Part shown: piece after piece, positions 1-36,816 of the stretch
Numbering within the stretch: the first letter of the stretch is position 1
Layout: each line of letters starts with the position of its first letter
DNA from: Nitrospirae bacterium JdFR-86
GTDB taxonomy: Bacteria > Nitrospirota > Thermodesulfovibrionia > Thermodesulfovibrionales > JdFR-86
Length of the DNA stretch: 36,816 nt
NCBI GenBank assembly: GCA_002011815.1
Contig: MTOV01000009.1
Span: forward strand, 77,266-114,081
Direction: 5' to 3'
Notes under the pieces: generated by a model
Seen by the model: only the letters and a program-made list of their open reading frames with translations
Database searches by the model: none
Told to the model about the DNA's origin: nothing
Position numbers and translations under genes: made by a program

Positions 1-1412
1 CCCCACCAGCCGTATTTGAACGCCGCATAATCAGGCGCACCAGTCATTGCCGAGGCATATCTTATGGAATTTCCATAAAAAAGCCACTGCTTTATCCATT
101 TCTGCTCTATTGCCTCATCAAAGGGATTCGTGTCATCGGCAATGCCCAGCTCCCATGCCTGAAGGAGAAGCTTTGTAGCCGCAAGGGTCATCCTGTCGGT
201 CTCCTCTATCGTGTTTTCAAGCTTTGCAAAATGACTGTCCGTCCATGATGTGCTGTGACAGCCTTTGCAGACGGCTTTCATTGTCTCCTGCTTTTTAATT
301 TGCTCATCCTTGCCTATAAGATAACCCAAAGCCGGCTCTCCGGTAAATGTTGTAGGAAGGGGAAGTCCGTCTTTATTTTTTATAATAGACGTATCACCTG
401 ATTTCGGCTGGGGATGGGTGTAAACAAGACCGAAGAGTCTTACCCAGAGTCTTTCGCCAAAGTCATGCGACCTCTCGACAATCTTACCTCCGTCAGGAGC
501 GACTACAAGGCTGTTATGGCATGTAGCGCATGTGGGTGCCTGAAAGTCCACGCCAAGTTTCCACGGCACTGCATCAAAGTCCCACTCAGAGTGCTCTGAT
601 AAAAATATGTTTCCGTGTTTGCTTTCTGCATAGACATTCCATGCAGGGACATCAGGCTCAAGATGGCACTGGGCACATGTATAAGGCTTTCTTGCCACCT
701 CAATGCTGAAGGCGTGTCTTGGATGGCAGGATGTGCATGCACCTTTTGTCCCGTCAGGGTTCAGCCTGCCCACACCCTGATTAGGCCAGTTCTCAAGTTC
801 AGGGACTCTTATCATCCCAAATGCCGTTTTTACACTCTTCATGCCTTTAACCCTGACTTCTGTCCCATGGCAGGAAAAGCATGCATCCTGTCTTGTAAAA
901 TCAGACGGGGTGGATACTGAAATCTTTGTATCCTCCACCTCTTTCAAGCCTATTATCGTGTTGACAAGCAGGTGATAGACCGGATTCCTCGCAAGATTGC
1001 CCCATGCATTCGCCTTCTTGCTTCCTAAATACTGTTTGACTTCCTCAGGATGGCAGACAGAGCAGTCATTCGGCGAGACCACTATATTTATCTTAAAGCC
1101 GTAATGTGAAAAATTATCTTTGTGTTTTTCCGGATTAAGACCATGACATTCATAACAGCCAACAACTGTATGTTTCAGCCTTTCAGGCACTGAATCTGCG
1201 GACACCCTGCGCTCGATGGCAGGCTTGCCTAGTGCTTCTTCAGGGGTTGTCTGTGCATGCCTGCTTTTTTGCCAGTCTTTTACGATTCCGGAGGTCAAGC
1301 CTTTATGGCAGTTCAGACACGACTTCGTCTCATTACTCAAAGGCACTTCTGCAGCCTGAAGCACTCCGGCAATTAAAATCAGGAAAACAAGAAACACAAG
1401 GCATCTTTTCAT
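1..1412 (-). CDS. Octaheme c-type cytochrome, hydroxylamine oxidoreductase-like (3' end cut by window)
   Basis: Starts at ATG 1412 and stays open for 470 codons to the window edge, so the C-terminus is missing. Residues 1-21 form a signal peptide (basic start, hydrophobic core, ending LQAAE), so it acts in the periplasm. Exactly eight CxxCH haem motifs are visible, with cysteines starting near residues 32, 86, 117, 178, 226, 246, 295 and 382. This number, plus the YAESKHG segment and a long helical C-terminal part, fits the HAO family, which oxidises hydroxylamine or hydrazine or works in reverse as a nitrite/hydroxylamine reductase. Haem 4 (about residues 178-182) would be the catalytic one by family knowledge. 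Whether the cross-linking tyrosine of oxidative enzymes is present cannot be judged without an alignment. It follows a PilZ gene by 49 bases and is not obviously part of the flagellar locus. Other octahaem reductases are possible. Confidence 0.8.
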   Translation of the reverse strand, partial: MKRCLVFLVFLILIAGVLQAAEVPLSNETKSCLNCHKGLTSGIVKDWQKSRHAQTTPEEALGKPAIERRVSADSVPERLKHTVVGCYECHGLNPEKHKDNFSHYGFKINIVVSPNDCSVCHPEEVKQYLGSKKANAWGNLARNPVYHLLVNTIIGLKEVEDTKISVSTPSDFTRQDACFSCHGTEVRVKGMKSVKTAFGMIRVPELENWPNQGVGRLNPDGTKGACTSCHPRHAFSIEVARKPYTCAQCHLEPDVPAWNVYAESKHGNIFLSEHSEWDFDAVPWKLGVDFQAPTCATCHNSLVVAPDGGKIVERSHDFGERLWVRLFGLVYTHPQPKSGDTSIIKNKDGLPLPTTFTGEPALGYLIGKDEQIKKQETMKAVCKGCHSTSWTDSHFAKLENTIEETDRMTLAATKLLLQAWELGIADDTNPFDEAIEQKWIKQWLFYGNSIRYASAMTGAPDYAAFKYGWW

Positions 1413-1461
1413 TACTTTTTATCTGTTTTTAACCTGATATTATTACTACTGGCATGTATAT

Positions 1462-1860
1462 TCAGGCGGTTTTGTCCACAAGATGACGTTTTTCCTCTAG
1501 ATAATCCTCAAGTGTTCTCATGTCTTCTTTTGTGTAATCAATGAATTTAATATACATTCCTTTTGGATAAATACGGTCATCGAGATTAACTCCTACTACC
1601 TTTCCTTTAAACTTTCCAAGGAGCTTGTCCTCAGGCGGTATGTAAAAATGTATTATCACCTTTGTTCCTTTTGGAAGTGGGCAGTCCGACCTGACAAACA
1701 CTCCGCCCTTACTTGTATTGAGGATGAAATCAAGGCAGTCCTCAGAGACATCCTCTCCATACTTGATGGCAAGACAGACCGGAAACCTTACATGCTTCCG
1801 CCTCTCTGTGCCTGAGTATCCCTCTGCTGTTCCCCCTCTATCAATAAAGACTTTATCCAT
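1462..1860 (-). CDS. Single-domain PilZ protein (c-di-GMP binding)
   Basis: A 132-residue cytosolic protein made almost entirely of one PilZ domain. Both c-di-GMP motifs are visible: RxxxR at about residues 21-25 (RKHVR) and NxSxxG at about 48-53 (NTSKGG), about 23 residues apart as in the family. PilZ proteins change the activity of a partner, often the flagellar motor, when c-di-GMP rises. It lies 96 bases downstream of motB and has its own sigma-70-like promoter (1897-1924). The ATG start at 1860 has only a weak Shine-Dalgarno sequence. The partner is not shown by sequence; the neighbouring MotAB stator is the obvious candidate by inference. Confidence 0.85.
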   Translation of the reverse strand: MDKVFIDRGGTAEGYSGTERRKHVRFPVCLAIKYGEDVSEDCLDFILNTSKGGVFVRSDCPLPKGTKVIIHFYIPPEDKLLGKFKGKVVGVNLDDRIYPKGMYIKFIDYTKEDMRTLEDYLEEKRHLVDKTA

Positions 1861-1873
1861 TGACCTAACACAA

Positions 1874-1887
1874 CCTACATTAGTAGG
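1874..1887 (-). promoter_or_regulatory. Short inverted repeat in the PilZ gene leader
   Basis: CCTAC-N4-GTAGG is a perfect 5-bp inverted repeat just downstream of the predicted transcription start (about 1890) and 13 bases before the ATG. It could be a small operator or a leader stem-loop near the ribosome site. The stem is short enough to be chance. Confidence 0.25.
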
Positions 1888-1896
1888 CTATCATAA

Positions 1897-1924
1897 ATCC
1901 TATCAAACACAAGGGGATTGTCAA
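1897..1924 (-). promoter_or_regulatory. Sigma-70-type promoter for the PilZ gene
   Basis: Reading the minus strand, a perfect -35 box TTGACA (1924-1919) is followed after 16 bases by TAGGAT (1902-1897), which carries an extended -10 TG (TGATAGGAT). The predicted start is near 1890, giving a leader of about 30 bases. This would let the PilZ protein be expressed independently of the motAB genes upstream. Confidence 0.5.
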
Positions 1925-1956
1925 GAGCAAGTTTAAAGACTCTGGCAGGCGTGTTT

Positions 1957-2760
1957 TTAAGGGTTAATAAGGTTTTCCTGCGAATTGATTTTCTCAGAAG
2001 GATACAAAAGCAATATACTGATTCTTCTGTTTCTTGGATCAGTAGGGTCTTCTTTTATAAGAGGGTCTGTTGCTGCATAGCCTGCTACTTTTGTAAGGCG
2101 GTCTGGATCCATGCCGTAGCGTTCGAGTTCTCTTCTTGCGGCAGATGCCCTTTCTGTAGAAAGTTCCCAGTTTGTGTATTTATTCGTTGAGTAAGTAAGG
2201 GCATCTGTGTGCCCCTCGATAGCTATCTTATTATTAATATCTCTTATGCTTTCAGCTATAACCTTGAGAATCTTTTTTGCATCTTCTGTAGGTTCGGCGC
2301 TACCAAGAGAAAACATCGGCTTGCCTTTTTTGTCTACAAGTTGAATTCTTACACCACCTTCGAAGATATCGACCATTACCTGGTCTTTGACATCCGCCAA
2401 TTTCTCTTCTATCTGTTTTTTCAACCTATCCTTCAGTTGTTCCCGGCTAAGCACATCCATACTTCCTCTTCCGAGTTCTTTTGGCACCTTTGGAGCCTCT
2501 CCTGCCCTTTCGTCCATTATCTCAACACTGCCTTCCATCATGGATGTGCCGGCATGTTGAAAAAGTGCAAAATACTTGAAATAGCTTGCAACCCTTGCCC
2601 TTTTTTCAGGCGAGACCATTGTGATGAGCCACAGGAGGAGGAAAAAAGCCATCATTGCGGTCACAAAGTCTGCATAGGCTACTTTCCAAGAACCACCGTG
2701 ACTGCCTTCATGACCTCTCTTCTTAGACTTTTTTATTATTATTGTCTTTTGCTGTTTCAC
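1957..2760 (-). CDS. motB: Flagellar motor stator protein MotB (classical type)
   Basis: A 267-residue stator B subunit that anchors the motor to peptidoglycan and forms the ion channel with MotA in the inner membrane. One membrane segment (about residues 26-48) contains the ion-binding aspartate in VAYADF (about D31) followed by VTAMMAFFLLLWLI, the pattern of proton-type MotB. The C-terminal OmpA/MotB peptidoglycan-binding domain is clear (IEGHTDA near residue 180, then WELSTERASAARREL). The start is GTG at 2760; GTG and the motA stop TGA overlap in GTGA, so the two genes are translationally coupled. This is the first of two stator sets in the window. Confidence 0.93.
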   Translation of the reverse strand: MKQQKTIIIKKSKKRGHEGSHGGSWKVAYADFVTAMMAFFLLLWLITMVSPEKRARVASYFKYFALFQHAGTSMMEGSVEIMDERAGEAPKVPKELGRGSMDVLSREQLKDRLKKQIEEKLADVKDQVMVDIFEGGVRIQLVDKKGKPMFSLGSAEPTEDAKKILKVIAESIRDINNKIAIEGHTDALTYSTNKYTNWELSTERASAARRELERYGMDPDRLTKVAGYAATDPLIKEDPTDPRNRRISILLLYPSEKINSQENLINP

Positions 2761-3608
2761 CTGCTGCTTAATGACTTCTCCAGTTCGCTAAAGGTGGGCC
2801 TTTCCTTGCCTGGTATAGCTCTTCTTCCTGACTCAACAGCCATCTGTGGTGCAGCACCGCCCACAAAGGCGACAAGGACTACCCTGATAACCTGAAAATA
2901 CACTTCTTTTTCCTTTGCCTTGTGCTCAAGATTAGTAGCCATTGGACCGACAAAGCCATAGCACATCAAGACTCCGAGGAACGTGCCGACAAGGGCAGCG
3001 CCTATGCTGTGACCCAGCACCGAAGGCGGCTGGTCTATCTTGCCCATGGTAAGCACAACACCAAGGACTGCAGCAACTATTCCAAGACCAGGAAGAGCAT
3101 CAGCAACCTTTGCAATACTGGTAGCCGGAGTCATCTCCTCATGATGATGCGCCTCTATGTCAATCTCCATCAGACTGTCAAGTTCATGCGGAGGCATATT
3201 CGCAGTGATTATCACCTTCAGATTGTCGCATATAAACTCAAGTGCGCGGCTGTTTGCGACAACGGTCTTATACTTGTTGAATATCGCACTCTTTTGCGGA
3301 TTCTCTATATCCGCTTCAATAGAAATAAGACCATCTTTTCTTATCTTTGACAGTATTGTGTTCAAGAGGGAAAGGAGTTCAAGATATGCCTGCTTGTTCG
3401 TGCTGTCAGAGCTGAAAATAGTCTTGATATTCTTAATAATATTTTTCAGCACTCTTGCAGGAGAGGCAATTATGAGTCCTCCTATAGCAGCACCGAATAT
3501 AATAACTACTTCTGCAGGCTGGAAAAGCACATGAAGATTGCCTTCCTCCATAAGGAAGCCGCCTATTACAGAGCCCAAAACTATAATTATGCCTATAGCA
3601 GCAAACAT
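2757..3608 (-). CDS. motA: Flagellar motor stator protein MotA (classical type)
   Basis: A 283-residue stator A subunit with four membrane segments, near the length of E. coli MotA (295). The cytoplasmic loop keeps the rotor-contact charges (RKDGL followed seven residues on by a glutamate), and the last two membrane segments carry the conserved prolines (ADALPGLGIVAAVLG and GFVGPMA). GIVAAV lacks the threonine seen at this point in sodium-type PomA/MotP, so proton coupling is likely by inference. ATG start at 3608; 61 bases separate it from the histidine kinase upstream, and its stop overlaps motB by four bases. Confidence 0.94.
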   Translation of the reverse strand: MFAAIGIIIVLGSVIGGFLMEEGNLHVLFQPAEVVIIFGAAIGGLIIASPARVLKNIIKNIKTIFSSDSTNKQAYLELLSLLNTILSKIRKDGLISIEADIENPQKSAIFNKYKTVVANSRALEFICDNLKVIITANMPPHELDSLMEIDIEAHHHEEMTPATSIAKVADALPGLGIVAAVLGVVLTMGKIDQPPSVLGHSIGAALVGTFLGVLMCYGFVGPMATNLEHKAKEKEVYFQVIRVVLVAFVGGAAPQMAVESGRRAIPGKERPTFSELEKSLSSR

Positions 3609-3669
3609 AATTTACTGTTCGTTATACTAAATTAATATGATAATAAATTTCGCCATATAAAAAAAAGTC

Positions 3670-5130
3670 TCAGTCAACCGGCAACTCTATTATAAACGTA
3701 GCTCCTTGTCCCTCCTGACTTTCAGCCCTGATGCTGCCTCCATGCTCTTCGACTATGCCGCGGGCTATCGAAAGTCCAAGCCCGGTGCCTTTGTCAGCAG
3801 GTTTTGTGGTAAAAAACGGGTCGAATATCATATCAAGATGTTTTGCCGGTATACCAGGTCCGTTATCAGAAACTTTTATTATTATCTTCTTATTCTTTTC
3901 ATCATAGGCTGTTGACAGCACGATTCTTCCGCACTGGTTATACGAGTCGATTGCCTGCTCAGCGTTTATCAGGATGTTCAGCATTACCTGCTGCATTTGC
4001 TGGGCATCTATATATACAAGCGGCACATTACCGTAATTCTTTAATATCTCCACATTATTTGACCTGAACCAATAAGTTCTGACCTCAAGTGTCCTGTCTA
4101 TAATATCGTTGATATTCTCAAGTGAGTGCTGCGACTTCTGCTGCCGGGAAAAACACAAAAGGGTCTCTACAAACTTTTTACATCTTTCTGCCGCATTATA
4201 AATCTTATAGAGATACTTCTGCGTTTTGTCTTCCTTTGTTATTGAAAGAAGCATCTCTGCATAACCGAGAACTCCTGTAAGCGGATTGTTTATCTCGTGC
4301 GCAACACCAGAGACCAAAAGCCCTATGGATGCAAGTTTATCCGAATGATAAAGCTGCTCCCTAAGCCTCTTCGTCTCGGTAACGTCCTTCATAATGCAGA
4401 CAGCCACTTCGTCGTCATCGAACATTGCGGGAAAGATATTGACTATGAATGTCTCATCACCAATTCTCAGCTCTCTTGAAACAGGAGTGTTAGAAGCAAA
4501 GACCTCTTTAAACGGACTGTCCCCATAGGACATGTCAATGCCCAGAAGAGTGTCAATCTTCATACCTATCATGTCACGGGGATGCCTTTTAAACCTCGTG
4601 GCAAAAGATACATTTGTCCTTCTGATCTTGGAATCCCTGTCTATAACGAATATGTAATCAGTTACCGCATCAATCGTAGCCTGCCACTGCTCTTTACTTT
4701 TAATAATCTCTTCTGACATTACGGAGAGAATCTCACCCTTGCTGCGCCTCTCGCTGTCAAAGAGATATCTGTTGTAAGCTGCTTCTATGACAAAAGGCAA
4801 TGCATTGCGATACTCCTGCTCTGAGATTACAAAGTCGCACCCTATTTGCCTTGCTGTCTCCTCCTTGATTTTTACTCCTTTGCCGACAACCAGTATTGCA
4901 GGAATATCAAACCCCTCCCGCCTGATTCTCTCTATAAATTCCACTCCAGTAATATCAGGCAATTTATAGTCCACGACAACCACATCCATGCGTTCTTTCT
5001 TAAGCACCTCAAGACCTTCTTTTGTATCTGAAACATGAAACATCTTTCCGTCAGGAGAAACAACCCTCTTTAACAGATTTTCTATACGCCTTGTAAGCTT
5101 CTTCTTTTCCCCTACAACAAGTACTTTCAT
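3670..5130 (-). CDS. Hybrid sensor kinase: degenerate receiver - PAS - HisKA - HATPase
   Basis: About 486 residues with no membrane segment, so cytosolic. Residues 1-115 are a receiver with the phospho-acceptor aspartate kept (VVVDYKLPD, about D54), but the acidic pair after strand 1 is replaced (VVGEKKK) and the conserved lysine is missing, so it may not switch normally. A PAS domain covers about 150-255. The dimerisation helix has the NtrB-like H-box VAHEINNPL (about H278). The ATPase domain shows the N-box (NILINAEQA), DNGPGIP and GTGLGLSIARG. I chose ATG 5130; a TTG two codons upstream is also possible. It sits between the two stator pairs, so it may adjust motor or motility genes. The cognate regulator could be the receiver at 7485-8069, an inference from proximity. 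Confidence 0.88.
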   Translation of the reverse strand: MKVLVVGEKKKLTRRIENLLKRVVSPDGKMFHVSDTKEGLEVLKKERMDVVVVDYKLPDITGVEFIERIRREGFDIPAILVVGKGVKIKEETARQIGCDFVISEQEYRNALPFVIEAAYNRYLFDSERRSKGEILSVMSEEIIKSKEQWQATIDAVTDYIFVIDRDSKIRRTNVSFATRFKRHPRDMIGMKIDTLLGIDMSYGDSPFKEVFASNTPVSRELRIGDETFIVNIFPAMFDDDEVAVCIMKDVTETKRLREQLYHSDKLASIGLLVSGVAHEINNPLTGVLGYAEMLLSITKEDKTQKYLYKIYNAAERCKKFVETLLCFSRQQKSQHSLENINDIIDRTLEVRTYWFRSNNVEILKNYGNVPLVYIDAQQMQQVMLNILINAEQAIDSYNQCGRIVLSTAYDEKNKKIIIKVSDNGPGIPAKHLDMIFDPFFTTKPADKGTGLGLSIARGIVEEHGGSIRAESQEGQGATFIIELPVD

Positions 5131-5143
5131 ACTCAAGAAATTT

Positions 5144-5818
5144 TCAATCCTGAACTATCACAATATCCACTCTCCTGTTTTTTGCCCTGCCCTCTGGTGT
5201 TTCGTTGGGTGCTATGGGTCTGAATTCGCCATAGCCTGCTGCAGAGAATCTTTCAGGAGAAAGATTATAGTTTTTCAGAAGATAGCTTAAAACACTTGTC
5301 GCCCTTGCAGTAGAAAGCTCCCAGTTAGACGCATATTTTGAATTGTGTATAGGCACGCTGTCTGTATGCCCCTCGATTATTACGTTATTTGGAAGCTCCT
5401 CGATGACCGAGGCAAGAGCCGTCAATACCGGAATAGCCTCTTCCTTTATATCCGCCTTACCGACCTCAAAAAGCACTTGCTCTCCCAAAGACACTACTAC
5501 TCCTCTTTCATCCCTTCTTATCCTTATGCCTTTTTGCGCCGGAAAAGCATCTATTACGCTTTTGAATTTCTTTTCGATACCAACGATATCCGGATCCACA
5601 GGGGTCACCTCGTCTATAACCGACCATGAAGTCTCAACCCCTTTGGCCTTAAAGGCAGACCTCATCGAGCCTGCAAATTTCTCAAGCTTGCCCACATCTA
5701 CATGGCTGATTGCATACATCGTAGTAAAGAATGCAAAAAGCAAGGTGATAAAATCCGCATAGGAGACCACCCATCTGTCTGTATTGTCCTGCTCGTATTT
5801 TCTCCTGCTTCTTTTCAT
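5144..5818 (-). CDS. motD: Flagellar motor stator protein, MotD/MotB family
   Basis: A second stator B subunit. I chose ATG 5818 (224 residues), which follows the motA-like stop by 10 bases; an upstream TTG at 5884 would overlap the partner gene by 56 bases and add a lysine-rich tail. The membrane segment begins RWVVSYADFITLLFAFFTTMYAIS, with the ion-binding aspartate at about D22. WxVSYADFITLLFAFF is typical of the MotD branch of Pseudomonas-type MotCD stators rather than classical MotB. The C-terminal OmpA-like domain contains VIEGHTDSVPI and WELSTARATSVLSYL for peptidoglycan binding. The kinase gene starts 13 bases after the stop. The family is certain; the MotD sub-branch call is from motif recall. 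Confidence 0.88.
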   Translation of the reverse strand: MKRSRRKYEQDNTDRWVVSYADFITLLFAFFTTMYAISHVDVGKLEKFAGSMRSAFKAKGVETSWSVIDEVTPVDPDIVGIEKKFKSVIDAFPAQKGIRIRRDERGVVVSLGEQVLFEVGKADIKEEAIPVLTALASVIEELPNNVIIEGHTDSVPIHNSKYASNWELSTARATSVLSYLLKNYNLSPERFSAAGYGEFRPIAPNETPEGRAKNRRVDIVIVQD

Positions 5819-5828
5819 ATTAGAAAAC

Positions 5829-6593
5829 TTATAACTTTTCTCCTGGTTCTTTTTCTTCAATGAAAACCCTGAGTTTTTCCTCAAGGTAGCGGGGGTTTAT
5901 CCCTAACTGTATACCTATAACTCCCTCGAGAATCATCTCCCTTAGGGATAATTCCTTGTCCAGCCTGTTGATAAGCTTTTTTGATATAGGCAGAAGTATC
6001 AGGTTTGCAGAACCCACACCGTATATAGTTGCCACAAATGCAACTGCAATTCCTGAACCGAGTTTTGCAGGGTCGGAAAGATTCTCCATCACATGTATGA
6101 GCCCGAGAACTGCTCCGATAATCCCGATAGTAGGTGCAAACCCACCCGCAGTCTCAAAGACCTTGGCTATTCGTCTTCTCTCCTCTTCATAGGTAATGTT
6201 TTCCTGCTGCATTGTCTCCCTCACTACATTTGGTGCCATGCCATCAACCGCAAGTGTAAGTGCCTTTCTGAAAAAACTGTCCTTGATTTTTGAAATCTCA
6301 GGCTCAAGTGAAATCAGTCCTCTCCTTCTGGCTCTCTCCGAATAAAGAATAAAATCATTGATATATGATTCAGGGTCCGGGTCTTTTCCAAAAAACACAT
6401 CCCTAAGAGACGAAACCGCCTTCAGCACATCACTTAAAGGAAAACTCAACAGCGTTGCGCCTGCAGTTCCCCCAAAAACGATTACAGCTGCAGTTCCCTG
6501 CACAATAGAGTCCAGCGCTCCACCTTCGAAAATATTTCCACCGACAATCGCTGCTATGCCGAGAATTATTCCTATAAAACTTGCACTGTCCAT
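5829..6593 (-). CDS. motC: Flagellar motor stator protein, MotC/MotA family
   Basis: A 254-residue stator A subunit with four predicted membrane segments. It is shorter than the MotA at 2757-3608 and clearly a different branch. The third and fourth segments read GGFAPTIGIIGAVLGLIHVM and AVAFVATIYGVGSANLILLPI, as in the PomA/MotC branch. The residue after GIIG is alanine where sodium-type PomA has threonine, so proton coupling is my inference. The loop keeps RRRGLISLEPE, matching the rotor-contact charges. I prefer ATG 6593, which overlaps the PilZ stop as TGATG; a TTG one codon upstream also exists. Tight coupling to the PilZ gene suggests the stator is its target. Confidence 0.9.
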   Translation of the reverse strand: MDSASFIGIILGIAAIVGGNIFEGGALDSIVQGTAAVIVFGGTAGATLLSFPLSDVLKAVSSLRDVFFGKDPDPESYINDFILYSERARRRGLISLEPEISKIKDSFFRKALTLAVDGMAPNVVRETMQQENITYEEERRRIAKVFETAGGFAPTIGIIGAVLGLIHVMENLSDPAKLGSGIAVAFVATIYGVGSANLILLPISKKLINRLDKELSLREMILEGVIGIQLGINPRYLEEKLRVFIEEKEPGEKL

Positions 6594-7468
6594 CAAACAT
6601 TATTTTCCCACTGTCGTCTCTTCTCTCTTATAATCTCTCTTTGACGATTAAGTGCGTAATGTATTATTTCATCTCTGACATCATCACCCATATCAGAGAA
6701 GTCCACAGCAACCTCATATCTGCCGTCATCCAGGGCATTAACCCTGACTACATCGCCTGTTGTAACCACACCTACTGGAGGTGACGTGGGCAGAAGCATC
6801 TTAACCTCAAGCACATCTCCTACTTCGAGTTTCTCGTTCACCGTAAACCTGATGCCTACTGCACTTACGCTTATGTGCTTGTGCTCCGCCTTCATAAGCC
6901 GGTAACCGTCTATTTGCAGTTTCTGCAATATTACCTCGAGCTTGGTATCAACCTCATCAAACATTTTCAATACCTGTCTATTTGTTGCCTCATCCGGCAC
7001 TGATACATCAGACATCTCAAGTGCATAGAGCATCAAACTGAGCTTGGAATTAACACTGCTGAGTTTTTCAAGCAGCCGGGCAGTTGCCGAATCTACATCT
7101 TCAGGCACTTTTACCTCGGCAACCTCCATGCCAACGCCGGAGAATGTCCTCGCCTTTCTTCGAGGTGCACTCTTGTCTATCTTTCTGGAGACTACGGGAA
7201 AGACATCATCCACTCGAAAATACCTGCGTTGCTCTGCCCAGAGAGGCTTCAACTCAAGTGTCTCATGTCCGAACTTCAGCACCTGAGTGAAATAGTCGTC
7301 GTCCCCGCTGCGCACGACCACTTCCTGTCCTGCAGGCAATGCCTTCCCAGGAGACTCGTTCAGCTTAAGAACAAACTTTTCACTATCCTGTGAAAGCACT
7401 TCTGCAGTGTAAAACGTTTTGCCGTGGATAGACCGCCAGAAAACCTTTTCCCCTTGTTTAAATATCAT
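6593..7468 (-). CDS. Two-domain PilZ protein with helical insertion, probable flagellar brake
   Basis: A 291-residue cytosolic protein. Residues 1-75 form a beta-rich YcgR-N-like domain. RRYFR at about 81-85 is the RxxxR c-di-GMP motif, but the second motif appears only at about 200-205 (SVSAVG, with serine in place of D/N). The roughly 110 residues between are mostly helical with leucine heptads (ARLLEKLSSVNSKLSLMLYAL). This resembles the atypical tetramer-forming PilZ type more than standard YcgR. The ATG start follows AGGAGGG. Its stop overlaps the motC-like start, so it very likely acts on that stator when c-di-GMP is bound, as FlgZ/YcgR proteins do. Binding strength is uncertain because of the altered second motif. 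Confidence 0.8.
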   Translation of the reverse strand: MIFKQGEKVFWRSIHGKTFYTAEVLSQDSEKFVLKLNESPGKALPAGQEVVVRSGDDDYFTQVLKFGHETLELKPLWAEQRRYFRVDDVFPVVSRKIDKSAPRRKARTFSGVGMEVAEVKVPEDVDSATARLLEKLSSVNSKLSLMLYALEMSDVSVPDEATNRQVLKMFDEVDTKLEVILQKLQIDGYRLMKAEHKHISVSAVGIRFTVNEKLEVGDVLEVKMLLPTSPPVGVVTTGDVVRVNALDDGRYEVAVDFSDMGDDVRDEIIHYALNRQREIIREKRRQWENNV

Positions 7469-7484
7469 CCCCGAGTTTTCCCTC

Positions 7485-8069
7485 CTATTCTACGCCTCCT
7501 TTTATCAGTCTTTCACGCAACATATCCGCTTCCTGTGCTGTGAGAACATTTACTTCCTTCAGCCTTTCTATTCTTTCTATCCACCCTGTGGTAATCTCCG
7601 GATTTCTGCTGTCTGAAACAGCTTTTATGACCTCAATATCCCGATAAGTCTCCCTGAGATGCTTTATTAACTCCCTGTTGTCTTCTATCAACACCGCCCT
7701 TTTATATGCCCTTTCCGCAAGAAGAATTATCTCCTGAACCTTAAACGGCTTGGTCACATAATCGTATGCCCCTTCTTTCATTGCCTCAAGCACGCTGTCA
7801 AGAGTTCCATAAGCAGTAAGTATGACAACTGCGATATCAGGGCTGTTCCTTATGGCATGCTTAAGCACCTCAATACCGTCACCGCCGGGCATCCTGTAGT
7901 CTGCAATCACAAGCTTTATATCCTCGCGCATGAGAATCTTCTTGGCTTCAAGACCGTCTTTGGCCGCAACAACAGGATAACCCTCCTTTGAAAGAAGACT
8001 AACAAGCATATCCCTTGTTATGTCGTCGTCATCTGCAATCAGAATCTTAAAATCGCTCTTCTGCAACAT
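7485..8069 (-). CDS. Response regulator with NtrC-type receiver and short helical tail
   Basis: A 194-residue protein. The receiver (about 6-125) is complete: acidic cluster IADDDD, phospho-acceptor about D57 (VIADYRMPGGDG), threonine about T85 (VILTAYGT) and lysine about K107 (YVTKPF). The sequence resembles receivers of NtrC-type regulators, but no AAA+ or DNA-binding domain follows, only about 65 charged residues that are probably helical. It may act by protein-protein contact, for example on the motor or on a phosphorelay. It precedes the PilZ-stator-kinase group by 16 bases, and the kinase at 3670-5130 is the nearest candidate partner. ATG start at 8069. Confidence 0.85.
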   Translation of the reverse strand: MLQKSDFKILIADDDDITRDMLVSLLSKEGYPVVAAKDGLEAKKILMREDIKLVIADYRMPGGDGIEVLKHAIRNSPDIAVVILTAYGTLDSVLEAMKEGAYDYVTKPFKVQEIILLAERAYKRAVLIEDNRELIKHLRETYRDIEVIKAVSDSRNPEITTGWIERIERLKEVNVLTAQEADMLRERLIKGGVE

Positions 8070-8084
8070 CGTCCCCGGCTTACC

Positions 8085-8111
8085 ATAAAATAAACAAGTA
8101 TTTTATTTTAT
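8085..8111 (-). terminator. AT-only hairpin between the glycosylation and motor gene groups
   Basis: A perfect 10-bp inverted repeat ATAAAATAAA/TTTATTTTAT with a 7-base loop lies between the small helical gene (stop 8144) and the receiver gene (start 8069). It consists only of A-T pairs and has no G-C core, so it is a weak candidate terminator or a transcript boundary in either orientation. Confidence 0.3.
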
Positions 8112-8143
8112 ATCTTTCTTGTCGGGAAATTCTCAGAAAAACT

Positions 8144-8542
8144 TTAAGCGCCAAGCGTCTCCTTCAACGTGTGCAAACCTTTCCCCCCTTCTTCAAGTAT
8201 CGGGCAAAACTCATACTGTATGAGGTCAGCAAGCATTATCCAGTCTTTTCTTTCAAATGCAGAAGCCATGTCCCTGAGAACTACAAGAGACTTGTCCCAG
8301 CAGGAAAGAGGCTCTTGCGATACATCAAGGTGTTTCAAGCCATTTCTCAACTCTCTTATGTAATCCATAAGATAGCTCAGATTATCAAATGCTTCTGACA
8401 GGGAGTTGAAAAGTTCTTCTGTCTGCTCGACTCTGAGATGGTTTGCACATTCCATAAGCTCTGTCCCTATCTCAGCAGTAATGTCTCCTGTCTCTGCAAG
8501 GCTTTTCTTAACAACATCCAGTAACTCTTGTTTGCTTCCCAC
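8144..8542 (-). CDS. Small all-helical protein of unknown function at the end of the glycosylation cassette
   Basis: I do not recognise this 132-residue protein. It has no signal peptide or membrane segment, looks wholly helical, and is acidic with two short heptad-like stretches (LFNSLSEAFDNLSYLMDYIRELRNGL). The GTG start at 8542 is fixed by a strong AAGGAGGT seven bases upstream, which is formed by the last codons and stop (AGG AGG TAA) of the glycosyltransferase gene, so the two are coupled. The context suggests a role with the glycosyltransferases, such as an adaptor or chaperone, but this is inference only. Confidence 0.7.
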   Translation of the reverse strand: MGSKQELLDVVKKSLAETGDITAEIGTELMECANHLRVEQTEELFNSLSEAFDNLSYLMDYIRELRNGLKHLDVSQEPLSCWDKSLVVLRDMASAFERKDWIMLADLIQYEFCPILEEGGKGLHTLKETLGA

Positions 8543-8548
8543 TGTTTT

Positions 8549-10288
8549 TTACCTCCTTGGAATTTCCTGTTTATGATACTCATTCACACTGTCCTTTGTC
8601 ATCTTACCTGCTTCTTCCTTAGAAGCATGCAAAGACATCAACTGCTCAATAGTCTGCATTATTATCTTTGTATGGTTCAGCAGGTCAGTGTAAAGCAGAC
8701 GAATCTGCTCGGCTTGCGAGGCAAGGTCTTCATCCTCAATGCTTCCCTTTCCGTATTTGAACAGGAAGGTTAAAGGGCTCAGAAGAGAATGAGAATACCC
8801 TATTTTTTCTATTTCCTCTTCGATATCCGGCACTCTTTTCCACAGCTCCTTTATACGTTTGACATCCGGAGAAGGCCTCACAGCCTCTTTGGCTATGAGT
8901 GTGACAAGAGACAATCCCATTTCGGTCAGACCGATCAGGCTCCTCAGAGCATTGAGTTCTTCGTCCAACTGAACTGCTGCCTCAATCGAGTTGTGCCTGA
9001 GGTTTATCTTGTCGACAATACTCTGATACAGTTCTTCCGGTGTTAATTCTGAATCTCCATCAAGAATCCTGACCCATGTCTGCCTGTAAAGATATGAAAA
9101 CAGGGTCTTATTATTCAGCGGACGCTTTATAAGAGGATAATAATCCAGAAACCCATCTTCTGCAAAATACGAACGGTAAATCTGTACACCATCCCACATG
9201 GAAGAAGGCTCTATCTGCAAAACATCAGTATTAAGCATTATGCGTCGTGTCAACTCAAAAACCTTATCTGCGCTTATTGCATCTTTACATATCATTTCAC
9301 TGCATTTCACACGAAAGCTGCATGGACTGCACGGTATATCAGCCTGCACTGCATAGTGCCCCTCGCCATACGGACCTGTCTCCCTGAAAAGAGCCGTAAC
9401 CAGAAAGATACCAATTACCTTTGTGCCAACTGCAGTAGCTATATGCATAGGTCCTGTATCGTTGCTTATAAAGAGATTGCATCTTTTAAGCAGGGAAGCC
9501 AGTTCAACCAGACTTGTCTTTCCGATGAAATTAAGAGGCTTTGTCCTGACAATGTCCTCGAATTTCTTTCCAAGCTCTGCCTCTTTGGAAGAGCCTGTAA
9601 GCAGGATTTTGGCTCCGAATTCATCTGTCAGCCTGTCTGCAAGCTCTGCAAAAGAAGAGACAGGCCATCTTCTGTCCTCACGGCTTGCCCCGAGTTGAAG
9701 CCCGATAAGAATATCCCCTTCACCTACCCCATGCTTTAATAAAACGTCATTTACACTCTGCTCTGCATCTTCAGGAACGACAAGGTGCAGTCCTTTTTTA
9801 GCAGGCACTGCGCCTCCAATCTTGACGTGAAGGTCGCAGATATGAAACGGATTGCACTGTCTGCTCGTAACTATATTGAAAAAATACCTCATCCACGGAT
9901 GCTTGATAACACTATGCCCTTCGGCATCTACGGTGTAGCCCCGTATCTCCTTTGCGTTGATTAGAGACAGCAAAAAAGCGCTTGCTGTAGAATGGGTAAG
10001 GTTTATCGCCACGTCGTAAACTGTGTCGTTCACTGTGCGAAGACTGTCCTCTACATACCGGAATCCACTTATAAAGTCATCGTTGTTTAAGCTTTCTATA
10101 ACTTTTTTCCCGTCGAATGTAAGCACCCTGTCCACATAAGGAATATAGTTGCATATTTCAAAGAAGGCAGGACTTACAAGCAGGGTAATTCTCACTGCAG
10201 GGTATTTTTCCTTAAGACCTGCAATCACAGGTGTGGTCTGCAAAAGGTCACCCATGCGTGTAAGATTAACTATAATTACGTCTTTCAT
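8549..10288 (-). CDS. GT9-type glycosyltransferase with C-terminal helical extension
   Basis: 579 residues. The first roughly 350 match the heptosyltransferase (GT9) fold: N-terminal IIVNLTRMGDLLQTTPVIAGLK, the second-domain start IGLQLGASREDRRWP, and the nucleotide-sugar site LFISNDTGPMHIATAVGTKVIGIF. A cysteine-rich stretch follows (CSPCSFRVKCSEMICKD), as is common in this family. About 210 further residues (370-579) are predicted helical and are not part of normal GT9 enzymes. No membrane anchor is present. The ATG start overlaps the upstream stop as ATGA. In this cassette it probably adds a sugar to flagellin or its glycan rather than to LPS core, though an LPS role cannot be excluded. 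Confidence 0.82.
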   Translation of the reverse strand: MKDVIIVNLTRMGDLLQTTPVIAGLKEKYPAVRITLLVSPAFFEICNYIPYVDRVLTFDGKKVIESLNNDDFISGFRYVEDSLRTVNDTVYDVAINLTHSTASAFLLSLINAKEIRGYTVDAEGHSVIKHPWMRYFFNIVTSRQCNPFHICDLHVKIGGAVPAKKGLHLVVPEDAEQSVNDVLLKHGVGEGDILIGLQLGASREDRRWPVSSFAELADRLTDEFGAKILLTGSSKEAELGKKFEDIVRTKPLNFIGKTSLVELASLLKRCNLFISNDTGPMHIATAVGTKVIGIFLVTALFRETGPYGEGHYAVQADIPCSPCSFRVKCSEMICKDAISADKVFELTRRIMLNTDVLQIEPSSMWDGVQIYRSYFAEDGFLDYYPLIKRPLNNKTLFSYLYRQTWVRILDGDSELTPEELYQSIVDKINLRHNSIEAAVQLDEELNALRSLIGLTEMGLSLVTLIAKEAVRPSPDVKRIKELWKRVPDIEEEIEKIGYSHSLLSPLTFLFKYGKGSIEDEDLASQAEQIRLLYTDLLNHTKIIMQTIEQLMSLHASKEEAGKMTKDSVNEYHKQEIPRR

Positions 10289-12078
10289 ACGTGCACATCC
10301 CTTGAGGTATAAATTTCCTTAATCTCCCTCATAAGGAGAAAAATCTTTTCGACATCTGAGAGCTTTCCTTCTTTTGAGGCTATCTCCTCCACAATCTCAG
10401 GGAAGCCAACTCTGCCCCTTCCAATAAATCCTGCAAGGTATTTTCCAAGCTCTGTATTGCTTCCGGCTCTCTGAAGCAGGGTTCCTATGTCGTGTTTTCC
10501 TTTTGCCCATGGTGGCAGTTCAAAGCCATGTTTCAGGACGAAATTCAGCATTTCTTCCATTCTGTGTCTGTATGTATGCTCTTTTAGAACCCTTGCCCTT
10601 GCTCTCTCTGCAATCTCCTGTCTTTCCTCAGGATTATTGAGGTAATACCTTATCTTTCGCTTGAGGTCATCAAGACTGTTAAAGCATATAATCTCTTTGC
10701 CCGGTTCAAAGAACTCAGCGAGCTCAGGCCGGCAGTCCACAAGCTGGAACCCTCCGCACGCTGCCACCTCGAATGTCCTCGGATTTAAGAAATCGCCGTA
10801 GGGGTTTATTCCTTCATGATATGTGGAAGAATGCAGGTTTATGTTTATCTTCGTGGCGTTGAATATCTTGACAATCTCCTCTGTTTCTATCCTTTCGCCG
10901 TTTCTCTGGACGCACTTTCCAAGTGGCGAATTCAAGTCCCACTCACTTCCCCATATCTTAAAGTCAAACCCGAGCAGACCTTGGAAAAACAGTCTTCTGT
11001 TGTAATATCCAGCACCCATGAACGAAACATCGCTTCCGTACTCAGCGAGCTCATCAGGGCTGAGCTCCAATTTCCTGTGGACATCAGGACAAGCGGCAAG
11101 AGGTAAATACGAAAAATTATTCGCCCCTATATCTCTTAGTCTTTTAAAGAACTCGCCTTTCTGAATGACAAAGAAGTAGTTATAAAACGGAGCAATACTC
11201 TGCCAGTAGGTCAGATGCCTGAAGTCCTCTACAAACCAGAAGGCAGTAACAACCTTCAGGTCTCTGAGCCTCACAAGAGCGTTATGAGTAAAAGGTGCCT
11301 GCGCAAGTGCAAACAGGAAGTCAGGCTTAAATTCCTCGCACCTTGTCATTATGGTTTCAGAAATAAAGTCAACAAGCAGTGACCTCAGTTGAGACCGCTG
11401 GCTCTTGTTCTGTGTCAAGGCGTCGATGCCGAAGTAAGTATCTCTGTATCGGCTGTTGTCCACATACTCCACTTCATGTCCCATCTCCCTTAAGGCATGG
11501 GTGCAGTACTCTGCAATAGGAAGTGACCCGCCATAAATCGGGCCAACAACCATGATTCTCAAACACTCCTTCGCTGCCTTAAGCGCCCTGAGCTTTGAAT
11601 ACAGTGCATCAAAATAACCACTGTTCAAACTCATAGAAGGTTTATGCTCAAGAACCGTAAACCCTTTGCTTATAGAAGACAGGTCATTGCCTGTAAGAAT
11701 CCTTACTCTTGAAAGAACCGATGTTAAATCTATTGATTCAATCGCTGTTTTAAGGACATCCAGTCTCGGCTCAACGACAACCACATCCGTCGGGGTTCTC
11801 TTACATAACTCTATAATGTGATATCCCAACCCGAAGCCGAGCACAACGAGTTGAGATGCCCTCTGAATGCTCTCTCTGTGATATTCCACCCACGCTTCTG
11901 CCTCTCTTACCGGATCATACAGACTATGAAGTGCAATATCGCCTGCCTTTAAAGAAAGACGCCCTGTCTTTGTGGTGACAAGTTGCAGGTCAGCTCCTGC
12001 CTTTGCGGCAACAACCGCAGAGGCAAGCTCCGGGTCCAGACTGCTTAATGCCCTGATGTTTTCTTCAAAAAACCTCAT
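10285..12078 (-). CDS. Maf N-terminal domain fused to CgeB-type glycosyltransferase (copy 2)
   Basis: 597 residues. Residues 1-180 resemble the N-terminal part of motility-associated factor (Maf) proteins: the motif LHSLYDPVREAEAWVE, then a Rossmann-like LVVLGFGLGYHIIELCKR and VVVVEP. The usual Maf DUF115 transferase core is not seen. Instead, residues from about 193 (IMVVGPIYGGSLPIAEY) look like a GT-B CgeB/DUF3880-type transferase ending in FLNPRTFEVAACGGFQLVD and a C-terminal RARARVLKEHTYRHRMEEML helix. Maf proteins glycosylate flagellin, so this enzyme probably adds sugar to the filament protein. ATG start at 12078 overlaps the previous stop (ATGA). It is a clear paralogue of the gene at 12075-13742. 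Confidence 0.8.
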   Translation of the reverse strand: MRFFEENIRALSSLDPELASAVVAAKAGADLQLVTTKTGRLSLKAGDIALHSLYDPVREAEAWVEYHRESIQRASQLVVLGFGLGYHIIELCKRTPTDVVVVEPRLDVLKTAIESIDLTSVLSRVRILTGNDLSSISKGFTVLEHKPSMSLNSGYFDALYSKLRALKAAKECLRIMVVGPIYGGSLPIAEYCTHALREMGHEVEYVDNSRYRDTYFGIDALTQNKSQRSQLRSLLVDFISETIMTRCEEFKPDFLFALAQAPFTHNALVRLRDLKVVTAFWFVEDFRHLTYWQSIAPFYNYFFVIQKGEFFKRLRDIGANNFSYLPLAACPDVHRKLELSPDELAEYGSDVSFMGAGYYNRRLFFQGLLGFDFKIWGSEWDLNSPLGKCVQRNGERIETEEIVKIFNATKININLHSSTYHEGINPYGDFLNPRTFEVAACGGFQLVDCRPELAEFFEPGKEIICFNSLDDLKRKIRYYLNNPEERQEIAERARARVLKEHTYRHRMEEMLNFVLKHGFELPPWAKGKHDIGTLLQRAGSNTELGKYLAGFIGRGRVGFPEIVEEIASKEGKLSDVEKIFLLMREIKEIYTSRDVHV

Positions 12079-13742
12079 ACAGCATACCTCTTTCTCATGC
12101 TCTCGATCATACTGTTCAGTCTGTGTCTGTATGTATGCTGACTTAGAACCCTGTCTCTTGCCCTTTGAGCAACTGTCTTTCTCTTATCAGAATTGTCAAG
12201 GTAAAACCTTACAAGCTCAGGTATCTCGCCTTTTTCTTTATAGGTAATGACCTCTTTGCCTTCTTCAAACAGCTCGCTGAGCTCTTCCTGCTGGTCGGTA
12301 AGCAGAAAACCACCGCATGCCGGAACATCAAAGACCCTCTGGTTGACAGCCCCACCCATCTGAAGGCTCGTGGCATTAAGATTTACCCTGCACGCGTTGT
12401 AAAAGAGAGGAAGCTCCCTGTAATAATTAAGAGGCGGATAGAGCTTATAGTCTTTACTGAGAAGTTTGCTCCAGCCTCTATCGCCATGAATATGGTGCCC
12501 GAATCCTTTAAGCATCTCTACGCATGAAAGACGGTAAAGAAGCGTTGCCCTCCAGATAGCAGCAGCCTCAAAATCAATCCTTTCCTGCACCGGAAGATGA
12601 CTGATGTCTATATCCAGACTCTTCACTGCCTCTTCAAAAGACATTCTCGACGTGCTGAGCAGTCGCGCCACCTTTTCCACAAGCGGGTGAAGCTCTTTGC
12701 GCAGTTTTCTCAGCCTTTCCTCAGTAGGCTCTGCCATGGAGTTACCGACAAACCCTACATCACACCGATATGCCTTAAGATGTTTTTTGCTGAGCTTGAT
12801 TGGCTTAAATACCGTCTCGTCCGTGGCAAGCGGAAGATAAGAAACCGACTCAAATCCCACAGACCTCATGTCATCCATATAGCCCTTGTCCCACAGAAAA
12901 AGCGAGACATAAGGAGATACATTCTCCTTGAATTCCCTGACAATGATATTAGGACTGTCCACATACCATGAAGCAACCGGCATCTCAATGGAATTAAAGA
13001 AAGACGTCAGGGCCCCTTCTTCATCGAACCCGAGATGGTTCAGGGCAAGGAAAAAGTCAGGCTTGAATTCGATGATTTTTTCAATCAACCCGTGCACAAA
13101 AGCCTCACTGCCCTGCTCCCTTCTAACGTGTATCTTTACTGGCCTGTGACCGAGCCTCTTCAGCGCCTTCTCCACCTCGACATTGAGGAAATAGCCTGAA
13201 TCCAAAACAGCAACGACAAGACTGTCATTTTTAAACTTAGGATATTTAAGCCTCTCCCAGAGTCTAATCGACACGGTTTTTTTCAGCGCTGAAACAATAG
13301 GGCGGTAGTAGTCAGAGAACGCAGAAACAGCAGAAGACAGGGTAAAGACTGCAACCGGAGCTATCCCGTTTTTCATCTGGTGTCTTGTAATCTCTCTTAA
13401 TGCTTCTTCAGGAGAAAGCCCTACGACATACCGGACTTTATCAGAGATTTCTTCACGTTCTTTTGCGATTTCATATATTTCAGGGACTGCCTCGACCACA
13501 ACAAGTTCAGCGCGGGGAAATCTTCTAAGGAGTTCTTTTATATGGTAACCGAAGCCTAGTCCAAGCACGACAAGGATGCCGTTTCCGTCGAACTGAAAGG
13601 CATCCACGATGCTTTTAGCCTCTGCCTCCGGGTCGTAGAGGCTGTGGAGCGCCTTTTCCGAGCCGTCCTCACCTTTTACCTTCAAGGAAGGCTTACCGCT
13701 TTTGGTCTCCACCAGTGAGATATTATGCGAAGTAAAGACCAT
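12075..13742 (-). CDS. Maf N-terminal domain fused to CgeB-type glycosyltransferase (copy 1)
   Basis: 555 residues with the same architecture as its downstream neighbour: a Maf-N-like region (ALHSLYDPEAEAKSIVD, LVVLGLGFGYHIKELLRR, ELVVVEAVPE) over about the first 175 residues, then a GT-B CgeB-type transferase with YVDSPNIIVREF, VGFVGNSMAEPTEERL, VNQRVFDVPACGGFLLTD and the terminal RARDRVLSQHTYRHRL helix. Divergence from copy 2 is strong except for these motifs, so the duplication is old and the two may add different sugars. ATG start at 13742 with AGGGAAT just upstream; the stop overlaps the next start. Cytosolic, with no membrane segment. The donor sugar is unknown. Confidence 0.8.
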   Translation of the reverse strand: MVFTSHNISLVETKSGKPSLKVKGEDGSEKALHSLYDPEAEAKSIVDAFQFDGNGILVVLGLGFGYHIKELLRRFPRAELVVVEAVPEIYEIAKEREEISDKVRYVVGLSPEEALREITRHQMKNGIAPVAVFTLSSAVSAFSDYYRPIVSALKKTVSIRLWERLKYPKFKNDSLVVAVLDSGYFLNVEVEKALKRLGHRPVKIHVRREQGSEAFVHGLIEKIIEFKPDFFLALNHLGFDEEGALTSFFNSIEMPVASWYVDSPNIIVREFKENVSPYVSLFLWDKGYMDDMRSVGFESVSYLPLATDETVFKPIKLSKKHLKAYRCDVGFVGNSMAEPTEERLRKLRKELHPLVEKVARLLSTSRMSFEEAVKSLDIDISHLPVQERIDFEAAAIWRATLLYRLSCVEMLKGFGHHIHGDRGWSKLLSKDYKLYPPLNYYRELPLFYNACRVNLNATSLQMGGAVNQRVFDVPACGGFLLTDQQEELSELFEEGKEVITYKEKGEIPELVRFYLDNSDKRKTVAQRARDRVLSQHTYRHRLNSMIESMRKRYAV

Positions 13743-13763
13743 ATTCCCTGTTAAATTCTCCTT

Positions 13764-16250
13764 TCAGCCGGTTAAGCATCTCAAGTTTGGCGACTGTGCC
13801 GCACCCTGCATTTGTCTATCCTCTAAAAAATAACAGACGCCTTCTCCTAAAAGCCGGTCGATTTCTCTCAGGCGGGGAGACAGACGGTTCAGAGTTTCTT
13901 CCTCAAGATAATAAGTACCAAGGGCGCTTCCCGCTGTCATTGCAAATATCTTATAGATGCACGAAATAAAATCCTTCTCCCTGCCTTTTAAAGTATGATG
14001 TTTACAGTAAAGATACTCTGCAAAATTACCAAAGCGATCCATAAAATCCGGAATTATGAAGTTCCGCTTAAAATTGTATCGTTGCTCCGGCAGCAGGACG
14101 ATGTCCCCTGCTATCTGCCCCAACAACGAATTCAGGCTGTCATCCCCTTGAATCCCTCTTTCTTCCAGTGTCTTTTCTATCCTTCCAGGAGAGGTCTCCA
14201 TGTTTGCCTTGAGAGCGTTGATGAATGTTTTTATAGCCGTTACAGGCTCAAGGTCTATATGTCCTAACCCAGCAACCGCGATATTGATTAAATCATAAGT
14301 GCCTGCAATGCTTGCTATCACCGAATCTAAGGTTATATCGTTTATATTGAAGAAATACGGCAGATCGTCTTCAAGGATATATATCTGGGCTTTCGTACTT
14401 ATATAATGCCGCTTAAATACATCATCTGCTCCCCTATCGTGCCAGTGATAGACCCCTGTTGAGGTCAGATAACCGATAGTCTTTTTTCTTTCGAGAAGTT
14501 TCACTCCAAAATCAATATCTTCCGCATTAATAAGAGGGCTGAATTGGATCTCCTTAAAAACATCCCTTCTGATACAAGATGAAACATTATCAAGGAATGT
14601 CAATCTCCGCTTAGTCGTGCTGTCAAAGAGCTTCCAGTCTATCCTCTTTGAGTTTTCAGACAGTGTGTAAATGGAATCATTTTCAAAACCTAACAATCTT
14701 GCCATGCTCTCATTCAGCCAGAGGCTGAACAGATCGGCTTCCGGCTTGACAAACTGCCTTGAAGACAGTGCTGCCAGCTCAGGGTATTCAATAAACGGGC
14801 ATATCATGTTATAGAGCCAATAATCGCCTACAGGCATTGCATCCTGGACTGTAAAGACGAGGTAATCGCCGCTTGCCTCCCTTGCCCCGAGATTACGGGT
14901 ACTTCCATGGTTAAACTCTTTCTGGGCAATGCGAATAACCTTAGCTCCAAACTCTTCAGCAATCTGTACCGAGTTGTCCGTTGACTCTGAATCTATGACG
15001 ATGATCTCAACATCCTGAACTCTTCGCTGAGACCGAATCCTGCCCAAAAGCTCCCTTAACTGCCCGCCACCATTTTTTACAGGAATAATCACCGATACTT
15101 TAGAGGTAATTACCGGAGGCCTTGTCCTGATAGCCATCTGGTTAATAACAGGTGCATTCCGGAAATACTCCTTTTGTTTTACAAGGTCCGTATATAAGTT
15201 CAACCATTTATGAGCATTCTTCTGGACGGTGTATTTCTCCTTTACCTCTGAATAGGCGCTCTGTCCTATCTTTAACCGCAGATCCTTATTCTCAATCAAC
15301 ATTTCCATCGCTTTATACCAGCTCTCCTCATCATCATTTGCCAGTATGCCTGTTACGCCATCAGTTACGGACTCGGCATACGGGGCTATCTTTGAATAGA
15401 TGCCTGGAATTTTACATATCGAATACTCCAGAAACTTAATGCTGCTTTTACATTCATTAAATGGCGAGCTGACAAGGGGGGCAAGGGCGATATCAATATG
15501 ATTGCTCTGGAACATGCTGGCAAACTCCCTGTAGTCTTTAACTAAACTCTGGACAAGCTCCACTTCCTCCATGTCACGTAATTCCTCGGTGATGCATCCC
15601 ACTGCCCGGAAAATGACCCTGCCTTTGTATTTCTGCAAGATCCGCTTAATCGCAGGGCTTATCATCTGTAAATCTTCCCCATGGGTCGGCGTGCCCATAT
15701 AGCCCATGACAATCTTCCCATCCCTTCCCTGCGTTGTGCCAACCTTTGAACCTGACCAGATGTTTACATCTATATAGTTGGGGAGGACATAAATGTTTTT
15801 GTTGTATTTTAAGAGTTGCTCTTTCAGCTTTGGGGTTGTTACTGTAATCGCATCAACCCTCCTCATCAGATTGATTATATGCTGGGCGGACTCATCGTAA
15901 CCTGTTTTTTGGGGGTGGGAGTTAGGCAGTTTTATCAACAGGTCATCGACCTCGTAAACAACCACTTTGCCAAGTCGTCTTGCCTCTGCAAGTATCGCTG
16001 AAGTAAACAGATTGGCGTCCCTCTGGATTACAACGATGTCAGCCTCTTTTATGGCATCGAGATTAACATATATACCTCTGTCGGTAAATTCCGTGCCAAA
16101 AACCACCCTGAGCCTGCCTTTCATACAGGAAGTGGTGAGCGGACTTATCAGGCGGATCATCGGACAGGCATGTGAATAGTCTGCGAACGAGTAGAGCAAG
16201 ACAGTGATAACCTTATTTTTCAGTTTCTTCTTTTTTATTTTCTTTGCCAT
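13764..16250 (-). CDS. Two-domain glycosyltransferase (GT4-like plus GT2 rhamnosyltransferase-like)
   Basis: 828 residues. After a very basic N-terminus (KKIKKKKLKNK), residues 12-370 form a GT-B, GT4-like domain (VIQRDANLFTSAI, VVYEVDDLLI, YVLPNYIDVNIW, SSIKFLEYSICKIPGI). Residues from about 384 form a GT-A, GT2 domain: VSVIIPVKNGGGQL, VIDSESTDNS, and YLVFTVQDAMP, where QDA replaces the usual DxD as in rhamnosyltransferase-like GT2 enzymes, then AEDIDFGVKLL and GVYHWHDRG. The last roughly 150 residues are helical. Two transferases in one chain suggest sequential addition of two sugars. ATG start at 16250 after AAGGGA. It follows the sulfotransferase gene in the cassette; flagellin or surface glycan assembly is inferred. 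Confidence 0.85.
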   Translation of the reverse strand: MAKKIKKKKLKNKVITVLLYSFADYSHACPMIRLISPLTTSCMKGRLRVVFGTEFTDRGIYVNLDAIKEADIVVIQRDANLFTSAILAEARRLGKVVVYEVDDLLIKLPNSHPQKTGYDESAQHIINLMRRVDAITVTTPKLKEQLLKYNKNIYVLPNYIDVNIWSGSKVGTTQGRDGKIVMGYMGTPTHGEDLQMISPAIKRILQKYKGRVIFRAVGCITEELRDMEEVELVQSLVKDYREFASMFQSNHIDIALAPLVSSPFNECKSSIKFLEYSICKIPGIYSKIAPYAESVTDGVTGILANDDEESWYKAMEMLIENKDLRLKIGQSAYSEVKEKYTVQKNAHKWLNLYTDLVKQKEYFRNAPVINQMAIRTRPPVITSKVSVIIPVKNGGGQLRELLGRIRSQRRVQDVEIIVIDSESTDNSVQIAEEFGAKVIRIAQKEFNHGSTRNLGAREASGDYLVFTVQDAMPVGDYWLYNMICPFIEYPELAALSSRQFVKPEADLFSLWLNESMARLLGFENDSIYTLSENSKRIDWKLFDSTTKRRLTFLDNVSSCIRRDVFKEIQFSPLINAEDIDFGVKLLERKKTIGYLTSTGVYHWHDRGADDVFKRHYISTKAQIYILEDDLPYFFNINDITLDSVIASIAGTYDLINIAVAGLGHIDLEPVTAIKTFINALKANMETSPGRIEKTLEERGIQGDDSLNSLLGQIAGDIVLLPEQRYNFKRNFIIPDFMDRFGNFAEYLYCKHHTLKGREKDFISCIYKIFAMTAGSALGTYYLEEETLNRLSPRLREIDRLLGEGVCYFLEDRQMQGAAQSPNLRCLTG

Positions 16251-16306
16251 ACGAGTCCCTTTTTAATGAGACCTTCCCAGCGTAAACAGCAGTATTTTTT
16301 GTCTCC

Positions 16307-17446
16307 TCATAATTTATTCTCAGACAGCAAAGCAATGTTTACCTTTGCCTCTTCGTTCTCCGGATCAAGCTTAAGTGCCCTTCTAAATAACTCTTCAGCA
16401 GCCCTATAATCTCCGAGTTGAAAGCTCAATACACCAAGGTTATTGAGTGCCTCAGCACTTTCAGGGTTTAAAGACAGTGCCTTCTCAAAAAAGTATGCGG
16501 CATCATCAAACCTTTCGAGCTTGAAACAGAGCTCTCCTATCTCCACCAGCACCTGAGACTTCTGTATCGGGCCTGATGCCTGCTGCAATTTCCCCTCACA
16601 AGCCTTCAGGGCTGCTTCAAGGTCTTGCATATAGGTATCATCCAATGGGGCAGCACTTCCTGCCAGTGCCTGACGGCACACAGGCCCTGCTTCTTCGCAC
16701 ATCTCCATATATAATCTTGTCACCTCGGCAGGGACTTCTGTCTTCTGAAGAAGCTCCGGTGTAGAGGACCGATTATGCCTTAAAGCAACAGAAATCGTCC
16801 TACATGCCTTTTTCAGCATTTCTTCGGAAACGGACAAACCTAAAAAATCCAGCAGACGTCTTAACTCTGCAACCGGGTCGGCGAAGTAAGCGTCATAGTG
16901 CGTAATTATCCGTTGTTCAGGGCTTGCAGCAGCCAGCAGACGCTGATTGTAAGTCAGCCACAAATGATACCCAAACATAGCGGAGTTCTTGTTGCGTTTA
17001 ATAAGCGACCATGCAACTTCAAGCGGATTCCTAAGACATACCACAACCTTCATATCTGGCAGAAGGCTTTTCCAGAACGGCAGTGTCAGACTATTGCGCG
17101 GGTCTTTCCAGCCCCATGCCTCGTGACCTTTAAACCTCTGAACAAGACTTATTGCCTTACTTTTAAACCGATTGAATTCTGGTTGCTGTTCCCATCCATC
17201 CTCGACAAGAGGAGGCAAATCCCATGCCCCTCCTAATTCGGCAAGTATCATATCGTTCAGTCCCACGAAGCTCTTGTTTTCCCAAAATCCTTCCGGGTTG
17301 TCAGGTGCAGGCTCCATAAGGTCACTTTCCTGCCCAAGGTATAACCCGCATAGATTCAGCAGCCTGGTAACCATCGAAGTGCCTGAACGGTGCATACCTG
17401 TGATACAGACCGGCATCTCTCCCCCTATGTCATACAGTTCATTCAT
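16307..17446 (-). CDS. Sulfotransferase-family protein with C-terminal TPR repeats
   Basis: 379 residues. The N-terminal domain has the PAPS 5'-phosphosulfate loop ITGMHRSGTSMVTRLL (about 15-30) and the 3'-phosphate motif VVVCLRNPLEVAWSLIKRN near residue 135, so it should transfer sulfate to a sugar or protein. At least two TPR units follow (FDDAAYFFEKALSLNPESAEALNNLG and YRAAEELFRRALKLDPENEEAKVN, about 300-375), as in proteins that bind peptide partners. It opens the transferase part of the cassette. Its ATG at 17446 lies within the end of a 21-codon frame. Sulfation of flagellin or its glycan is a plausible but unproved role. Confidence 0.8.
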   Translation of the reverse strand: MNELYDIGGEMPVCITGMHRSGTSMVTRLLNLCGLYLGQESDLMEPAPDNPEGFWENKSFVGLNDMILAELGGAWDLPPLVEDGWEQQPEFNRFKSKAISLVQRFKGHEAWGWKDPRNSLTLPFWKSLLPDMKVVVCLRNPLEVAWSLIKRNKNSAMFGYHLWLTYNQRLLAAASPEQRIITHYDAYFADPVAELRRLLDFLGLSVSEEMLKKACRTISVALRHNRSSTPELLQKTEVPAEVTRLYMEMCEEAGPVCRQALAGSAAPLDDTYMQDLEAALKACEGKLQQASGPIQKSQVLVEIGELCFKLERFDDAAYFFEKALSLNPESAEALNNLGVLSFQLGDYRAAEELFRRALKLDPENEEAKVNIALLSENKL

Positions 17447-17504
17447 AGCCTAATCGCCTGAGTGCATTTTCTAAAATGTCGTTGATAACCTGTTGTTGTT
17501 CCAT
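17439..17504 (-). CDS. Possible 21-residue coupling peptide between merR-like and sulfotransferase genes
   Basis: ATG 17504 directly follows the stop of the MerR-type gene (TGA ATG), has GAGGGG five bases upstream, and encodes MEQQQVINDILENALRRLGY plus one glutamate before TGA. Its end overlaps the sulfotransferase start in another frame (TATGAATGA). It could be a translational coupler that delivers ribosomes to the sulfotransferase, or a real amphipathic micro-protein. Chance is also possible at this size. Confidence 0.35.
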   Translation of the reverse strand: MEQQQVINDILENALRRLGYE

Positions 17505-17861
17505 TCACCCCTCATAGCCTCCAACCTTTTCAATAACCTTTTCCTTTATCATCTCTGCAATCTCGTCTACTATCTCCTCAAGTTCTAAACTCTTTCTGCT
17601 CTTCCTGCTGTTTTCTATCTCGTTTATAGTGCCGGCAATCGTGTATTTCTCCTCGTAACGATAATGTTTTATCTTTCGTATGATTTCTATATCCTCACTG
17701 CTGTAACGCCTCTGTCCGCCCCGAGTCCTTACCGGCTTTAAATACATGCCAAAATCCTTCTCCCAGAACCTGATTGTATGCGCAGGCACGCCCGTAATCT
17801 CACTGACCTCTTTTATCGAAAAAACCTTCCCTGAATCCTTATCCTTCCAGTTCACACCCAC
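17505..17861 (-). CDS. MerR-type transcriptional regulator heading the glycosylation cassette
   Basis: About 118 residues from GTG 17861. The N-terminal winged-helix domain is typical: VFSIKEVSEITGVPAHTIRFWEKDFG, then TRGGQRRYSSEDIEIIRKI. The remainder is a charged helix (LELEEIVDEIAEMIKEKVIEKV) suited to dimerisation, with no effector domain and no metal-binding cysteines. The start is uncertain. A longer reading from TTG 17888 is open, but that TTG lies inside a sigma-28-like promoter (17869-17895), and neither it nor GTG 17861/17855 has a Shine-Dalgarno sequence. It probably regulates this cassette or other flagellar genes. The target is unknown. Confidence 0.82.
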   Translation of the reverse strand: MGVNWKDKDSGKVFSIKEVSEITGVPAHTIRFWEKDFGMYLKPVRTRGGQRRYSSEDIEIIRKIKHYRYEEKYTIAGTINEIENSRKSRKSLELEEIVDEIAEMIKEKVIEKVGGYEG

Positions 17862-17868
17862 AATATTC

Positions 17869-17895
17869 TTATCGTCAAAATGAAACAATACTTTA
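17869..17895 (-). promoter_or_regulatory. Sigma-28-like promoter for the glycosylation cassette
   Basis: Minus strand TAAAGTAT-N11-GACGATAA, against the flagellar sigma-28 consensus TAAAGTTT-N11-GCCGATAA: one mismatch in each box and exact spacing. The predicted start near 17862 would give an almost leaderless transcript from GTG 17861 or 17855. It matches the sites before flagellin and flgM. Confidence 0.6.
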
Positions 17896-17913
17896 AGTTT
17901 TAAAAATTGGGAA

Positions 17914-17928
17914 GCAACATCTGTGCCA
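17914..17928 (-). promoter_or_regulatory. Sigma-54 promoter for the glycosylation cassette
   Basis: Minus strand TGGCACAGATGTTGC, with GG and GC dinucleotides separated by exactly 10 bases, is close to the RpoN consensus TGGCACG-N4-TTGCWT; it is followed by TT. The predicted start is near 17902. It lies 18 bases upstream of the sigma-28-like site, so the cassette seems to have two flagellar-class promoters. Confidence 0.65.
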
Positions 17929-17990
17929 GTTAGTCAGGGGACACCAGAGTCAGATAAAAACGGCTGGCGGGACGCCTTTGGAAATGACTC

Positions 17991-18371
17991 TCAGACGCTT
18001 AAATCCAGGCTTGTCGCGCCCTTGCCAGGGGAGACATTCCTGCATAAGGCCTTAACTTTATTAAGACTTTCGAGCCTCTCGCCAAGACTGTTGAGCTCCA
18101 CCTGTATGATTGTCTTCATCTCGCTGTCAATGGCAAGAATTTCTTTTATAGCAGCCTGGATTTCCCGGGAAAAGTCTTCCTTCCTGGAATCATTTTCCCG
18201 CTTTGAAGGGGCAAAAGACATAGTCATGTCAATATTTTGAATCTCCTCTACTATACTTTGCCGTCTCTTCTGAAGTTCTGTAGCCTCATGAAGTCTTCCC
18301 TGAAGGAGGGCTTTCTTCTGCTGGCGGGTAATCTCGAGTATCTTCTGATACAGCTCAAGCAACCTTTTCAT
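17991..18371 (-). CDS. fliT: FliT-like flagellar export chaperone
   Basis: A 126-residue, helical, cytosolic protein directly after fliS, with the ATGA overlap usual for this gene pair. The sequence is a helical bundle with short repeats (LLELYQKILEITRQQKKAL, ELQKRRQSIVEEIQNID). Position, length and helical content fit FliT, the chaperone of the filament cap FliD, but FliT is poorly conserved and I see no decisive motif. It is the last gene of the filament operon; the cassette promoters follow within 102 bases. Confidence 0.6.
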   Translation of the reverse strand: MKRLLELYQKILEITRQQKKALLQGRLHEATELQKRRQSIVEEIQNIDMTMSFAPSKRENDSRKEDFSREIQAAIKEILAIDSEMKTIIQVELNSLGERLESLNKVKALCRNVSPGKGATSLDLSV

Positions 18372-18784
18372 GCCCTGACACCCACAGAGGAGCCATTAGC
18401 CACTTTCTGACCACTGTTCACTGCTCTGTTCTTTTCCATTTCTTTCCATGCACTGCGCAGGGTCTCAAGAACTCCCTCTGCCTCGTCGAATGCCTTAATG
18501 TCGTTATGCAGGTTGGCATCAAGAAGCCTGTCAAGAACATAATCATAGAGTCTGCTCAGGTTCTGTGCCATTTCACCAGCATCCATGTTCAGAGAGCTGG
18601 ACAGCTCTGTCACAATCGCCGTAGTCTTCCCGATGTAAAATCCTTTTCCTGAGATGTCACCGTTCTGAAGCCTGTTCCTTGCCATCTTAAGGAAGTTGAC
18701 TGCTCCGTCATAAAGCAGGGATATCACCTTTACATTGTCTGAAGCGTTCACTTCTGTCTGCCTGTATGCTGCTGCTTTCTGCAT
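18368..18784 (-). CDS. fliS: Flagellin export chaperone FliS
   Basis: A 138-residue four-helix protein with FliS hallmarks: AAAYRQTEVNASDNVKVISLLYDGAVNFLKMARNRL at the N-terminus and LSRLYDYVLDRLLDANLHND in the middle. It binds the C-terminal helices of newly made flagellin in the cytosol and keeps it unfolded for export. The ATG at 18784 has AAGGAGGT at ideal spacing. It sits between fliD and the fliT-like gene, the order known from Bacillus. In other bacteria FliS also binds FliW-related partners, linking it to the csrA/fliW control upstream. Confidence 0.93.
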   Translation of the reverse strand: MQKAAAYRQTEVNASDNVKVISLLYDGAVNFLKMARNRLQNGDISGKGFYIGKTTAIVTELSSSLNMDAGEMAQNLSRLYDYVLDRLLDANLHNDIKAFDEAEGVLETLRSAWKEMEKNRAVNSGQKVANGSSVGVRA

Positions 18785-18797
18785 CTTACCTCCTTTT

Positions 18798-20177
18798 TTA
18801 TTTTGTCCATACAGCTAGCTGGTTAAGCAAAAATGTTCCCTGTGTAGTCAGGCCGCTTAAAAGGGCCTCCAAGCTGGCAAACTGCCTCCTAAGGTCCTCC
18901 TCCATCTTTTCAAGCCGTACCTCGAGTTTTTCAATGTCATCGTCTATATCGCTGACAAGAGTCTGAAGCGCTTCTTCCCTGAGTGTAATACTGCCGCTAA
19001 TGGAGTCCGTCACCCCATCAATGTAATCGTATATCTCTGTAGCTATACCATCTGTAGCGTCGCTGAAGATATTGAACACTCCTTCAAGGTCAGACGAAAG
19101 TTTTTCATCAAGGGTTGTGCTGTCTATGGTGAGTTTACCTGTCTTGTAATCTGTGGTTATCCCTATCTGTGAAAGCGCTTTCATGTCCTCAGGGAGTGAA
19201 TCCACACCGCTTACTATGATGTTTCTTAATCTGTCAATGATCTTCCTTGCTGTCGATTCTCCGTTTAAGGGGCCGCTTTCGCCAGTGTCGGTGTCGTAGT
19301 ATGCGTTTTCTGACACGTATGAAACCACAGCGTTATAAGCGTTTACGAACTCTTCTATCTGGCTTTTTATGCCGCTTATATCGTCCGTCACTGAAATGGT
19401 TGCACTCGGCGGGCTAGTCGGGTCTGCCTTCTTCAGCGTTAGTGTTACACCTTCAATAGCGTCTGTAATCGTATTGGAAGTTCTGGTCATGGATACACCG
19501 TCTATCTCAAAAACAGCATCCTGTGCGCTTTTCGTCTCAGTGAAAGTGCCGCTTGTAAAGTCTACGGAATTCGTGCCGTCTAAGGTAGTGCCTGCATCTA
19601 TAGTTATGGTGTTAGCACTTCCCATGTCGTTCCCTGTAAGAACCAAGCGATATAAAGAACCGTCATAAATAATAGTTGCCGTAACTCCGGGATTATCAAC
19701 ATCGTCATTGATAAGGTTTTTCAGTCCTTCAAGGGTAGTGCCATCTGGCACAGTAATATCCCTTTGCGTGCCTGCATAAGTGTATTGGAAGACGAGATCG
19801 CTTCCGCTTGAGTTGACCACTGTAGAGGTATCAGCAACACCACTGTGCACTTCCTTCTCAGCCTGCGCAAGGTAGCTTATGCTTATAGAATAGTTTCCTA
19901 CGGCGGCAGATGAACTGACCGTGGCTTCAACTACAGTGGAATCACTTGAAGATACCGATTTGGCATAAAAACTCGAAGAGCTTTTTAATGTCTCAGCCGC
20001 ACTCTTAAGAGTCGAAAGCTTTGAGGAAAGCGTGCTGTAAGCGCTTATCTTTTTGTTATAAACTTCCTGTCTGTCCTGAAGTCTGTAAATCGGCTGACGC
20101 TCAAGCTCCATGATGTTTGCAATGAGACTGGTGTAGTCTATGCCTGAGGTCAAGCCGGTTATGGAAAAAATAGACAT
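18798..20177 (-). CDS. fliD: Filament cap protein FliD
   Basis: 459 residues, normal for the family. The N-terminal domain begins SIFSITGLTSGIDYTSLIANIMELERQPIYRLQDRQ and the C-terminal domain ends with a coiled-coil (EEALQTLVSDIDDDIEKLEVRLEKMEEDLRRQFASLEALLSGL), both typical. It caps the growing filament and places flagellin subunits. The ATG at 20177 uses a Shine-Dalgarno sequence made by the end of flaG (AAG GAG GTT TAA), so it is coupled to flaG. The middle is rich in Ser, Thr and Asp and lacks cysteine. Confidence 0.95.
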   Translation of the reverse strand: MSIFSITGLTSGIDYTSLIANIMELERQPIYRLQDRQEVYNKKISAYSTLSSKLSTLKSAAETLKSSSSFYAKSVSSSDSTVVEATVSSSAAVGNYSISISYLAQAEKEVHSGVADTSTVVNSSGSDLVFQYTYAGTQRDITVPDGTTLEGLKNLINDDVDNPGVTATIIYDGSLYRLVLTGNDMGSANTITIDAGTTLDGTNSVDFTSGTFTETKSAQDAVFEIDGVSMTRTSNTITDAIEGVTLTLKKADPTSPPSATISVTDDISGIKSQIEEFVNAYNAVVSYVSENAYYDTDTGESGPLNGESTARKIIDRLRNIIVSGVDSLPEDMKALSQIGITTDYKTGKLTIDSTTLDEKLSSDLEGVFNIFSDATDGIATEIYDYIDGVTDSISGSITLREEALQTLVSDIDDDIEKLEVRLEKMEEDLRRQFASLEALLSGLTTQGTFLLNQLAVWTK

Positions 20178-20179
20178 GC

Positions 20180-20533
20180 TTAAACCTCCTTATTTACAAT
20201 AAGACCGCTCTCTTTAATCTTTTTAGCGATTTCGATCAGCTCGGCAAGAGGTATCTGCTTAACGACTTCTCCGCTTTCCTTGTCCACAATCTTTGCCACG
20301 ACGATATGCAATTCGTCTTCCACTTCAAGGAGCAGTCCCCTGTTCATGTATTTTTCTATCTTCAGGACTTCTTTAAGCGCGGCTTTCAGTTCCGTAAGTT
20401 TGGCTTCTGCTTCTTTTTCCTGCTTATTATAGGAAGGCTCTTTTCCCTTAAGTGCGCGTACTTTTTCCTCAGGCTCTCCAGCCTTTAACAACTTCGCAGT
20501 TATTATATTGTTTACGTTGCCGTCTATAAGCAT
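20180..20533 (-). CDS. flaG: FlaG family protein
   Basis: 117 residues. The C-terminal half carries the FlaG signature: ALKEVLKIEKYMNRGLLLEVEDELHIVVAKIVDKESGEVVKQIPLAELIEIAKKI. FlaG affects filament length and lies between flagellin and fliD in many genomes, as here. The N-terminal 60 residues are charged and variable. ATG at 20533 after AGGGAAGGG. A strong hairpin (20552-20585) separates it from flagellin, so its expression is probably reduced relative to flagellin. Confidence 0.88.
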   Translation of the reverse strand: MLIDGNVNNIITAKLLKAGEPEEKVRALKGKEPSYNKQEKEAEAKLTELKAALKEVLKIEKYMNRGLLLEVEDELHIVVAKIVDKESGEVVKQIPLAELIEIAKKIKESGLIVNKEV

Positions 20534-20551
20534 TGCCCTTCCCTACTGGGG

Positions 20552-20585
20552 TTCAGTGGCGGCTTAATAGTAAGCCGCCACTGAA
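20552..20585 (-). terminator. Perfect 15-bp hairpin after the flagellin gene
   Basis: TTCAGTGGCGGCTTA and its exact complement flank a 4-base loop, 12 bases after the flagellin stop. The stem is G-C rich in the middle. No U-tract follows on either strand, so rather than a full intrinsic terminator it may be a partial terminator or a 3' stabilising structure that makes flagellin mRNA more abundant than flaG-fliD mRNA. Confidence 0.6.
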
Positions 20586-20597
20586 AACCGCTTTGCT

Positions 20598-21443
20598 TTA
20601 TCTCAGAAGCTGGAGTGCCTGCTGTGGAAGTACGTTTGCCTGTGCAAGAACCGCTGTTGCCGCCTGAACGAGTATCTGGTTCTTCGTGAACTCTGCGGTC
20701 TCCTGAGCAAAGTCCGCATCCCTTATACGTGAGTCAGCTGCAGTGAGGTTCTCGCCTGCAATTCTGAGGTTGGCAATGGTTGACTCAAGCCTGTTCTGGA
20801 TTGCACCGAGGTCGCCCCTTCTCTGTGCAACAGTAGATATAGCGCTGTCAAGCGTATCGAGCATTGACTGTGCAGCAGTACTCGACAAGATGTTGCCAGT
20901 GATGTTGAGGTCTGAAGACTTCAGCGAATTCAATGTAGTTGTACCGCTGCCGCCTATCGTTATGCGGTCGTTAGTTGTGTTCCTGAAGCCGACCTGCAGG
21001 GTTATACCGGTTGAAGACAGGTCGCCGTTGAGGAGCTTCTTTCCATTAAACTCTGTGACCTCTGCAATTCTGTCTATCTCACTCTTCAGTGACTGGAACT
21101 CGTTGTCCAGAGCCGAAAGCTCAGAGCTTCCGAGTGTGCCGTTGGCTGCCTGCTGTGCCAGCTCCCTCATCCTTGTGAGGATGCCGCCGATTTCCTGCAT
21201 GCCGCCTTCTGCAGTCTGCGCAAGGCTTATACCGTCCTGAGCATTCCTGATAGCAACATTAATGCTCCTGATGTGCGCCCTTAACTTTTCGGATATGGCG
21301 AGACCAGCAGCATCGTCCTTCGCTGAGTTAATCCTTAAACCAGAAGACAGCCTTTGAACAGAAAGGTCCAGCCTAAGGGTGTTTTGCACGAGCTGTCTCT
21401 GTGCATTTAGAGAAGCTATGTTGGTGTTGATAACAAGTGCCAT
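20598..21443 (-). CDS. fliC: Flagellin
   Basis: 281 residues, so a short flagellin that has the conserved D0/D1 ends and only a small central region. N-terminus MALVINTNIASLNAQRQLVQNT and C-terminus RIRDADFAQETAEFTKNQILVQAATAVLAQANVLPQQALQLL are classic. The TLR5-recognition stretch is close to the canonical form (LTRMRELAQQAANG). The centre (about 145-200) is rich in Ser, Thr and Gly, a likely area for O-glycosylation by the cassette downstream. There is no cysteine. ATG at 21443 with AAGGAGG. It is transcribed from a near-consensus sigma-28 promoter at 21568-21594 and is probably repressed by CsrA on its leader. Confidence 0.97.
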   Translation of the reverse strand: MALVINTNIASLNAQRQLVQNTLRLDLSVQRLSSGLRINSAKDDAAGLAISEKLRAHIRSINVAIRNAQDGISLAQTAEGGMQEIGGILTRMRELAQQAANGTLGSSELSALDNEFQSLKSEIDRIAEVTEFNGKKLLNGDLSSTGITLQVGFRNTTNDRITIGGSGTTTLNSLKSSDLNITGNILSSTAAQSMLDTLDSAISTVAQRRGDLGAIQNRLESTIANLRIAGENLTAADSRIRDADFAQETAEFTKNQILVQAATAVLAQANVLPQQALQLLR

Positions 21444-21486
21444 CTTTCCTTCCTCCTTGAATCTTGGTTTTTAGGCTTCCGTGCCT
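21444..21486 (-). promoter_or_regulatory. Probable CsrA-binding sites in the flagellin leader
   Basis: The ribosome site contains two ANGGA motifs in a row (AAGGA-GG-AAGGA). Just upstream, at 21486-21473, the hairpin AGGC-ACGGAA-GCCT displays ACGGA in its loop, the classical CsrA target form. Two sites at this spacing, one of them covering the Shine-Dalgarno sequence, match the CsrA repression mechanism known for Bacillus hag. csrA and fliW lie in the adjacent operon. Confidence 0.55.
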
Positions 21487-21567
21487 TTTATCCAACTTAA
21501 GGACTTGCCCTAAAGCTTCTTCCTCATCCCTCCTTTCCGGGCGTTATCTTATCCTTACCACCTCTTC

Positions 21568-21594
21568 TTATCGGAAGATTTCCAAAAAACTTTA
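21568..21594 (-). promoter_or_regulatory. Sigma-28 promoter of flagellin
   Basis: Minus strand TAAAGTTT-N11-TCCGATAA matches the FliA/SigD consensus at 15 of 16 positions with exact spacing. The predicted start near 21561 gives a leader of about 118 bases containing ten GGA triplets. The 170 bases between the FlhB-like gene and flagellin hold this promoter and the leader and no gene. Confidence 0.85.
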
Positions 21595-21613
21595 GCCCCT
21601 TAAAAAGAAATTT

Positions 21614-21904
21614 TTATACCTCTTTACCTGAGTCAGAAACCTTCCGGTTTAATGCATATATAAATGCAAGAATCTCGGCAACTGCCTTGTACAGCTCCTG
21701 AGGAATCTCCTGATACAGCTCAAGGGAAGACAGAAGTTCTACAAGCTGTTTGTCCTCTCTTACAGGAACACCATTAGCCTTGGCAATCTCTATAATCTTT
21801 TCAGCAAGCTCTCCCCTTCCTTTAGCCACAAGCCTTGGGGCTGTGTCTTCCCCATGCTCGTATTTCAATGCCGCCGCCTTCTTATGCCTTTGCTCCCTGG
21901 TCAA
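21614..21904 (-). CDS. FlhB C-terminal domain protein (FlhB-like, membrane part absent)
   Basis: 96 residues equal to the cytosolic tail of FlhB: AAALKYEHGEDTAPRLVAKGRGELAEKIIEIAKANGVPVRED, then LELYQEIPQELYKAVAEILAFIY. The self-cleaving NPTH motif and the membrane domain are absent, as in stand-alone FlhB-like proteins (YlqH/FhlB type). It may bind export substrates or modulate switching of the export gate with the FliK-like protein encoded just before it. The start is TTG 21904, overlapping the FliK-like stop as TTGA; I see no ATG or GTG alternative. Full-length FlhB must lie elsewhere. Confidence 0.85.
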   Translation of the reverse strand: MTREQRHKKAAALKYEHGEDTAPRLVAKGRGELAEKIIEIAKANGVPVREDKQLVELLSSLELYQEIPQELYKAVAEILAFIYALNRKVSDSGKEV

Positions 21905-23034
21905 ACCTTTAAGTCAACTCCTTGCTGGGGTTTGCCACCAAAGATTATTTCCTGCCTTTGACTAATATTTACTATCTTCAGCGGGAGTCCCTGCGCCTCA
22001 AACCTCTTCTGAAGATTCTCCCTCTCAGAGTTTATAAGCTCTGCTGTGTCTGCTTTTTCTGCCAGAAAGGTAACATAGAACGCACCGTCGAACATCGTCA
22101 CTGATACCGAAAGCCTTCCAAAAGGCTCAAGGTCAAGGTTTATATCGCATGTGTATGATTCCTTTTTGCCGTCAGTGTTCTTCCTGAAAGAAAGTTCACC
22201 GTCATTTAACTCCTCCCAGGAAACCGGCAGAAACATATAGAGAATTTCATTCAGTTTTGATGTCAGCTGGAAAAACTCTATATTCCTTATGAGCCTGCTT
22301 ACCGCTTCCGCTACCTCTGCATGCCTGAAACCCTCATGCTTCAGAGCCTTAAGAATCTTCTGGTTTTTAAGCTTATCCTTGATTTTAAGAAGCAGGGCTT
22401 TTAAATCCTTGTCCACCCCGGACATAAAAATGCCCTGCAGTCCTGATTTTGAAGCAGCAGCCAGTCCTTCAAGCGCTGCAAACTTCAGACGGCTCTCAAA
22501 CATCAAGCCTGAACCTTCAGCAGCCATCTTTAAAACCCTGCCGTTTAAATTCTGAATCTGCGGAAGGAGCTTCTCAATTGCCTTAAATTCAGGAAAAGCC
22601 TCTTTTATGCTTTCAGGAAGGGACTTAAACATATCTGTTATGAGTTTGAAGTCCTTGCTGCTTAGTCTTGAGCCGGAAAGACCTGAAAGCAGTTTAAGTA
22701 TTGCCGTGGAATCATTATCTGCAGAGGTCTCTGCCATGCCTTTTGACACACCGACAAGCCTGAGTTTGATTGTCTTGCCACCGCTGAGGACTTCAAGAAA
22801 CACAGTCTGTCCTTTACTCATCGGGACTTCAGACCTCGCCCTTATAATCAAGCCCTGCATGTCTTCTGACTTGCCTACCGGAGGAATTACACGTAACGCC
22901 ACCATCCCGCTGTCAATAGCCTCCATCACCTCGGCTTTCACTACAGTACCGATTTTCATAGAGACAGTCTTGCCGGAGGGATTTACAAAAGTCAGCACAT
23001 TGCCAGTGTTTGAGACTGCAAAATTCTCAATCAT
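21901..23034 (-). CDS. FliK-like flagellar hook-length control family protein
   Basis: 377 residues. The C-terminal part (about 260-365) has the FliK substrate-switch domain pattern: helices, then LDLEPFGRLSVSVTMFDGAFYVTFLAEKADTAELINSERENLQKRFEAQGLPLKIVNI. The N-terminus is beta-rich (GNVLTFVNPSGKTVSMKIGTVVKAEV) and the middle is helical. FliK-type proteins bind the FlhB tail to switch export from hook to filament. Here it overlaps an FlhB-tail gene, which supports the call and suggests the pair work together. It may be a second, specialised FliK rather than the main one. ATG at 23034. Confidence 0.72.
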   Translation of the reverse strand: MIENFAVSNTGNVLTFVNPSGKTVSMKIGTVVKAEVMEAIDSGMVALRVIPPVGKSEDMQGLIIRARSEVPMSKGQTVFLEVLSGGKTIKLRLVGVSKGMAETSADNDSTAILKLLSGLSGSRLSSKDFKLITDMFKSLPESIKEAFPEFKAIEKLLPQIQNLNGRVLKMAAEGSGLMFESRLKFAALEGLAAASKSGLQGIFMSGVDKDLKALLLKIKDKLKNQKILKALKHEGFRHAEVAEAVSRLIRNIEFFQLTSKLNEILYMFLPVSWEELNDGELSFRKNTDGKKESYTCDINLDLEPFGRLSVSVTMFDGAFYVTFLAEKADTAELINSERENLQKRFEAQGLPLKIVNISQRQEIIFGGKPQQGVDLKV

Positions 23035-23095
23035 GCCTCACCCGCTGAAGTGCCGCTTTACGGCTAAAACAGACCTTGTAAAAAAGGGACAGGTT

Positions 23096-23482
23096 CTAAT
23101 TCCTGTTTGAAACAGCCTGCATCCCGATCATAAGCTTTGAATTTATAGCCAAAGGTCCGTTCAGATTTGCTATGACCTTGCCGTCCTCAACTCTTATAAT
23201 TACAAGCACAGCAAGGTCTTCATCATTTTCAAGCTGAAGACACTGCCTCGTGGCTGCATCTATCTCTATGGAATAGTCAGACAAAATCGTCTTTGGCTCC
23301 ACAACTATAAATGCCACATCAGGGTCATCAACCGCCTGAAGCCACTTAAGAGGCGTGTCCTTGTAATCCATCAGAACATACCTTTTAATCTCAGGAAAAC
23401 CAAGCAGCCCGTTTGAAAAATATATTATCTTGTCTTCTTCTACCTGAAGACTCCCGAATCGTGAGGTGTTGAAACTTATCAT
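23096..23482 (-). CDS. fliW: Flagellar assembly factor FliW
   Basis: 128 residues, slightly short for the family. Clear motifs: [41 protein letters not shown], and a C-terminal [19 protein letters not shown]. FliW binds either flagellin or CsrA; when flagellin is exported, freed FliW removes CsrA from the flagellin mRNA. It overlaps csrA by ATGA, so the two are made together, and lies upstream of flagellin, as in Bacillus but with csrA and fliW in swapped order. The 61 bases after it hold no gene. Confidence 0.95.
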
Positions 23483-23709
23483 TTCCCCTTGATAACCTCC
23501 TTAATCTTGCCGAATATTTCCACTGAGATACCAGCCGACAAACGGTTTTCCTCCATCACCTTCCTGTATATCTCTTCTCTGTAAATGGGAATTTCAGCCG
23601 GAGCCTCTATGCCTAACCTCACCTGATTGCCTTTCACCTCCACTACGGTTATCTTTATATTGTCTCCAATCCTTAAAGCCTCATTCGACCTCCTTGTCAA
23701 TACCAGCAT
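23479..23709 (-). CDS. csrA: Carbon storage / translational regulator CsrA
   Basis: 76 residues, the long form with an extended C-terminal helix (KIKEVIKGK) typical of bacteria that also have FliW, which binds there. RNA-contact residues are kept: MLVLTRR (L4, R6, R7) and YREEIY with R44. It binds GGA motifs in hairpin loops and near ribosome sites to block translation, with the flagellin leader as the likely main target here. ATG at 23709 after AAGGAGG. Confidence 0.96.
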
Positions 23710-23761
23710 CCTGCCTCCTTTTTAAAATTAAATTCCAGACAAGTTCAAATGCTCATCAATT

Positions 23762-24640
23762 CTATCTCAAAAAATCCATAAGCGACTGGGATATTATTCT
23801 TCCTGCTGTATCTCTCAACGCCTGAAGGGCAATCTCTGTTTTTGCAAGTTCGCTTACAGCATCCACGATGTCTGCATCTTCAACCTTTGACAGACTGGTT
23901 TTTAACATCAGGTTGTCGTTCTCAAGCCTGTTCTTCTGCGCCTCAAGACTGCTTAACCTTGAACCGAGCTCTGCCCTGACACTCAGTGCCTGATTCAAAG
24001 ATGCATCAAGAGTGTCAAGCGTTGAACGTATTGCATCCACATCATCGTTTTCCAGTGCAGTCTGGAGATCATCAAGGACATCAAAGAACGTTCCACCACC
24101 ATAACTGAATACCGTGCTGCCGGGAATGTTGATCGCTATTTTGGAGTCCTTGTCTATCATCACATTCATTACTCCGTCATCACCAAGATACACACCAGAG
24201 GTATCAAATGCCACAGAGTCTGTCTTAAAACCAGAGAATATATACCTATCTCTGAACTTGCTGTTTGCAAGAGAAAGCATATGTTCTTTAAGCTGTGCCA
24301 CTTCTGATGCAGCGACTGCTCTTGACTCTGCATCCTTTGTGTCAGTGCCCATCTCCATAGCAAGCTCTCTTGCCCTTGTCAAGGTCGCTGTAACAGACTC
24401 CATCACCTTTTCCGTAAAACTTATCTGAGCAATAGCTTCATCAACGTTTCTCTTATACTGCTCGTTCATATCAATGCTCACCCTGTAATCCATTGCCCTT
24501 GACAGGCCAATAACATCATCAGACGGAGCACTGAACTTCTTCCCTGAAGACAGCTTGTTCTGCACACTGAAGAGATCCCTGAAGCTCCTGTGGAAGTCTT
24601 CCATCAAACGGTTGAATATTATAAACGGTGTAACTCTCAT
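23762..24640 (-). CDS. flgL: Hook-filament junction protein FlgL (HAP3)
   Basis: 292 residues, flagellin-like at both ends: MRVTPFIIFNRLMEDFHRSFRDLFSVQNKLSSGKKFSAPSDD at the N-terminus and LSKVEDADIVDAVSELAKTEIALQALRDTAGRIISQSLMDFL at the C-terminus. It joins hook to filament beside FlgK. The gene overlaps flgK by ATGA and precedes csrA, matching the flgK-flgL order everywhere. A central KFRDRYIFSGFKTDS motif also fits FlgL. Confidence 0.94.
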   Translation of the reverse strand: MRVTPFIIFNRLMEDFHRSFRDLFSVQNKLSSGKKFSAPSDDVIGLSRAMDYRVSIDMNEQYKRNVDEAIAQISFTEKVMESVTATLTRARELAMEMGTDTKDAESRAVAASEVAQLKEHMLSLANSKFRDRYIFSGFKTDSVAFDTSGVYLGDDGVMNVMIDKDSKIAINIPGSTVFSYGGGTFFDVLDDLQTALENDDVDAIRSTLDTLDASLNQALSVRAELGSRLSSLEAQKNRLENDNLMLKTSLSKVEDADIVDAVSELAKTEIALQALRDTAGRIISQSLMDFLR

Positions 24641-26007
24641 ACCATATTAAGCACTGTCTGAAGTAATTCGTCTGTAACTGTTATCATTCTTGCGCCTGCC
24701 TCAAAGGCACGCTGAAACCTTATCAGGTTAACAGCCTCTTCATCCAGAGAAACGCTCGATACAGCATCCCTTCTCTGCTGAATGTCAGAAAGCAGTAATT
24801 CTTCAAATCTCAAGCTGTCTGACGCAGCCCTGCTCTTTACCCCTACGGATGCAACAAGAGAGCTGTAGTAGCCTTCAAACGTTGTATTGGAAATGACATC
24901 GGCGTTATAAAGCTCTGCAATCAGAAGGGCGTTTCCGTTGTCACCGGGAAGCCCTGTGTCTGTCGCTGATGCAGCCACCTGCTCAACATCGGTGATTGCA
25001 ACAGCCAGGTTCTTAATCACATTGTCTATATCGCTTGTGTCCGCCGGATAAAAGAAATCCAGACCAGTTGAACCGTCAAGCCCATAGCCGTTCCGGTGAA
25101 GCTGATTCACTTCATCCACTATGGATGCTATAAGCTGTCTGAAAGGAGTAAGCACATCGGTTTTAATCTCATCTCTTAATGCAAGGAGTCCGCCCATCTT
25201 GCCCCTGTCTATATACTGTCCGATATTCGAGCCCCTCATATAAATCTGCACATCACCTGCTGCATCCCTGATGCCTTCAACAGGTGTGACTATATCACCA
25301 TCAACAAGATTCTTCATCCCGACAATAACGGTAATCGCACCATTGGACTTTTCAAAGGAATTAAACTCTACAAGCTCGGCAAGTTCACCAAGGAGGTTCT
25401 CCCTCTCATCCACTAAATCGTTTGCATTACTGGTGCCTCCTGCCTCTGCTATCCTTTTGTTAAGAGCTGCTATGTCTGAGGCTATGGTGTTTATCCTTTC
25501 TATGATGTCTTCAAGTTCCCTGTTTGTCTCTCTGATTATATTTTCAAGCCCGTTTTCTATCTTTTTTGCAGTCTGCACAAGGTCGCTGGCTTTCTGCAGA
25601 AGAATGGTTCTTTGCGCCTGCCCTTCAGGGTTGGCTGCAACATCCTGCCATGCGTTGAAGAAATCAAGAAGCGCTCCTGACAACCCCATACCTTGCGCCT
25701 CATTAAAAAGCTGTTCAACCCGGCCGAACCCGTCACTCAGTGCCAAAGACTTTCCATAATTCTGCTTTTCAAGCAGAAGCTGCGCTCCCAAGAACCTGTC
25801 ATAATGTCTCCTTATAGTAGAGACAGTTACCCCCCTGCCTAAAAACCCCCGTCCAGTATCCACAGGAGAAGCTATGCTGAGAACAGCCTCCTGCCGGCTG
25901 AACCCGGGTGTGTTCACATTTGCAATGTTGTGCGCTGTGACATTCAGCGCAGTCTGGCTGGCAAAAATGGCTGACTTACCTATATCGAATAAGCCAAAAA
26001 GCGACAT
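24637..26007 (-). CDS. flgK: Hook-filament junction protein FlgK (HAP1)
   Basis: 456 residues. N-terminus SLFGLFDIGKSAIFASQTALNVTAHNIANVNTPGFSRQEAVLS is the FlgK signature, and the C-terminus SLDEEAVNLIRFQRAFEAGARMITVTDELLQTVLNMV is the usual coiled-coil end. It is shorter than enteric FlgK (about 547), as it has a smaller outer domain. It is secreted by the flagellar export system and has no signal peptide. Starts at ATG 26007 immediately after the flgN stop (TAA ATG). Confidence 0.96.
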   Translation of the reverse strand: MSLFGLFDIGKSAIFASQTALNVTAHNIANVNTPGFSRQEAVLSIASPVDTGRGFLGRGVTVSTIRRHYDRFLGAQLLLEKQNYGKSLALSDGFGRVEQLFNEAQGMGLSGALLDFFNAWQDVAANPEGQAQRTILLQKASDLVQTAKKIENGLENIIRETNRELEDIIERINTIASDIAALNKRIAEAGGTSNANDLVDERENLLGELAELVEFNSFEKSNGAITVIVGMKNLVDGDIVTPVEGIRDAAGDVQIYMRGSNIGQYIDRGKMGGLLALRDEIKTDVLTPFRQLIASIVDEVNQLHRNGYGLDGSTGLDFFYPADTSDIDNVIKNLAVAITDVEQVAASATDTGLPGDNGNALLIAELYNADVISNTTFEGYYSSLVASVGVKSRAASDSLRFEELLLSDIQQRRDAVSSVSLDEEAVNLIRFQRAFEAGARMITVTDELLQTVLNMV

Positions 26008-26472
26008 TTAGGTCTCCGTTGAAAGCAGGGTGCCTTTGCCACCTGAGTTGTCACCCAGACCAAAAGAACCAAAAAAATTCGCCGTGCTCCTTACATAATT
26101 TAAAGAGCGCTCTATCAACACCCTGTTTGATTCATTCAGCTCCTCAATGCTCTGAAGCAGTGATACAAGTTTCGAGCGTATGTCCTGAAAAGCACTGTCG
26201 CCGGTAACCTCGCCAAGCTTCCTGAGACTCATGTCCTCGGAAAGTCCGCTCTGGGGGTTCTCCTCAGAAAACTTTTTCATGAGCCTTATCCTTTCTTCCT
26301 CAAGAAGCCTGAGCCTTAATACAAGTGTATCCTTTTCCTTCGCAAGTCCTTCAACGCCCTCTGTATTGAGATCGAGCAGGCATGCCCTCTCTTTCTGTAA
26401 AAGGTCAAGAAGCATCCTGTAACCTGAAACCTGCTCATTAAGAATGTTTGTTATTGCCTCGGTTGATGTCAT
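26008..26472 (-). CDS. flgN: FlgN-type export chaperone
   Basis: A 154-residue helical cytosolic protein between flgM and flgK. The N-terminal helices (ILNEQVSGYRMLLDLLQKERACLLDLNTEGVEGLAKEKDTLVLRLRLLEEERIRLMKKF) carry the FlgN family pattern. It keeps FlgK and FlgL ready for export. The start overlaps the flgM stop (ATGA). The C-terminal part (SNRVLIERSLNYVRSTANFFG) is the substrate-binding region in the family. Confidence 0.85.
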   Translation of the reverse strand: MTSTEAITNILNEQVSGYRMLLDLLQKERACLLDLNTEGVEGLAKEKDTLVLRLRLLEEERIRLMKKFSEENPQSGLSEDMSLRKLGEVTGDSAFQDIRSKLVSLLQSIEELNESNRVLIERSLNYVRSTANFFGSFGLGDNSGGKGTLLSTET

Positions 26473-26762
26473 ACCAGTTCGTCCAATATCTTTCCTGCAA
26501 TCTTAAGAGAATCAACTTTATAAGTGCCCTCTTCTATGGCATTCCTGATTGCTTTAACCTTATCGGCTCTTATATCAGGAAGCTGGTTTATTACCTGCTT
26601 AAGCTCCTCTATCTCTTTTGTCCTGCTGGAAATGTCTACTTTATCAGCCACGCCGGACTTTTCAGCGCCTTTTTTCGCCTGAACATCATCTTTTCTGGTC
26701 GTCTTCTGCGTTCTTATATATATATCTTTACTGTCAGGCGGCTTACTGCCATAAATTGTCAT
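26469..26762 (-). CDS. flgM: Anti-sigma-28 factor FlgM
   Basis: 97 residues. The C-terminal half has the FlgM pattern that wraps around sigma-28: DKVDISSRTKEIEELKQVINQLPDIRADKVKAIRNAIEEGTYKVDSLKIAGKILDEL. The N-terminus is polar and flexible, for export. It is exported once the hook is finished, freeing sigma-28 for flagellin. A sigma-28 promoter lies directly upstream (26795-26821), giving feedback control, and GGAGGAGGT precedes the ATG at 26762. Confidence 0.92.
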   Translation of the reverse strand: MTIYGSKPPDSKDIYIRTQKTTRKDDVQAKKGAEKSGVADKVDISSRTKEIEELKQVINQLPDIRADKVKAIRNAIEEGTYKVDSLKIAGKILDELV

Positions 26763-26794
26763 TCCCTACCTCCTCCAAGAGACATTTTTTTCTC

Positions 26795-26821
26795 TTATCG
26801 GAACTTTTCAGAAATTCTTTA
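26795..26821 (-). promoter_or_regulatory. Sigma-28 promoter of the flgM operon
   Basis: Minus strand TAAAGAAT-N11-TCCGATAA has exact FliA/SigD spacing; its -10 box is identical to the flagellin one. The predicted start near 26788 leaves a leader of about 26 bases with a strong ribosome site before flgM. It begins two bases after the flgJ stop. Confidence 0.8.
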
Positions 26822-26822
26822 A

Positions 26823-27113
26823 TTATTCTTCTGTTTTTTCCTTCATTCTGGCTAATTCCTTGGCGATGACATCCTGAAACCCAAGCCCTTTTTCAGCAAG
26901 AACTCTCGCAATCTCCATATCAAAGATACTGCCGTAAGTGTCTGCGCCAAGCCCTTTTCCGAACACCCCGCTTCCTGAAGCCTGTCTCATCGCCTTTATC
27001 ATCTCGTAGGCAAAAAGTGCCTCCATCTCTTTTGCGACTGCTTTTATTGCCTCAGGACTGTTCTTCTCAGTATCAACGTGATAATAACCGAATAAGCCGT
27101 CCGGAATCTGCAT
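26823..27113 (-). CDS. flgJ: Rod-binding protein, FlgJ N-terminal type without peptidoglycan hydrolase
   Basis: 96 residues containing the rod-binding domain: AIKAVAKEMEALFAYEMIKAMRQASG, then GADTYGSIFDMEIARVLAEKGLGFQDVIAKEL. The C-terminal glucosaminidase domain of enteric FlgJ is absent, as in many other bacteria, so another enzyme must open the wall. Secreted through the export system to the growing rod. The ATG at 27113 is one base after the flgI stop. Confidence 0.9.
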   Translation of the reverse strand: MQIPDGLFGYYHVDTEKNSPEAIKAVAKEMEALFAYEMIKAMRQASGSGVFGKGLGADTYGSIFDMEIARVLAEKGLGFQDVIAKELARMKEKTEE

Positions 27114-27114
27114 T

Positions 27115-28209
27115 TTATATAATCTCCAGTTCTGCCCTCAGCGCACCTGCTGCTTTAAGAGACTGAAGTATGGCAATCAGGTCGCGAGGGGTTACACCAA
27201 GTGCATTCAATGCCCTTACGATCTCGCCAAGGGTAGTACCTGAAACCTCAATCAATGCTGCCTTGCTTTCTTTGACCCTGACCTCCTCCTCAGGCACTAC
27301 AACAGTCTCTGCTCCTGCAGGAGCAAACGGAGGCGGTTGCGAAACACCGTATTCAGTCTTAATCTCAATGGTAAGGTTGCCATGCGCAATTGCAACAGGC
27401 GCCACCCTGACATTTTCTCCAATCACGACTGTGCCAGTCCTTTCGTTTATAACCACCCGTGCAGGCACATCAACAGATACCTCAAGCCCCTCTATCAGGG
27501 TTATAAGCTCCACTGTCCTTCCGTTGTAATGTTCGGGGATATTTACTCTTATAGCCGAGGGGTCTATTGGAAATGCATACTCTGAGTTTAATACCTCGTT
27601 TATCCTCTTTGCGACAGCCGTTGCGGTCGTAAAATCAGGTCTGTGCAGAAATATCTTTATTTCTCCTTCACTTGCAAGCACAAAATTCGGGTCTTTCTCT
27701 ACGATAACACCCTGGGGCACTTTTCCTGTTGTAGGATGATTTTTCTGCACTTTTGTTGCTCCTCCGCCACCTGTGAACCCACCGATAGAGACAGGGCCCT
27801 GTGCAAGAGCATAAACCTTGCCGTCAGGGCCCTTCAGCGGGGTGAGGAGGAGGGTTCCCCCTTGCAGACTCTTTGCGTCCGCAATGGTCGACACCAGCGC
27901 ATCCACTCTGGTGCCGGGCTTTGCAAAGGGGGGTAGAACTGCAGTAACAATAACTGCAGCCGTGTTCTTAGCCTGTATATCATTGGGTCCTACCTTCAGG
28001 CCCATCCTCTGTAGCATATTGGCTATGCTTTTCATCGTCGCAAGACCCTTGTCGCCTGTGCCGTCTAAACCAACAACAAGTCCGTAGCCTATCAACTGGT
28101 TGTCCCTTACACCTTCAAAGCTCGCAATGTCCTTGATGCGCTCAGCATAAACAGAGTTTGCAAACAGGCACACAACAAACAACAAAAACACTGATAAAAC
28201 TCTTTTCAT
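27115..28209 (-). CDS. flgI: Flagellar P-ring protein FlgI
   Basis: 364 residues. I start at ATG 28209 because it has AAGGTGAAG at proper spacing and gives a clean signal peptide (MKRVLSVFLLFVVCLFANSVYA); an ATG eight codons upstream would put charged residues first and overlap flgH. Mature protein motifs: ERIKDIASFEGVRDNQLIGYGLVVGLDGTGDKG, LLTPLKGPDGKVYALAQGPVSIGGF, and the C-terminal LGVTPRDLIAILQSLKAAGALRAEL. It forms the periplasmic P ring around the rod, showing that the organism has an outer membrane. Confidence 0.96.
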   Translation of the reverse strand: MKRVLSVFLLFVVCLFANSVYAERIKDIASFEGVRDNQLIGYGLVVGLDGTGDKGLATMKSIANMLQRMGLKVGPNDIQAKNTAAVIVTAVLPPFAKPGTRVDALVSTIADAKSLQGGTLLLTPLKGPDGKVYALAQGPVSIGGFTGGGGATKVQKNHPTTGKVPQGVIVEKDPNFVLASEGEIKIFLHRPDFTTATAVAKRINEVLNSEYAFPIDPSAIRVNIPEHYNGRTVELITLIEGLEVSVDVPARVVINERTGTVVIGENVRVAPVAIAHGNLTIEIKTEYGVSQPPPFAPAGAETVVVPEEEVRVKESKAALIEVSGTTLGEIVRALNALGVTPRDLIAILQSLKAAGALRAELEII

Positions 28210-28220
28210 CTTCTTCACCT

Positions 28221-28910
28221 TTAAAATGGCCATACCTTATCCATTATCCTTACGAGCCATCCCTGACTCTGCTTGTCCTGAATCACACCTTTTCCAGTAA
28301 AGAACATCTGTGCATCCGCTACATACGTGCTCAGTACAGTGTTGTCGCTTCCTATGTCCTCCGGTCTTATGACTCCCCTCAATACAAGAATCTGCGTCTC
28401 CTTGTTTACTGTAATCTCCTTCCTTGACTCTATAACAAAATTTCCGTTGGGAAGAACCTCAACTACTTTCGCAGTTATAGTCGCCACAAGAGAACCCTCT
28501 CTGGTCGTCTCGCCCTTGCCTTTAAAATCGTTCTTCATCGAACCTTTAACCTCAGGGCTAAAAGCGTTACCCTTGCCGAAGAAATTATCCTTATTGAAAT
28601 TAAGAGGCATGCCAAACAGTTTGTCTATTCCGGCATCCATGGAAGAATCCCTGCTTGTTGCAGTCTCAGCCTTCTTTGAAGCAGTTGCACTCTCAATGAT
28701 CTTTATGGTCACAAGGTCGTTAAGCCCCCTTGCCCTTGCATCCTCGAACAGACTCCGGGAGTCACGCCAGAGAGAGTTAGGCGAGGGTTTCACTGCCTTC
28801 TCTTCATGATACACATACTTCGGAGGTTCAGGCGGAAGCTTCTGAGCGGTAATACTTGCACACCCGAAAAACATAAGACATACACTGAAAAGTAAAACAT
28901 TTATCCTCAT
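28221..28910 (-). CDS. flgH: Flagellar L-ring lipoprotein FlgH
   Basis: 229 residues with a lipoprotein signal ending in FFGC (lipid-anchored cysteine about C17). Family motifs: SLWRDSRSLFEDARARGLNDLVTIKIIESATASKKAETATSRDS, NDFKGKGETTREGSLVATITAKVVEVLPNGNFVIESRKEITVNKE, and VLRGVIRPEDIGSDNTVLSTYVADAQMFFTGKGVI. It forms the L ring in the outer membrane. ATG at 28910 after GAGG. Placed between flgA and flgI as usual. Confidence 0.96.
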   Translation of the reverse strand: MRINVLLFSVCLMFFGCASITAQKLPPEPPKYVYHEEKAVKPSPNSLWRDSRSLFEDARARGLNDLVTIKIIESATASKKAETATSRDSSMDAGIDKLFGMPLNFNKDNFFGKGNAFSPEVKGSMKNDFKGKGETTREGSLVATITAKVVEVLPNGNFVIESRKEITVNKETQILVLRGVIRPEDIGSDNTVLSTYVADAQMFFTGKGVIQDKQSQGWLVRIMDKVWPF

Positions 28911-28912
28911 CT

Positions 28913-29569
28913 TTAAAACCTCACTCTGACTGTGTTTTCATCCACGAGCAGTCCTGTTATCACTTTCTTTGACACAGGGTTAACTGCTCTGACATAGCTT
29001 CCGATATAGCCGTTTTCCTTCAGCTCTCCCATCATCTCAATGCTGAAGTTAGAAGACTCCACCAGAAGCACTACCTTGCGCCCCTTCTTTACCAAAGGCG
29101 TCTCCCTGACCATGCTTTCCACTATCGGCATATTCGCAACAACCGAACGGGCAAGCACCCTGCCGACAACAGCCTCCTGGTCTTTAACCGCACCCTTAGG
29201 TATACGCATAACATCCATAAGCGTCATATATACATCGTCTCTTTCAATATGATGCCCTTTTCTGAAAGGTCTCCTGCTCATAACAACCCGGTCAAATGCC
29301 TTCACATAGGTGGTTACAGTCACCTTCCTGCCGTTTCTGAATTTCAACAGAAAGACTGTTCTGCCTGGAGGACCCTTTTCAAGCACTATGCGTTCAGGCA
29401 ACTCATTCGGAAGCTCAGCACTTGCCTTCAGAGCACTGAATTCAATCTCTTCCCAGGGATAGTTGTCCTTTAGATACAACCTGAGCACATCCTCAGGATT
29501 CCACTTAACCGCCGCTGCCACCGAAGGCAGTAGAATTATCGCAGCAATAATGAAAAACCGTTTTATCAT
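28913..29569 (-). CDS. flgA: Flagellar P-ring assembly chaperone FlgA
   Basis: 218 residues with an N-terminal signal peptide (MIKRFFIIAAIILLPSVAAA), so periplasmic. The C-terminal SAF domain is visible: RRPFRKGHHIERDDVYMTLMDVMRIPKGAVKDQEAVVGRVLARSVVANMPIVESMV, followed by the VKKGRKVVLLVESSNFSIEMMGELKENGYIGSYVRAVNPVSKKVITG module typical of FlgA. It helps FlgI assemble into the P ring. Lies between flgG and flgH in the rod/ring operon. Confidence 0.93.
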   Translation of the reverse strand: MIKRFFIIAAIILLPSVAAAVKWNPEDVLRLYLKDNYPWEEIEFSALKASAELPNELPERIVLEKGPPGRTVFLLKFRNGRKVTVTTYVKAFDRVVMSRRPFRKGHHIERDDVYMTLMDVMRIPKGAVKDQEAVVGRVLARSVVANMPIVESMVRETPLVKKGRKVVLLVESSNFSIEMMGELKENGYIGSYVRAVNPVSKKVITGLLVDENTVRVRF

Positions 29570-29572
29570 TGC

Positions 29573-30361
29573 CTATCTCCTGAGACTGTTCGCCATCTGA
29601 AGCATATCGTCCGATGCCTGTATTACCTTTCCGACAATCTCATATGCTCTCTGGCTTAGAATCATGTTTACCATCTCTTCAACTATATTCACATTGCTCA
29701 TTTCAACAAACCCCTGAGCGATTGTGCCGAGCCCCTCGCTTCCCGGGATAGCTGTTGTAACTTCACCAGAGGAGGCGGTAGGTACAAAAAGGTTTTTGCC
29801 AATGGCTTTTAATCCCGCAGGGTTTATAAACCTTGCAAGTTCTATCTGCCCTACTTCTACAGGCTCGCTGTCATCTGCCTGAAACACCATAACCTTTCCG
29901 TCAGAACTAATCGTTATGCTTACCGCGTTCTCAGGTATGGTTATAGGTGGCTCAAGCGCATAACCATCGGAGTTCACAATGCGTCCTTCGCTGTCGAGTT
30001 TAAAAGCACCGGAACGGGTATATGCTATTTCTCCATCAGGCTTAAGTATCTGGAAAAACCCGTCTCCCTCAATAGCAAGGTCAAGACTGTTTCCTGTAGA
30101 GATGAAATCTCCCTGGTCAAACACCTTCTGCACTGCAGCAGGCCTGACACCCAAGCCCACCTGAATGCCAGAAGGCACCCTGGCACCTTCAGCAGAAGCC
30201 GCACCAACAGGTCTTAAGTCCTGATACAATATCTCCTGAAAATCAGCCCTGCTCTTCTTGTATCCTACTGTGTTTACATTCGCAAGATTGTTCGCAATCA
30301 CATCTATATTCACCTTCTGTGCCTCTAAACCTGTTGCTGCTATAAACAATGACCTTATCAT
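29573..30361 (-). CDS. flgG: Distal rod protein FlgG
   Basis: 262 residues, the normal FlgG length. The start is ATG 30361 ([20 protein letters not shown]), preceded by GGAGGTCTGGG; a longer open frame reaching 30469 only reads back into flgF. Signature regions: [41 protein letters not shown], and C-terminal [42 protein letters not shown]. Exported by the flagellar system to build the distal rod. Confidence 0.96.
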
Positions 30362-30377
30362 CCCAGACCTCCGTATA

Positions 30378-31085
30378 TTAAATTCTTCTTGCCATCTCGT
30401 TAGTAACCTTGCTCGTGGCTTCATCAAATGCCTGTATCGCCTTCTGATAAGCCTGATATTGCCTGACAACGGTTATCATTCTTGCCATCTCATGAATCAC
30501 TTTGACATTCGACGACTCGATATACCCCTGCAACACCACTGCCTTCGCTGCAATAGGCTCCTGATCCGTGACAAACTCTGCCCCTGACTTCACCAGTGCC
30601 TTTAAATCAGGAAAATCTACTATGTCCAGCGTATCAATCTGCTTTCCGTCTACAGAGATATCACCTGTAATGCTTATCTCCACTGTGCCTGGAGGCAACT
30701 GTATGGGTCCGCTCTTGCCCAAAACCCTGTAACCACTTGCCGTCCTGAGATAACCTTCGGCATCGAGCTTAAGGCTGCCTTTTCTCGTATACCTGTCTCC
30801 TTCAAGATGGAGAAAGCCACCGCCATCTATGGCTATATCCAAAGGTTTGCCTGTTTTTACCAGCTCGCCCATGGAAAAATCAGTCTCCACCTCAGCAACC
30901 TCACTCATCACCCTGCCAGCAGAAAGACTCCAAACATCTCCGGCAGAAAGCAGATGCTCCTTGAAAGAAATCCTGTCCCTCTTATAACCAGGAGTGTCTA
31001 CATTGGCAAGATTTCGCGAGATAATATCAATCTCGTTCTGCTTTAAAATCGCCCCTGAAAGTGCTATGTAAATTCCTTTGTACAT
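30378..31085 (-). CDS. flgF: Proximal rod / hook-basal body protein FlgF
   Basis: 235 residues, shorter than FlgG, and beginning [45 protein letters not shown], as in FlgF. It has [13 protein letters not shown] in the middle and [35 protein letters not shown] at the C-terminus. First gene of the rod/ring operon. The ATG at 31085 has no Shine-Dalgarno sequence and lies only about five bases from the start predicted for the sigma-54-like promoter, so translation may begin nearly leaderless. Confidence 0.9.
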
Positions 31086-31101
31086 ACCGTGGAAAAAAGA
31101 A

Positions 31102-31116
31102 GCAAGTTCAATGCCA
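31102..31116 (-). promoter_or_regulatory. Sigma-54-like promoter before flgF
   Basis: Minus strand TGGCATTGAACTTGC, followed by TT, has the GG-N10-GC geometry of RpoN promoters. It lies in a 214-base gap (31086-31299) that holds no gene and is the natural start of the flgFGAHIJ operon. The short distance to the flgF ATG is the main doubt. Confidence 0.5.
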
Positions 31117-31299
31117 AAAAAGAGCCCGGCACTCCAATGCGATGGATGCAGAAAGCGGAAAGAGCGGTTTTCAAGATATTTCGCCTTTTTCCGGTATCTT
31201 ACGGAAATCGGCTATAGGCAATACCTGAGACGTATGAAACCCTGTATCTGAATCAGGACTTGTGAAGAAGGAAAATTTTTCCCTTTTTGAAGAAAAGTT

Positions 31300-31650
31300 T
31301 TACTTGGCGATGCTCAGTATCAGTTCTACTTCACCCTTAGGAATGTCAAGTATCTTGGCTATTTCGTCAACTTTCAGACCCTTTTTTGCAAGGTTATTGA
31401 CTTCACGATAGCGGGAATCAGTGCCAGAGTCAGCAGAGACATTCAGGTTCTCAGCCCTGAGAAGAAGCCTTTCAAGCATATCTATTTTCTTGTCTACCCT
31501 CTCCTCTATAGACTCCAATGCTTTTATCTTCTTATCGATTCTTTCAAACAATTTCTCTGCTATCTCCTGAACCTCTGAAAGCTCAAGTGTTAAAAGCTCC
31601 TCAGGACTTCTGCCTGCATCCTGCTGATGTTTTATAAGCCTCTTCAGCAT
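31300..31650 (-). CDS. Coiled-coil protein with C-terminal helix-turn-helix-like domain (DUF2802-like)
   Basis: 116 residues. Residues 20-68 are a charged coiled-coil (LELSEVQEIAEKLFERIDKKIKALESIEERVDKKIDMLERLLLRAE). The C-terminus REVNNLAKKGLKVDEIAKILDIPKGEVELILSIAK matches the short helix-turn-helix-like module of DUF2802/DUF6115 proteins often found in motility loci. It does not look like a classical DNA-binding regulator. It is preceded by a 47-residue basic protein and followed by the 214-base gap that holds the flgF promoter. Function unknown; a role in motility is inferred from position. Confidence 0.75.
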   Translation of the reverse strand: MLKRLIKHQQDAGRSPEELLTLELSEVQEIAEKLFERIDKKIKALESIEERVDKKIDMLERLLLRAENLNVSADSGTDSRYREVNNLAKKGLKVDEIAKILDIPKGEVELILSIAK

Positions 31651-31664
31651 ATTCTTTTCTTTAT

Positions 31665-31808
31665 TCAGACTTTAATGTCTATCCTGCCTGTCCGTTCTTT
31701 TTTGTCTTTCTTCTGGATCTTGGGTTTTTTGCGACCGCGCCGGGGCTCCTCCCTGTCTTTCTTTATCACAGGTATCTTGAAGATACTTTTTGGTGCTTCT
31801 ACTGCCAT
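31665..31808 (-). CDS. Small very basic protein (47 residues)
   Basis: ATG 31808 to TGA 31665. The sequence starts MAVEAPKSIFKIPVIKKDRE, continues with a lysine/arginine-rich stretch and ends RIDIKV. About 40% of residues are Lys or Arg. It lies exactly between an HDOD gene (14 bases) and the coiled-coil gene (14 bases), leaving no other use for the gap. It has no obvious Shine-Dalgarno sequence. The function is unknown; nucleic acid binding or an assembly aid would fit the composition but is not shown. Confidence 0.6.
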   Translation of the reverse strand: MAVEAPKSIFKIPVIKKDREEPRRGRKKPKIQKKDKKERTGRIDIKV

Positions 31809-31822
31809 TCAGAAGCTCAATC

Positions 31823-32677
31823 TTACATCTGATAAAGCAATTTCTCCTGTATATACTCCCGCTTGAACGTCTCCTTCAGTTCTGAAAATCTCTCGTCAGT
31901 GATTCCGAGCAGTGCCTTCAGCTTATCATCCTGAAGTTCGATATCCTCCATTGGACCTCTGTAACCTACCCCCAGCCTTACACACAGGGCATCTGCAAGA
32001 GCTATTATGTAGCAGAGCGTGATTTTGCTAGGGTCTCCGGTTAATATTGTGTCATCGAGGTCGCAGGAATGATGACTTCTTATCACATCGCAGAGGAATG
32101 GAGGGAATCCCCATTTTTCAGCAAAAAGCCCACCGACCTCTGCATGACCAAAGCCGAATATTTCCTCTTCTATCTGGGAATACGTTACACGCTCTTCGTA
32201 AACTCTCTGTGTAAGCATCAGAAATCTTTCCGGCTGGCTGTTGTTCATAACCGCTTTGCCTACATCATGCAGAAGCCCTGCAACAACCGCTTCCTCAGGC
32301 TTTAGAAAATTCACTTCCCGTGCAATAATGCCGGCTGCAACAGAAACACCAATACTGTGCTCCCACATCTTCTGCTCAAGAAGTCCGAAGTTCTTGTAGA
32401 CCTCTCTTGTAGATACAGCGAGTGAAAGATTCTTAATGGTTGCAAAACCCATGACAAGTATGGCATCTGATACAGTATCTATGTTCCGGCGTAAGCCATA
32501 GTATGCAGAGTTTGCCATCTTGAGGACTCTTGCGGCAAAAGCCTGATCTGCCATTATGGCATCCTGCAGGTCACTTATATCGGTATTGGGGTCCTCCACA
32601 AGACGAAGTATCCTCATAGCCACCATTGGCACCGCAGGAAGTTCACACGACTTCAATATCAACTCTTTGGCAGTCAC
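31823..32677 (-). CDS. HDOD domain signalling protein
   Basis: 284 residues, nearly all one HDOD domain: ELPAVPMVAMRILRLVEDPNTDISDLQDAIMADQAFAARVLKMANSAYYG, then DAILVMGFATIKNLSLAVSTREVYKN, VVAGLLHDVGKAVM and FGHAEVGGLFAEKWGFPPFLCDVIRSHH. HDOD proteins are HD-superfamily relatives without proven enzyme activity that act as scaffolds in motility and second-messenger signalling. GTG start at 32677 is set by AGGAG nine bases upstream. It follows a second HDOD gene by 37 bases. Confidence 0.88.
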   Translation of the reverse strand: MTAKELILKSCELPAVPMVAMRILRLVEDPNTDISDLQDAIMADQAFAARVLKMANSAYYGLRRNIDTVSDAILVMGFATIKNLSLAVSTREVYKNFGLLEQKMWEHSIGVSVAAGIIAREVNFLKPEEAVVAGLLHDVGKAVMNNSQPERFLMLTQRVYEERVTYSQIEEEIFGFGHAEVGGLFAEKWGFPPFLCDVIRSHHSCDLDDTILTGDPSKITLCYIIALADALCVRLGVGYRGPMEDIELQDDKLKALLGITDERFSELKETFKREYIQEKLLYQM

Positions 32678-32714
32678 TACAACAAACTCCTACTTGCTGA
32701 AATCAGAAACAACC

Positions 32715-33542
32715 TTAACTGAAAAATTCTTCCACCTCATGCCGTATACCACCGAGCCTGCTTCCGATGGAGATTATATCATCTTCCGTAAGTGAAAATC
32801 TACGCATGATAGCATCGTGTTCAGGTGTCCACAATCCGTCATTTTCACGTCTTGGAACAAGCCGATTGGACATGGCTTCAGCAAGAGAAATTATAGAGAC
32901 AGCATCCTTGTAACTTGTCGCCTCCGAGGGTCTGTGGTGATATTTTACCGATACGATAATGTCCTCAGGCAAACCCGTATTTTCAAGAAACCAACTTCCT
33001 GCATCTTCATGACTGCAGCCGAATAACTCCCGCTCTACAACAGGTAAATCATCAGACGCAGCAGTCTCAAGAAACTTCGCTGGGTCTTTTTTATAAAAAA
33101 TCACCCTGCCAATATCATGCAAAAGACCTGCAAGAAAACTCTCACGTGGAGATGTCGTCGGAAGAGACTCAGACAACGTATTGGCAATAAACGCTACTTC
33201 ATAGCCGTGAATCCAGAGGTTTTTTATATCGAATGAGCTGACTGGAAATATCTTTATAACCGTCATACCGACGGCAATTGATTTTATTTTTTCATAGCCG
33301 AGGAACATTACCGCCTGGTCTATATCCCTGATTTTCCCTGAGTGCCCGAATATTGCTGAGTTTGCAACCCTCAGAACCATCTCTGCAAGTGCTTGATCGT
33401 AAGAGACCAGCTGCGACAATTCCTGGGCAGAGGAGGTTTCATCGCTTACAACGGAAAGGATCTTCCCCAACATTGCTGGAATCGTAGAGCCATCATTGAT
33501 GCTTCTGATAAAATCTCTTATTTCAGATGCACATGCAGCCAT
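32715..33542 (-). CDS. HDOD domain signalling protein (paralogue)
   Basis: 275 residues, with the same fold as the gene downstream: STIPAMLGKILSVVSDETSSAQELSQLVSYDQALAEMVLRVANSAIFG, then AVMFLGYEKIKSIAVGMTVIKIF, FLAGLLHDIGRVIFY and CSHEDAGSWFLENTGLPEDIIVSVKYHH. The HD pair is kept. The two copies are distantly similar, so they probably have separate partners. ATG at 33542 without a clear Shine-Dalgarno sequence; the 106 bases upstream hold no recognisable gene. Confidence 0.87.
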   Translation of the reverse strand: MAACASEIRDFIRSINDGSTIPAMLGKILSVVSDETSSAQELSQLVSYDQALAEMVLRVANSAIFGHSGKIRDIDQAVMFLGYEKIKSIAVGMTVIKIFPVSSFDIKNLWIHGYEVAFIANTLSESLPTTSPRESFLAGLLHDIGRVIFYKKDPAKFLETAASDDLPVVERELFGCSHEDAGSWFLENTGLPEDIIVSVKYHHRPSEATSYKDAVSIISLAEAMSNRLVPRRENDGLWTPEHDAIMRRFSLTEDDIISIGSRLGGIRHEVEEFFS

Positions 33543-33648
33543 TTTAAAATTTCAAAACATTAGGTCCTTTCACGGTTAAGCGGAAACCTCCTGTACTAAA
33601 ATCACACTGCCCAGTATTGTAACACTGCATCAAGACATTTTCTCAGGA

Positions 33649-33849
33649 CTATTCGTTCATATACTTGTAGTATTCGCATTTTTTGCAGTTTCCTGCCTTT
33701 TCCACGAAAGTGCCCTGCGGTTTTCCTCCACACATGGTTCCTGCCACCATCCAGCATATCTTACCTGAATTTTTAGTGACTGCTGGACAGTCCTTTGTCT
33801 TTTCTCTCCCACACTTCATAAACTCCCAGCAATTAACCTTATCCGTCAC
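33649..33849 (-). CDS. Two-CW domain protein (small cysteine-rich)
   Basis: About 66 residues with the pattern NCWEFMKCGRE-CPA-GKICWMVAGTMCGGKPQGTF-CKKCEYYKYM, the family known as two-CW proteins, with about seven cysteines likely to bind metal or form a redox-active core. Found mostly in anaerobic, sulfur-cycling bacteria. I chose GTG 33849, eight bases after AGGAGG; an in-frame GTG three codons upstream lies inside that ribosome site. It stands between a chemoreceptor and HDOD genes, so a redox-sensing role is possible but unproved. Confidence 0.85.
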   Translation of the reverse strand: MTDKVNCWEFMKCGREKTKDCPAVTKNSGKICWMVAGTMCGGKPQGTFVEKAGNCKKCEYYKYMNE

Positions 33850-33896
33850 CTCTGTCACCTCCTTTACCTTCTAAATAATATCAGCATAACACCCCT

Positions 33897-33934
33897 GAAA
33901 TTCCAATGCCATACAAATAAGGCATTGGAATTTC
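33897..33934 (-). terminator. Perfect 14-bp hairpin after the chemoreceptor gene
   Basis: GAAATTCCAATGCC and its exact complement flank a 10-base loop, two bases after the chemoreceptor stop. No U-tract follows on the minus strand. It could still stop or slow polymerase or protect the mRNA end, like the hairpin after flagellin. Confidence 0.55.
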
Positions 33935-33936
33935 TA

Positions 33937-36294
33937 CTACCCCACAGGGGTCTCAGAAGAGGGCTGATCATGAACAGCCTCCTGCTGCTTGTCTGTTTTT
34001 TCCAGCTTGAACCAGTCTGCATCCTCTTTAAGTGCCACAGCCATCTGGGCAAGCTTTTGTGCCTCATCCTTAATCTTTCCGCTTGAGGACTCAATATCCT
34101 TTGTTATCTTAGCAATTGCCTCTATGTTAGCAGAGACCTGCGCTGTAGAAGCAGACTGCTCTTCTGTAGTAGTTGCAATCCTCTGAACCATATCCATACC
34201 TCGTTTGGAAGCAGATACTATCTGATTCAAAGACCCTCTTGCATCCTCGGACAGTTTTACACCCTTTTCAACCTCGGCTTTTGCAGACTCCATACTTTTT
34301 ACAGCCTGTTCGGTATCCGCCTGAATCTTCTTAATCATGTCAGCAATATCCTTTGTTGCCTTGCCTGTCCGCTCCGCGAGTTTTCTGACCTCATCTGCAA
34401 CCACTGCAAATCCCCGTCCTTTTTCCCCTGCTCTTGCCGCCTCAATAGCTGCATTCAAGGCAAGAAGATTCGTCTGGTCGGCAATGTCGTTAATCGTGTT
34501 TATAATGTTGCCTATCTGCCTGCTTGAACGTCCAAGTTCCTCAATTATGACGGCAGAGCTTTTTACTGTCTCAGCCACTTCGTGCATTCCCATCACGGTT
34601 TCTCTCACTATCTCAAGACCTTTGTTTGCAAACTCATTGGTTTCACTGGCAGCAACAGAGGCTTCCATTGCGTTCTTGGCTACATCAATAACTGCATGGG
34701 ACATTTCAGACATAGCCGATGCCACCTGCTCTGTCTGAAGCGCCTGCTCAGTCGCCCCCTGAGACATCTGCTCAGAACTGTAGCTTAACTCACGACTGCC
34801 AGCAGCAACCTGACTTGATGCCGTCTGCAGTTTAACCACTACGTTTTTAAGTCTCTGCACCATCAGTGACAATGCATGCATCAGTTTGTCACGCGACGAC
34901 CGCTCCTTTACATCCACCATCAGATTGCCACCTGCAATCTCCTCTGCAAGATGCGTGACTTCATTCATAGCATCAATAAGAGAATTCAGATGGTTCTTTA
35001 TATCATTGAAATCCCCGCTATATTCATGTTCAATCTTAGGAGGTATAACACCTTTGCTTATCTGATGCACATACTCTGCTGCCATGCTCAATGGCATAAC
35101 TACTGCATCAAGCGTCTTGTTTACCCCGTCTACAATCTTGCCGAAATCTCCACCATGCTTGGAAGTGTCAGCACGTGTCTCAAGGTTGCCAGCAACAGCA
35201 TTCTCCGTCAACATGTTGATGTCGTTTACAATAGCCTTAATCTTCGATGCCATCTTGTTCATTGCTCCTGCCAGCCGGTTCATCTCGTCACTGCCCAGTT
35301 CCTCAATCTCTGAGGAAAGATCACCCTCAGCAATGCGCTCCGCATACCCCACCAGTGTATCAACAGACCTCACCGTCCCCCTGACATTAAGAACAATAAT
35401 GCCTAAAACAAGTCCTACTGCAACTAGAAAAATCACAATCATAATATTATGTATGGATGCACGCGTAGCAACATTCTCCGAAAGGTCATAACTCAATCCC
35501 AAAAACATCTTTCCATTATCAACAGGAACAAACCGATGCCAAAACGGTTTACCATTAACCTCGGAATTGAAATTGTTTTCCCCGTTTATCAAACGCGTGG
35601 GTAACGACAAACCAGAAAGAGTGCTGAATGCTATGCGGTCAGCAGATGCTACAGAGACCTCTATATTGTCACCAAAATGGCTCTTCTGACGCGCAAGAAA
35701 AGCACTGTCCACTCTCTTAACAAAAACAAGCGCAGCTTTTACGTTATTCTTCCTGTCAAGTATTGGACCTACAGAAACAAGCTTAAATGTACCGTTTTCC
35801 TGTATCAACTGCGTCAGTATCATTTCGTCCAGCTGCGCCTTCCTGTCTTTAAGCGGTGCATACCTGACAATCGGTTCAATAATGCTCTTGAATTCCAAAT
35901 CGTCGGCACCAGTATTCGAGTCTAAATGAAGCACTACCTTGCCTGTGTTCTGTACTACATGAATGTCATCAACATCAGAAAGAAGAATCATCTGCTCTAA
36001 AAAGTCTTTCAGAAGACTGGAATCCCCTCTCTGCGCCTTGATATACCAGTCATACAAAGACTTATGAAGAACACTCATCTTCATGACATCTGTCATGCTC
36101 TTAACCTGATTGTTGTATATCTCCAGAAGTACCTCGGACATGTGTTTTATCTGTGCCTCCTCATTAGCCACAAGTGCCCTGTTGACACGATTGGAAATAA
36201 GGAAACCACTGGTTACGAAGACAATAAGCAGAACAACTACAGGAGCAGTCAAAAGCCTGGCTTTTAAGCTGCATGCCCTTTTTGATGATTTCAT
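33937..36294 (-). CDS. Methyl-accepting chemotaxis protein with periplasmic sensor and multiple HAMP units
   Basis: 785 residues. Membrane segments at about 18-34 and 282-304 enclose a roughly 245-residue periplasmic sensor, probably of Cache type (the [26 protein letters not shown] region). A HAMP domain follows (305-357), then about 120 residues that look like one or two further HAMP units ([49 protein letters not shown]). The signalling hairpin runs from about 490, with the tip [39 protein letters not shown] (605-643). The C-terminus has no NWETF-type receptor tail. ATG at 36294 after GGGGAGG. The ligand is unknown. Confidence 0.93.
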
Positions 36295-36344
36295 ACAGCG
36301 CCTCCCCTCTTTAGCCCTTCATGAAAGAAAGGGTTTATATAATT

Positions 36345-36378
36345 TTAAATATATAAATTTTTTAAATATATAAATTTT
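36345..36378 (-). repeat. Two tandem 17-bp AT-only repeats upstream of the chemoreceptor gene
   Basis: The sequence TTAAATATATAAATTTT occurs twice with no gap (36345-36361 and 36362-36378). It lies in the 172-base region between the CZB gene and the chemoreceptor, in the presumed leader. It could bind an AT-preferring regulator, or simply melt easily. Confidence 0.6.
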
Positions 36379-36396
36379 GCAATACCAGGCTGCTGT

Positions 36397-36405
36397 ATTA
36401 TACCA
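36397..36405 (-). promoter_or_regulatory. Extended -10 promoter for the chemoreceptor gene
   Basis: Minus strand TGGTATAAT is a perfect extended -10 element; no good -35 box is seen. The start would be near 36390, giving a leader of about 95 bases that contains the two AT repeats. I find no sigma-28 site here, unlike many chemoreceptor genes. Confidence 0.4.
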
Positions 36406-36466
36406 AAAAACATATTCAGTCTCTTGCAAAACCGCTAACAAATTTCAAAGTCATATAATCTATGTG

Positions 36467-36816
36467 TCACAACCTTTTCAGTTCATCTATAAGCCTTATC
36501 ACCTCGTGTGATATATTTTCCACTTGCATGATACCGTTAAGGCATTCGTCTCTTTCACCCCGGTTATACTTCTCCACACACTCCTGCGCCTTCGCATGCA
36601 ACTCCTTATGCGGTCCCTCAAGCTTCAGGAACGCCTCAGACTGCGATACCCCTTTCGATGCATCACTGTAATACCACTTGCCAAGCCTGCACGACTTGTG
36701 GTCACCTACATGTGTTATCTTCTCAAGTCCGTGATACATCCTATAAAGCCTCTTTACCCACATCCGATGGTCTGCCTTCACTCGCTCAAGCAACGTGCCT
36801 GTGCTCATCTGAAACT
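36467..36816 (-). CDS. CZB zinc-binding domain, probably the C-terminus of a chemoreceptor cut by the window
   Basis: The reading frame stays open from the window edge to the stop at 36467. The visible part has the chemoreceptor zinc-binding pattern: VKADHRMWVKRLYRMYHG, GDHKSCRLGKWYY and GPHKELHAKA, supplying three histidines and one cysteine for zinc. An in-frame ATG (36808) would make a free-standing 113-residue protein, but no Shine-Dalgarno sequence is visible in the eight bases before it, and the open frame fits the tail of a larger receptor or a c-di-GMP enzyme. CZB domains sense zinc or hypochlorous acid in the cytosol. Confidence 0.8.
   Translation of the reverse strand, partial: FQMSTGTLLERVKADHRMWVKRLYRMYHGLEKITHVGDHKSCRLGKWYYSDASKGVSQSEAFLKLEGPHKELHAKAQECVEKYNRGERDECLNGIMQVENISHEVIRLIDELKRL

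Follow-up and report, generated by a model that had tools for sequence, protein, structure and literature searches.

The window analysed here, 36,816 nucleotides of a contig from Nitrospirae bacterium JdFR-86, carries on its minus strand two intact open reading frames, A (12075-13742, 555 aa) and B (10285-12078, 597 aa), and thereby contains the tandem pair that the earlier note had described between 10285 and 13742. The reading frames overlap in an ATGA at the A/B junction and again at the junction of B with the GT9 gene that follows. Both belong to a minus-strand run of genes in the order flagellin, flaG, fliD, fliS, fliT, MerR, sulfotransferase/TPR, GT4/GT2, A, B, GT9, 132-aa protein, response regulator, PilZ, motA and motB. 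The description of the pair as lying next to flagellin is thus appropriate as far as the common gene run is concerned but loose with respect to distance, as flagellin is located 6.9 kb upstream with fliT, fliS, fliD and flaG in between. The neighbouring genes referred to below are:

20598-21443, minus strand: flagellin, 281 aa, short form (PF00669, PF00700), the probable acceptor
16307-17446, minus strand: sulfotransferase with C-terminal TPR repeats (PF13469, E = 1e-16; TPR)
13764-16250, minus strand: GT4-GT2 two-domain glycosyltransferase upstream of A (PF13692, PF00535)
8549-10288, minus strand: GT9 (heptosyltransferase-family) protein with a C-terminal extension (PF01075, E = 8e-33), conserved partner of B
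8144-8542, minus strand: 132-aa protein kept after GT9 and a candidate for an accessory role in glycosylation

Residues 138-198 of the flagellin consist of Ser/Thr to 33%, compared with 13% in the remainder of the protein. A Pfam search found no match for the 132-aa protein; at least 27 related loci encode a homologue, mostly just 3' of the GT9 gene. The sulfotransferase/TPR gene sits between fliT/MerR and the glycosyltransferases, and sulfation of flagellin or of the glycan is possible. The window also contains two separate motA/motB pairs on the minus strand (1957-3608 and 5144-6596).

Domain architecture of A and B

A and B each consist of a Maf N-terminal domain (Maf-N) followed by a CgeB-type GT-B glycosyltransferase. 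Domains and motifs are distributed as follows:

13248-13742, minus strand: A residues 1-165, Maf N-terminal domain (PF20157, 2e-4; phmmer to the DUF115 Maf of L037, 5e-15; model pLDDT 92; 5MU5, Z 12.2)
12075-13247, minus strand: A residues 166-555, CgeB-type GT-B glycosyltransferase, DUF3880 + Glyco_trans_1_2 (Pfam; fusion CgeB profile, E = 1e-97 in the own genome)
11554-12078, minus strand: B residues 1-175, Maf N-terminal domain (PF20157, 3.7e-9; hhalign against N-domains of DUF115 Mafs)
10516-11553, minus strand: B residues 176-521, CgeB-type GT-B glycosyltransferase (PF13524; model pLDDT 91.6; GT4-fold matches)
10288-10515, minus strand: B residues 522-597, C-terminal helical tail (DSSP of the model; conserved in alignments of B orthologues)
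13620-13646 and 13542-13562, minus strand: motifs HSLYDPEAE and GLGFGYH of A
11902-11928 and 11818-11838, minus strand: motifs HSLYDPVRE and GFGLGYH of B

The N-terminal signature is present as claimed in the earlier note, LHSLYDPxxEA being followed by GLGFGYHI in A and by GFGLGYHI in B. In Pfam searches, B matched Maf_flag10_N (PF20157, 3.7e-9), DUF3880 (1.8e-11) and Glyco_trans_1_2 (PF13524, 1.1e-45); A matched DUF3880 (1.4e-11) and PF13524 (9.5e-35), while its PF20157 match (2.1e-4, 21.3 bits) stayed just below the cutoff of 23.5. The two proteins share 33% identity in the N-terminal part and 33% in the C-terminal part. Several lines of evidence agree that the N-terminal ~170 residues are Maf-N. 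Searched with phmmer against PF01973-bearing Mafs of the same phylum, the A N-domain matched those of L036 (5e-13) and L037 (5e-15). Profile-profile alignment with hhalign connected the N-domains of the CgeB fusions to those of DUF115 Mafs with a probability of 100 (E = 2.3e-44, 168 columns), whereas the control against real methyltransferase domains reached only 15% over 46 columns. Modelled alone (pLDDT 92), the A N-domain had the Maf structure 5MU5 as its top solved match (Z 12.2, rmsd 5.2, 157 residues), followed by spermine synthase (Z 8.8). A plain Foldseek search of the N-domain placed methyltransferases on top, with 5MU5 absent among the best 50 rows, and the Maf-N fold itself is therefore methyltransferase-like. 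Against methyltransferase families in Pfam, Maf-N of A and B gave weak matches only, all below cutoff. A phmmer search of A and B against the PDB returned nothing significant; 5MU5 appeared for B in the correct region with an E-value of 0.73.

The PF01973 domain, the DUF115/MptE-like core of Maf proteins, was found neither in A or B nor elsewhere in the genome (2.1 Mb, 25 contigs, listed as 100% complete). With DUF3880 and PF13524 in its place, the proposed replacement of DUF115 by a CgeB-like GT-B transferase is borne out. Relation of the N-terminal domain to Maf-N and absence of DUF115, the two points on which the proposal had been staked beforehand, both hold. Assignment to the CgeB-like class rests on the two Pfam domains, each above cutoff, and on the GT-B fold as examined on B: the whole-protein structure was modelled for B (pLDDT 91.6, pTM 0.82), and the CgeB part of A is assigned by Pfam and alignment. 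Residues ~172-520 of the B model match GT-B enzymes of the GT4 fold, namely BshA, sucrose-phosphate synthase, trehalose transferase and PimA, with Z-scores of 21-26.

Distribution, flagellar linkage and alternation with DUF115 Mafs

The search for this domain order covered 290 genomes from the phylum Nitrospirota, whose mutual relatedness means that the counts do not represent independent events. The N-domain profile was positive in 109 of the 290 genomes. These divide exactly into 13 genomes with PF01973 in the same frame (true Maf) and 96 genomes with a B-type CgeB domain (E < 1e-90); in one genome, G108, stop codons or a frameshift interrupt the gene. In 65 of 68 loci the gene immediately following B encodes a GT9 homologue, and A-type proteins occur in 12 genomes, always alongside B. 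Outside Nitrospirota, the named matches included Thermodesulfobacteriota, Calditrichota, Acidobacteriota and Nitrospinota. The combination of Maf-N with a CgeB-type domain thus recurs widely. Since 96 of the 290 genomes have the B type, the pair in the window is more than a local peculiarity; of its two members, B is the one usually met, with A as an extra.

Among the 178 flagellin-bearing genomes, 107 have Maf-N, compared with only two of the 112 flagellin-less ones (Fisher's exact test ignoring kinship, P = 4e-28). A Maf-N + DUF115 protein (L177:7807-10182) occurs in a genome, G125, in which flagellin was not found. Distances worked out from hand-copied coordinates of profile matches place flagellin no more than 30 kb from B in 53 of the 54 cases where both share a contig (median 3.8 kb) and from true Maf in 10 of 10 (median 4.1 kb), compared with one of 10 for standalone CgeB. 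Because the fusions are linked to flagellin and standalone CgeBs are not, and because of the near-absence of Maf-N from genomes without flagellin, it is highly improbable that the cluster makes a surface polysaccharide (LPS or capsule) in an accidental flagellar neighbourhood, an explanation that would fit the GT9, GT4 and GT2 genes alongside and the non-flagellar CgeB enzymes found elsewhere. From the flagellar linkage we infer that A and B transfer sugar to flagellin; their activity, donor, acceptor and order of addition, as set out below, are predictions.

Most Nitrospira-like genomes carry the fusion just upstream of GT9 and fliC-flaG-fliD-fliS, and in other genomes a DUF115 Maf occupies that same position. 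Flagellin frames span 532-802 aa in all 11 true-Maf genomes measured and 219-319 aa in all 61 fusion genomes measured. NeuB is present in 12 of 13 true-Maf genomes versus 32 of 96 fusion genomes, leaving 64 of the 96 without it. The genome of the window has no true NeuB either, its best PF03102 match (8e-11) being background compared with clear cases (1e-56 to 1e-108). Since NeuB is missing, the donor in these fusion genomes, the present one included, is probably not a nonulosonic acid. The contrast between Maf and fusion is also found within a single group of genomes (g107: G085, G135 and G153 versus G108, G197 and G216), and it looks as if whole islands, flagellin included, have been exchanged between the two types. 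Both types are present together in a few genomes (G207, at L180; also L072 and L082). The split into short and long flagellins is not universal, as DUF115 Mafs of Bacillota are found beside flagellins of ~270-300 aa (L081, L091, L095, L104, L111).

Maf-N is furthermore attached to methyltransferase domains, preceding them in L063:5255-6634 and L068:8665-9990 and following them in proteins of L159 (9769-11232) and L161 (8979-10463); the protein at L161:5476-8979 has the order methyltransferase-MafN-DUF115-TPR. In L068, the N-domain on the methyltransferase shares 91% identity with the one in the neighbouring B gene; in L063 the corresponding figure, relative to the neighbouring A gene, is 47%. 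In the tree the two nest within the B type and the A type, respectively. Nesting together with identity to the neighbour indicates separate, local domain copying. Some relatives (L048, L056, L064) have extended versions in which a GT2 or GT17 domain precedes Maf-N. In the N-domain tree, most N-domains from CgeB fusions fall into one group (SH-aLRT 86); in the CgeB tree, which has long branches, B falls among standalone CgeBs and A apart. The AU test does not reject a single A+B clade (P = 0.24), the duplication named in the earlier note being one possible origin of the pair. A third, divergent Maf-N + CgeB protein adjoins the B gene in L058 (3325-4911). The N-domain of this protein is placed weakly with DUF115 Mafs, the CgeB part among other CgeBs, and it is perhaps an independent fusion.

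Possible roles of Maf-N

Three features of Maf-N are nearly invariant, the motifs HSxYDPxxE and GxGxGYH and an acidic residue that follows the second strand; together they look like the pattern of a nucleotide pocket. Among B-type rows, the acidic residue is kept in 47 of 62 and the third glycine in 46 of 62. The function of the Maf N-domain has been called unclear (PMC11339370). In Aeromonas, Maf1 engages flagellin in the cytoplasm ahead of the chaperone (PMC4065374), and flagellin recognition in Maf is attributed to a C-terminal TPR (Maf-1) or to the partner GlfM (Maf-2) in PMC13317340 (citing Unay 2024).

Two readings receive equal weight from us, each a possibility that we hold short of conviction. 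Maf-N might be a flagellin-binding module, as the earlier note had suggested, that brings flagellin to the attached enzyme, be it DUF115, CgeB or methyltransferase. That several unrelated enzymes, most of them encoded at flagellin loci, share this domain, that it was recently copied in L068 and that its presence tracks that of flagellin all argue in this direction; the assignment of recognition in Maf to the TPR or GlfM, the service of long and short flagellins by the same N-domain and the resemblance of the invariant residues to a small-molecule pocket argue in the other. Alternatively, Maf-N might bind a ligand (SAM-, nucleotide- or nucleotide-sugar-like) and sense or gate activity or present the donor, without touching flagellin. 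This is what the methyltransferase/spermidine-synthase-like fold would suggest, together with a GxGxG that is near-universal across effector classes and an HSxYDPxxE from which the CgeB fusions hardly deviate. Against ligand binding, HSxYDP is poorly kept among methyltransferase fusions (2-3 of 7), 15-16 of 62 B-type rows are devoid of the acidic residue and the third glycine, and no ligand of the 5MU5 N-domain is known to us.

That Maf-N is instead a working methyltransferase, making A and B two-function methyl/glycosyltransferases, is scarcely credible despite the fold, the glycine motif and a C. difficile flagellin glycosyltransferase with a methyltransferase domain known from PMC5207246, as the model has only four parallel strands besides an N-terminal hairpin, the published Maf N-domain has been termed degenerate (PMC11339370), and full methyltransferase domains, to which hhalign gave only the 15% noted above, are separately fused to Maf-N.

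Tentatively, and with no firmer commitment than to flagellin or ligand binding, Maf-N could be regarded as a mobile, flagellin-directing module on at least three unrelated enzymes (DUF115 sialyltransferase-like, GT-B CgeB and SAM methyltransferase), with flagellin type and enzyme swapped together as an island, that is, long flagellin, NeuB and DUF115 versus short flagellin, CgeB and GT9.

Proposed working of the cluster and relation to known systems

We consider it likely that A and B glycosylate flagellin in the cytoplasm and follow the design of Maf with the engine exchanged, B and the GT9 protein forming the core pair. In such an arrangement, Maf-N, a reduced methyltransferase-fold domain, would have been retained as the common front module, and the C-terminal GT-B domain would move the sugar, probably from a UDP/NDP-sugar and with retention. 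The sugar would be attached to Ser/Thr within the middle part of the short flagellin, or to a sugar that this part already carries. B and the downstream GT9 protein would represent the widespread core pair, and A, found only with B, would be a second transferase that may add a further sugar or serve a further site; the earlier note's idea of separate sugars or sites behind the divergence of A and B is plausible in this respect. GT4-GT2, GT9 and the sulfotransferase would lengthen or decorate the glycan ahead of export.

Among known systems, Maf proteins (PF20157 + PF01973; 5MU5 from Magnetospirillum magneticum AMB-1) share with A and B the homologous N-terminal domain, the location at flagellin loci and the expected flagellin acceptor. 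They differ in the DUF115/sialyltransferase-like core, which in A and B is missing in favour of the GT-B CgeB-type core, and in that genomes with fusions mostly lack NeuB and have short flagellins. Standalone CgeB-like glycosyltransferases (DUF3880 + PF13524, 330-400 aa) have the catalytic domain in common with A and B but are devoid of Maf-N and mostly encoded away from flagellin. FlmG of Caulobacter crescentus (PMC7591256) is likewise a modular flagellin enzyme with an N-terminal domain and a C-terminal GT-B transferase. Its N-terminal TPR domain was shown to bind flagellin, whereas A and B carry Maf-N in this place and had no Pfam match to TPR. Lastly, GT1 and GT2 of C. difficile type B flagellin resemble A and B as consecutive transferase genes beside fliC with stepwise glycan building; they are set apart by description rather than by sequence, the available part of PMC5207246 reporting no Maf-N. 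Among open-access papers, we found none linking CgeB with flagellin glycosylation.

The retention of Maf-N while the catalytic core changes, in related genomes and at the same gene position, amounts to a natural domain-swap experiment. As Maf-N is shared across engines, its role must suit all of them, and its occurrence on methyltransferases makes the domain testable as a reusable part. The fusions point to a large family of likely flagellin glycosyltransferases that has so far gone unstudied. It is found in Nitrospirota, Leptospirillum among them, and in scattered other phyla, and occurs in cells that are mostly without nonulosonic acids.
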